Shown: positions 1 to 64,000 of the stretch, piece by piece
How the letters are laid out: the number at the start of each line of letters is the position of its first letter
Numbering within the stretch: the first letter of the stretch is position 1
Source of the DNA: Fragilariopsis cylindrus CCMP1102
Lineage: Eukaryota > Bacillariophyta > Bacillariophyceae > Bacillariales > Bacillariaceae
Assembly (NCBI GenBank): GCA_900095095.1
Contig: FMBT01000149.1
Location: 1-64,000, forward strand
Direction: 5' to 3'
DNA length: 64,000 nt
Notes under the pieces: model-generated
What the model was told of the DNA's origin: nothing
Database searches by the model: none
Seen by the model: only the letters and a program-made list of their open reading frames with translations
Position numbers and translations under genes: made by a program

Positions 1-3000
1 GTGCTTCCTTAGTAGTAAAAAGTGCGATAGTACTACTGGGATTTGACTCGATTTCATGTAAGAGTTTGTTACACTTTTGCAGCGCGAAGTGGGATCGAAC
101 GAAACTTGAAAGCAATAGCCGATCAAAAGGGAGGGCAATCTTGTTGAAGGTCATGGAGTATCTCTCCATTGCTTCAGACTCTCGCACTAGCTCTAAACTG
201 TAGTGCGCAAAACATCGCAGGCGACCGCAGCATTGTAACATTTTGACACTGCAAGGCTCGAGTCGATTGAGTAGTAACAATGAAACTCGCATCAGTGAAA
301 CAAGGAATGGCCCTTGTGCAGTTCCTATTTGGGTCTCTGTTCCTCTGACTAAAGCAAGACCATGAAGTTGGGATGTTGTCGATAAATCTAAGGAAGAATC
401 TTCAGGGAAGATAAAAACATCGAGCAAAGACAACATTTGCGCAGCAATGTGCACACAAATTCTTTGAACAAAATTTTCATGCACGCAGGTTGTAAATTTG
501 CTGCCTTTTGCATCTACTTCTCCTTCCGACTGGAGATTATCTTGGCATAAATTTTCATCATTTCTTCAAACTGAAAAGATCCAATTCCACCTTCAGACAA
601 AAGAATCCCTAAGACGCCACCGGTCACACTATCCTTCTTTGAATTGACGTGATATTCTGAACTCGATCCTAAGCTTGTCACAAAGGCTGTAGTTGATACA
701 ACTAGGTACTTAAGGAATCTCCAACATGTGGCCGCAGCTGAAAGATTCATTCCTCTGGCACCATTCGAAAGAATGGCATCCGTTACTATCTTTGCCGTGT
801 ATTTCAACACAACGCTTGGCGCACCCTCACCCTCCTCTGTATCCATTTTCTTTGGTCGTTGTTTCTGGTCTAATGACGTCACTCCATTTTCAAAAAGATT
901 GGCAAATATATGGCTTAAAATCAAGGCAAAGACCTCGGATCCATTTATAAATACTCGTTGTAAGGCCGCCGTCTCTTCCAGCGCCACGATAGACTAGAAA
1001 GATTTAAAAAATTAGTAAAGAATAATGTATAGGTATTGAAGGAATATTGGGTTTCATATTTTCGTTCACGTACCTTTTCACTATCATTTCGAATAATATG
1101 ACCAAGCAAAATTGAGTAAAGCTCTAAGGATAGCTCAAATCCTTCATTCGAACCGTTCACAGTGTAAGCTTGACAAGAATCTCTTTCTTGCTGTGAATCA
1201 GTCTTTTCTGTTTCGATGTTTTGGGATGACAATGTACTTGCTAGATTTTCGGTAATCTCTGACACAAATTGAAATAAGCACGGCTGCCAATCTGGGCAGG
1301 AAGCAATCGTAGAAGTCGCGCCATTGCTCGTTCTGGATAAGTCAACAAGACTTCTAAGCCACCGACTAGAGTATTCAGACGGCAAAAAGCGCAAAACCCG
1401 TAGAATAGTATTCATAGAAAGAGTATCCCGAATACGTACATTCTCATCCACAATGCTACTTTCAGCCATCGTAGATTTTGCTCGGTTGAATTCAATTTTC
1501 GTGGCAAACGGTATGGATTTGTCGGTAGTTATCAAATGACTTATCAACAAATCTTGTGAGGGTGGAACGGCATCTTTTCTTTCAAATACCAAACTCACCA
1601 ATGCTGCTTGCGTGTACGCTCCCATTCTATACCGGTGGGATTTTATAAGGTGCCATAATAACTTGTAGATAACACTTGGGGTTAATTTTGAGCTTGTATT
1701 TGTTTCTCCACTTTTGTCGTTAGCTTTCAGAAAGCCTTGGCTAGCATTGGATATCAAAGAAATTGTATTCTCTTGTATATTTCCTGATCCGCCTATCATT
1801 TTCTTGCGCCTATCTAGCGGTAGTAAATTTTCTAGCGAAAATGAAAGCGGAAGATCTGGACCATGTGCAGAGGCACGCACGTAAGCACCAACGCATTTGA
1901 TGCCTATCGAACGAATCAAATCGCAGTAGGAATTCACAAATGCGGATAATAGCCAGGCAACTCCGCCATCAATACCACCGCATATTCTGGCAACGTTCTC
2001 TATCATGCGCGGAGGACTGGCTTCCATCAAATGTAGAAAAATAGTGCTTGCTTTTTGCGTAAATAAATATACCTCTTCGCGGTGTAACGACCGTCCGTTT
2101 TGGTTTCCCTCTGATATTTCTTTTGCAGTTTCGTTCCATTCGTACTCTGTAATCAAACATATTAGAAAGAAAAAGCACCTATGAGAACAGTGTGGTCTAT
2201 CTTATAGTATAAAAGAAAGAGACATGAAACGTACCAAGGTAGTTTGAGAGAAGGCGCATAAAAGCTGACATATCATCCATACTTGAGCCTATCAAAAAGA
2301 TATGGAAAATCCATGCAAGGAGAGTATCAATAAGGTATTGCCGCTCTTGACTTGTCAGCCTTGTAGGAAGATCCAATTCGATAGGGTCTCGTTTGAAGAA
2401 ATCTTTAGACTTCTGCTCGTTATCAATATTCTACAACGTTAAAGGCGAGTGGATTAATGAAAATATGAGACAATAAAATATACTTACAATTATATCACTA
2501 TATACGACCGATAGGTAGACTTACCTTCGTCTCAATAATATCTCTCATGAACCATATCATATCTTTTGCTCCTACACAGCTACGAACTTTGGTGGGATTA
2601 TTTTGTACAATACTGCTGAGTATCGGCAGCAGAGATGAATATAGGGATACGCCAGCTTCCTGAGTTAGTCCTTCAAACCACAACGGTATATTGAATAATA
2701 GTCTTGAGAAAACTTTTCTTTCCAAAGCAACATAGTGGCTACAAGAGGACTGCAAGTCCAAAAGAATTTGGACAAGAGTTTCGAAAGACTCGGGAATGTA
2801 AAAAGAGATGACCGTTGGACTGGCTTTATTTTGAAAGAGAAGATGTTCAACAATATCGATCCCTCCGCATCTCAGAAGCTCTCGTGCGTTTTGGTTATTT
2901 CCGCGGACAAAACAAGAAAGGATGTTGAGCAGATCTGGGACTAGGGAGTACGTCATTACTGTGTCAATATTTTTTGTTCCATTTATTTCGAGACGCCTTT

Positions 3001-5872
3001 CACCGAGCATAGACCATAAAATTGTGAACAAGCTCTGGATACCGCCGATACTACCGATAACTTGCTGAGAACCCTCAATACATACGGCTTGAACGCATTG
3101 ATCATTAAGTAAAACATGAGCTCCAGAGTGTAGCTCCATAAGGAAATTATTTTCTCTCCGACGAGGATTCCATGTAATGTAAAGTCGCGAAATGAATGAA
3201 GATTTCGACAGTGGGTTGCTTCCTCCGTCTATTACTTCTTTATCCTCCCCTAGATCAGCTACATCGCGTGTCACATTGTTGTCCCTATTTACTACGCATT
3301 GACCAACAGCTAGATGCTCCAAGTCGTCCCATTGAATATTTCTGCCAGGTACTCTTGATGATTCGACTTCATTTCACTCCGTGTGTGTCCTGTTTTTCCG
3401 ACACTCTTCGTCTCTGAAGTCATTTCAAAGATAGCTTTGAATGTCGCGTCAGAGATGTTGTCGTGAAAAATATAAATAGAGCCTACTTGACCATCAAAGT
3501 TTTCTCCGAATGTTAATGAAAGGGTCTTCTTAATCGACGAATCGTACCGAATTTGTGGAAATTTCATAGCTTCAGTTAACATTGTTTTTCCGTCAATTAG
3601 GACTGTCAGTTGCTCTCTCGATGACATGAAAATACGCCTTTGAGTCGAGATCGTGTATGTCGAACAGCAACATGATACCATACTCGTGCGTGCAATGGAC
3701 AATTATTGACCTTTATGCATGTTTGAACTCTGTGATTCTCAATCACTTTAATAGCGAGTACAGCAGCCGAATTACACTGCTTCGTTTTTTTGGGCAAGGG
3801 AATAGTATGAATTTCGAAACCACTCCCACTTTCATTCAGAGCTTGAAGTAATACGCAATTATTCGATTCTTCCGACGAAAATCCTCGGCACGGAAATTGA
3901 AGGCCGTTCCAAAATCATTGCGGAATGGCCATGATGTTTGATCAAGATTTATAGTTCTTTTTATCCCAGGACCCGAAATAAATGAGAAAAAATTCATAGG
4001 GTTGGTCCTTCCCAATACAAGGAAAGATGATCTAGAAGCAGTTGAGGAGGCTGAAACAGAAAGTGCTCTTACCATCGCTAGTCTCACCTTCAAGGACACT
4101 GTAACGTCGCAAGCTAATGAAATCATTTGTCGGAGCTCATCAACAGCTACACCTCCTGCACAAAGTATTCCTGTCAGTCGCGTTATTGGTGAAAGTAAAT
4201 ATTCGTACTTATGATGATGTTGTTGTTTCTGATGATGTTGATTGCAACAAAGTATCGATTTTAATGTAAGAAGCATGGATTGGACTGAATTCTTCCATAC
4301 CATTCGAAGCCGAACGATAGAGTACATCAAGTTTGCATTAGTGGTAGCATCGTCGGTTGTGCCAACGAATATTTTTTCTGATGATCCTCGTCTAGGTAAT
4401 TTTTTTCTTCTTTTTTGGTTTGAAACTGATGATGGCAAAAATGCCTCCTCCTTCCACGGACTAGAGGCAAGAATAACGTAATTATACTGAAAGTCTGTAT
4501 ATCCTTCAAGCAAACGAAGAAAATACGGAATATACTCGAGGCAAAAATTTGTGGCAACTTTTGCAAATAAGAAGGAGTCGTCAGTAACTTGATTAAAACT
4601 GTGGAAGGTCTTTGGATGACAACTCCCATCGGTAATACCACATCTGTTAGTAAATCATTATCGTCATCGTCGTCGCCATTGTTGTGTTGATTTCGTCTAC
4701 GTTTCTCCGACTCAACAACTTCTTTGACAGAATTAATTTCCAGAGGTGGACGACAAAAGTCACCAAATAATGCATGTAGGAGATGGATATCTTGTTCGTC
4801 CTTCTCATACTTGGAAATTTCGGTATGTTCATGGTTAGTTCTGTTGTTCCGAATGCTGATTGTATCCATTCCACATTCTGCTAGAAGCTCCGATAATTCG
4901 AAAGTGCATAATTTGTCGTCAGGGGGTTGGGGCTGTACATTTTTGTCAGCGCTATCGCTATCGCCATCGCCTTCATGTTTACCCTCTCCATTGTAATTTT
5001 CCTCTTCTTGCCGTCGTTGCTCATATAAGTTTTCCGTATCATTATCCTCTTTCTCTGTGGGAGCGAGAGTGCGCATATTACGAATAGACGACATGTTGGT
5101 ATGGAAAATTCTAAGGAAGAATTGCCTTCTAGTATTTCGTCTTCTCCATTATCATCGGCAGTACATTTATCTCCGCTGTTATTGTCAACAGCGCAGTTAT
5201 TGCTAGTACCATCAATATTGTTACTGTTACTGTCATCATCAGCTCCGCCAACTAATACATCGACATTAATAATCCCCAGTGACGACATCCTACGCTTAGC
5301 CATCATTCCCATTCTTCCGCTTGGTTTTAGTTGCAACCGACGACACTGATCATTATCATCATTATCATCAAGCGACGAGCGTCGAGGCTCAGCCTCTATG
5401 CTCGATTCTTCCATGTACAAATTGACAAACTCGCCAGACAATCCTGCGACGTGTCCCGTTACATGTCCAACCGTCGCGGAATTCATATCACTTTCTTGTC
5501 CTAGCTGACCTCCTTGTTGTAATAGCATTGTATCTTCTTCTTCTTCGTCGTCGTCGTCGAAATCGTCAGTAGATTTCGAAAGGTCACTATCAGAACGCTT
5601 CATAGCAATGGCATCTCGTATAGCTGCTGCGGATCCGAGACGAATGCATCTAGCAACGTCGCTGTCGTCATCGTCGACTGCTAATACTCCTGTTACCCCT
5701 GTCTCTTCTTCTTTCTTCTTCTCTTCTTCTTCTTCTTCCGCTACTGAAAATCAGTAATGGCAGCGGTAGCGCTATCGATACTGGCATCGACATCGACATC
5801 GACATTATTGGAGGTAGTCGCGGTTGACTCGTTATTGCTAGTTATCGATAGTTGTTCCATTGTGCCCTCCAT
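1..5872 (-). CDS. BEACH-family (neurobeachin/LYST-like) giant protein, N-terminal part; runs off the left edge
   Basis: BEACH proteins are scaffolds for vesicle traffic and lysosome-related organelles. The read part (about 1,700 residues) has an acidic, low-complexity start, then a concanavalin-A-like fold: WPF near 3930, WYHVAVRHTRSRLKG near 3680, VLIDGK and the VGSIYIFHD strand near 3480. Armadillo-like helices typical of the family follow (LVPDLLNILSCF, GGIDIVEHLLF). The PH, BEACH and WD40 parts would lie left of base 1. Clear introns are 994-1073, 2147-2234 and 2431-2524. The start is uncertain: the ATG ending at 5872 fits if one base is added near 5747. About seven frame changes (near 5747, 5105, 4595, 3878, 3629, 3372, 540) are each cured by one extra base, five of them in runs of exactly four T on the coding strand. 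The intact ConA pattern across these points argues for base-calling errors rather than a pseudogene. Confidence 0.82.
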
Positions 5873-6421
5873 CGTCCTCCATTTTCGACCCTACGCAATG
5901 ACCAAAATTTCTTCCTCGTCCAAAGATCGATCGATAGAAATGTAAGGGGGGGGGGTCAGGGAGTAGATTGTTAACTTCTTATCTAGTAGTGATAACAGAA
6001 GTATGATAGAAAACTTCACTTCATTCACTTGATGATAATAACGTATCTTCATTATTCATTATTCAGCATTTGTACCAGGTAGTAGCATGATCTTGATTTT
6101 TTTCATTCAAAGAATGGCTTTATTGTTTGACTCGAATGAGTCGAGTCTCGTTTTATTTTTCGATTTTATGTACATCAGTACGTACGTGATTAAATCAATC
6201 CCATGGTTGACGCATTGACTGAATCATACCTTTTTTAAACTTTTCTGTTGGTTTCCTGTTCATTTTTTTGGATCTTCTGTCTCTGACATCAAATTTCCTT
6301 ATTGACAGTCGAACAGTCCTCGTCAACATCGTGCGTAGTGAGGATGAGGATAAAAACAGTTACTTGTACTCGTATAAACCTTGAAGTAAGCATAACTTAC
6401 AAAAGTTAGACAACTATTAAA

Positions 6422-8264
6422 ATGATCTCCGTCAGATTCATTGCCCTTGTTTTAATATTGGCGTACTCCTCTCATCTGACGTTCTCATTGAGTCAAATAC
6501 AAGACCGTCGTAAGGCAATTCAACAAGCAGGCGTTGTATTCGGAGCATCTACCGGTCTCATAGCAATACCAACTCGTTCATCGGTGGCTCTTGCTGAAAG
6601 CGTTATCGTCACTAATAAAATAAACCCCATCGCTACCTTATCCGACGGATCTAAATTCCCCTGGCATCGTTTGGACTTCAGTGAGTTGTGCCTGTAATAA
6701 TATACTACATCTATACTAGACTAGACTAGACTTGGCTCGGCTCGGCTCGGCTCGAATCTAACGGTATCTTTTCCAAATCTTGTCGTACTCACCTTTCCCT
6801 TTATTTTCCTCTATATTCACCTCGATATCCACTTTGATATATATTTCAATTCGTTTATTGCAATTTTCTCCACCACCATTATCATCATAAAAAATTATGA
6901 TACACAGAGTTTATGATGACAATACAGCCTATAAACTAACCCTAACAGCGTTAGAAGTGGGATACCGTAATTTTTTTGCTAGTGTCCTCGCTGGAAATCA
7001 AAGGGGATTCGCAAAAGCTATCAAAGAATCCAATATACCAAGAGAAGATTTGTAAGTTGAATATTTTGGACTGTTATTTTTTTTGAACCTCGAGCTTTAG
7101 ATAACGTGGGCTCTACTTGCCAGGATGATATTTTATCCACATTATTAATCTGAAAGATTGGTTTCACTTTTACTACAGGTATATATGTGGTTCGGTCGTT
7201 TCGAATCGTGCAAGTGGTTTTGATGATAGCAAAAGTGCAACTACAAAAGGTGTGTGTATGCGTGTGCGTATTGTGTATTGTGTGTGTGCGTGTTCTGAAG
7301 AGTTTGTTTCACGAATGACAATACTCTTGTTGTCGAAATATAACCTGAATATTTTTGTTTATGTTTTCGTTTGCTCGACGATCATTGGTTAACAAAAAGG
7401 ATGGATGAGGAATATGGAAGCATTTGGCGTCGGCGGAATAGATTACTTAGATCAAATCATGTTAGACTATCCTGGACCAAGTTGTGACTCGATCCGAGGG
7501 CAATGGAGTTCTTTCGAGGAGATGCATGCACAGAAACTAACAAAGAGTATATCAGTTTCGAATTTTAATCTAGATCAGTTAGACTGTGTCTTAAAGACAG
7601 CGACCGTCAAACCAGTCGTCAATCAACTTCCGTATAATGTAGCCTACCATCCTGGCAGTGTGACCGAAAATAGTAAGCGAGGGCTTTTGGTTCAAGCCTG
7701 GGCACCACTTGGTAAGTTTGTAATTACGTTGTATTACACATCTGTATCAATGATTATATTATTTTTACATATACTCATTTGCTTGCTTGTGCTTACATTC
7801 GTTGTACCGTATTATACATCTAACGGTATTTATATTTGATTTTTGTTTCCTCGTGCTAATACTGTATACCACCAAACTTTATTAATATGACTATCATAGG
7901 TGGGTCTACCGGACGCTTTGATTCAAGAATTAAAGATGCATGTTCGCTAATTGGGAAACAATACAACAAGTCGTACGCACAGGTAGGTTTGGAATGTTAC
8001 TGTGCGCTCTTTTCTCATTTTATCTTGTATTGTATTCCATTGTATTTGGTTTCTACTAACAACGTGCAATGACTGTAAAAAAAATCAAATCCAAATTCGA
8101 CAATATTAATATTTACTTCACAGGTTGCACTTCGTTGGATAATTCAGAACGGTGGATCATTTACAACGCAGTCAAAGAATAAAGACCATTTTTCTGAGGA
8201 TCTCAATGTGTTTGATTTTGAGTTGACTCAGAATGAGATGCAAACATTGAATTCTCTCGCATAA
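6422..8264 (+). CDS. Aldo/keto-reductase-fold protein with secretory plus twin-arginine-like presequence; catalytic residues apparently lost
   Basis: Six exons join cleanly in frame: 6422-6680, 6910-7051, 7179-7249, 7400-7711, 7900-7982 and 8124-8264, giving 335 residues. The fold is recognisable from ALEVGYRN, NIPREDL, IDYLDQIMLDYPGP, ISVSNFNLDQL, NQLPYNVAYHP and VALRWIIQNGG, in family order. Residues 1-25 form a signal peptide. DRRKAIQQAG, a hydrophobic stretch and VALA then resemble a thylakoid-lumen Tat signal, so plastid-lumen targeting is inferred. By motif alignment the catalytic tetrad looks absent: the HIDTA..Y region reads NFFASVL, the TTKL lysine region reads GSVV, and LIHWP reads MLDYP. 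Hence reductase activity is doubtful. Splice sites are canonical and no frame problem occurs here, unlike in several neighbours. Confidence 0.85.
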
Positions 8265-8628
8265 AATAGGTATAATAATATGCGTTGTTGATACGACGAG
8301 TATAGTATGATATTCAAGAATAGAATATAGCAATTCTATGTAGCAAACATAATAGTACGAACTTCAATGGCATTATATATATATCTATAGACTCAAGTTG
8401 TGTATTGTCTTGTCTTGTGTGTAGTTACAATTACTATCAATTTGCGTCGGAGAATAATGCTAGTGGTAGCCACTGTACTTTGATGTATGTAATGGTGTGT
8501 AATATTATGTAGGTTGTGTAGTACGTTATACATTTCTAGAAGGTAGTTTGCAATATAAAGACAGAAAGAGAAGTGAAGAGAAGAAGATCTCTTCCGTTAT
8601 TTCATTCCGTATACAATATCACCCTGGA

Positions 8629-9846
8629 TTACTCCGAATTTTCAAAATACAAAGCATTAATCAAAATCGAAGATCCGAGGAGTAGACCCTTTTGATTCGT
8701 CGTAGCATCATTTGGGAATTGGATTTTGTAATAATTGGTTTCATTGTAAGTTTCACGTAATGTCTTTTTAGGGATTTTAGCCATCCTTCCACTATATAAT
8801 AATAATGATATTTTTTTGTTATCAAAAGACGTAAGAGAATGCACAAGGATTAGAGAGTATATGTAGAATCGGAACGAAATAAATTCTTTTAGATTTATGA
8901 TATAAAAGTCTGTTCGAATATTGGAATGGAAAAAGAGGAAAAAAGAGAAGGAAAAAAGTGGAGAAAACTTACATACGATCAGTGTCCTCATTTGAACTGG
9001 GATAAATATCACAAGGGATCATGCAACATCCTTTGTTTTAGCAGCAGATATTATGAGAGAAGTAGAGCAAAGAATAAAATAAAGGAAGCAGAAAAGTTAG
9101 AGAAATGCACTTGATGATCCAAAATATTTTCAAGCATCAGATGTTTGATCGTCGTGATAATCTTCACAGTATGAGATTTAGTGTTAGAACTTACCGTGAG
9201 GACAACATAGATGTTTATCTCCCTCCGGGCCCGTGCAATCGATACACATACCATTCCAACAGGTAGGTGGACGAATCATGTAAATTTCTTGCTTTTCGTT
9301 ATCGTATACTTTAAATGTTGGCACACAACACCAAAAAGATTCACGGATATCACCCAAATGATCATCACCACTAAAGATAGTAGCCTCTTGATTGCAACAA
9401 CATTTGCATGTACCAACACAGCATCGGAATGGACGATTCACCTCAAGAAATTCTTCAGGACCAGTATCTTTATTCGTATCTTTAATTGTCATATCAAAAG
9501 CATGACAAGGAGCAAAACAACAACGGCAGGGGAAAGTAAATTCCTCTTTCGATCTAGCAATTTCTATACTTTTGCTACTACTACCATCATTCGTCAAGTA
9601 TCTGAAATCAGATTTTGTTATACAACAGAAACATTCTTGTAACCACCCTCTTCTATCTTGACGGATTTCAATTGTTTCGCAAGATTGTAGCGTATTCTTC
9701 ATAACATCTGTCCCTGATAAACCTCCTGAACCGCCTTGTTTATTATCGACACTGTTATTGTCGTCGTCGTCACTGCTGCTGCTCGAACCTCTATCCATAC
9801 TTTCTTGCGCCGGGGTTGTGCCGGACTGAACCGATTTAGATGCCAT
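8629..9846 (-). CDS. Phospholipid scramblase family protein
   Basis: Three exons (9846-9195, 9030-8973, 8791-8629) give 290 residues. Scramblases move phospholipids between bilayer leaflets; some also act at organelles or as regulators. Family marks are EVNRPFRC, the Cys-rich cores CRCCFAPC and GTCKCCC, GDIRESFWCCVPTFKV, and the C-terminal IQFP followed by a hydrophobic helix (LLLGSSILINALYFE) that would anchor the protein. The loop before IQFP aligns with the calcium loop of animal PLSCRs, but with E/N where the first two aspartates are, so calcium dependence is unclear. The start is taken at MASKS, just before the Ser/Asp-rich N-terminus; a longer upstream frame is open to 10131 but low in complexity. 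The many paired Cys could be lipidated, as in animal PLSCRs. Confidence 0.9.
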
Positions 9847-11214
9847 CTTCTGATTGAATTGATTGATTCTGAAAAAGAGGTTTTTCTTTTTTGAATGACA
9901 GTATGCAATGCGAAACTCCTTGCTGATGACTGAATACTGGATAATTCTACAGTCGTTTTCTTCTTCTTCTGCTTCTGCTTCTTCTTCTTTTCCTTCTCTA
10001 ACAATAGGAAAATAATCGTTGATAGAAGGATGGTTACGGTACAATACTCCTGTTGCAAGAAAGATGTTAATGGCAAGGTGCTCGACAAATAATAAGAATA
10101 CTTCGACAAAAATTGAAAAGCACAAAAGCAAGCACGATCGAATTTCGGATTTTCACCGCACTGTAAAAATGTCACGAAAAAGTCATTTAAACTATTTTTA
10201 GTTTTTAAGCACACTGAAGTCATTATTTTTAAAAAAAGATTGATACTAATAATGGGTCTTGCATACAGTGTGGTTTCTAATGTATTTTTTAATAATGTGA
10301 CAAAATGTATGGTTTTATATGTCCACTTGCTGGATTTTGATGCTAATCAAATGCAAATACCGGCTACACCCCCCATACATATGCACTTCTTCAGCTGTCC
10401 ATTTCATGCATGTAGGAGCTTTATTGCATTTATAATTGAAGTTCACCCTTTGTGCACTTTAGTCCTGTCCTTGTATGAAAGCGCCTGCTTTGTTCATTGT
10501 ATGAAGGTGGATTTTGTCACTATGTATTGTCAAATTGAATCACACGGGGCAAGGACAACTACTAGGAATTCCATAGTACAGTGACTGTGGATCTATCTGA
10601 GTGAGATAATGAAAAAAGGCAACACAGTAAACTTTAAGATCATGCTAGATACCAGAAGAATTTCTTGATCTTGACAAATTTGAACGTATGCTTTTCAGTT
10701 CTGATTCATTATACTAATAATAATGCACATTGATTGCGTTGCATGTACAGTTTAGTTTGAATTTAAGATTCAAATTATTAATATTATAGAGAAGAGCTAT
10801 ATTTTTGATGATCTCTGAAGACAATTCAAGTGCGAAAAAACTTATGTAAGCACAATGATAGGAGATTGTTGAACTTATATTATCATAACACACATCATTG
10901 TAACCACTACAGTAAAACAATATGCAATATACGTACGATTACCAGAAAAAAAAGCTTTGACATCATTTTGGGCATTTAATATTAATATAAACAACATGGA
11001 TTTATAAATACAAGGTAAACTTGATTATTCATTATTCGCCTTTCCGAAGAACCCAGAGAAGATAGCGAGAGACGAATAGTATATATCATTATCATATATA
11101 TTAGATTGTATGGAAACTTCATCCATTAATATAGAAAAGAGACGTTCAGTCGTATCTTGTCGATTACAGTAGAATTTCGTTCAATTCTTCTTCTCTTACT
11201 ATACACAAACATTT
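9847..11214. other. Intergenic, no supported gene
   Basis: About 1.4 kb between the scramblase start and the 3' end of the next gene. Short open frames occur (for example 10240-10584 +) but their residue composition is not protein-like and no family was recognised. No RNA gene was seen. A promoter for the scramblase gene would lie at the left end. Confidence 0.5.
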
Positions 11215-11867
11215 TTATTTTTTCTCCGCAGGTGTTGCACCATTTGGTTTAATTGATCCCGGTCCTTGTTGAAACAAATTAATAATTTTCCTCTTTGTTC
11301 TTCGTAAGAATCGATAAAGAAAAAGTGAAGGGAAAACAACTGCGTCCGTCAAAAATTTAATGCATAGTACTGCAAAAAACTTAATGAAAAGTGGTATGGT
11401 CAGTATGACGGTCATCGTAGTATTCTTCTTCTTCTTATTTTGTTCATCCGACATTGCTTCTTGGATCGTTCGTTAGGTTCTTCAAAAAATGGTACGTTGT
11501 TCGATGACGATGATGATAAATCTTTATCGTCGGCAAGATCACCATCTTGATTGGAATCATCCGCCGTCGTCATATGAAGAGGCGTGTACTGCTGCTGTTG
11601 CTGTTGCCGTCTTGGCCATCTCTGAGAATAACTTGTTTTTGAATTCTGAATCCTTGCAAATGTCGGTCCTTGAATTTGTGTATTGTATTTTGTTGACTCC
11701 AATTTCATTACTCCCGACGATCGAATTTGCGATAGTGACCCAGACCCAGACCCAGACCCAGACAACGACAACGACAATGCCTCGCACGTAAAAAAAGCGA
11801 AGAATATGACAAGAAAAAGATTCATCGCGTGATGGTGTGGTTGCAATTGTCGTGTAAACATCGTCAT
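11215..11867 (-). CDS. Small membrane protein with N-terminal signal peptide, unknown function
   Basis: Not recognised. The N-terminus has a signal-peptide-like core (LFLVIFFAFFTCEA), then a Ser/Gly repeat, a polyQ run, and an acidic stretch ending PFFEEPNERSK. A second frame starts EAMSDEQNKKKK and has two hydrophobic segments (TVILTIPLFIKFFAVLC; DAVVFPSLFLYRFL), then a basic tail and GPGSIKP. The two frames abut near 11453; one added base near the AAGAAGC there fuses them into one protein of about 217 residues, so I treat them as one gene. A signal peptide, a Ser-rich basic stretch and two membrane helices would fit a plastid membrane protein, but that is inference. The alternative is two separate small genes. 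Confidence 0.5.
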
Positions 11868-12383
11868 ACTTTTCAGATCATCTCTCTTTGTATGCTCTAT
11901 TTATTTATATTAATATCTACACTCCTATTATCTTTTCTCAAGTTTTAATTTGAACGAGAATTGCCGTGTGTGGTGTGTGTGGCGTTGTCAAGTGAATTTT
12001 CTTAAATCCTCCTTCTTCAACAAAAGTTCGGTGCGTTCGTATGATTAATACCATTAAATCCTACAGTAGTGACAACTCAGAATTAAGAAGAGGTCGTGTA
12101 GTATCTGGTAAGCCTATGGATCATACCATAAGATCCAACGTTGGTAGGCATTCTTTATATCGGACAAATGCAGAATTTTAACGAAGGAATGAATCGAATC
12201 AATCGAATCGAATCAATCAATCAACGGCGGGAAACACCACGCACACATGAACAACAGAAAGCAAACAGAAAACGAGGCATTTCAGAGTTTTTATTTTTAA
12301 AAACATCTCTGAAGCCGCTAAAAGCACTACATACATTGTCTGTCATACCATAAACAATAAAAGAAACAGTAAATAAGAAACGA

Positions 12384-13168
12384 TGGGTTGGTTCTCCCTC
12401 GATTGGATGTACAGCGCTCTAGCTAGTCTAGGTAGGTTCACAATAACAAACTAGAGAACCTCGCCTGCATCAGAACAAGGTTAAAATAAATTTTATTTCC
12501 ACCTTAGTTTCCGTAACGTTACTTGTATTATATTTGGTTGGTTGATTATTTTTTATTTAAATTTATACTAATCTTTCATCTATTTCCCTAATTCTTCTTC
12601 CTATTTATTCTCCTTTTACCACACTTTTTTAATAGGCCTCTACCACAAGAATGCAAAGATTCTTTTTCTAGGTTTAGATAATGCAGGAAAAACAACCTTG
12701 CTTCATATGCTGAAAGAGAACAGAGTGCAGGTACACGTCCCAACGTTACATCCAAACACTGATGAATTAATCATTGGTAATATTAAATTCAAAACTTTTG
12801 ATCTTGGTGGACATGAAACTGCACGTCGTTTGTGGGCAGATTATTTTACTACCGTGGATGGTGTTGTTTATATTGTTGATTCTATTGATAGAGGTCGATT
12901 CCCTGAAGCGAAGAAGGAATTAGATGCCTTATTAACAACTGAAGAATTACAAGATGTGCCATTTTTGGTACTTGGTAATAAAATTGATATGCCAACTGCA
13001 GCCAGTGAAGAAGAATTAAAATTTGCACTTGGTTTAGGTGATACATACGGAAAGGATAAAGGTCCCGACGGTACCGGAACACGTCCAATTGAACTTTATA
13101 TGTGTTCTGTCATTAGAAGGATGGGATACGCAGATGGATTCAAGTGGCTTTCCGCATTCTTGACTTAA
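12384..13168 (+). CDS. SAR1: SAR1 GTPase, COPII vesicle assembly at the ER
   Basis: Two exons: a 49-base first exon at about 12384-12432 ([17 protein letters not shown]) and 12636-13168, giving about 193 residues, the usual SAR1 length. GTP-binding motifs: [14 protein letters not shown] (P-loop), [10 protein letters not shown] (switch I, SAR1-type), [12 protein letters not shown] (switch II), GNKID, and [20 protein letters not shown] at the C-terminus. The N-terminal amphipathic stretch is the SAR1 membrane-binding helix; there is no lipidation motif, as expected. SAR1-GTP recruits Sec23/24 and Sec13/31 at ER exit sites. The frame is intact throughout. The exon 1 boundary may be off by one base. 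Confidence 0.95.
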
Positions 13169-13987
13169 AAAGAAGGAAGGAAGATAAAATCGAACTTAAA
13201 ACGAATTGAACTGGATTGAATTGAATCGAATCGTATATTATAATTTGCCGACGGCCGTTGGTTTTGATGCCGCAGACAGCACTTTGGCTTTCTTCAAGCA
13301 GATTTTTGTTTTTTCGTTGATAAATTAATATTTTTCGACCCAAAAAAAAAACGACCGGAGCAATTTTTATGGCCGTATGTATGGAAATTAATGCGAAATA
13401 GTACCTCCCCTTCAAAAACAATTACAAAAACAGTTATATGTGCAAATGAAAAAAAAGTCCATTTTGGCAACTCTTATTTGCTATGTGTAGTAAAATCATT
13501 ATTGCTCTTCATCATACACAATTTTTTTTTGTTTTGTGCTGAAATTGTGATTTCCCCCGGAGAAAATATCGCTTGGTTCTAAATGTTCATGCTAATGTAG
13601 TAGCTTATGCTTGCTCTTTCTTTAATTGCAGTAATAGAATGTAATGAACGCATCATCAACTCTCAACTTCAAACAGAGTTGCTAGGGAAGTGCACTTATA
13701 GCTTGATATTCGATTGATATTCGATCGTGCGTTCGTTTGATATGCATTTAAATACAAAAAATGAACGATACTATGTTTATGTATATTGAACTTATTGTTT
13801 ATTTTAGCAGCTCCCGCGTCGACTACCTTAAAAAGAATATCAGCCAGCGGCCGACATGCTACTTTCTAGTTAGGCATATGTTATACCATAATCACTATAG
13901 AAACAAGACACAGGTGAAAATATCGAAAAATGTCATGAAATGTGCACCAATACTATTACTTTATTTAACACTTCACATGAAGTAATT
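13169..13987. other. Intergenic between SAR1 and ATG4, no supported gene
   Basis: About 0.8 kb shared by the 3' ends of SAR1 (+) and ATG4 (-), so probably two 3' UTRs and terminator signals. It is AT-rich with short homopolymer runs. The open frame at 13761-13985 has no protein-like features. Confidence 0.45.
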
Positions 13988-15511
13988 TCATAGTAGAACA
14001 TAATCATCCTCATCACTAATTTCATCCTGTGGATCATCGAATACACCATCATCATCCAGATCATGCAGCATCATATCATTCGCCGAATCTGAAGACATGT
14101 AGTTCGGAAGCTTATCAAGGAATGAAACAAGTTTTGGTGCAGAAGAGTTGGGTTTGTACGTGTTAAGGCGTCTTCCAAGTCTAGAAAATCCTTTCTATTC
14201 GGCAGTAGAAACCAAGAGCAATAGATGGATCCATCCGATTCAGGTCCAATAATTCGGATATGTCGTATGTACCGACGCAAGATATTCATCAGTAAGATCA
14301 ATACACTGTTCTTTCTCATTGTCTATTTTTGTTCCTGGACCTTTTCTTTCATGTTTGGTGCAGATTGTACTGTATGGGGATCAAGTCCCAAATCTTTGAA
14401 CCATCTGCGTACGCCCCGTAGAACCAACGAGCTCCACGAGGACGTCCACCAAGTATTCCTACCGATTGCGGTAAACTAAATATATGAGCGACACTTTGTA
14501 CATATTCTTCATTGAATACATCAAGTCCCAATCGGAGTGGTATTAAAAGAAGTAGACTCGTATCCCATTCTAGATCTTTTAGCTCCAATTCTTCCAATTC
14601 GGGAACAACTTGATCTAATGGGTGTGATGGTTCTACCCCTCCTCCTGTTGTTGTGTTGTTGTTGTCGTTCAAATTGTTGCTGCTCCTTTTCTTGGCCCCA
14701 TCTTTAGTCATCAGTTCGTAAATCGTTTCTTATAGAGTGTTCCTTCCGATGATACGTGTACACGAAAGATATTTGTTTGTCGTTGCTGGTGTAATGCGAC
14801 TAAGTCTCTCATTACATAACATGCCGTGCCTGGCCCGTACCATTCACCTTCGATGTCCATGTGGCATAATATTGTAACGATAGAAGAATAATAATGGCAC
14901 GAATAAAAGGGATATAAACTGGTGTAAGAAAGAGAAAGAATAAAGAAAAAAAGATGATACATGCCAAACAAACGAGCAAAAAAGGGACATACCTGGGAGA
15001 ACTTCGTACTTTGCCAAACCAGCAGCGCACATATTGTGCAATGAGTAGATCGATTGGCTCGTACTTGGAAAATCTGCAAACCATGTCAACAATACTTTTA
15101 CAAAGTTATCCTCTCGAGCTTTTGTGACTGAGGTTTCTGCTTTCCAATGCCTCGACTTGAAATGTATTCTTAGAGCATGAGTAAGCATCATTTGGGCCGA
15201 CCGCAACATACACCCCCATCCGGCATCAGATGTTATACAATACGGTTTGATTTCAGGAAAGTCGTATCGATACGTCCACCAAAATAACGAAGCCTCATAT
15301 TCCTTTCTTTCGTAGTAGTCATGAACAGGATGACAACGTCTACCGAGCATGTAAAGGTATGGTATCTGTTTTCTTCATTGTTCTTTGTCAAAACGTTGGT
15401 ATAGATAGAATCAACATCATCTTCATCGTCTTCATTAGATTCGTCATAGAAGTATTCATAATCTTCTTTCTTCCTCTCTAGCTCTTGCTCCTGTTTCACT
15501 TCCATATTCAA
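13988..15511 (-). CDS. ATG4: ATG4 autophagy cysteine protease, with C-terminal LIR-like motif
   Basis: ATG4 cleaves ATG8 to expose its C-terminal Gly and later deconjugates it from lipid. Seen in order: an acidic N-terminus; LGRRCHPVHDYY; FWWTYRYDFP; the catalytic Cys in DAGWGCMLRSAQMML; GEWYGPGTACYVM; LLLIPLRLGLDVFNEEY; LPQSVGILGGRPRGARWFYG; GLDPHTVQ, which supplies the catalytic Asp and His; and MDPSIALGFYC. One intron is clear (about 15000-14855, between VLPG and GEWYG). The last residues, DEDDYVLL, are acidic followed by Y-x-x-L, like the LIR at the end of human ATG4B. About seven frame changes (near 15354, 14733, 14378 and several in 14330-14160) each need one added base. All family motifs survive, so assembly error is more likely than decay. 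Confidence 0.88.
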
Positions 15512-16084
15512 TATGTTTGTCGGTCGTCTGTCGTCGTCGGAAAGAACAATTATGAATTACAACATACAACAGCATAACAGCATACTGGCTATTTCTAAGA
15601 ATTTCTCAACAGAATTTGCTAGTTGCTGCATGATGCCGCCGCTATTTGATATTTGATATTGTTGACACGACATTATTATTTAACAGCTCCTATCTTTTGA
15701 GTCCAAACAAGACTAACTTTTGAGACTGAAATAGCTCTTATTTATTATAATGTATAAAACACGCACATTCTGCCCGTCACAACTAGTCTGCAATAACTAT
15801 ATTAGGACTGGCAAGGCTAAATCGAGTCCAGCATCCAGTCAGCCGTGAACAACATACAATTTTTGTTGTGATGCAGCAATGATGCGGGTGGAACTGTAGT
15901 ATATGGAATGTTCTACTAGCGTAGTGTCGAAGTAGTAGAAAATAAATGCAAATGCAACCTTAAAAACGTAAATAATATCATATTCATTCTACTAGCAGTA
16001 CTTGAATTCTGTTGATTATTTCACCTAGGAAAATCTTTGTCTCTTGAGAGGTCGTTCCTGTTCTTCTTCCGTTTCGCTTTTATC
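15512..16084. other. Intergenic, no supported gene
   Basis: About 570 bases upstream of ATG4 and downstream of the PARN-like gene, both on the minus strand. AT-rich; it presumably holds the ATG4 promoter and the PARN 3' end. No open frame or structured element was recognised. Confidence 0.45.
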
Positions 16085-18124
16085 TCAGCAAAAAATCCCC
16101 ATAGATTCCAGATATTTTTTGAGGTTTTTCGACGGTCGGACGAAGTAGTGTGATCGTTTCTTTTTCCCAAATTTACTACTCTTCAAAGCGTCAAGCAATA
16201 GTTTACCATGCTCTTTAAAGCGTTCGTCGTCATCATTGAAACTAACTATTTGGCGCCAACCAAGAATGTAGTATCGTCTACCCAAATAACATCAAAATTT
16301 ACTCGTTGGTTACGAGAATCGAAAAGTCCAGAAAGGGAGTTTATAATGTCCCGTGATGACACTGATGGATCATATTAGCTATACGGAAAGTTGATTCATG
16401 AGACATACCCCTTCCAAGTGGATCTGACACTGGAGATTCAAATCAATCGTGTACGGCGATAAATGAAAGTATAGCTTGTTCCGCCCGTATAAGTACCTTG
16501 GAAATGTAAATTCATCGATGCAATAATCCCATAATTGAAATTTGGAGCTTGCGTCCACAGGTGGGATTTTTCTTTGGTTTTGAATAGTATAAGAAAGTTC
16601 ACAGAACGCAACTCCCGTCATGTACGCATCATACGCGGCATCATGAGCCTGTTCATCTTGTTGGACTTGTCCGTTGAGACAAAAGGCGCGATGCTTCCAA
16701 TGCGGATGCTCAGCAACAGCCTGTTCATAAACATCCTCAAGGCGAGTCCTACGAGATGTGTTGTCCCTCAAACAATAATCCGAAGCTAAAATTTTCGTAT
16801 CATATACCACTGGGAAATGAGAATGAATAAGACGTTTGCAATCATCCCAATCGCTTGGAAGTTTAGGGGAGTGGAAATGTGTCATAAGAAATAGGAGATC
16901 CATTAACCCATTGTGCACGACAAGAGGAATCTTTCTATTCGAAATGCACTTCCCTGGAGAGAATTCCATCAATGCGTCATTCGCATTAGGTGCCAAGATT
17001 ACATGTTCGGCTATGTTTGCAATTGGTTCGCCGCTACATGCTTTTGACAATGCCAAAAAGATACGTTGTGCTCCAATTTTTGATTCAATCAACTTTTTAT
17101 ATCCCTCAACCAACAACCGTTGTGTCCGTCTTTCCCGTTCTTCATCCGTAAGTCGCCATACACGGATTTGCTCACTCTGAGTTTCGAGGACTAGATAAGG
17201 ATAATCTCGTTCAATACTTTCATACAAAGAACGTCGTAAAAAGGAATTGCATCGTGGAAGTAAAAAACTAACACCCTCCGCCCCTTGTGCCCCAACAATG
17301 GGTGTATCCAACCATTCTCGCAGACTAGATGCGACTCTAGCATGAAACTCCTTATCTTCGGCTTTAGTTAAGACAACCTTACGACGTTTATAGGCTGGTG
17401 ATGATGTTGCAGTAGTGGGAGTTGAACCCATTTGCTTCTGACGTTTTAAAAATTTCTCTGCTAGTTTGGCGGCAGTATCTTTTGTGCAGAATGGGATTCC
17501 TTCTCGTGCCCATAGGTTAAGGTCCATGTTATTTTCTAGCAGAAAATGAATTGACGACGGGTTCAATGTTATTTCTCGAGTAATATTAGGATCAGCTGGT
17601 GGAAATAGTGTGAATTTATACCTTCGCACATGAAAGGAAGCTGCATCAGACGTATCTGTTTCCTGTGATGATTTATGTTCAAATAAACAAATTCCCAATT
17701 GAATAATAGCATAACGCTCCGGAACAAGCTTCGTAGTAGAATATCGATCCGCAGGTGACTCGTCTTTGCAGATCTTCTTGACGTCTCCTGGTGGTAAGGA
17801 TATCCCAGTCATTTCCTCATCGATCGCGATCCAGGAAGCGTTGGGAAGGTTGCGTATGAAGTCATTGCTTTGTTCCAAGAAATCAGACCTGTAGAGAAAT
17901 TTGCAATAAAATATCCATTAGTGTATCTGACGTCAACAAATAAAGGGCAAAATATCGAACATATTCGTGGTGCTAAAATTTACGTACTGCGTGGAATTCA
18001 CCATGATTGATTCTCCACCGTTCTGAGCCATATCTGTTGGGCGCTGAGGGCTACTGCTACTATCAGTATTGTTATTAGCTCTAAATAACTGGTTTTGATG
18101 ATGTGCCATGGTTAATTCCTCCAT
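16085..18124 (-). CDS. PARN/CAF1-type poly(A)-specific 3' exoribonuclease
   Basis: Deadenylase of the DEDD superfamily, which removes poly(A) tails or trims small RNA 3' ends. Exon 1 is 18124-17988 (starting at MEELTM or at the later MAHHQ), then a canonical intron to 17889, then a long exon. DEDD residues: WIAIDEEMTGI (D and E of motif I), VVHNGLMDLLFL (motif II Asp), HDAAYDAYMTG (motif III His and Asp). The R3H-like insert region includes LLVEGYKKLIESK. After HLEG three short frame changes (near 16405, 16360, 16250) each need one base; corrected, the tail reads STFRIAN, YDPSVSSRDIINSLSGLF, VIWVDDTTFLVGAK and ERFKEHGKLLLDAL. That pattern fits the C-terminal RRM-like domain of PARN. Confidence 0.88.
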
Positions 18125-18486
18125 TGAAATGTTTATTTTTGTTTTCTCGCTTTCTTGAATAGATTTCAGATTTATTTTATGTGGTGGAACGACAATACAG
18201 CATGTAAGTTAAAAAAGTTAGTAGAATAATAGAGAAACAAATTGTTCGAAGAATTCACAATCGCGACATGAAATCGCATACACATTTTTATTTGGGGGAC
18301 GGAGGAGAGGAGGCGGTTAAAATAAAAAGGGGAAATGGATGAAACAAAAAAATTAGAATGTAAATTACACAGACTTTACCAAAAGCATTTACTTTCACAG
18401 CATGCTTCATGAGAGATCACCGTTCTTATCACAACAACAACGAATTAATAATTCATCTTCAATAGAGAACAATAAGACAATATAAG

Positions 18487-19161
18487 ATGGTTGATAAAGG
18501 AAACAAAGATTCCGTTATAATTTCTACCGAAGTATTTGCTTTGATGGTAGCGCATGCTGCCAGTCATCCAACTACGGCAATCCACGGCGTGTTGATCGGC
18601 AATCGGAATAGTAGCACGAATAAGGTTGATGTTACGGATGCTTTCCCGATCTGTCATGAAAATCCAACAAAGCCACTTGTAGAGACTGCATTAGCATTAG
18701 TCCAATCAAATTTGGAGGGACAACAACAAAAAGATACTGATAAAAAAAGTTGTATTGTCGGATGGTATACAGCACCTGAATTATTATACGAAAAAAAACC
18801 AGGTCCAGTTGCGTTAAGGATTGTTGCTGGCTTGGCGGCGGCGTCATCGGAGGATAATGATTCTTCTTCTTTCTCCTCCTCGGGTGAGCCGATATTACTC
18901 GTTTTGAACAATGAAGTGATAGTTACTCTACTCGCGGAGCAAGAGAAAGTAGTAGCATCGAAAGTAGTTCAGGCTTACGGAAAAGATTTTGGTTTGCAAT
19001 GGATGGAACCTCTCGATCTGACTGTATCAAACGAATCCGGAGCTGTCAAGGCCGTATCTGCCATTTTTAATGAAAAAGTCAATGTTAACGATCTTGTTGA
19101 TCATTGGGATGAAGGTGCTAGTTCTGAATGGACCTCAGCCTCTAGAATTTCCATTTGCTAA
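18487..19161 (+). CDS. EMC8: ER membrane protein complex subunit 8/9
   Basis: A single intronless frame of 224 residues, the usual EMC8/9 length. This catalytically inactive MPN-fold subunit sits on the cytosolic face of the EMC, the insertase for tail-anchored and multipass membrane proteins. Recognisable are the start VIISTEVFALMVAHAASHP, then AIHGVLIG, CIVGWYTAPEL, PILLVLNN, and the C-terminal LVDHWDEGASSEWT. The JAMM zinc ligands are absent, as expected for EMC8/9. One gene seems to serve for both vertebrate paralogues. It is divergent from the PARN-like gene, with about 360 bases between the starts that must hold both promoters. A low-complexity Ser insert (SSEDNDSSSFSSSG) lies mid-protein. 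Confidence 0.88.
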   Translation: MVDKGNKDSVIISTEVFALMVAHAASHPTTAIHGVLIGNRNSSTNKVDVTDAFPICHENPTKPLVETALALVQSNLEGQQQKDTDKKSCIVGWYTAPELLYEKKPGPVALRIVAGLAAASSEDNDSSSFSSSGEPILLVLNNEVIVTLLAEQEKVVASKVVQAYGKDFGLQWMEPLDLTVSNESGAVKAVSAIFNEKVNVNDLVDHWDEGASSEWTSASRISIC

Positions 19162-19305
19162 AATAATAATAATGGATAGCGCAAAAAATGAATATTCAAT
19201 AATTCAGCAAAACTGATATCAAAATAGTGTTATTTTCTTTTTAATTGTTATTATTACTATTATTTCATTTCTTGGATTGTTTCTAAGTGGTTTTTGTTTT
19301 CGTCG

Positions 19306-22020
19306 CTATGATCCACTATCATTATTATTATTTTCTCTGTTTTCATTTTCATTATTACTGTGAGATCTAGGTTTTATTACTCTCAATTGTACCGCAACAT
19401 CTTCTACCACTACCTCTTCTGTTCGGAATGCTTTCATAGCCCGATCCACAGAATCGTCGTTCGTAAAACGAAGGATTCCAAATCCTCGTTCGTTGTGTGC
19501 AACGGCGGCTATTGTAACATCCCCGAATACGCTGAATGCTTTACGGATGTCATTTTCTGTTGCTTTCTTTCTCATTCCCGATATCACTATTGTTGTGACC
19601 GGTATGTCCACTGCAAGTTGCAAACCAAGCAATCCTGCACATTCGTGGATAGTCCGCGAGGCGTCATTAGGACCAAGGACACCATGTCGAACACTTGCGG
19701 TCATCTTATTTAATGTTTCCTGCATAATTTCGCGTCTATGTATTATAAGCAAAAGAACATGGTGTCAGAGGTGGTCCGGTCCGGCTTACATTTACTACAA
19801 TAAGAGTTGAAAAGGATCAATTATATCCCTCGCGGCACACAGCACGTACACACTTCACGCATACACAGACAAAATACTGAATGTACTGTACTTACTTTTC
19901 TCTAGCCGTTGCTTTGTCGTTGCGCTTTAGCCAATCCATAATGATTCCCAATGCACTTGCTTCAATTTCTGGACCGGTTACATTATCTTTACCACCCCAC
20001 AACACGTCGGAAACAGTTGTAATATCGTCTTCTTCTATTAAGGCCGTGCAACGGCTTGACTCATCATCCCATCACATCCCTCTAAATTTCCTTCTACATC
20101 CGCCTCATTTTTTCTAAATTTTGATCTTTATATTGATCAAATTCGTCGGCAAATATCTGCGTCGTGTCTGCTTCATCTTTTGAATGCCCGCCCATAGAAT
20201 TTCCTCTAGATAGGAGCGATTGATTTGATACTAATGATCCATTTGGTGAAACGACAACACCGTCCAACCCAGATGGACCATCCAAATGCTTCGAAAATGC
20301 GGATCCATATGCTTTTGTTTCGCCCGAAGACTTACTACCCCCTGCATTGTCATATCTTGCTTTTGTTGCTGCAGCGGCGGCAGCACCACCACCCCATCCT
20401 CCTTCTGTGTGTTCATCACTACTGCGATGTCCTTCATGCCTACTACTTTTATTAACAGCATCAGCTTGGAGTTCAATCTCACGAGTTTGTCGTCGCTTTT
20501 TGCAGTAAATGAGTACACCGATTGCAACTATCGATAGTGCAATTATAATAGAAACCCAATAATAGCAGTATTATTACTTTTTTCTTCTCAGTGACACTGC
20601 ATCACTGTATCGGATTCCAGGCCAGCATCCTGGCAAGAGAAGTGGGTATCATGGATTCAAGACTGGGAATAAGCGTAGAGGGAGAGGCAGTTATAGTTGG
20701 TTAACGGTCGGGGTTGCACTCGGAAAAGGCGACATTGAAGGTGCCGGTGTCGATACAACTATTCTTTTTGCTTTGCCCACATTTGTGATATTCAAATTCA
20801 GTACATTCATTTGTTTCAGAATCGTATCGAGGTTTAGATTGGTCCAATTCTGGAACATACGTGGATAATCAGATACATTATAGTATTTGCTATCATACTT
20901 CATAGTAAAGTCCACATCGATCACAACATCAGAGGGAACGGGGGCAGGAGCAGATGTAGCCTCTTCTGCTGCTGCTACTTGTAAGTAGCGTGCCATTTCC
21001 TCGTAGTTTTTGCGGTAGGGTTCCTTTTGAACTGACGAAATTATCATTATCTTGTTCTAGAAGTAAGGATGTATTTCTATTTGTATTCGATCGCAATTGC
21101 AACTGCATCGCCTGCTTCGTCGTCGTTCTCCTGATTCGCCGCCGCCGTCGTCTTCGCTCTCTTCGCGCTTGAAACTGCTGGTTAAAAATAGTACAATTCG
21201 TATCGACTTTATCCGCCTCCCCCGTCGGTGCAAATTGGAAAGTGTGACCAGCATAAATCGTTTGAAATACTGTAACTTCATAGTCACTAAATATTCTTCC
21301 ATTCCCGACCGTAAACGATTGACGAAACTTGTTTTCTTTTACACTCGGATTTTCTAATGTTGCTTGGTCGGTTGGACTCGTTGTCGGAGATACCGATGGT
21401 GGCATAGATACCGTTGGATATTGGGTCGGTCGGATACTTGGAATACCTGATGGCTTCATTGTTGTACTAGGAGATACTGTAGTTACATTATTGTCCGTTT
21501 CCGCAATAGATGTTACTGGTTCTTCAAGTATTGACTGCGATGGTGCAATCGTAGAGTTTTGAGCTTGCACGATCGACGGTAATCCTACTACAATAAGGAA
21601 AAACATCAGTATACCAAACGAAGGCCGTAATGATATTCTCGGACGTTTATTGAAATTGGAATTGGAATTGGAATTAGAATTGCACTTATTATACTTATTA
21701 TTTGTATTTATTGATGTACATGATCTTCTCAGATATCTCCGTTTCATTTTCACATTTTGGGGATTTTCTGACCCACCATTTTCTTTTTTACGATGGGAAA
21801 AAATTGAACAATCTGTTCTCCAATTCCCAACGCAAACGGAAGAAAACTCGTCCATCAACATTGCAACGAGATAATAATGATGCGAAGATGATGGTGCGGA
21901 TTCAATATGATGTAGTGAAGACCTTAAATTACAACAGATATTAGATTCTTCCGGTTCATCTGTACTGAAATTCATGAATGTTTTTTGTCTCTTTATTGTG
22001 ATCGTTAGGATAGCTTGCAA
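19306..22020 (-). CDS. Secreted/PT-rich ectodomain, single membrane helix and cytosolic RRM-like domain, apparently one protein
   Basis: Order on the minus strand: a hydrophobic signal/anchor (FGILMFFLIVVGLPSIVQA); a PT/PS-rich stretch with repeats like PSIRPTQYPTVSMPPS; an ectodomain with N-glycosylation sequons (NYT/NWT/NIT types) and a run of Arg; a membrane helix (SIIIALSIVAIGVLIYC) ended by KKRR; a charged cytosolic tail; then, after an intron near 19900-19735, an RRM with RNP2-like TTIVISGM and RNP1-like RGFGILRF. About six frame changes interrupt the reading (near 21040, 20700, 20600, 20555, 20104, 20065). Most need one added base in a homopolymer; the one near 21040 needs one removed. 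No gap separates the tail from the RRM part, which supports one gene. The start may be 22020 or 21747. The alternative is two adjacent genes. Confidence 0.6.
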
Positions 22021-23321
22021 TATATTTTACAACAACATTAACATACATGGTCGAGTGGTGTTGCGGTACGTACAAATTTCTAATATTTTAATATGTTTGT
22101 TGTGTGTGCTGATTGGCACGATACGACCTCATGAACTCAAATACTGTATACTGAAAATACGTGCAAAAATTGCTGCTTGGATGGATGGACCTTCAACCTA
22201 CGACTTGTAGAAACAACACAGCGCTACACTTTACTCACGTACGACTACAGTCGTGCCGTTTTGCATGCCTTTTGGTGTGTTTTTCACCTAATTATTTTTC
22301 AATTTTTAACGGTCCTCATTTTTAATTAAATACATTATTTAATAACGCGCTAAACGCCCAAATTTTGAATTACAAGGAGCATGGGGAGCCGGAACTTTGC
22401 TTCAGAGAAGAAATATTTTATCAGTGAGTTAGCAATACTGTACAATATTATGATGTGTTAGCAGAATAATAATAATAGGTCTAATGATGACAGTAATGGT
22501 GTACTCTTGTAGGGAAATTTCTCCAGTTCAATGTATACATATGTCTAAAATAGATTGTGAATAGTCTAGCTATTGTGTCAATAGTAGTGAGAAATAAGTT
22601 CATAATATTATATCTTCTGACACATAGAGGAATTAATTAATTGATTGATGATGAGTACAAAAAGAAGAGCCATTGTGACAATCTTATAAAACATGTAGAT
22701 TGTGCGTTGGAAATCGTTTATACATATACATATATATATATATATATATATACATATATACATATATATCTACTACACACTCCTAGCTAAATCAAAAGTG
22801 GTATTTGTTACCACTAATACTATGAGCATGATGGTATGGTAGGCAGCTGTAGTGTAAGGATATTGTATTGGATAAGTGGGGCATGTGCTATCGGAGGGCT
22901 AGAAGATGGATGTGATATAGTACAGTGGAGAAAAAAATTGCAATTTCACCCCCAAGACAACCAATCAAAATTGAAGTTGATGAAAACTACAATGGAGATA
23001 TTGTCTCTTTGTTTGCTTTTCATAGATAAAAAAGGAATACAGTTCAATTGATTCTCATCACAGAAATGGAGTACTAATTTGAAATGTTTTTGCACAGGAT
23101 AATCGATCAATCATAGCTTGCCGTTTCCCCCCCTATTCTCTGTAAATATTATTATATACTTGTATATACAAGGCAAAGAATAATAAGTAAATGAACAAAT
23201 ACTTGCTAGCATGATGAAGTCATATACTTTTTCTTAGATTATAGAATTGTGTGTTCTTGCATTTGTTAAAAGAAATGATACATGCCTTTTTTCCTCTGTT
23301 GCGTATTTCATACCCCGCTCA
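22021..23321. other. Intergenic, no supported gene
   Basis: About 1.3 kb upstream of the membrane-RRM gene and beyond the 3' end of the next gene. It contains a TA microsatellite and AT-rich unique sequence. Short open frames at 22836-23051 and 23251-23503 are not convincing. Confidence 0.45.
22720..22769. repeat. TA-rich microsatellite
   Basis: About 50 bases of alternating TA with a few CA interruptions. Simple repeat in intergenic DNA. Confidence 0.9.
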
Positions 23322-25072
23322 TCATCGATTCCCACTACTTGTCTTTTCTATTAACCAGCCCTCAAGTGCGGTTGCCGTCCGTGGAATTGAGTTTGGTACT
23401 TGGTTCAACGTTGCGCTGCTTTCGTTTTTCTTTCTTGAAATTCCGAGATCAGTTCCACGACTTAAGTGGATGGAAGGTTTTTGAAAATCAAAGGTGGCAT
23501 TAGCATTTCTCCGCGTTTGAGAAGTCATCATATCGGTAGTTTCTGACGGAAGCATTGGCTTAGGATGACTAGCAAGTTTTCCATCTCGTCCCCAAAACTT
23601 TTGACTACCACCAAAGTCTCCAAATGTTGCATTCTTTGGACCCGATCCAAAGTCACCAGCATGAGGTCGACCAAATGACTTGAAACTAGTGAGACGGGCA
23701 GTTGTTGCCATCTTTTGGCGTTTAGGTGACGATATGGCGGCTGGCTTACCCTTCAAGTCTACATGGCCATCGAACTGAACGGATCTTGATTTCTTCATTT
23801 TATCGATAGATAAAGCATGCTTATCGGTGGTACTCGAAATCGGGGCGGCAGTCGAGAGCACGCTAATCAGTCTTAACGATGAGGATTTAGCCTTAAGGTT
23901 ACGATGAGAAGGTCGATGCACTTCCCCATTCGTAACAGATTGCTGACCTCCGCCACCACCACTTGCAGCCTTACCTGAAGATGACGCTAATTTCAGAGCA
24001 CTACTAAATCCTGAAAGTTGAGACGATGCATTCAACCTGCTCGGATCACTTATCTTTAAATCTGGATCTATTGACATTGAATTGGATGTAGAAGTTGCCT
24101 TCGCTACAGCATTGAAAACAACCATTCGGGCCTCCTTTACCATAGATTCTAATAACGTTCCGGTATCCAATCTTATATCAACAGTTTTCAGTCCCATTCC
24201 TATGGCTTGGTCTGCAGTGTGATCAAAATTAGCTGTGGAAGGAAAAGAATAGAAAACGATGATATATAAGAATGAGTACATTGTACGTATAATCCCAAGG
24301 AAAAAAAGGAAAAAATAGGAATAAAATAGGTAAAAAAGTTCAAAAACTCACCAGAAACGGTACCTGGAGCTCTTAGTGTTACAGTGCATTCCTTCGATTG
24401 GACGATAATTTTCATATGGACTTCGAAAAGCAGCGGCAAGATAATATCAGGATCGTCGTCTTTCCTTGGTAGGTTTTTACATGCTTCAGGTAATGGTTGG
24501 GTCTTGAATGCGATTTCTGCAGAATTAACTTTTATGATTGATGCCAACATACTTAGCAGTCGGGAACGACTAGTTGAATCACCTGTTGTGAGAGAATGCC
24601 TTAACAAAAGCAAGGTCCAAGCTCTAACACGGGAGTCGACTAGAGAGGAAAATGAATTAGCGGCGTTTTCTGATATAGCGTTCGATGCGTACACCACAGA
24701 TGATCTAGTCCAAGACGTTAATGAGCCAAGAGTTTGTGCTGCTTTCTGTTCCACCTGAGCTGCCTTAGCAGATGCATCGGCAGCATTATGAAGGACAGAC
24801 GCCTCCATTTTCATTTGTGGAAAATGTTCCCCAACCTTAGGTAGTGGGTTCGTTTCTGGATCTTCATCGAGTTTCCTCATATCAAGAGATGGTAGTGTAC
24901 ACACAACCTCGTGGTGTTCAACAGATTTTGATATACACATTAATAATTTTCGTGAATTTGTTGCGTTTGGATCAGCTTTCAGCAATGATGAGGGAGCTGA
25001 GGATTGTTCAGACAATAGTTTCGTTCCTATAAGGGACGTAAACGTCGTAACTACATCTGACTGGTCGATCAT
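23322..25072 (-). CDS. Unknown 543-residue protein, Ser/Lys-rich C-terminal half
   Basis: Not recognised. Two exons, 25072-24352 and 24232-23322, join in frame across a canonical GTGAGT...CACAG intron. The N-terminal half looks globular: TTFTSLIGTKLLSEQ, a stretch of mostly helical heptads with many Ala (ADASAKAAQVEQKAAQTLG), and a beta-rich end (EVHMKIIVQSKECTVTLRAPG). The C-terminal half is disordered: Ser-rich, a Gly run, and basic patches such as KMKKSR and SPKRQK that could be nuclear localisation signals. It has repeated Phe-Gly/Phe-Asp turns (SFKSFGRPHAGDFGSG, ATFGDFGG). No frame damage is visible. Nuclear location is only inferred from the basic patches. Confidence 0.7.
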
Positions 25073-26339
25073 GATTTTATATTATTTATTTGTTTGGACC
25101 ACACCGCCCCTCTAGCATCTCTCTATCTCTCTCTGTTCTATTAATTCTTTTGACTTGAAACAAAAAAGGTTTAATAGAATAAAATATAGACGATGTGTAG
25201 CAAGTAAGTGTTCGTCTACAGTATTAGGATGGTAGCAGTAATTGAAGAAACCTCGTCAAATCTCCCGTCAAGCAATCAATAGATAGAGGTGAGACAAGGT
25301 TATTATGTTGTTCCGTCTCGAAATAATGTTCTGGAACTGGAACTAGCTAACACGGCGTCCAATTATGATTGGATCGCCTACAGTACTTCGTGGTCGCATA
25401 TTTTGTCCGCCGCTAACTCACCGGAACGATGAGAATGGTGCCATGTCGTGGAAGAATTAAAATCTATAAGTAAAATAAGTCTTTTCGGAAAAATTAATTC
25501 GTGAGTCAACCATTCTTTATCTGGGGGAACAATTCTTATATCTCTGCGAGAATAAAATATTTCCCCTTTTACAATGAAAATCCTCTTTATATAATATTAA
25601 TCCTACTAGTAAAAGAGAAATGGTCAGCATTGAATAGAAAATCGAAAATCCAATTAAAATCGTGTTGAAAATAATTTCGGATCTATGGTTAAAAAAGGGC
25701 CACTTGCACTGCTCCTCAACAATGAATCATAGACAGATGACATATGAAAGATCATTAAACCCTATTTACAATTCATAAAATTGATAAATATACTACTATC
25801 AACTGACCATGGTTACTGGCGCGTTTGGCTCAATGCGGTTCTTCATGTTACAAAAAACAAATACGCGATACCTTGCGGCAAGGAAAATTCTTTTACATTA
25901 TTAAGAATTGAAATGGAAAATTATCACATCATCATCATAATGGGAATGGAATTGTATTGAATTGAACCTCCATGGATATCGATCTATTCAACAAAAGCTT
26001 ATTAGACGAAATATAGATATCTCTACTCTTATTCCTCGAATACTTGTGACAGTTATTACTCTGAGTAATGGGCTAACTGTATTCAAATTCAGATATATCA
26101 TTTTGGAAGCAAATGGGTCTGCAAAAGTTCTGAAAGTATGCAATTTGTATTGTAGGACACCTTGAAAGTTGAACTCAGAGGAATGGAGTATTCAGAAGAT
26201 TCAAGGAAAGCTAGTGCTCATGTCTGCCAATTCATTTGAGGATTATTTTGTAGGTGTAAGATGTATCTATTTGGTGGTGGTAATGCCTGATAGATCAAAT
26301 TCAGTAGCAAAGATGAACCCCCAACAACCCTCAAGTTGA

Positions 26340-26383
26340 AACAACTGTAACAAGTTACCTCAAAGTAACTTGTTACAGTTGTT
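26340..26383. repeat. Perfect inverted repeat, 19-bp arms, 6-base loop
   Basis: The arm AACAACTGTAACAAGTTAC at 26340-26358 is exactly complementary to 26365-26383 across the loop CTCAAA. As RNA it would form a strong hairpin. It could be the core of a small foldback (MITE-like) element, a transcription stop, or a small-RNA precursor; the sequence alone does not decide. Confidence 0.85.
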
Positions 26384-26725
26384 GTTGGTTGTGGTTCTAA
26401 AGAAAGAATAGACTATTATTGCTATTCAAACCATAGTAATATATAGTAATAGTGTATTTTTGTTTTAGCAGAGTTCCAGAGTTCAAAAATATTAACCATT
26501 ATGTTATATTTAGTAATGGCTACTATGTATGATGTAGTATCATGGTATTCTTCGTAAACTTTGACCATTGTTTTGCTGTCCAACAGTTAGATGTAACGTG
26601 GAAGGATTCACACCTATATATCCATCAATTTCAAAGTATCTTGTTCGTCCAACAACAGCAGCAGCAAAAAGAAGAAAAGAAAGACACATATTTGTGTCAG
26701 CACAAAAAATAAGATAATATCTAAT

Positions 26726-26995
26726 TTATAAGCTTGTGTCCACATTAATATTGTATGTAATTTGTCTTGTTCTATTGTCCCTCCCATCCATTGGCAACAA
26801 ACGTTCATTCACATGTTCTTCCAAGCTGATTTTTACTGCAGTGGAAAATGCTGGCTGGGTCTTTCTCATCTCATGATTTGGTGAGTCCTGCTTGATCTCG
26901 TAGTCAAAACATCTACCAGTATGATCTTTTACAGAGTATTCTACAGAGCTATGATCATCTGATAATGGATCATTGTTGTTGTCTTCCGTACACAT
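26726..26995 (-). CDS. Possible small protein, 89 residues
   Basis: Single open frame with a mixed, charged composition (for example DDHSSVEYSVKDHTG and KISLEEHVNERLLP) rather than the Phe/Ile/Tyr-rich shadow frames nearby. No homology recognised, no signal or membrane segment. It lies alone in gene-poor DNA; it may be a real small gene or chance. Confidence 0.25.
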   Translation of the reverse strand: MCTEDNNNDPLSDDHSSVEYSVKDHTGRCFDYEIKQDSPNHEMRKTQPAFSTAVKISLEEHVNERLLPMDGRDNRTRQITYNINVDTSL

Positions 26996-27735
26996 GGTGG
27001 TAGGGGTACCACTATATTATGTACTAGTGTGTTGGTTGTTACAAAGCTACTGCTGATGCATTATTCCATGACTATTCCTGCCATTCCATTTGCTCAACAA
27101 TACAGTGGCAGGTATTGATGAAATACCTTCTTTATTTGCGGGGTAGCAAGAAAAATATATGCTTTGAGTTAAATAAATTTTAGACATGATGTGTGATTTT
27201 GTCCGAATTTAATGCTAATAATATGGAAAAACTCGTTACCACATGTACCAATAGTTTGCAGAAGAAAAAGATGAAGTTACTATCCCTTCTTAATATCCAT
27301 AGTATTCTTCTATGGATTTTAGAAAGAATAGTCCAAACAACTGAAAATGACACCACTCCTTTAATGATACTGTTGATATAATATGATGTACACTCGAAAA
27401 TAATCGATAATTATCTGACCTTTAATATACTGTAGGCTATGCATTTTCACTCACAACATCAGTAATGTGAACGTATAGAAAAGCCTACATCACCGAGAAA
27501 TAATGGTCTGCATAGAAGTGGAAATTGCACTGGATTTCACTTGATCAATAAACTGTCCAAGTCTACAGTCCCTAGTAAGAATAAGATAGTAAAAAAGCAA
27601 CATAGTCCGTGAAAGATAAACAAGCAATATAACTACGTTTTTATTAGCCTCCACAATTTCGAGAATATTGAGATTATTTTGCTTAGTTTTGATTCGAACA
27701 AAATATTTTCCAAAACTACTATATTAACCGGAGCT

Positions 27736-30700
27736 TTACGACCTTTTCAAGCGTTTGTTGCCTCGATGAACAACGGAGCTCATTTGCTCCACAGCCTGCC
27801 GGCGATTCTTCTTGGAATAGTTTCGACCGTCAAGCTGCATGTACGCATATGGTTCAAACTTTTGTCCCTTCTTTTTCGTATCACCACCTGCCTTCTTGGC
27901 CTTGTAAGCAGAACCTAGTCCATTGTTGGGCGCCTTCTTCTTCTTTTTCGTCGGATCTCTAGTATCACGAGTGAGTGCCGATCTTTCGCTTGTAGTAGAG
28001 CGTTTACTCTTGAAGGAGAAGATTGTATCGCCATCACCCTTTTTGTTGGTCGAATCGAGCTCTCCCATATCATGCACAACAAGCTTTCCAGAAGAATCAA
28101 ATTCCATGTCTTCTTCGAAGTCGCTCTCGTCAGAAGGCGACTCAGAAAATCTGACAGTCTTCAAATCCTTTACATCCGTAACATTACCGTCGGCGTCACT
28201 TTTAATACGCATTGTCGTCGACTTAGTCCTGCCAGATTTTGTCGACTGTGCAAATGATGCTGTTTCCATATGCCCTCGTTTGAGAGTTTTCCCACTACTT
28301 ATACGGGACATACGGGACATCCGTGTCATACCCGTAGCAAGGGTTCTACCATCATCTGAATCCTCTTCGTCTGAATCTGCCATAGCCTCGTAATCACGAG
28401 TGTCATCCCTTCGTTGGTTCCTTCGAGTATTCTTCCGTCTTGCTTCCCGTTCGGAAAGCTTTCTCATGTGCGTAAGAAGGCGGCTATCGGATGGCGGGAC
28501 AAATGGCATCAGTGCGTCGAAACCAAATAACTTCACAAGTTTTTTAATTATAATCTTAATTTTCTTACGAAAGCGATCCTTGCCTCTATGATACTTCAAC
28601 AGTCCGTTCAGGATATCAGATAAGAGAGGCTCGAGTTGTTCAGAAGAGGCAGCCGACACCGAGACCCGTACAAACACAACCATACTCTTCGTAACCTCTC
28701 TTGAGGGATCTTCAGAAAGTATTAAAACTGTCTTTAAAAGTGCAGGAAGCATGTTGTGCACATCAATGTCTTCGGATGACAACACAAATACAAGTTTTGA
28801 AAGTGCCGTGACAGCAGCCGATCTCATATGCGAAGTTTTAGACCCGACTGCAGCAGCGACCATTCGTATGAAGTCTGCAGAGCTACCGTGTAGTTTATTC
28901 ATCGAAAGAAGAAGCTTAAATCCGGCATCACGTGTTTTTGCGTTGTAATCTTTAAGACACAACAATGTCTCTCCAATCAACGACGAGGTGATCCCCTTGA
29001 GATAAAAAAAGCAAAAAGAAGACGTAAGATACATTAATTCACTGTTTGATCTCACCAGCTTTGTGCATACGTGCTTTCTTACCTGACGAATATCCACTGC
29101 AGAGCCTTCAAAGCCATCAACGACAAAGGTCAAGCACTTTAAACGCATGAAACGAGCCGAGACCTGCGACGTTGCACTGGTTGATGACAAAAGTTCCATT
29201 ACTTCCTTCAATCGCTCGGGTTCAGCAACAAATGATGATACCTTTTACATATTTCACTCATCACCTTATATGCGCGCTTTTGAATCCTTGACGGCGTTTC
29301 ATCGGTTCGTATGATTGGCTTTAACGAACGATATAATAGAGAGATACCAGAATCGTCGAGACACTCTGAAATGACGAGAGCCTGAGACAGGGCAAGGAGT
29401 GAACACATTTTTTCAACCGTCTTTTTATCACCAGACTGAGATGATTCCAGCATTCTTTGAACAACTTTAGTAAACAGACGCTGTATTTGGGCAGTCGGTG
29501 CCACCCTTGCAATCGAAGCGATGGAGCGGGTGACTGCTAAAACTCCGGAGGCGTCCTTTTCAACGATAGATTCATTTGGTGTATCCATCTCATTTCATCC
29601 TCTGGATTTTTTGCAGATCCACTATTGATGTCGTGTAATGAATCAACAAGTTTAAATAAAGACGGAAGAAGTTTGAGGGAAACATGTCCCATAACCTCGG
29701 CTTCCATGCGAACATGACTTCCTTCCTCTCCATCAATAAACTCCTTAAGTTCGTCCTTACGATCAAAAACACCGCTTGCCAGAATATCAAGGCCAGTACA
29801 AATAACAGTCTGGAAAACGAGTCAGGAGTAAAAGTTAGTATGAGTATCGTTTCTTCTTCACACAAATATGCAACTATGTGTTGTCGACGTTAATTTTTCT
29901 GTATGTATAAATTACTTACGACAAATTCGGGATATCTCTGATCATTCATTGCCTTGAGTATAATCGGTGCCAGCTTGGGAAGTGCAACATCTAGATCTGC
30001 CGGCATTCGACAGAAAACTGGGAATAGATTCCACAGATTAATTACTTGACTTCTACAGATAGTGGTCCCTGTCGAGCCTTTTACAAAAATGGCATCGAAC
30101 TCACGGCAAGTGGTAACACTTCGTCTTGAAAAAACGATAGATGCAATCGATTGTCCGAAACGATGAGACCGGATATCTTCATAACATCAATTATCCAAGA
30201 GTATTGGTTTGGAGTACCTTTCAACGACGTCTTGCACAATTTCGGAAAGTCAATTATTTTCCAGAACTGTTCTAATCCGATCCCCTGAATCAAGGAAATC
30301 AATGCACCATCTATCTGTCGTTGAAGAGCTTCTCCAGTCGTATCGTCACAACGAAGTTTAATAAGCGAATGGATACATTTTACTACTTCTTCTTCTTCCA
30401 TTTTCATTTGTTGTAAGAGTAAAGCCAGACAATCCAAAACGGGAGTGTACGTTTTATCGAAAGGAGAGTCAATTACCGATTTTAATACAGATAAGCAATC
30501 CCGCGAACAATTTTGATGTAACTTGGGATGATCCCGTAATAGAGTTCGCATTTGAACACGGAGTAATTGAGAAACTTCGAGGAAGAGAGTCTCAGCAATA
30601 CTATTATCCGAGTCTTCCTCCACAGGTCGAGAGAGACCGAGCAAATGCTGTAGTGTCATTGGTAAAAGTTTAGCTCCGATCTCTATGGTACTAGTAGTAC

Positions 30701-31805
30701 TGTTCAAAATACGTTGAGATGAAGAAATTAAGATTTGCCCGTATATAGTACGTCCACTCTCAAGTAGATCAACGTCTGCCGCACCCTCTCTGAAGGAAAG
30801 CGTCGGTCGAGCTTGGACTAAACTAGCCAATACTCTTGCTGCAAATGAATTGATCTTTTCGATATTTTTCTTTCCAACTTCATCATCTGCCTCCAACAGT
30901 GACAAAATGGTTGATAAGATAGAATTGATTGTTAAAATCTTCAAGGTTGATCCATGAGAATTTGCCACAAATACCGGACGAGATGGAGACGACAATGATT
31001 CTTCATTTAATAAATCCACCAAAATGGTCATTAGGCGCCCCCCTATAGCAGTAAAATTAAGTGATACTAATGATGTACCCAAGAAACCTGTCAATTCGAT
31101 CATGTTTTGGTTCTCATTCTGGTTGGAAGGATTTTTTAGATAATTGTCGATATGCATATTAACGTATTTCGTCGTTGCTTTAAGAATTGCAGGATGGCAT
31201 CGTGGAGAATTCATTAACAATAATCCACTCAACGAATTTTTAGCTGCATTTTGAACTTTTTGCCTTGTATCCTGCAACAATCCTAGTATGGTTCCTGTCA
31301 ATAGTTGCCTTACAGCAGCTTCTTGAACAGTTGATGGTGTTAGATTCCTCAATACTTCACCGACTGTATGACAAGTTTCACATAGTAATGTCGTCAGCGC
31401 ACCAAGTCCATCATTTGTATCCAATAATGAGCCTTGACTGTCGTTGACGAGAATAGATAAAGAAGAAGAAACTACTCCTCGTAGAACGCGTGAGGTCAAT
31501 CCGATTGTTGCACCTAAAGTTGCCGCTGACACATGTGGTACCACAACACCCAAGATCTTCAGTAATGCAGTCTGTGTTGTGAGTGAATCTAACATAATGT
31601 TGACATCACCATGGTCCTGATGCAGAGTTCCCTCAAGTGTAGTAACGGTCGATGCATATACCTTCCCTGGAGTAACACCCCCTTGAATTACATCGGTGAG
31701 AGCCGATATGACATTCCCAACTCGAACGGATCGAGGATCTCGGCTATTCGTCGCTAAACTTTTTAGGTCATCTACAACCTCTGTAAAAGATCCTGCGTCG
31801 TCCAT
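27736..31805 (-). CDS. RRP12: RRP12-like HEAT-repeat protein, ribosomal subunit export and pre-rRNA processing
   Basis: RRP12 is a nucle(ol)ar HEAT-repeat protein needed for export of both ribosomal subunits. About 1,200 residues: N-terminal HEAT repeats from MDDAGSFTEV, the NUC173-type core (around QILLSSSQRIL to FCRMPADLDVALPKLAPIIL), more repeats, then a basic and acidic nuclear tail (KKIKIIIKKLVKLFGFDALMP; EDSDDGRTL; TKKKKKAPNN). Introns are 29831-29918 (after YPEFV) and 28996-29082. The latter is 87 bases, keeps frame and has no stop, so it reads through if unspliced. Three frame changes (near 30098, 29587, 29244) need one added base each; the last is in a run of four A/T. Corrected, the joins read LPLAREFDAIF and SEICKKVSSFVAEPERLK, which fit the helix pattern. 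Confidence 0.87.
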
Positions 31806-32804
31806 TGTTAGTATTGAAACGCAGGAAAAATATTCTGTTTGGCAGATGAGACTGGAGGAACTAGTATTTCTTTCATTTCAAAAAAAGTGTCGGATTTGAT
31901 TTTAATGCTTTTATGCTTTTTGTTTTGTAAACTTTTAGTTTTTCAGTTTATTTTTTGATTTTACTGGAGCAGACCACCGTCTGTCTGTCATCAAGAGATT
32001 TTACTGCTAAGTAAGCGCTAATAAATATAAGATGTGGTGTTGCTCTGTTAGAATTTAGAATAGTTCCAAGCTTTCTGAGACATACCTCAAATGTAGCAGT
32101 GTACTCCATGTATCTACTATGTTAATAAATTCCACTCTGTTGAACTCTTTGCAATAGTAGGTTTGAAGTCTTGTTCGAAAGAAAATGATGATCCTGATAG
32201 CGTGCCGCAGCATCATCAATCATTACCACCACTACTCCTTTTCACCCTTCTACCATAGAATGTCGTTGGAGCATCAGACTAGTGTTCATTTCAAACTTAG
32301 AGCGAGAGCAGATAATCTTGGAATTGGTTTTGGGTCCCAGTGCTTGATGGAGAGATCCATTCTTGGTTCACTTTGCCAGTATGCACAGTACAAGTGTGAT
32401 TCCTTCATTCTTTTGATCACTGGTTCTAGAGGAGGGAGACAAACTATCTATCTATCTGTCATCAAGAGATTTGATTCATTATGCTAGAATCCTTACCTCA
32501 TATTTATGAGTCCCATTTATTTGATTGAAATCCAGTAAGATGTTGTCCCATCAATCTGACACCAAGAATCATACCTTTTAATACATCCCCCATTAGATGG
32601 TAAGTATTACACACATAATAATTGTACACATATGACATGTTGCTCTATTCTTTCTCATTGCACAGTCATTTGTTTTGACTGCCACTAAAATTGTAGGACT
32701 AAAAACCAGTTACAATGAGGATAATTACTAGTAGTTATATAAAGGTACAAGTTGAAATCGTCTGAGTGTACACTATAATATATTATTACGTCATTCTATT
32801 TTCT
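31806..32804. other. Intergenic, no supported gene; short dispersed repeat
   Basis: About 1 kb between the RRP12 start and the 3' end of the pyrophosphorylase gene. A 17-base sequence (CTGTCATCAAGAGATTT) occurs at 31985-32001 and again at 32456-32472. The open frame at 32185-32487 has no recognisable content. Confidence 0.5.
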
Positions 32805-35313
32805 TCACCTCACCATCTTCTCCATAACATAAGAACCTGGATCATATAAAAGATACTCCCTTGTTTCATGCTTTGTCATCGTGTAACCTCTAATAGCTAC
32901 AGTTTCTGGGTATTCGGTTCCAGCTTCGTTTTCTTTAAGCTCCCATCCTTTATTTTGCACTTTAAGACCGTCGACTGAAACATGCGTATCGTCCCCCGTT
33001 CTAATAACTAAAGCTCCGTCCAAATCAAGGTTTTTTATAGTCAAATGATGTCCTTCCAAAACAAGGGAAGAACGCTTTGTGATCTTGTTATCGTCTCCCT
33101 GTATTTTCTCGAGAATTTCTTCTTGTGAAACTGCAAATGCAGGGCACAGCACGATACGCGGTCCCGACGTGACAGGAATTCCAGCGACGGGAACTAGATC
33201 ATCAATGTCGTCCACGGGTACGTCGACACCCGCAAACTTCATTTTGCGCTGGTTCTGTATGTACTTATCAGATTCTGCAGAGGACATCGTACCAGGTGCA
33301 TTATTCCCCTTTTCTACATCTTCAACGCCGGACTCGAGAGAATTCTGAAAAAAAAAAAAAAAAAACGTCTTCCAAGTTAGATTTTCTGTATTGCATCAGT
33401 GAGCGCGGATGGACTCGTATGGATTAATATTCGGTCGTACCTTCGCTGGAGAAAAAGTAAACCATCTATCAAACATTGTAAATCCAATGTTAACGCTATT
33501 ACCCAGCTCCTTTTGAAACAACTTTGGAATATCTTGCATCATGCATTCTAGCCGTGTTGGTTTCTTAAAATCAGTCCTCGTTTCATCTTTATATTTCGGA
33601 TTTACAAATTCGAGTACTACGCCTTGATCCTCCCCACGTAAAGTCTTTGCATACGATCCTAACTCTATTACTATATTATTTGCATTTCCGGGATACGGTG
33701 AATAACCTGTTGATGGATCGGCAACGTCTCCTTTACAATCCCCCTGAGAACGAAGGAGAGGATCCAATTGATTATACTCGACATTGATCACCAAACTTTT
33801 GACGGATCAGATTTGTGCCTATGATTACAGTGAAATAAATTGAAAGTATTTAGGATGCGATGATATATACAATATAAAATAACCCCTCATCAAACATCGA
33901 TCAACAAACAACAGAAGGTAGTATACTTTCGACTACACTATACGTGTACTTACTCGAGTCGGGCAATGGCACCCGCGGCTTCGCCAGCTAGACGGGGGAT
34001 ACAAATACTGTTCATATGGAAGCCTTTGGATATGCTGACACCTAATACTGGCAGAACACTATTAATAACGAGTGCGTTGGTATCTTGTAAGAAAACTACA
34101 TGCGTCCTCCCTTCCTTTTCCCATTTGTCAACGATGCCCTCTCTGAAGAGCAGATGGTGAACATCTCCATGACCGTGTGGCTTGGTTTGGATTGACCAAC
34201 GGTTGCTGTCATCAAGAGCCAAAGCTGCATTTCCGTCCTTCAATGCGGGGACCTTATCCTGCATAACAATAGATACCATATCTATATCCATTCCGAAGTT
34301 ATCATTATCCTTCAATAGCTGTCGGGTAGGCATATCTGTGTCTCCAGACGTCATAATCACAAGTGGAATTCGTATGTCATCACGACCAGTCTTCTTCCTT
34401 GCCATATACTGCATGGCCTTAATGTATTTAATATATACTTGTAGGTAACTAGCTTCCGTACAAAGGTTGGTTTCTAAACTTAATTTGATACCTGAGTATC
34501 CTAAACGTTCACCAAGTCCACCGGCAACAAGAACAAATGCAACACCTGACATTCCTTCGATACCTAATTGTTCGGCTTCTGAAAAGGACATCGTACCTTC
34601 TCCGTCATAGCTCAATGTTTCACCTTCTGGAACAACTGCCTCGTACTCTTCAAATGGATTCGTACCATCGGCGCTTTCTTTCAACAATATTCTTGCTTTA
34701 GAAGTATATGTTGCTATGCCACCTGGGTACGAGCTATCTAAGTCGGCCAACTAAATAACAACAATCAATAGCACATGTAAAAATCTATCGTGAGGGGGGA
34801 ATCGAAAGTCTTTTTTTCTTCTTTTTTCGCCTCTATTTTAAAATTTCCTAGTAGTAGGATACAAATACAAATGAAATAATGTTGGTGGATTTGTATTACA
34901 GTAATTGAACTTACCTGCTCTGCAAGTTGTTTCTTCCCTTCATCTTCGATTCCAGATTCAGGCCAATCTCCGTATACGTGTCTTTGAATTCCATCTACAT
35001 CGCTTTCAATCAAACTAAGGATAGCATTTTTCCCTCGTTCTGACAATAATTCGAGATTTTCTGATGTGACTTCTTCTTCCACCGCCGCTGCTGAAGATGC
35101 ACTCATCCTTGTCGTCGTTGATGATGTTGTGGTTGCTGTTCCGAAGGCATGATTAGTAGCACCTCCAGAAGAAACGACGAAGGGAATTCGACTGCTGTAA
35201 GATGACGAAGAAGATCTATGATGAATCTTTTTTGGATTGTTTGAACCAAAAGATGATGCCAAAGTATTTAGAAGCAACAAAGTGAAGATTGCTGTGAATT
35301 GGAATCTCATCAT
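32805..35313 (-). CDS. UDP-sugar pyrophosphorylase with plastid-type presequence
   Basis: Makes UDP-sugars from UTP and a sugar 1-phosphate. Four exons: 35313-34915, 34750-33954, about 33822-33441 and 33344-32805. Motifs: the nucleotide-binding LVAGGLGERLGYSGIKL, PLVIMTSGDTDMPT, KPHGHGDVHHLL, VFLQDTNAL, MVINVEYNQLDPLL and MFDRWFTFSPAK, matching the broad-specificity USP family rather than UGP2. The C-terminal exon (PRIVLCPAFAV) fits the beta-helix end. The N-terminus is a signal peptide ending LASSF followed by a Ser/Thr-rich stretch, close to the A-x-A-F motif of complex plastids, so plastid import is inferred. UDP-glucose made there could feed sulfolipid or galactolipid synthesis. One frame change near 33797, in a run of four A, needs one added base. 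Confidence 0.88.
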
Positions 35314-35910
35314 GGTTTATATTCTTGCTTTTTTCCTTAGAAGTAAACTACGTTTTGCTATCCTGGTAGCTTTTTCTAAATCCAAGCGCCGACTACAATC
35401 AACAGTGTATGAAATGTACAGCTTCACAAATTATTTGTACAGAGCTGCTAGTATTACCTGCAATAGCGCGCCAAACAAAAAATTCCTTCCTACGTATGCA
35501 CTCGATGCATGTTGAAGTGTGTCTACACAATCGATGAATATTGATGATGTGCAGGTACTTTGAGACGGTATGATACATATAGTGCCTCGTAAACGGGGAT
35601 TGTACAGTACTGTACAATGTACTGTCTACGTCTGTAGCACCCGGGAATAAATAATGTGTCTACAACATTTCAACACAACAAATTGTACAAGTAGCGTCAG
35701 GTATGGTAGAGTGAATGATAACAAAAGATACCGGTCTTACATATAGATTCTTCGAAGAAGATGTCCCACAATCAATATTCGAAGGAAGCAATATCTTTTT
35801 TTGTATGAGGTGTAAGGACTATTAGAATATTTGATAATATTACATTGCTCTAACTTATATTAAAATATTACGTATTAATCTATTGATGAAAGATGTATAT
35901 CCTACTACAA

Positions 35911-35934
35911 TATATATATATATATATATATATA
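35911..35934. repeat. TA microsatellite
   Basis: Twelve TA units just past the 3' end of the amino-acid transporter gene. Confidence 0.9.
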
Positions 35935-35988
35935 CAGTATGTATCATTTATTTCACTATAAATAATTGCTATCTCTGTGTTTTTTCAT

Positions 35989-38147
35989 TCAAGAACGAAA
36001 CATAGAATAAACTGTTACGGTAGTTGTCAATACGGCAATGATACTACCACAGATAACTAAAACCCAACAACTGGTCCGAGTTCGGTCCAATTGTAGACCA
36101 AGTAAACCTGGTACGATAAAACCCAATAATGATGATGTTGTACCACCAAGTAAACCAAATACGACAGAAATATTTGGTATAACAAGGGCAAAACCAAGAG
36201 CGGTACCAGCCAATAGAAGTGTCACCGCTAAATGTTGAAAAAAATGAAATTCTTCTTCATGAGTCTCTTCTTGTCGGACGTCGACGTCGACATCTATTAT
36301 TATGTTTACATCGTGTTGTTGTTGTTGTTGTTGTTGTGTAATCGTTGACGGTGATCGAAGAGGATCTTCAATGTCCATCGTCGTATCTCCTACAGAGTTG
36401 TAGTCACTATACTATCATTTTTGTTGTGGTCTTTGATAGTAACGGTTGTTTCACTTGTTCTTCGATTTCATCACCACCACCAATACCACAACATAGATTT
36501 GTTGTTGTTGTTGTTGCTGTTGATCAATATTTGTTATCAAATTTCTTATTATTTTCCCACATCATAATGATACTAACCCGAGCAGGGAATATATTTAACG
36601 GAATGCCATAACAACAGCTAATGCCATTGCTAAAAATGCAGTATGAAGTAATGGGTCACTTCGATTATGGAGTTCGTAACAAGAAATATATTTGGTTTCA
36701 TGTCTTTACCAAAATCCAATATGTTACCAATGAAACACTTGCATATAATAATCCACATACTAGAACTCCTATTACAGTTACCAAATTCATATTTTTGATT
36801 TTTCCTTCACTGCTAGTAGCACTACTTGTACTACCAACTGGTGGTAATTCATGAAATTTGTGCAACATTAACTTGACAACTAAATGCATAAAAGAAGATG
36901 GGACATGCTTGTAATACTGACAACCAACTTCCATTTGCAGGACCAATAAGAGATAAAAAGGATGGCGATGGTGAAACCAACAGTTCTTCTTCAACATTAT
37001 GGTCATATTCGTGTCAATATCACTATTACCACCATGCTGTTCATGTATATGATGAATAAGATGAACAGTTGCAGCAACCAGTAAAGTTATTATACTGATT
37101 ATACCAACCGATGATGCACATTCTAAGCTTTTCATTGTTTTCAAACATGATAATGGTAGCATAGCAACAAGCCAAACAATTGACATTGCTATCCGTTTTT
37201 GTCCTATTGTCATGAATGGAATAATGCGTTCCATTATATCACCAACAGCAATCACATATCCAACCGCTGTTATTGTTGTAGTTGTAGTAGTAGTAGTTTA
37301 AGTATATTTAAAACAATAGTAGTGATAATAAAAATAAAGAGGGAGGGGTGGAAAAGATATACAAACGATTAGATAATGGAATTACATATACATATACACA
37401 ATACTGTATATCATATATATATATATATATATATATACATTTATAAGATCTTAAAATATGTAATAAACGTACCTGTTCCACAACAAAAAATAAGTATCGA
37501 AATTTCAACGATACGACGAGATTTATATCCCAATCCACGTTCCACAATTTTTTCATACGATGATAGTTTATATTGAGCGCATACTTCTACAAGTAGACCA
37601 ATCGATGTGGATGTCGCCCAAGCACTTATCAGTAAAAGTAATGTACCACATAATATACCAGATTGGTAAAATGCATATGGTAAAGCAAGACTTTTTAATA
37701 GTAATAATAATAATAATAACAACATTAATAAACAGGAGGTGGGTAGGAGAGGAAAGAAGAAGAAAGTGAGGACGAATTCGTTCTATATGTGTGGTTCTGA
37801 GTCAATTCTCCGTACACTATTACTACTACTACTATCACTACTACCATCTAACTACTACACTTACATTCCTGCTCCTAAAGTTGCTGAGCATAAGTTAGCA
37901 ATACTTCCGATTAAAGTAACAACAAGTGATCGTTCGTTATTATTATCATCATTGCTGCTATCTGTGGTACTACTAGTGGATGTTGTTGTAGATGATGATG
38001 ACGATGCATCTGAATCATGCCGAACTAACACCAGTTCTTCCTGTGTTCTTGTTCTTGCTGTTGCTGTTGAGATGATTCTCCTCCTCCTCCTTCCATCGCT
38101 AGTTCAGGATCGATGATACTTGTACTTCTTACTGTTACAGTGGACAT
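35989..38147 (-). CDS. AAAP/SLC38-type amino-acid transporter
   Basis: A proton- or sodium-coupled amino-acid transporter of the AAAP family. An acidic, low-complexity N-terminus (MSTVTVRSTS, polyQ) leads to SIANLCSATLGAGI, spliced to LALPYAFYQSGILCG: the family's first helix with its GAGILALPYA signature. Further helices follow: LLLISAWATSTSIGLLVE, SILIFCCGTGTAVGYVI, ISIITLLVAATVHLIHH, MALAVVMAFPLNIFPAR, and the last three in LAVTLLLAGTALGFALVIP onward. Introns: 37864-37691, 37472-37267 and one starting at 36577. A loop before the last helices has a polyQ run. Four or five single-base frame changes (38040, 36711, 36690, 36600 among them) are each cured by one added base; helix signatures cross them intact. 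The exact start of the last exon is uncertain. Confidence 0.82.
37413..37438. repeat. TA microsatellite inside an intron
   Basis: About 13 TA units inside the second intron of the transporter gene. Confidence 0.88.
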
Positions 38148-38726
38148 GGTTATATGATATACTCGTTCACAAAGTCTTGTAATTGTACTTATGGGTTTAC
38201 GTTAAGTGAGTGGAAAAATATTGATGTGTTTCGTTTCATTTTATTATGATGTTTCATTTTACTATGATGGATTGATGTTGCCGATTGGTTGTGTTGGTGT
38301 TTTTGCCGGTAGTTTGAAATCGAGAATAAGAATTCGACAGAAATTCTGACAAGCTTTCACAATTTGATTTATCAAAAGAGTTCTTTTGCATTTAAAATGT
38401 GACCAACGAAACTGAAGCGAGTTCGTGTTACGGGGGGAGGCTTAAAATGAATGTTTCCGAGTCAGTCGAGTCGAGTCGAGTCGTGCACTGCAAGCTCTGC
38501 TTGGCGCGTGATAAATAAAAGGGGTGCGCCATAAAGATTTTTCAGAGTTTTGGTCTTCTTCGCGGATCGAATCAATCGAATCTTCGTTCGGTGACAGCAT
38601 GACAAATAAAATAATGATGATCAAGTAAGTCGTGAGTTTGTTGTTACATGGTATTATGACGATAATTCGATCGATCTTGTTTCATTCGAATAATATTCAT
38701 TACAATCTGTTATTGAAGTTTCGAAA

Positions 38727-41009
38727 ATGAAAATGACCATGAAATTAGTATTAGTTGGAATCGTTGTTGGATTGCTTTCAACAGCACAAGCTGTCAACAA
38801 CAGTAACGACATTGGATTTCTTCGTGGTGGGTCGAACGACGAAAAAGTTGAACAATTTGATTGTACATTAAATGGAGGACGTGAGTATTTTTAATTAAAA
38901 AAATTGGACTGAAATCAAAATAACAATAATATTATAATTCGGTCGTGTATTTCGATTTTTGTTTTTCTTCCATGGATGCAATAGGTCGATGCGGTATCAC
39001 ATATCATGTATACCTCTACTAGTACTTTCCAGTATGTTTTAAAATGCCAATCGGATTAATCCATCGAATCGAGTCTTTGAGTCGGCTTATCTCGACTTTT
39101 GTTGTATTTCGATGTATCATACCAAACTCTTTATCTTTTCTTACATTATGCCAAATGCCTTTTCTTTTAATCCTATCTCGTGCATTGCCGTTGATCTCGA
39201 CTACAACATTTTTTTACTGAAAAATAAATACATAATTAACATACCACATGAAATAAATAAAAAAGAGGATCAAGGTACATGTGATGGAACTAAGTCCGAA
39301 AATGATACTGGTTGCGTTTGGTGTTCTGTGTCGTCGTATGGGGTATGTGTCTCGGAAGGTACGTTATATAGATGTACATATATACATATACATATAGGAC
39401 ATATATAATCCTTGCGTTGTTGTTTTTGGTATCGTCGGTATCGTTGTTTGTGAAATCATCTCTCACACTCATTGTTATCTCGTCGTCTTAAATAATATAA
39501 TATAATATGATATAAACATATTTTTTTTGCTTTCACAAATGATTTATAAAATAAAGACATTGCGGAAGTAATTAAAGAAAAAATCCCGGGTATTACATGC
39601 GATGATGATACTAAAAATGACGATGATAGTACTTCCGCGGATGATGATAAGGCTCCATCACCTCCAGCAACCGATGACGATGCTACACCAAGTGATGATT
39701 CTACACCATCAGATTATTGGGAATGTTTAATGACGTATAAAACTTCTGATACATGTGCTACCGCTGGATGTACCTGGTGTGTAAGTTATGATATCTGATA
39801 TGTTATGTTATATGATGATGATATAGGTATCTGCGCTAATTTTGGCAACTTCAGTAGAAGAAGAAATAGATATGTACACAAGAGAATCGTCCGTTTCTTT
39901 CTACTTCGTATTCTCTATCTATTCCTAACAGTTGACATGATTCGGTTGTTTGTATTTTGTAATTAATATAGGATACTAAGGGTGGATATGGACTCTGTAT
40001 GGATGCAAAGGCTGCCGGTACTGCATCGAAAGAGGATTGGTTTACATGTAAGATTACATCATCCAATAATTTGGAAGAAGATGCAAATGAAGATAAAGAA
40101 GCAGAGGGCATCATTTCCGATCCAAACGACCCCACCTGCGCTGTTGCAACTATGAGTGGAAGTGCATCTACATGCAAAACAACTATGGATGCAGATGGAA
40201 AGGCTTGTGAATGGTGTTCTTTCAATGGTTTTGATTTCTGTGCAAACAATGACCAGGCTCAAATTGCAGAACAGGTTGGAGCATCATGTAATGAAGACAA
40301 GGGTATTGATGTTGACATTGATGACCTTTCTGACCCAAATGACCCCACCTGTGCTGTTGCAACTATGAGTGGAAGCGCATCTACATGCAAAACAACAATG
40401 GATGCAGATGGAAAGGCTTGTGAATGGTGTTCTTTCAATGGTTTTGATTTCTGTGCAAACAATGATCAGGCTCAAATTGTAGAACAGGTTGGCGCATCAT
40501 GTGATGAAGACAGTGGTATTGATGTTGACAATAATGATGTTGATGACATTGATGACCTTTCTGACCCAAATGACCCCACCTGTGCTGTTGCAACTATGAG
40601 TGGAAGTGCATCTACATGCAAAACAACAATGGATGCAGATGGAAAGGCTTGTGAATGGTGTTCTTTCAATGGTTTTGATTTCTGTGCAAATGATGATCAG
40701 GCTCAAATTGCGGAACAGATTGGCGCATCATGTGATGAAGACAATGGTATTGATGTTGACATTGATGACCTTTCTGACCCAAATGACCCCACCTGTGCTG
40801 TTGCAACTATGAGTGGAAGTGAATCTACATGCAAAACAACTATGGATGCAGATGGAAAGGCTTGTGAATGGTGTTCTTTCAATGGTTTTGATTTCTGTGC
40901 AAACAATGATCAGGCTCAAATTGCGGAACAGATTGGCGCATCATGTAATGAAGACAATGGTATTGATATTGACAATAAGGATGCATTAATAACAACATCA
41001 ATGAAATGA
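38727..41009 (+). CDS. Secreted Cys-rich protein with six copies of one domain, four nearly identical
   Basis: Four exons (38727-38880, 39266-39358, 39557-39780, 39972-41009) join in frame to 502 residues. A signal peptide (LVLVGIVVGLLSTAQA) is followed by a Cys domain with spacing C-x(n)-C-xx-C or G-C-x-W-C, then G-x-C, then C. Copies 1 (TGCVWC...GVC) and 2 (AGCTWC...GLC) are divergent and each is split by an intron after the W-C or G-x-C. Copies 3-6 lie in one exon, share ACEWCSFNGFDFCANN and differ by only a few residues. Copies are spaced by acidic Asp-rich linkers. No membrane segment or GPI signal. Function unknown; calcium binding by the acidic linkers or an extracellular role is only a guess. 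No frame damage. Confidence 0.85.
40119..41000 (+). repeat. Tandem repeat, four units of 213 to 231 bases in the Cys-rich gene
   Basis: Units start at 40119, 40332, 40563 and 40776. They are about 95% identical; unit 2 is 18 bases longer in its Asp-rich linker. Most differences are single, often silent, substitutions, indicating recent duplication or gene conversion. The last unit ends in the divergent C-terminus. Confidence 0.92.
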
Positions 41010-41366
41010 ACAAAACTAAAAAGAAGAGAGAAAAGTTAGAATATTGCTGGAGCTTAATGGAACAGTTATCCGTCAATGCTAATGAATGAAGAAAGATAGA
41101 TACAAAACGTGTAGTACTGAATATCATAATATTATAATAGGGTATATAATATTATTATTAGTCTAAATACAAACCAGGTACATATAAAGAATTATACGCA
41201 CAAGTTTACTTCATATTCTTCCCCCAACTAGCAACTATTTGATTATGATAGTATATAGTAAAGAGATTAAGAATAAACACATTCCATCTGATAGCATATC
41301 CGTGATTCTTACGTATCGTTAATCTACTACTGTTACTGTTGTTCTTATTTAAATGTACTCCACGAT

Positions 41367-42052
41367 TCAGTGTATTATTTGACCCCCATCTGAGTCTTCC
41401 TTTAACTTTGATTTAGCGATTTCTACCTTGACCAGTTGTGAGCCAGGGATCATAGCCTGAGATATAAATCTTACGACTTTCTTTTTTCTTAAGATGCCAT
41501 CATCTGGTACCGAGTTATCATCGTTGTCGTTAACATTGTCGTCATCATGATCATTGACCCGATATTTATAATCCGATGGATCAATTAAACGTTCTTCCTT
41601 AACAAAAGTAAGGATCATATTTTTTCTGTTCCAACGTATAGAGGAAGAGAGTGTGTGTATGAGAGAAAAAAGAGTGAGTGAGTGAGAGAGAGAAAAAAGG
41701 AGAAGACATTCGATATACAAATACATCGGTAAAATTAAATGAGCTTGAACAATTGTTCGATGCTTTATTTCTTGTTTTGAATTGTATGCGTATTTAAGTA
41801 TATTATATCATGTAGACAAAGTTCTTGCGAACAAAGAACACTTTACTTACATCTATCAATACAAATAAGCTTTCCGGTTAGATTTCTACCGTCAGAAAGT
41901 GTTGTTTTCACTTGTTGACCGAGAAGAACTGATTTCGTGCAATCGTAGGCTTGCTGTCGTCGTCTTAGATCGTTGCTTGCTGTAGTTGTTTCTACTGGTA
42001 GATCAGCAATTGACTGCTCCTTGTCTTTGTCCTCGTTCATCATCATCATCAT
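41367..42052 (-). CDS. LSM-fold protein, NAA38/LSMD1-like
   Basis: Exon 1 (42052-41851) has a Met-rich, acidic start and SVLLGQQVKTTLSDGRNLTG then KLICIDR, the first Sm-fold strands. After a GTAAGT intron a second exon gives KNMILTFVKEERLIDP, an acidic insert, and RFISQAMIPGSQLVKVEI, which is the LSMD1 pattern (AMVPG..IV.IE). NAA38 is the small auxiliary subunit of the NatC N-terminal acetyltransferase; a role in RNA binding as in other LSMs is the alternative. The 3' splice site of the intron is not clear: no AG gives a clean frame just before WNRKNMIL, so either one base is missing or a short exon is unseen. The acidic insert between Sm motifs is longer than usual. Confidence 0.75.
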
Positions 42053-42458
42053 CGGTTAGTAAAGTTCAAAGTAGACACAAATTAATTTCTAATGCCATCT
42101 GATCTTGATACATCATGTTGTTTTAAGCTAGCTAGCTTTTCGTGTTTCGTCGTGATTCATCATTCATTCTATTCGATTCCTTGATATCGGCTTGTTTCTG
42201 GTACTGTACTAGTGTTTCGATTTTGGGGATTGGATCAGACCAGTGTTTAAGGTAAAACAATGCGAAGCTGAAATGGGGGAGCGACATCATACCACAATTA
42301 TTCTTTTCTCTAAATTTAATTACTGTACTTGATTTATTAGCGCCTACAGTATCACCTGTTTCATTAGCTACGTATCAGCTATCACAATTATTGACAATGG
42401 TGCAGATAAACGGAAGAGAGTAACAAAGTAATAGTCAAACAAAGTGTGCACCATTATT

Positions 42459-45106
42459 ATGAGTGACGAAAGAGGAAGGAGACAACAGCAACGTCGACGT
42501 CGACGTCGACGACGAAGTCGATACAAGCAAAGACGGTCACCGACGATGATGTACTACCTCTTGATGATTACGAACCATCAGTGATTACATGGTCTATCTT
42601 TGTTTATTGGATTCTTCCAGTATTAGTGATTGCTTGTATGACTCGATTTGCGGCAGATCCAGATGCGGCGGTTGGATTAGGGATTGGACGGAAGCCAATA
42701 GATGCCAGTAGAATTCCCACACCAACACCACCGGTTACAAATAATGCGAAACCGCCTTCGTCTTACCCAACCTCCGCTGAAAATATTCAAACCCTCTCGC
42801 CGACCCCACAAAGACCAAAGAAGAAACTAACACCGCTACCGGCTCTCATTGCAGACAAGCCATCAAGTTATATAGATACAGTACAGGCTATTAATAATCG
42901 TCGCTTGGACCATGATGATAGCGGGTCACAGTCGACTACGACTTATTCAACTACTACTAGCAGCGATAACACTAATTCGAATGATGCAACAGTAGAGAAC
43001 AAAATAGTAATAGTAAGTAGAATAAGGAATCTAATAGAATGGAACGACCACCACGCGGACCATCAAGTGATCCAGTACGGACACAACTACGTGAAAAGAT
43101 CGATGATTTGAGGTCAGAACATGAGGTATGTAACGTTACTATGACGACTTAACAAAATTAAATGAAAGAAAATTATTTTTGTTCTGATTTTAATGCATAT
43201 TTTGCTGCTCTATGAATAACAAAGTGATAATAGATACATCATGGAGTGAAATGCGAATGATTATAATTCCATTTTTCAATTGTTTTTTTTTTGAATTTTA
43301 TGAATCTAAAGTTTCCTTTTTTTTCTTTGCGTTCTTCGTGTTTTCTTTTAAAAATGCATGAAGGGGGATCAAAGTAACCTACTCAAACTGGTCGACTTGG
43401 CAGATGCACTGCGACTGTTTGACGTTCAATATCATGACGGTGGCTCTGCGCAACTGGAAGCTATTGAAACTTACAATAAAGCAATTTACATGGCCTTAAA
43501 GAAAAGAAATAAGAAACTGGAACTTGGTAAAGAAACAAATCGGAGTCTGGGGGGTACGGTAAATGTCCCCGAAGAAATCATTCTAGATTACTCTGCCCGA
43601 AGGTGGACGGAATCCTTTGCGCCTTGTACACATCCATAGGAAAAGTATACTTTATGGCTAACATGTTCGAAAAGGCTGTCGAATCGTATACGAAAGCACT
43701 GGTTGTTGAACCTTTCTATTTAGATGCGATGGCAGCTCGGGGCTCGTCTAGGATCATTCTAGGGGAATTCGAAGATGCTGCCCAAGATTTACTGTTGTTA
43801 TGGAGAAAGATAGACCAGGTCGCTTTCTAGACGTTTTCACTGGACTTGCACGAATACTTCAAGCACGTGAGAAGGCTGTGCCTGGTGGATGGGAACCGAT
43901 GATTGAAAGCGTAAAAGAACTGATTTCCACAATGGAAACACAGTATGCAAATCTGAGTCATAATGTTGGTGGGAAAAACATGATAGCCAAGACTCTAAAT
44001 CGTCTCTTGCATGTATTGTTTTTGTACCACGATGTTAAGACAAAGAACACCGACGCAGCATGGGAGAATATTTCCAAGTCCTATAGGTACAAAATGGGGG
44101 CTCTTCCTCAATGGAATGCTGGTTTTGAAATGCAGAAGATTGCTGCCACTAAACAAATTTTAGTCGAGGTTTCTGGCCAGATGGAGTTGGAAGTAAATCA
44201 TATGTCCCCATATTTATCATTGGGTTTGTAAGAAGTGGCTCTACACTTTTGGAGAGAGTTCTAGACGCTCATCCGCGGATTGTAGGAACAGGAGAAAACT
44301 CAGTTTTTAACGGAAGACTTGATGAAATTCGAAATAAGATTGTTGAAACAAGCATTCAGGGAGATGCCAATGCGTTGTCGTCTGTTATTTCTTCTTGGCA
44401 GATGATGTAGTAGATGAAATGCGACAACGATGGAAAATGGTTTCCTCAGGGGAAGAACAAACAGCTTGGGAAAGAACCCGAACGGTTTGTTGATAAAATG
44501 CTCACAAATTATTACAACGTAGGTTTCATTCACATGCTTTTCCCGAACGCCTTAATTCTTCATGTTGTCAGGGAGCCAATGGATACTGTATGGTCTGCCT
44601 ACAAACACGAGTTTCCTGGAGGGACGTTAGATTACACGTCAGACTTTTCCAGTTTGGCAGAACTTTACGCCTCATATCGCGATTTAATGGATCATTGGGA
44701 TAGAGAATTACCAGGGCGTGTCACTCACGTTAGGTATGAAGATATGGTTCACGACATGCCGGGTGTAGCCAAAAAGATCGTCGATGCCACCAGCCTCGAA
44801 TGGGATGATACGATCCTTGAATTTCATAAGAAAAAACAAGCCGTGAACACGCTTTCCACAACTCAAGTTAGAAAGGGAGTCTATAAGGATAGCCTACAAG
44901 CCTGGAAACGATACGAAACACATTTATCCCCATTGGTTGATTTACTTGGAGAGAGAACTACTTACAAGATCAAAACATCCCTTCATGGTTATAAGCAACC
45001 GTCTGTAGAAGAAAAGCGCGAAGAAGAAGTAGAAAATAAAGAATCGTCATCTACCGCTGGCTCCGAACAAGCAGATGAAGAGAGCCAGTTAAAAGACGAA
45101 CTGTAG
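42459..45106 (+). CDS. TPR-sulfotransferase, type II membrane anchor, C-terminal KDEL
   Basis: Transfers sulfate from PAPS. The N-terminus is Arg-rich and short, then a membrane helix (FVYWILPVLVIACM): type II topology. A Pro/Thr/Ser-rich stem follows, then after an intron (43126-43362) TPR-like helices (SIGKVYFMANMFEKAVESY, ALVVEPFYLDAMAARG), and the sulfotransferase fold: PAPS-binding FIIGFVRSGSTLLERVLD, AHPRIVGTGE, the 3'-phosphate region HVVREPMDTVWSAY, VRYEDMV, and QVRKGVYKDSLQAW. The last four residues are KDEL, an ER-retention signal consistent with a lumenal C-terminus. Closest known types are the TPR-sulfotransferases and tyrosyl-protein sulfotransferases. About six single-base frame changes (near 42530, 43035, 43610, 43800, 44190, 44400-44450) are each cured by one added base. 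Confidence 0.82.
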
Positions 45107-45754
45107 AGTTACATATGTTCCAGTCTACTTTAAATAACAAAAATAAAAATCAGACTATGAAAAAAAAGATACAAACATTCAATAGACATGATGTTTTTAA
45201 GGAACAATATTAGGATTGAATCAACATTTCACTACGTAATATCTCTTTCCTTTTTTTACTGTGTTGTATAATCAGCATATGAACGCTGTTCTACTGTAGA
45301 CCTAGTCCTATTTCTTTTTGTTTCATATACAGCGTCTAGTACTGACTTAGGCCCATAAATTGCCGTTTTTTTCTTTGCGGCACGCTCTATTCAAACTGCT
45401 TGAATTTTTAAATTAATTCAATTAATAAATGTGTATCGGTCGGTTTCTCCACGGACTAGTTATCCGTTTCCGAAAAACTGTTTCATCTGTTTCTCAAACT
45501 GTATACCTTCAAGTACAACATTAGAAGCTACCACTCCACGATCAAACATACCATCTCCCTCCAAATCGAAGAGTCAATCTGAAATCAGACAGTGGTAATA
45601 AATTTTTGGTACGCTGTTTTCGTTCTGCAACGAAACGCAACTCTATGACTCATAATCTCATTAAAAAATAAGCTTCCTTCTTTCCATTCCTCTCCACGAT
45701 AACGACCATTTCATCTTTTCGAACTTACTATTTTGTGACATACAAGTACTCATC
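45107..45754. other. Intergenic, no supported gene
   Basis: About 650 bases between two same-strand genes: the 3' end of the sulfotransferase and the promoter region of the rhomboid gene. AT-rich, no open frame of note. Confidence 0.45.
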
Positions 45755-47628
45755 ATGCCGAAGAAGAGCAAGAACCAAATCGAAACCCATCATCAAGATG
45801 AGATAATGAGACAATCACAAAGAAGATCGAATAATAACGTTCCTGAGGACGACTTCGATCGTCATTATGACTTGACGCCGTTGGGTACGGATAGATCTAA
45901 AAGGAAAGAAGGGACGAGATCGAAACATGCAATACATACGTCATCAGTAACACAACAATCATATCCCATTGATCCATGGGAAATTGCTTCACCAATAGAA
46001 AAAGAAAATGACGATTCAAATGAATTAAAAAAGAAGAGTGAATTTCATTCTTCTAGTTGTCGGAACGGCAATGAGTCTGTTGAACACTACACTGACGAAT
46101 GCTTATCCAGTGAGGATGATGTTGAAGAAGAAGGAGAGGAGGAGCCACAGCATACATCCACATTCGTCATGTCGTCAGATATACATCCTAGGATGGAAGA
46201 AAAGGAGGACGAAATTGCACAGTTGCGTCTTCTTGCAGGTAAATTGAACGCAGATTGGAGGGGCACAGACTTTATGGCACCAGCCCTTGCTCGTAGAATT
46301 CGAGACTTTCAATTTGCTCAAGAAAAACGAAGGAAAAAATTTGGTCATGAGAAGCCATGGGGAATTTTGGGACTGTACGATCATCTTGCCTCGATTCGTG
46401 TTGACGTTGAATGGGCAGAGGACGCTGCCTGGAGAAGAGCTAATGGACAACCGTAAGTACATATACATATCGTTCATCTTGTGCATAATTCTTCAAGCGT
46501 AATGATGATTGACTGTCAATTAACTCCAATGTGAATTGTATCCTTATCGTGAACTCGTAGGTATCTTTCTTGGACAGACTTTGACGCCTCAAAGAAGAAG
46601 GGTGTGAACAGGCCATTTTTCACATACTTTCTTCTGTTCACATGTACTATTGCCCTCATTGTGTCTATTGCTTTGAATGGATGGAAGGTGAGCCACTAGA
46701 TGTCAACCCCATGATCGGTCCCAGTGCGGAGACACTCATTATCATGGGTGCAAAAGATTCGTCCCTAATTGTTACCGAAAACGAGGTTTGGCGTCTTCTT
46801 TCATCCGCTATTCTCCATGCTGGTCTTGTGCATTACATCATCAATTGTCTCGCTCTATGGTTTGTCGGTACAGCAATTGAAACGACTCACGGAACAGTAG
46901 CAACAGCAATTATATTTATTATACCTGCAATCGGCGGAACGATTCTCAGTGCAATCTTCCTTCCAGAATATATTACTGTCGGTGCTTCTGGAGGTATCTT
47001 TGGATTGATTGGTGCATGTCTATCTGACATCATTATGAATTGGAAACATCTTTTTTCGGACTTTGTCAGTGAAAACGGAAGACGCAATAGTCATCTTCTC
47101 GTAGTGGTATTTCTGGCTTTAGATATTGTTCTTAATTGTCTCATTGGAATTACTCCATATGTGGACAATTTCACCCATCTCGGCGGAATGATTTATGGAT
47201 TATTGTGTGGTCTGAGCACTATGGAAAGACTACCTGATGCATTTTTTGGGGTTGAGGAGAGCTGTTATGTTCGTGTGAAACAAATCATGACTCGCTTTCT
47301 TGGTCTCATTATAAGTATCATATTGATTATTATCACGACAGTCATACTGCTTCAGGGTGACGGAGAAACTGCACCTTGTCCAAACTGTATGTGGCTGTCC
47401 TGTGCACCATTTCCTCCTTGGGCGTCACAAGGTGATAAATGGTGGTACTGTGATGACTGTGGTAGAGTAAGTGCGGAGATTGTGGAGAGTCCAAGTCTGC
47501 ATTTACAATTGGATTGTCCTGGTGGGACGAGTGTTGCTGTGGGACTAGAAACAGAGCAATTCGATAGAGAAACTCTAGAGGATGAGTTGCCGGGATATTG
47601 TCGAGACTTTTGTTATGATGAATCTTAA
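45755..47628 (+). CDS. Rhomboid intramembrane serine protease with Cys-rich C-terminal domain
   Basis: Exon 1 is 45755-46452, an acidic, disordered cytosolic N-terminus ending in a basic helix (RRIRDFQFAQEKRRKKFG); exon 2 is 46561-47628. The protease core has WRLLSSAILHAGLVHYIIN (H...N motif), the catalytic Ser in TVGASGGIFGLIGA and the catalytic His in FTHLGGMIYG, so it should be active. After the last helix (GLIISIILIIITTVILL) comes a lumenal Cys-rich part with CPNCMWLSC, WYCDDCG, DCPGG and YCRDFC; eight or more Cys could form disulfides or a zinc ribbon. One frame change near 46687 is cured by one added base and gives NGWKVEPLDVNPMIG. Size and order suggest a secretory-pathway rhomboid, not the mitochondrial PARL type. 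Confidence 0.87.
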
Positions 47629-48000
47629 TCGTTGGTAGTCTGTCGTTCTCTGTAATTATTTAATGCATTCTGTAAACGGAACTTTCAAAACTGTTAACGA
47701 GACTGTTTTTGAGTGGATTAAAAATACTAAGTACAATTAGAAAATAAATGTACAATAAATGTATATACAGAATATAATTCTATTGTGTAATCTAGTAGTA
47801 ATTCCATTCAACATCTAAGATATTCTGTATACAATGATGTATTGCACGCAACGACTTCTCTAATTTGCTATAGGGATACGCAAGCAAAAATCGATGGATA
47901 AACTATCTGAAGTGCGTTCTGGAGTGTAACTTATAGATTCGTAGAATCAAACAATGGAAAAGGTTAAAAAATATAATATCATTCTTCTATTTGCCTATCA

Positions 48001-48035
48001 TATACATATATATATATATATATATATATGTATAT
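48001..48035. repeat. TA microsatellite
   Basis: About 30 bases of TA units in intergenic DNA. Confidence 0.9.
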
Positions 48036-48265
48036 CAGATATCTACCTCGCTTCATCCTTCTTCAACTTTCGTCGACAGACAATAGTGTGTAGAATTCGC
48101 ATTTTTCTTTATGCTGGGACAAAATTGCGGTAACCTTACATGCATGTTACATCTCGGATCCATGGAAAATGGAATAAATGTCCACCGTTGGGGGGTTGAT
48201 TGCCTTCATTATCATCCCATCCCACTGTTCGGTATGATTCATGTAATGTCCCGTATGATGATTAT

Positions 48266-48556
48266 TCAGTCTTCCTTTTTAAAGAAGTTTTGTGCGTCAT
48301 CCATCATCTTTTTATAGTATCTTTCTATAGTTGCCTTATCAATATATGCATCGTTGTTAACTCCAACAAGTTTCTCGTTATTATTTAATTGCTTTCTTAG
48401 ATTTTTCAATTGATTTCTTAGTTCATCCTCAGCTGTTTCCGCAAGTGGCCATTTATGCGTCAATCTATTTCTATGCGAAAGCTGCTGATGAATAAGAAGA
48501 CCTATCGTTCCTGAGGCTAGTGATCCAACGAAAAATGATGGAATATGATGCATCAT
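48266..48556 (-). CDS. Small single-pass membrane protein, 96 residues
   Basis: Not recognised. A short N-terminal membrane segment (FFVGSLASGTIGLLIH) is followed by a basic stretch and a predicted helix with heptads (DELRNQLKNLRKQLNNN) and an acidic-basic end (KKMMDDAQNFFKKED). The layout, a Gly-rich N-terminal helix then a soluble coil, is seen in small mitochondrial inner-membrane proteins such as MICOS subunits, but no signature supports that. Composition is protein-like, unlike shadow frames around it. Confidence 0.55.
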   Translation of the reverse strand: MMHHIPSFFVGSLASGTIGLLIHQQLSHRNRLTHKWPLAETAEDELRNQLKNLRKQLNNNEKLVGVNNDAYIDKATIERYYKKMMDDAQNFFKKED

Positions 48557-49177
48557 TGTAGCTATTAGATTATTGTTGTAGTGTAGTTACCGGCTCTAAA
48601 AATGGATTTACGATGAGACGAAACCCTTTCTTGGTTTTACTATTATTACTTGATTAGTAACGTTACTTCCTCGTGACGCGTTCCTTATTACGTGCTTTCT
48701 TAATATTTTACCTAACTGCTCCTTGATATGTTTCGCCTTGTGCCTTCGCTCTCGTTCGCTTGGTTTCGTTTTTCACTTCCCTTCTAGTTTCGCTTGATCG
48801 ATCTATGCTATCTAATCGTCGTGTCGGTATTACACTGCCTACTGTAGCGAGCGTTTACATTGTAACGTTAGCGACAAACCTCATACTGTATTGTACAGTG
48901 TATCTTTTCAATTTGTCGAGTCCCAGAAAGAATCGTATCCCGAATTAGATGACGCAACCATCATTATGATGTACAAGGTACAGTACAGTACAAGTAATTG
49001 AATTATTAAAATAGGCGCGCCTCATTCATTCAATCGTTATCATCCAAAAGTCTAATTTTTTTTCAAAATCGACAATTTTTTTTCATCCACAGAAAGTCTT
49101 AATACTTAATAGCAATAGACACTGAAGGTATTATTAGATCTAAGTTTCGCCGCTACTGGAAGAAAGACAGAAACAAC

Positions 49178-50403
49178 ATGACGACGACGACGACGACGAA
49201 AGAAAACGAGACAAGTATCGTTTCGAATGTTTTAGGTAGTGCTTCTGCCGGAATCCTTGCTCGCGTCGCAACTCATCCACTTGACACAGCGAAAGCACGG
49301 CTCCAATCGTTAAATGGTGTATCCTATAAAGGTCCGGTTGATGTGCTAAGATCAACCTTTAGATATGAGGGAGTTCGTGGTCTTTATAGAGGTTTTGGGA
49401 CAGTTATCATCGGAGGAACACCGGGTACAATAATTTACTTATGTTCTTACGATATTTTAAAGACAAAATATCTTCTTCAGCTTTCAATAAAAACAACGAG
49501 GAGAATTTTGTTGTTCATTTCATGGCAGGAATTCTAGCTGAAACTGTGGCGTGTCTCATTTACGTTCCGGTTGATGTAATAAAAGAACGACTCCAAACTC
49601 AATACAAGACGGATACAATAAAGTACAATGGCGGTTGGGATGCCTTGGTGAAGATATCCAAAACAGAAGGACTATCGGGTATTTACAAGGGATACGGAGC
49701 TACGCTAGCATCCTATGGTCCCTTTTCTGCCTTTTACTTTGTTTTTTACGAACATTTAAATCATGGTCAAAGAATTACATACAACAAAAGAAGAAAAGAA
49801 TAATATAGCACAATATCAACAGCAGCAGACAACACAATGACAGCGACGACAACAACACTTCCATTATCATATACTATTCTATGTAGTGCCAGTGCAGGTG
49901 CTATAGCATCATTTCTAACCAGTCCTCTTGATATGGTGAAATTAAGGCTGCAAGTTCAACGGGGGGCAGCACATCAATTATCGTCTATGAACACCAACAC
50001 GCCATCGTATCGAGGTATGTCGGATGCACTCGCCTACGCATGGAGAACTGGTGGAATTGCTGGACTCTTTAAAGGGGCGGGAGCACGGTAAGTTTGACCT
50101 GTAAAATATGCAGTGTTTGAAGGATCGTAAATTTCAATTCACACAGTGTTTAATCATGTCATGATCTGTCAATTATTCCGGTGTTGACTATTTTAGATCA
50201 CCAATAGTTGACGGTGTTACTAACCACGATACAAAAACTATCTGTTGCTGCTTTTTGTCGCTTTTCGTTTTTTTCCCTTCTTTCCCTTCTTCTTTTCACC
50301 TATAAAAATATTGAAAAGCGTCTTACATTTTGTTCCACTAACAACAGTCACCATGACGTCGTACGAGGCATGTCGTATTTTTTTCCATCAAAAACTGCTG
50401 TAA
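49178..50403 (+). CDS. Mitochondrial carrier (SLC25) family transporter
   Basis: Three SLC25 repeats are seen. Repeat 1: THPLDTAKARLQSL, GLYRGFGTVIIGGTPG. Repeat 2: VDVIKERLQTQ, GIYKGYGATLASYGPFSAFYF. Repeat 3: TSPLDMVKLRLQVQ, GLFKGAGAR. A 250-base intron starts at about 50090, and a last exon (50351-50403) gives TMTSYEACR then the stop. Substrate not resolved; the pattern resembles S-adenosylmethionine-type or related carriers. A frame change at 49455-49458 (four T) is cured by one added T and gives SYDIFKDKISSS. An in-frame TAA at 49804, just before repeat 3, is not explained by a single added base; it may be a sequence error or mark a real truncation. The last splice junction is also one base out of frame. 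Confidence 0.78.
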
Positions 50404-50664
50404 CGACTAAGATTATTGGATCTATACTTTTAATAATCAAACGTAACATTTTTACTTTTTATTTCAACAATAATAATAGACATTTTTCAAATAGTTGTTG
50501 TTTCTGTTGTTTTTGTTTTTGTTAGTAGCAGCAGCCGAGCGGTGGATGTTGAATGCACAATCGTTTGCTAGCTAGCTATTGGTTAACAGCGTGATTTTGC
50601 TCATGAATCAAACCAAGCCGAGCAGTTTCGGTAACAGAGCGCCACCAACAAGACGGGACCACTG

Positions 50665-51825
50665 TCATATCGAGTCGAGCAGTCGTAACGCTGGGACCGA
50701 GAAATTCAAGTTTCTTTTCCCAGGATTCGTTATCAAAGAACAATCAAGTCGTAACGAAGCGGTTTGCAAATCATCGTCGTACCCGTCTGATGCCGTCATC
50801 CCAGACGAGAGAAGCGTCGGCACTGTAGTGCGAAGTCGTAATTTGTACTCCGTCCAATATTTTCGATCATCTTTTCCCACATACGCGTTGCGATATCGAT
50901 TCTCTGAAGACAAGGTACCCATCGAAGGATCAAGTTCGACTTGGGGTATCCACCATGGATCGTCATTTGGTTGTATGTTCATCGAAGATGATCTTGTCGT
51001 GGCGGCTACGTTTGTGTTATAGTTCCAACGAGATGTCCATTGAAGGTCGAAACGTCGACGAATCAAAGGCAGGAAGAATCCTAGTTGAAATGGACGATCC
51101 ACATTCCTCCTTTTCACATCGATAGAAGTGTTATTGCTGGTAGAGTGATTGGGATCGAAACCAATTTGGATCCACGGTTGGTTGTCGTCAGTATCACTCA
51201 TGTCGTCATAGTCGTTGTTTTTTTGCCATCCAATACGAAGATTTCCAGAGTCTATAAAAACAGTCTCGGCATTCAGATTTCCGGTCGAATAGGGAGGTAT
51301 AGATCGACCAGCAGTGATATCCAATATCGTTGGTAACGAAAATATTCTTCTTCCGTTCGTTCGTTGTTGAAGAGGAATATTATCATCATTACGATCGTTG
51401 CTGTCGTAGTATTCGTCGTTGTTGTTATTATTGTTATAACCTGAAGAGGGAAACATATTCCAACGGAATAGCATTCCAATCTCTTTTAATCCGTACCAAC
51501 GCTCTTTTCGAAAGGAATAGTCCGCCGTCGTAAACACAGCACTGGGGAAAAAACGTTTGACACCGATGACCTCCTCCCCCTCAACGATTTCGTTGGACGG
51601 CGAAAATAGTGGAGTAAGCGTTGAGCGCATCGGTGATCTTGGATTATTCCATAGAAGGCACTTCATCTTACCATTAACGTTGAGACCAATACGCGGGCTG
51701 TTTTCGGATGTTGAAGAGGATGGGGAAGGAATATCATTTGTTTTGCTGCTGCACTCACAAGAGGAGAACAACAGAATAACGAACAGAAATGATGCATCAG
51801 CGACGATATTAAGGGAAGATCTCAT
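50665..51825 (-). CDS. Unknown secreted protein, 386 residues, beta-rich
   Basis: Not recognised. A signal peptide (SFLFVILLFSSCECS) leads to a protein with strands rich in alternating aromatic and charged residues (YSFRKERWYGLKEIGMLFRW, NLRIGWQKN, QLGFFLPLIRRRFDLQWTSR, YKLRLRTTVPTLL, TASLRLDCSLI), separated by Asn/Asp-rich loops. This alternation resembles antiparallel beta-sheet, possibly a barrel. No catalytic motif seen. Downstream of the stop another frame continues with RYDSGPVLLVA and CYRNCSAWFDS, so the true C-terminus may lie past a one-base frame error near 50670. Neighbouring genes give no hint of role. Confidence 0.65.
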   Translation of the reverse strand: MRSSLNIVADASFLFVILLFSSCECSSKTNDIPSPSSSTSENSPRIGLNVNGKMKCLLWNNPRSPMRSTLTPLFSPSNEIVEGEEVIGVKRFFPSAVFTTADYSFRKERWYGLKEIGMLFRWNMFPSSGYNNNNNNDEYYDSNDRNDDNIPLQQRTNGRRIFSLPTILDITAGRSIPPYSTGNLNAETVFIDSGNLRIGWQKNNDYDDMSDTDDNQPWIQIGFDPNHSTSNNTSIDVKRRNVDRPFQLGFFLPLIRRRFDLQWTSRWNYNTNVAATTRSSSMNIQPNDDPWWIPQVELDPSMGTLSSENRYRNAYVGKDDRKYWTEYKLRLRTTVPTLLSSGMTASDGYDDDLQTASLRLDCSLITNPGKRNLNFSVPALRLLDSI

Positions 51826-52442
51826 CGTTAGTATCGGCTTTCTAGTGCTGAAAACGGAGCAGGAGAAGCAAACGATTAGGAACTGATGTGTGGTCGTGGT
51901 CGTGCTTTGGTGTGTGGTTGTGTCGTTGAATTGTGTTGTGTGTATTTTGAATTTTGAATTATAAATGGCATAAAAAAATGAGATTGTGGTATCAGCTTTG
52001 ATGTGGGATTGACTGGTGATGCGTGAATGATAAAACCATAGAAACTAAAGTAGTATATCATAGCTAGTATCATGAATAAATTAAATGTGCTTTATTATTT
52101 TATTGTGTTATCAATTGTACCGGTAGTCTACCCATAGCTAGACACGTTCTCAAAACACATTTTGAAATACAATACCCAACAGTTTAGATAGCACTGTAAC
52201 TAATCTTGTACTTTCATACACTTCTCAATTCATTCAAACTACATTACTAGGTATTCTCACTACTAGTATGGTAAGAATCATACTATTTTAGTATGAGCCT
52301 ACTGAGTTTTTCGAGCAGGTAACGTGAATGGAGGAATAAAGCGGGGTGTGTTTGTCAATATTTATGGATCATTGCACTGTAAAGATGTTAGTTGTTGTAT
52401 AAAATTGGACTTTTATGTTTGTTTTGCATTATGTATTTGGTT

Positions 52443-53381
52443 TCAAACGACCCCCCAATGATGTTCGATGCCACCCATGAGTCTAGAAAGAGCAGCCGCG
52501 CCACTGAGTGGGTAGGAACTGATGCTGAGCATTTTTTCGATATATGGATGGTCGTCAATGGTGACATGACCTGAACTCATTGCTCCTACTACGAAACAGG
52601 TGGGTGGGATCTTCCCGGTAGTGTCGGGTTCAATAGAAACAACGGTTTTGGCAAGTGCTATGGGACTATATAATTGTCCCTCACAGGAAAATCCAAAGCA
52701 ACGCGTACCGGGCGGTAAATGGGATGATAATGGATTCTTTATTACCTGTAATAGTGTAGTTGAATCGTTCCCGGCCTTAATTTTCATTTTATGCAAGAGT
52801 TGGACCATCAGACCAGCAAATCGTTTATACGTCCTTGGTGCACGAATTGTTGGATTGACTTCTATCAATACCTTTTTGGTGGTTGAAATATAAATTCGTA
52901 ACAATCCTGCCTTGTTCAATGGGCTATCCAAAAGAGCTAAAAGTTCTTGGTGTAAAATATCAGGACGGAATGTGTTCGGATCTTTACGAAGTTTTTTTTT
53001 ACATAAATCACGATGATCGTCACAATTAAGTAATTCGTAAAGCCCTTTTCGATTCTTCACTGTTTCCAGTGTCGCCTGGTCTAAGAGAACGATTACTGGT
53101 TGTATTTTCTTCCCCTTTTGAATTGTTGCTGTAGTGTCGAGCTCTAGGGGGACACTCGATAGGTGACTTCCGTGCTGGGCCTCAGATTTTGTGGTCTTAG
53201 TCTTTTTATGAGGACGGCTCTCGGTTTCCGACGATTCAGATTCATCGGAATCGTCGACCTCACAATCCTCATCTACGCGTCGTGCCATAATGTTATTATT
53301 ACTACTATTAATACTTCTTTTGGATTTCGTACTGTTGTTTGTATTGTTGATTGATAAGATTAATTGATGCTCTACGTCCAT
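52443..53381 (-). CDS. EMG1: EMG1/Nep1 18S rRNA pseudouridine-N1-methyltransferase
   Basis: Intronless, 312 residues. SPOUT-fold enzyme of the nucleolus that methylates a hypermodified pseudouridine in 18S rRNA and is needed for small-subunit assembly. Motifs: VIVLLDQATLETVKNRKG, YELLNCDDH, RPDILHQELLALLDSPLNKAG, LLRIYISTTKKVLIEVNP, IRAPRTYKRFAGLMVQLL, the SAM-binding FVVGAMSSGHVTIDD, and ISSYPLSGAAALSRL. The N-terminal 80 residues are an acidic, Ser-rich extension with KRSINSSNNN and KKTKTTKS patches, as in many EMG1 proteins. The true start could be MARRVDED (about 53288). The frame is intact. Confidence 0.93.
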   Translation of the reverse strand: MDVEHQLILSINNTNNSTKSKRSINSSNNNIMARRVDEDCEVDDSDESESSETESRPHKKTKTTKSEAQHGSHLSSVPLELDTTATIQKGKKIQPVIVLLDQATLETVKNRKGLYELLNCDDHRDLCKKKLRKDPNTFRPDILHQELLALLDSPLNKAGLLRIYISTTKKVLIEVNPTIRAPRTYKRFAGLMVQLLHKMKIKAGNDSTTLLQVIKNPLSSHLPPGTRCFGFSCEGQLYSPIALAKTVVSIEPDTTGKIPPTCFVVGAMSSGHVTIDDHPYIEKMLSISSYPLSGAAALSRLMGGIEHHWGVV

Positions 53382-53774
53382 GGCATATAATATTCTCCTG
53401 TCGTTATGTTTTTGTTAGTAACACATTTTTTCTAAACTTTTTTTTTCACTGTTCATTCTTTAAAAAATTTATGAGTGGAGGTAGACTTGATCCTCAAATG
53501 TCTGTCCTGTGTACCATATTTTACTAAAAAGTTTCCTCATTTATTCATTCCGTTTTCGTGACTCACTCGTCATCTCATTCCATCATCAATCACAATTTCA
53601 GAATTTTTTCATTTCTATTCGATCATTCGCCTCGATCAACATCGTCGTTCTTCGCTTATTACGTGATTCTCACAATAATCATAATATGACATAAGTAATT
53701 GCCACAAAAGTAATAATACCACCTTTTGAACAGAAAATCAAACCACCTGTAGACATTCGACAAGAAATATTGAT

Positions 53775-55132
53775 ATGACGTCAACCAGAAAAAATACGTC
53801 ACAAGAACAGCAGCAACAGCAACAGCAACAACAGCATCAGGACAACAGATATAGAGCCGAGGCAAAAAATAAAATCATATCTGCTTCTATAGGGAGTATC
53901 ATTACTGCATTGACCGTCACACCGTTGGAGGTTGTCAAAGTGCGGCAGCAGGCAGCAGGTCTCGCTTCTACTACGACAAGTGCTCTAAATATAAATCTTA
54001 CGTCGTCGCCGAAACTTTGTCCTAATGGGTGTGGAACATTTGTTCTTTCTACTGGTTTGGGTGAATACCTAACCTCACGAAGTACAGCGGGTTACTTCGA
54101 CCCAAATACTGGTATATTGAAACAGAAACAACGGGAGATAATCACAGAAGCCTCAAAAACTGGTGGTGGTCCACTGAAAATACTTCGAAAAATATTCCTT
54201 ACGGAAGGATTTTCTGGAATATATGCAGGATTAGCTCCTACCTTAGTTATGGGTATACCCAACACAGTACTGTACTTCTTTTCGTATGAAGAGATATCAC
54301 CAAGATTAAAAGCACGATATCCCAGTGATCATCCTGGAAGTGGTGCAGTTCCCGCCGTTGCCGGAGGCTCAGCTAGGTTTATTGCAAGTCTATCAACTGC
54401 GCCATTAGAACTATTACGAACGCAACAAGCAGCACGCGTCGGGGGCTCTTTGGGCGATCCAACAGCAAGCGGTGGCGGTATGATAGCCGAGCTTCGTACT
54501 ATGGTCCGGTCCGACGGTGCTCTTTCGTTATTTCGAGGAGCATGGCCGACGTTAATGAGAGATGTACCATTCAGTGCCATATATTGGGTATGTATCGAAT
54601 CTATGCGAGATTTTTGGAGAAATCGACATCGCGATCAACAACATCTTTCCAACAGAAACAACAACAGCAACAATGATATACCATCATCGTCGTCTTCTAT
54701 ATCAACTCTGAACAAACAGTAGAGGCGTTGATTAATGGATGTGTGTCAGGAGTAATAGCTGCCGCTTTTACCACACCACTGGACGTTTTAAAAACAAGAA
54801 GTCAAGTAGCAGTAATTCCTGATACGACGCCAACGAAAGCAACTGCGGTAGAAACCATCGTCGGTGAATCATCGACGGTTATTTGTGACCACAGGGGTGC
54901 TCTTGCAGTTAATTCCAAGGGTGTTCCTTTAATATCTACACACACCAGCGGCAGTACCTCAGTTACAACAAAATCTTTACCTGCTTTACAAATTGCAAGG
55001 AACATTGTAGAGACAGAAGGGATTTCAGGATTGTGGAGAGGAAATACAGCAAGATGTATGAAGGTTGCACCTGCATGTGGAATCATGATCTCAACATATG
55101 AAGCAGGGAAGCGATTGCTTGCGACTGAATAA
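53775..55132 (+). CDS. Mitochondrial carrier, SLC25A39/40 (Mtm1)-like
   Basis: Three SLC25 repeats with signatures TPLEVVKVRQQ, APLELLRTQQA and TPLDVLKTRSQ. The long matrix loop after helix 1 has LCPNGCGTF, and repeat 1 ends GIYAGLAPTLVMGIPNTVLYF; repeat 2 ends SLFRGAWPTLMRDVPFSAIYW. This order and loop match the SLC25A39/40 group, glutathione importers whose loop Cys bind iron-sulfur. Only two of the four loop Cys of human SLC25A39 are present here (C-x3-C). An N-terminal polyQ run precedes helix 1. The two halves change frame near 54700 inside a Ser/Asn-rich linker; one added base fuses them through EQTVEALINGCVSG. A second long loop (PTKATAVETIVGES) lies in repeat 3. Confidence 0.83.
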
Positions 55133-55327
55133 TAATTATGAATATCCTCGAATCTTGTCTATAGTAATTAGACTATGATTACGTTCACTACAGTTTGAAT
55201 GCAATTAATTGTACCGTCAAAATACATTTGACCATTCATTAAATCTTCAAGGAAGTCCACTATCATTTTAATCAATGATAGTATTGAGTGGTTTTTCTGC
55301 AATCTTCCTACCACTACATTCACAAAC

Positions 55328-55639
55328 ATGTCTTACCCAAAGAAGTTTTATATGGGTACTACTCACCTGAGGTGTTTTGAAGTTGGTGTTGTATCTCGTC
55401 ATGGACATCTTATAACTAGTAAGCCGTGTTTAAAGAAGTTGAAAGTAGGTGATATTGTTCGGGAATGGATCGACAAACGAGATCCAGATGAACTAAAAGA
55501 TACACTTTACACTGTTGCAGTTGAATGTAATAATTGTAAAAAGGAATGGAGAACAATGGATCGGGATGTTTGTGATTTGATGATCTGTGAGCGATTCAGT
55601 TATGCAATGTGTTCAATTCAAGTCTTTGGAATCTGTTAG
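55328..55639 (+). CDS. Small Cys-containing protein, 103 residues, unknown
   Basis: Intronless frame. A start MSYPKKFYMGTTHLRC is followed by a beta-type stretch with a conserved look (LKKLKVGDIVREWIDKRD), then a C-terminal cluster: ECNNCKKEW, DVCDLMICERF, MCSIQVFGIC. The pairs C-xx-C and C-x4-C could form a small zinc site. No membrane segment or signal. A 2:1 excess of Lys/Asp and good codon texture suggest a real gene, but no family was recognised. Confidence 0.6.
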   Translation: MSYPKKFYMGTTHLRCFEVGVVSRHGHLITSKPCLKKLKVGDIVREWIDKRDPDELKDTLYTVAVECNNCKKEWRTMDRDVCDLMICERFSYAMCSIQVFGIC

Positions 55640-55818
55640 ATATGCAGACATTGATCAAAGAAATAAAGACAAAAATTAATCACACGTTCTATAGAAATAA
55701 CGTGTAGGAAAAGAAAAAGCAAATCGCAAAAATAATACTAGCAAATATACGCATTATTGCGGAATAAAAACCAGTTCCCGTTTAACTTTTTTGTACTAAT
55801 ACTTATATCATCACATAT

Positions 55819-58800
55819 TTAATTTTCTTCTACAACCATCAACGACTTCGAAAGTTGTTTAAGCTCCTGTTCTAGTGCTGTATGAACTTGATGCAAACTA
55901 GAACGCTCATTTTTCCTATGTACTCGATTATGATTGTAGGCTTCGCATTTGGTTGTGAGCTTCCGAATATACTCACGCAATCGGCAATTCTTGTCCTGCA
56001 ATTTGTCAATGGCTCTGGTTTGTCGTTCACTCCAAACATCCCAATCATCTAATTTGGTCGTGAGCTTACGAATATATTCACGCAATCGACTATTTTTATT
56101 CTCACATGATTGAAGGTTCATCTTCAGAGAATGCTCTTCGTTTTCTTTCGATCGTAATTGTGAGGTAACATCATTAATGTCGGAGTTCATAAAATTGAGT
56201 TGAGAATTCAGTTCTAATAGCTGCAACTCCTTTTTCTCCAACGTTGAGGAAGCTTCAAGCAATAACGATTTGACCTTGCTGAACTCCTCTCTCTTATCAG
56301 TTAGGTATTTTTCGGACTCATCCTTTATTTCCTTTAGTTCCGATTCCAACACTTGTTATTATTACTCGCCTCATTTTCGCGTTGCTGCATCACAGCCATA
56401 GCCTCCGACATTTCTTTAATCTGCGAAGTGGATCGTTCCATTTCTTGTTCTGCCTGACGAAGTAGGCCGAACAAGGATTCATTTTGCGCCTTTTGATCTT
56501 CCGCCAACTTCATCTGATTTGTTTCGTGTAGTTCACGAGTTGACACGTCGCTATTGATGCTCTCGACCTGTAGTTCCAATTCAGGAATTCGTGCAGTTGT
56601 GTGGTGCATCGCTGTAATTTCATCACTAATGAATGGAATCGTGGCTTTCCAACTATCAATTTCCTTCATCGCTGATTCGAATTGACAATTCTGGATTTCG
56701 TCGGAATTAAAATGAGATAGATCTTGACAGCATCCTAGATCTTGAAGTAATCGATTAAAATTTCTTCGTTCCTCTGCCAGTTGACTTATATTGGATAGCA
56801 AATCTGATTTCTCAGTCTCCAATTTTTCGATCCGCTCTTGTTTCTCTTCCATCTGCGATTTCATCTTGAGCTTCAGATTTGAATACGATTCCTTTAATTG
56901 AGATGATTCCTTAACAGTTAGAGAAAGCTTGCACTTCAACTCAGCTCGCTCCTTCCGCATATCCTCGTAAGCGAATTGCGACTCAAAATCTCTATCCTCT
57001 GCATCTGACTGTGCTTGCAATTGAGCACTTTTGAATCCATTCACAATTGCCTCGAGCTTCAATTTCGATTCAACCTCGTACGAGAGTTTTGTAATAGTTT
57101 CTTGATGCAAACGTTTGAGTTCCGATGTTTCGCGCAAAGTCGCCTGCAAAGATCTGTGAGTATCAGCTGATTCAAGTTCTTTCTGTTCTACGATCGAGTT
57201 AATTTTACTAGACTGATACAGCTGTAAATCTTCGAACCGTCTCTTGTATTCATCGCTCGAACGGGTACTAAATTCTAGTTCCATTTTAATTTCGGCAACG
57301 AAAGATTCAAGCTCGTTCGTTCGCTTCTCGAATTCTTCCTTTTCATTTCGGATTTGAACAAATTCTTTCGTCAGACGTTCTTTTTCGTCTTCGATGACTT
57401 TTCTCTCCCCTTCTTCCTCTGTCAGCTGCTTGAAGAAGTTTTCCTTTTCGGTCTGAATTGAAACGACTGTACAGCGCAATTCTTTGATCTCTGTTTTTGC
57501 TTCTACTAATGCTATTTCCACTAGACTATATTCCTCGCTTCTCCTGGATGCATTCAGAGATAATCGTCCATTTTCCTGTTCAAGCGTTTCGATTGTTGTT
57601 TTCTGTGCCTCGATCTGATCCTTCAATTTCGAAGAACGGTCCTTGACTCTTTTGCACTCAATCATAGCTGTCTCGAGAGACTCTCTAAACCTATCTAGGT
57701 TGGTAGCAGAAGAAACTACAGATCCAGTACGCACTATAGACCCAAGGGTCATGTCGAGAGAGAGGAGATCAGAGGAAATTGAGAGATTATGAGCACGAGG
57801 ACTTCTAGCCTCCTCCATCAGCATAAACATCTCGTCTTCATCTTCTACGGGAGTGTTCTGAATTGGTATTGTAGCACTAATTAAATTAATAGAAGTACTG
57901 TATTGTCGACCATCGTTCAGATCGTCGCCTTCCTCCTCCATCTCGTCTTCTTGCATATTTGATACAACTGAAGAAATGGAGTCCTTTTCGAACAACAAGG
58001 AAGATCGAAGAAGTGAAACGGTTCCAGTTAGCTTTTCAAGCCTATCAGAGAAATCGACAACCATTCCATCAAGATCAGTTTCCAGCTGTTTGTACCGCTT
58101 TCCCATCCGTAACGTCGTAGCTTGTATCATAGATACAAGCTCCACTTGCTGATTACCATCGGTACACATTCCGGCATTCAACGTTGGTGTAACAAGTAAC
58201 CACTCTGATTCGCGTTTCATTGCGGCAATACTAGCTTTAACATGAACCAACTCTTTTTCTAGGGAAAACAAGTGTTCATCGACATCTGCCACATCTTTAA
58301 GCTTAGGATTGAATTGTGTTACTTCAATAAGGCGTCGTTCCAACGGCTCGATAAGTCGCATATACGTCTCTACTCCTCGTTTCAGATGGACCTGTAATGA
58401 TTCCGACTTCTGACATTCGTCTTGGAGTTTCTTCTGTGTCAAGTCAAGCTTCTCCTGTACGTTTCCCAGTTGTCTCCCAAGGAACTCATTTTCACTTTGA
58501 ATCTTTGAATCTTCCGCTGAAATTTCATATGATGATGACTGGAGCATGACCCGAAGTTGGTTTAGTTCCATTTCAAGAGCTTCATTCTTACCTTTAAGTT
58601 TCTCCGTTTCTTCAGTACATCCTCGTTCAGTCTGCTGGCCCATCTTAGCCTTTTCTACCAGTTCTCCAATTTGTTGTTGCAGACTTTTACTAGCAGTACC
58701 AAATTCATTAGTATCAACAGAATATTCGGAGGCAGTACTATCGCGTTCCGATATAATCGAAGATGCCAGAGACAAACCAGGAGAGTATCCTTTGTTCAAC

Positions 58801-60626
58801 TCGAGACTACCCATTGCTTGTTTGATCACAATTTGTAGATTTTCGTCCTCGATGGCTTTGATCCTCAGATTCTCAGAAGCCGAGTTGACGTCCTGTCTCA
58901 ATTTATTAATTATCTCCTCTTGTTCCAATATTCTTTTCGACTTCATATCCTCCTTTTCTTTAGTATCGAGGCTTTGACTTTCTTTTTCCTGTGCCAACAT
59001 GGCAACTTGTTCCTGTAGTCTTTCGTTATTTACCTCAAGTCCAGTAATCGTAGAGGATAGTTCCACACATGTTTGATCTGCAAAACGAACTTCTTTTACC
59101 AAAGTTTGATTTCGATCCAATAGAGTCTTGAGAGGATTTTCGTCAATTATAGTTCCTCTGGGAGTAGCCGCTGTTACCTTCAGAGCCTGTTCGAGTTCCA
59201 CAACGCGTTCTTTCAATTTATCCTGAACCTGATCGGTGTTGTTCTGTTGAACTTTAAGATTCGACTCAAGTTCTCCAATCCGATCGAGGTAAATGTCGTC
59301 ATTTTTCTGCAGAAATTTTAGCTTGATTTTTCCCTGTGCAACGGTGGTTGTCTCATCAGGGACGGTGGCTAAAGCCAACGACGTGGGCCCTGCTGATTCT
59401 GATTCCGCTGCCGCAGCAGTTAAATCTTGAAATGGAAGAAATTGGAGAGATAATTTCTTTTCATTTTGGATCCGATCGGAGGAAAGATGGGATGAAGTCT
59501 CCATAGCTCCACGAGAATCTTCATTGGACGACAACTGAATCGACTGGATCATAGACTCTTGAAGTAATGATCCGGGGTGAGTTGATAGATCCTCGTCTTC
59601 CGCGTCAACCCATTTTTGTCGAACTTTAGCTGGAGTGGGTTGGCCCAACCGATTGTTTTCAAGATGGGAGGAAGTCTCCATAGCTCCACGAGAATCTTCA
59701 TTGGACGACAACTGAATCGACTGGATCATAGACTCTTGAAGTAATGATCCGGGGTGAGTTGATAGATCCTCGTCTTCCGCGTCAACCCATTTTTGTCGAA
59801 CTTTAGCTGGAGTGGGTTGGCCCAACCGATTGTTTTCAGAAAGAAGATTTGGACTAGAAGAGTATCCGGGTACAATGGCTTGATCACTAAAGCATGTTAC
59901 ACTATCTCGTCGAAATATGATATGCTTATCCTCTTCTCTCGCCGTAGAGAGATCACTAGTATTAGCGGGTGAGGACAACAACTCCATCCTATCAGGGTTT
60001 CCAATCTCGGACGTTTCTTCGTGCGTGTAGAATGAGCTTTGAATCAGCTCCCCGTCATCATCTTCTAACCAATGAATTCGAGTTGGAATTTTATCGCCAT
60101 AATTTCCTGGAGATTCTTTCGATCTCGCGGCTCTATCGTTTTTAATGCTGCGAGGAGACTTCTCGGATGAATTTCGGTCGTAACTTTCCCTATCTTTTGA
60201 AGAACCTTGGTAGTGTTCCATCATTGCCCAGGCAGATGGAACTGAAAAGTTTTCATCATCGTCGTCATCGTCATCGTCGCTAACCTTGATAGATTCGTTT
60301 AAAGTCCTTCCAGCGGCATAGTTTCCCTCTTCATCCTCAGCTTCGTCCATAGTTACGGATATGGACAAATGGGGGAATTTTTTAGTCCTGATATTACTGA
60401 TGTTGTCATTATTTTTTGTGGTACCATTCAGATTATTGCTGCTGACAGGAATATAGTTTTCCTTATCTGTTTGTGGAGGGGGCAATATTCGTACAGGAGC
60501 AGCGGACAACATCAATTTCCCCTTTGAGGGAGGAAATTTTTCGTTTTGTTCCCTCATCCTTTGACGGATACGTTCGGTATTGAACTTTTTCATTGCTGTT
60601 ATTGTTTGGATTTTTCCGCCGTCCAC
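55819..60626 (-). CDS. Long coiled-coil protein, about 1,600 residues
   Basis: No introns. The N-terminus is basic, then has DKENYIP, a KEN-box that in other eukaryotes marks APC/C substrates. Disordered acidic segments and a 59-residue tandem duplication follow (see repeat). From about residue 420 the protein is almost continuous heptad coiled coil to the end. Near the C-terminus a CRLREYIRKLTTK-like motif occurs twice in succession (near 56085 and 55975). A one-base frame change near 56355 separates two frames; one added A gives NNNKVLESELKEIKDE. No motor, kinase or lipid motif. A structural role at centrosome-like, cytoskeletal or Golgi sites is plausible; the KEN box hints at cell-cycle regulation. 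The start may be 60626 or the later Met at 60593. Confidence 0.8.
59485..59838 (-). repeat. Tandem duplication, 2 x 177 bases, in the coiled-coil gene
   Basis: Two direct copies, about 59485-59661 and 59662-59838, differ by a single base that I can see (GATG versus GAGG near 59492/59669). Each encodes the same 59 residues, starting at ENNRLGQPTPAKVRQKW. Length is a multiple of three, so frame is kept. Near-identity implies a very recent duplication. Confidence 0.93.
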
Positions 60627-61296
60627 TTAGATGAGAGTTTGTTCTGTTAATTATGTTCTTCGATCCTCGATTCACTTCGTCTCACTCTATGTTACACGAA
60701 CAGTATGCTTCAGCTTTCTTGTTATTGCGACGTTGGATCAACCTCTACAGTTGTAATTGAATGAGCAAAGACATGATTTTTCAAAAGCACGTCCATCTTT
60801 TTTTTTGAATCGCACGCGGTCCGTCCTCTAAGGGGGTTGTTGTTTTGCTCAGGGGTAATAAATATTATAGGAAAAAGGGGGTGTTTATGCCCTTCTTTTG
60901 GCTCGACATTAAAAATAGATATGTAAAAACAAATCAGGGTATTAACTCTGTATTCAAGCATACCCGTAAATACAGTAGATGATTGTGTGGAAGTTCATTT
61001 ACAGTTATTATTTGTTGACGACAATCCAATCGATACCACCTATTACTGTACTCCGGTACCCTCTGCTCTCGGCTAAAACTAATACAGTGCTATTACCACA
61101 CTACCTTTTCCAGCCATCGGTGGCATTCCACAACCGAAAATGTCTACGAGAAAGTCTTGAATTAATTTGTTATATATATACTTGAAGTATTGAGTTAAAA
61201 CGAACGAACGAACGAACTGACTGACTATACCAAAATTGGAAGAAACAAAACGAACTTGTTATAATCCAAACTTTTCATTACCGACACATTAATAAA

Positions 61297-62126
61297 ATGA
61301 GCAGCAGCAATAATAATAGTAGCAATAACAATAGTAAGAACCCGACGGTTGTTCACCGCAAAGTTGCATTTTTAGGATTCCGTTCGGTGGGGAAGTCGTC
61401 ACTGGTCAATTCATTCGTCACGGGAACCTTTTCTGAAAGATATGACCCAACGATAGAAAGCACACATCACAAAACGATTCGTTTTCGCAGAGTACACTTT
61501 GCAACGGATATTGTCGATACTGCCGGTATGGATGAATTTTCTAGGTTATCTCGTAATGCTTCTTTGGGAGTTCACGGATATGCTCTTGTATTTTCTGTCG
61601 CTTCCAGGCAATCATTTGATATGATAGGTAGGTGTTATGTGTGTACTCGTTGTTTATGATGAGATGCCACTACGCTATTACATAATAATGGATTCACTAA
61701 GTAGATTGATCATTGTGCTGGTCGAAAAGATTTTATTACTGTGAAACACAAATATGAAAAGCTGCATTTCAATCTGCATAGAGAACTCAAATCGTGCAAC
61801 AAAATTCTCACAAAAAACTTCTACATCCGCATTCTACTATTTGCTACTATATAGACCAAGTGAACGGTGCATTGCTCAATTCTTTGGGAGATCTACCTGA
61901 CGTGCCTCGTGTTCTAGTAGGGAGCAAGAACGATATGACTGAAGGTCGACAGGTAGACGCGGTAGATGCTCAAAAATTGGCTGACTCTTGGGGCGTTCCT
62001 TACATTGAATGTTCAAGCAAAAGTGGGATTGGGGTCGCTGATGTATTTCATACACTTTTGAAAGAGATAGAAAAAGATGATGGTCTATTAGTCGAAAATG
62101 AAAACGGTGGATGTGTGTTGAGTTGA
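61297..62126 (+). CDS. RHEB: Rheb GTPase, TORC1 activator, CaaX-prenylated
   Basis: Two exons (61297-61627, 61855-62126), 200 residues, canonical GT-AG. GTP motifs: FLGFRSVGKSSL, with the Rheb-typical Arg in the P-loop; YDPTIESTHHKTI (effector loop); DTAGMDEF (switch II); GSKNDM (NKxD-like); and ECSSKSG (SAK-like). The C-terminus is CVLS, a CaaX box for farnesylation. Rheb-GTP activates TORC1 at endomembranes. In switch II, Met replaces the usual Gln, which could slow GTP hydrolysis. A poly-Ser/Asn N-terminal extension (MSSSNNN) is longer than usual. No frame damage. Confidence 0.9.
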
Positions 62127-63699
62127 TCGATGTACCAAATTGATTGTAACACTTTATTGATACCTGGAGAAGCAACAGTTTATTTTACGAAGCATAATAA
62201 TGTGCCATTTGAATGCAAAAGTAAGCCTCTTTGCAATCAAATGTCAACAAACGTCACCTTGTCACCTCATCAAAAGCCTCCAATAAGGTTCAAACCCATA
62301 TAAGGTGGTCGTACAGTTATTTTTTTGAATAGGCTATTTGAATAAGGTATATTTGCATGCCACGGACCTGGATGGACTAGATTAGCATTCAGTCACGAAA
62401 ATTTTTCTCTCACATCATCAATGATAAGATCACATCTTTAGTGTTGCCTTAACTACTGGTCTACTCTAATATCTCTAATATATCTGATATCTCTAATATA
62501 GTCTAATATAGTCTAATGTGGCAGTAGATCCCCAGGGTATGGCATAATTTTATTGAAAGTAAACATAGGTATTATTACTGAGCAGAAAAGAGTTTCCACC
62601 GAGACAAGGTGCACAATGATTTTTGGGACATTCAAGCAAAAATCAAGGATTAAATGATGCGCACAAACAGCTGTAACATGTATGGAGGCTACGTGACATC
62701 AGTTCTGCAGCATAGGGCAAAATGGCTGAAAGGCTGAAAAAAGTCTTCAAAGAAAAATGTCATTAAAAGTACATATCTCACCTCCTCGAAGAAAAAACTT
62801 GCAAGGCAGATTGTGACTAGAATCTTCTATGAATGATATCACATTCAACAATGATGATATCATGGATGAGGTCATCACCTAGGTACAAAAGCATACACCT
62901 TTGGTGAGATGGTATATATATAGTAGTAATAATTGGAACAGGTGCTTTACAAAAAAAGCACAGTTTCCATGGTATCAAAATTTGGAGTTTGACCAAAACA
63001 GTTTGCCAAATATGGTAGCAATATGTCAAGCTTTGTAAATTGAAGTTTGCAGCAGCAGCAGTAGCAGTGATGATGATTAGTGAGTTGGTATGTGTTATAT
63101 TGATATTCCCTGCTGTACTTAACAAATAGATATAATAAGAAAGAAAACTGACAAAAAGAGGTACATAGGCAGGTCTCTGGTAGAAGAAGAGAGTTGTCAG
63201 GCAAAATATGGCAGCAATATCAAGAAAATGTAGTAATGCTTGCTGGGTTAGTATATAATTATAAACAATGCTGGGCAAATAATGTAAAAATAATGCCTTG
63301 TCGTATCGTAAGAGATACAATGTAGAGCAAGTAAGTGTTTTTTTGTTTTGGAATTTATGAGTATGGAGAACTTTTGGACTATTTTTTACAATGAAGAGTA
63401 GCCATTTACCTTGCTGGTATTTCATGCGAAGCTTCAACAAACTCTGGATTTTTGCTTTTTCTGGTCAATAGTTGTAAGTGAGATTCAAAATTTATTCCTT
63501 GAAAGAACGATGGACAGACATTCCGCTGCCCACCGCCACAAAAAGGCTATAATATATTTCTCCTCACAAAATGCATCGCACACAAGAATAATCGTGATCT
63601 CAGATTTTCATTTTTATTGTCCTTAAGAAATTTAAATATTATAAATCCTTCTAAAGAAACAAAATCCAACAATCTTTCTCATCTCTTAATAGATAAACC
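62127..63699. other. Intergenic, no supported gene
   Basis: About 1.6 kb. A short tandem tract of TCTAATAT-like units lies at about 62463-62520. Open frames at 62817-63440 (-) are low in complexity and Tyr/Phe/Ile-rich, typical of shadow frames. The promoter of the edge gene probably lies at the right end. Confidence 0.45.
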
Positions 63700-64000
63700 A
63701 TGGAAGAAACAACAAAAACAAGTGAAACTGTTAGCAGCAACGAAAACGATGATGACGACGACGACGATTCGGAGATCAGTGATTTTGGATTCGCAACGTT
63801 GGATTTGACCGGGGTGGACTTTGGCGGGAACAGTGACGGCGACGGTGACGGCGACGGTGACGATGATGGTGGTGTTGCGAATCTTCTTTCTGATGAAAAC
63901 GTAGGCGCATTGGAAATTAAGCATCGACCATTTATGAAAGTCGGGAAGTCAAAGTTGTCGGGATCAACAACATCAATAAAAACTGTTAGCAGCAACGAAA
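63700..64000 (+). CDS. Start of an acidic protein, cut by the right edge
   Basis: Open from ATG at 63700 to the edge with no stop (100 codons). The start is MEETTKTSETVSSNENDD, then an Asp run, ISDFGFATLDLTGVDFGG, an (Asp-Gly)n run, and KHRPFMKVGKSKLSGS. A nucleotide repeat (ACTGTTAGCAGCAACGAAA) occurs at about 63727 and again at the edge, encoding TVSSNE twice. No family can be assigned from this part. Confidence 0.6.
   Translation, partial: MEETTKTSETVSSNENDDDDDDDSEISDFGFATLDLTGVDFGGNSDGDGDGDGDDDGGVANLLSDENVGALEIKHRPFMKVGKSKLSGSTTSIKTVSSNE

What the first reader, a model, noticed from the sequence alone, without database searches (positions are those of the whole stretch)
19306..22020. Membrane protein with an extracellular PT-rich region and a cytosolic RRM
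If the frames belong to one gene, a single protein spans signal peptide, glycosylated ectodomain, one helix (SIIIALSIVAIGVLIYC + KKRR stop-transfer) and an RNA-recognition motif with RNP1-like RGFGILRF. Pairing a surface domain with an RNA-binding tail is unusual; it could couple an outside signal to RNA handling at the membrane. The two parts abut without a gap, and single-base corrections in homopolymers fuse them.
Basis: partly seen in the sequence, partly recalled or inferred. Interest (0 to 1): 0.72.

Follow-up and report, generated by a model that had tools for sequence, protein, structure and literature searches.

The report
Diatom membrane protein with RNA-binding-type tail
A diatom gene appears to make one membrane-spanning protein whose outer part resembles a small family of secreted-type proteins and whose inner tail ends in an RNA-recognition fold, an unusual pairing that could hold RNA or a partner protein at a membrane.

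Summary
In the window the frames are broken, but the same genome holds a second copy (contig C66, 99.4% identical over 4.3 kb). There the transmembrane helix, basic stop-transfer and cytosolic tail lie in one open frame of 232 codons, which a canonical 160-nt GTAAGT...CATAG intron joins in phase to the RRM exon. Helix plus RRM in one protein is therefore well supported, and the window's breaks there look like assembly errors. A candidate short intron joins the ectodomain's halves in phase in both copies. The join from PT-rich stalk to helix is open in both, so the full-length protein is likely, not proved. The RRM is real (Pfam RRM_1, E 5e-8) and, with its tail, single-copy, but keeps only one of three usual RNA-stacking aromatics, so RNA binding is uncertain. 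The ectodomain has relatives at four other loci; the tail search matched none of them. The closest precedent is MAN1, a membrane protein whose RRM fold binds proteins. New variant of a known kind. Relatives in other diatoms could not be tested.

The parts
21562..21618 (-). Signal-peptide-like hydrophobic segment FGILMFFLIVVGLPSIVQA, after a basic N-terminal stretch; possible starts at 21975 (MNFST) or 21747 (MKRRYL)
   Evidence: Translation; KD-19 mean 2.26 in the C66 copy. No signal-peptide predictor was available.
21360..21490 (-). S/T/P-rich region (SPSTTMKPSGIPSIRPTQYPTVSMPPSVSPTTSPTDQ); limits approximate
   Evidence: Translation, frame 0
21175..21327 (-). Ectodomain, first half (FRQSFTVGNGRIF...TNCTIFNQQ)
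   Evidence: Paralog at C645, 55-57% amino-acid identity
20961..21036 (-). Candidate 76-nt intron (GTCAGT...AG; 80 nt in C66) that joins the two ectodomain halves in phase in both haplotigs
   Evidence: Enumeration of GT-AG introns (best donor of 7 solutions in the window and 10 in C66), coordinates; not tested by transcripts
20751..20921 (-). Ectodomain, second half (IDVDFTMKYDSKYYNVSDYPRMFQNWTN...GKAKRIVVSTPAPS)
   Evidence: Relatives at C645 (61%), C195 (39%), C89 (40%), C307 (35%)
20600..20750 (-). PT/S-rich stalk; frame join to the helix unresolved in both copies
20502..20552 (-). Transmembrane helix SIIIALSIVAIGVLIYC
   Evidence: KD-19 mean 3.26 in C66; a ~150-bp block with this helix also at C595 and C598, 88-89% DNA identity
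20490..20501 (-). Stop-transfer KKRR (predicts a cytosolic C-terminus)
   Evidence: Translation; positive-inside rule, recalled
19896..20501 (-). Cytosolic tail exon: a Gly/Ala/Ser-rich linker, then an acidic, probably helical part (QIFADEFDQYKDQNLEKM...AREK)
   Evidence: One open frame in the C66 copy; codon score positive in this sense frame only, in both halves
19736..19895 (-). 160-nt intron, GTAAGT donor and CATAG acceptor; if retained, an in-frame TAA stop lies at the donor
19306..19735 (-). Last exon: helical segment and RRM, stop at 19306-19308
19372..19590 (-). RRM (RNP2-like IVISGM, RNP1-like RGFGILRF)
   Evidence: Pfam RRM_1 5.2e-8 and RRM_3 7.9e-6; PDB best match TDP-43, 2.4e-10 over two domains, about 0.002 for the better single domain; predicted strand-helix order fits an RRM but at low confidence, mean pLDDT 47

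Best explanation
This is one diatom gene for a single-pass type I membrane protein. Its lumenal or outer part is a small domain shared with short, N-terminally hydrophobic proteins of the same genome, set on S/T/P-rich, probably glycosylated, linkers. A helix and KKRR fix it in the membrane, and a roughly 345-residue cytosolic tail ends in an RRM. The most likely mode of action is that the tail works as a membrane tether: the RRM and the helical segment before it hold an RNA-protein particle or a protein partner at the membrane in which the ectodomain places the protein. Shown: helix, tail and RRM in one spliceable reading frame (genomic sequence only). Likely: ectodomain in the same protein. 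Inferred: topology, glycosylation, tethering, and whether the ligand is RNA or protein.
For: The C66 copy has helix, KKRR and tail in one 232-codon open frame that runs to a GTAAGT donor, and splicing continues it in phase into the RRM exon. Codon usage trained on the 11 other ATG-started ORFs of 300 aa or more in the window (not checked to be genes) scores +0.20 bits per codon in that frame and negative in the two other sense frames, with +0.17 in the half next to the helix and +0.26 in the half past the junction. Of 7 base substitutions between the copies in this exon, 5 are synonymous and 2 exchange Ser and Gly in a Gly-rich linker. RRM_1 is above Pfam's cut-off. In C66 no Met lies between the in-frame stop and the helix, so the helix exon needs an upstream exon, and the stalk's open frame ends within about 20 nt of it. 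KKRR on the C-terminal side predicts a cytosolic tail (recalled rule).
Against: The stalk-to-helix join is out of frame in both copies. Ectodomain relatives at C645, C195 and C307 end soon after the domain, so the ectodomain could be a gene of its own. The N-terminal ORF and second ectodomain half score near zero for codon use (-0.02 and +0.01; an antisense frame of the N-terminal ORF reaches -0.002). No transcripts were available. The RRM lacks two of three canonical aromatics, which weakens RNA binding. No relatives outside this genome were found, but those scans find close relatives only and the collections are of viruses, bacteria and archaea.
Confidence: 0.55

Rival explanations
1. Two genes. 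An ectodomain gene ends near 20690, like its short paralogs, and a separate soluble RRM protein starts at a Met inside the tail. The helix exon is a relic or belongs to the first gene.
For: Ectodomain paralogs at C645, C195 and C307 are short and have no such tail. The stalk-to-helix frame is not closed in either copy. In-frame Met codons occur in the tail.
Against: In C66 the helix and tail are one open frame with coding-like codon use on both sides. No intergenic space is seen between the parts. A soluble RRM protein starting at the first Met of the tail would leave about 130 stop-free codons unexplained.
Confidence: 0.2
2. The protein is as described, but the RRM is a protein-binding module, in the manner of the MAN1 U2AF homology motif, and recruits a signalling partner to a membrane rather than RNA. 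(This overlaps with the best explanation, which leaves the ligand open.)
For: RNP2 position 2 is V and RNP1 position 5 is I, both non-aromatic. MAN1, a membrane protein with a C-terminal RRM fold, binds SMADs with it (passages).
Against: RNP1 RGFGILRF otherwise fits the consensus (recalled). The R-x-F motif that marks U2AF homology motifs (recalled) is not seen after helix 2 (RTE there). TDP-43 RRM1, aligned, also has a non-aromatic residue at that RNP2 position and is a nucleic-acid binder (recalled).
Confidence: 0.35
3. A decaying gene: the frameshifts are real and the window's allele is a pseudogene.
For: Several frame breaks in the window copy; one stretch (stalk to helix) is out of frame in the second copy too, and C66 has a break of its own between second ectodomain half and stalk.
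Against: The second copy is open from helix to donor. Single-base losses in the window copy also cluster at 5-7 kb (22 losses), 10 kb (13) and elsewhere, as unpolished long-read stretches would give. Nearby ORFs for a CAF1-type nuclease and a UPF0172 protein are intact.
Confidence: 0.07

Closest known systems
MAN1 / LEMD3 (inner nuclear membrane protein with C-terminal RRM fold)
   Same: Membrane protein with an RRM-fold domain at its C-terminus on the nucleoplasmic side (passages of PMC12841731 and PMC4150126)
   Different: MAN1 has a LEM domain, two membrane segments and a winged helix and, by recall, no signal peptide or PT-rich ectodomain; its RRM is classed as a U2AF homology motif
Silicalemma-associated proteins (SAPs) of diatoms
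   Same: Signal peptide, hydroxyl-residue-rich lumenal part, one helix, conserved cytoplasmic segment; the cytoplasmic part of TpSAP3 is cleaved off (abstract and passages of PMC5647440, 12 of 21 places shown)
   Different: SAPs are described with a shorter cytoplasmic part and a 28-residue conserved segment; no RRM is mentioned in the passages seen; the lumenal region is Ser-rich and carries RXL sites
ER-membrane mRNA receptors (AEG-1/MTDH, RRBP1, KTN1, LRRC59)
   Same: ER-membrane proteins proposed to hold mRNA or ribosome complexes at a membrane (passages of PMC8230838, 12 of 64 places shown)
   Different: The passages seen describe no RRM; RRBP1 uses a Lys-rich region and basic repeats; [quoted passage not shown]
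TDP-43 RRM1 (PDB 7py2, 4bs2)
   Same: Best sequence match of the RRM among solved structures; also a non-aromatic RNP2 position
   Different: By recall a soluble nuclear protein; it has two RRMs (two matched stretches)

Membership tests
RRM (Pfam PF00076) | Profile match above curated cut-off | tested here: met
   33.1 bits against 20.7
RRM (Pfam PF00076) | Strand-helix-strand-strand-helix-strand order | tested here: inconclusive
   Order E51-55 H64-74 E77-84 E89-94 H97-106 E113-121 fits, but mean pLDDT is 47, single sequence
Canonical RNA-binding RRM | Aromatics at RNP2 position 2, RNP1 positions 3 and 5 (consensus recalled) | tested here: not met
   V, F, I in IVISGM and RGFGILRF: 1 of 3 kept
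U2AF homology motif (MAN1-like) | R-x-F motif between helix 2 and the last strand (definition recalled) | tested here: not met
   KAFRTEEVVVED: no R-x-F there
MAN1/LEM proteins | LEM domain | tested here: not met
   No LEM family among the Pfam matches (E up to 1 or 5) of the N-terminal ORF, the second ectodomain half and the tail
Diatom SAP family | 28-residue conserved cytoplasmic segment just after the helix | not testable with these tools
   The paper's alignment is in a figure, and figures are not held
Single-pass type I membrane protein | Signal peptide, one helix, basic stop-transfer on the C-terminal side, all in one frame | tested here: inconclusive
   Elements present; helix to C-terminus in one spliceable frame; stalk-to-helix join open

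The most novel reading that the evidence does not exclude
A surface or vesicle-lumen receptor that acts directly on RNA: the ectodomain senses a wall, silica or outside cue, and the RRM tail either holds mRNAs at that membrane for local translation or is cut loose to reach the cell interior. Splicing of one 160-nt intron, whose retention stops translation at its donor, would switch the same receptor between forms with and without the RRM.
Probability: 0.12. Interest if true: 0.78.

Novelty: new variant of a known kind. Interest (0 to 1): 0.47.

Why it matters
If transcripts confirm it, this would be a membrane protein that joins an outward-facing domain and an RRM in one chain, in a group where how cells link wall-building membranes to the cytoplasm is open. 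It would give a single tagged gene with which to ask whether mRNAs or partner proteins are held at a diatom membrane. It also shows that frame breaks met in a raw reading of this assembly can be checked against the other haplotig in the same assembly.

Tried and rejected
Viral contigs: the tail plus RRM found no relative. The ectodomain gave one hit, L052, on a contig with an ORF that reads like a bacterial-type DNA polymerase (by eye, so probably a phage); the match rests mainly on a short FTVGNGRI run next to a stop codon; rejected as chance. Bacterial and archaeal genomes: none. PDB: no match up to E 1 to the tail before the RRM or to the first ectodomain half.

Weak Pfam names for tail, RRM exon or ectodomain (Herpes_UL51, SCIMP, Gloverin, Bcl-2_3, DUF6241, DUF4523, RRM_7, YxzE) all fall below their curated cut-offs and were set aside.

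Survey of other RRM genes in this genome: 121 RRM matches, a lower bound since only 150 of 163 candidates were scored; I grouped them by hand into about 59 loci counting alleles once, this gene included. In 18 of 20 the longest frame over the RRM has no 19-residue stretch with KD mean of 1.9 or more. The two others are a U1-70K-like protein, where the stretch lies before the likely start, and a protein with a signal-peptide-like N-terminus (names by eye). The scan looks at one frame only and would have missed this gene too, whose helix lies in the exon before, so it does not show uniqueness.

Short introns as the cause of every frame break: works for the ectodomain halves, fails for stalk to helix in the window.

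Literature: searches for diatom with RRM and membrane terms (5 listed; 33: none; 45: 4 listed; 63: 10 of 36 listed) and for membrane-anchored RRM proteins (11 listed; 34: 2 listed) showed, by titles and abstract starts, no paper on such a protein. I opened none of those except through, which come. Absence is for those searches only, in an open-licence library.

Full report
Setting. The window is contig C291 of a 67.9-Mb, 818-contig assembly. Silicon-transporter genes (Pfam PF03842, best 757 bits, 27 matches) fit a diatom. Many matches come in pairs on different contigs with equal or nearly equal scores, so the assembly seems to hold both haplotypes in part (inference).

Is it there? On the minus strand, from 22.0 kb down to 19.3 kb, the translations show a basic N-terminus, a hydrophobic signal-like segment, an S/T/P-rich region, an ectodomain in two frames, a second PT-rich stretch, the helix with KKRR, a tail in shifting frames, and a final exon with an RRM. 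Pfam RRM_1 matches the last exon at E 5.2e-8. The best PDB relatives are TDP-43 chains (E 2.4e-10, summed over two RRMs; about 0.002 for the better one alone). A single-sequence AlphaFold model gives the RRM order of strands and helices but at mean pLDDT 47, so it is weak support.

One gene? In this genome the RRM and the tail are matched only at two places, C291 and C66, apart from the helix block at C595 and C598. The two copies are 99.4% identical over 4.3 kb, with 11 mismatches and 16 gap positions. Around them, window 1-26517 aligns to C66 in two blocks in the same order, with about 0.9 kb more in C66 between the blocks; I kept only blocks of 1 kb or more near the expected offset and did not look beyond. 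In C66 the helix, KKRR and tail are a single open frame of 232 codons. It ends at GAGAAAA|GTAAGT; splicing to CATAG|ACGCG removes 160 nt and continues in phase as ...ATAREK-REIMQETLNKM... into the RRM. In 2000 first-order Markov sequences of 2750 nt made from this region, none had a stop-free run of 232 codons. A codon-usage score trained on 11 other long ORFs of the window is positive only in this sense frame (+0.20; other sense frames -0.06 and -0.23; best antisense +0.03), and separately in the helix half (+0.17; best antisense +0.06) and the half beyond the junction (+0.26; best antisense +0.01). The RRM exon scores +0.07 in frame and negative in the other five. For the N-terminal ORF and the second ectodomain half the reading frame used here is the best of the three sense frames but near zero (-0.02 and +0.01), and an antisense frame of the N-terminal ORF is as good (-0.002), so for those the evidence is homology, not codon use. 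Seven substitutions separate the copies in the tail exon: five synonymous, two Ser/Gly exchanges in the linker.

What breaks the window copy? In the kilobase 20000-21000 the two copies differ by eight single-base indels, seven of them losses in the window; the two kilobases on either side have none or one each. Such losses also cluster at 5-7 kb (22), 10 kb (13), 14 kb (6) and 16 kb (6) of the window. I read them as residual sequencing errors of C291; this is inference, since reads were not available.

The ectodomain side. A candidate intron GTCAGT...AG of 76 nt in the window and 80 nt in C66 joins the two ectodomain halves in phase in both copies; other, weaker GT-AG pairs also do (7 solutions in the window, 10 in C66). 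In the window the second half runs on into the stalk; C66 has one base fewer there, and the C645 paralog agrees with the window's reading. From stalk to helix neither copy is in frame; GT-AG introns solve it in C66 only with poor donors (5 solutions) and not at all in the window. So the ectodomain's place in the same protein rests on order, spacing, the lack of a Met before the helix in C66, and the type of architecture.

Relatives. The ectodomain has relatives at C645 (55-61%), C195, C89 and C307 (35-40%). Those I read, C645, C195 and C307, are short ORFs with an N-terminal hydrophobic segment that end soon after the domain; C89 was not read. None of the four was matched by the tail search. 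A block of about 150 bp with the helix and some 20 residues after it recurs at C595 and C598, 88-89% identical in DNA, about 1 kb downstream of a frame that reads like a protein kinase (by eye). The gene thus looks like a composite: a member of a secreted-type domain family, a helix module found elsewhere, and a single-copy tail with RRM. How it was put together is inference.

Function. KKRR after the helix predicts a cytosolic tail (positive-inside rule, recalled). The RRM keeps RNP1 except for an Ile at position 5 and has Val at RNP2 position 2, so one of three usual aromatics remains (consensus recalled; letters). TDP-43 RRM1 also has a non-aromatic residue at the RNP2 position (alignment). 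So RNA binding is possible but not shown. A MAN1-like protein-binding role is a near-equal contender, though the R-x-F motif of that class is absent. I favour a membrane tether for an RNA-protein particle or partner, at moderate confidence. Retaining the 160-nt intron would stop the protein at the donor codon TAA and remove the RRM, a simple possible switch that transcripts could test at once.

Precedents, from passages only: MAN1 (PMC12841731, PMC4150126), diatom SAPs with a cleaved cytoplasmic part (PMC5647440), ER mRNA receptors (PMC8230838). I saw none with this architecture in the listings of the searches made. I have an unverified impression, from recall only, that the tail-plus-RRM block occurs in other diatoms; no tool here could test it, because no collection of eukaryote genomes was on hand.

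Verdict. New variant of a known kind; interest 0.47.

Noticed in passing
window 18487-19161 (+): Intact ORF matching UPF0172 (E 2e-22) and JAB/MPN (1.5e-7), convergent with the finding; by recall UPF0172 holds the ER membrane complex subunits EMC8/9.
   Followed up: no
window 16379-17878 (-): Intact CAF1-family ribonuclease ORF (E 5.3e-69), on the same strand as the finding and beyond the UPF0172 ORF.
   Followed up: no
L009 5168-5257, L010 4591-4740 (C595, C598): Helix plus juxtamembrane block of the window gene repeated at 88-89% DNA identity, about 1 kb downstream of a protein-kinase-like frame (by eye); the shared block starts within a few bases of an AG, as if an exon had been shuffled.
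   Followed up: partly
L011 4430-4876 (-), L053 154-852 (+), L054 (- strand): Small family of proteins with an N-terminal hydrophobic segment and a shared domain (..YPxxFQNxTN..N..L....K..R); the C645 member has no Pfam match above cut-off.
   Followed up: partly
window 5000-7000, 10000-11000, 15000-16000, 26000-26517: Clusters of single-base losses (5-7 kb, 10 kb) or of substitutions (15 kb: 19; 26 kb: 20) between C291 and its haplotig C66; my alignment, limited to blocks near one offset, ends at 26517.
   Followed up: no
L050 (C88:522900-528200): RRM protein with a signal-peptide-like N-terminus followed by CSCQGFLSL, which looks like a plastid-targeted RNA-binding protein (by eye).
   Followed up: no
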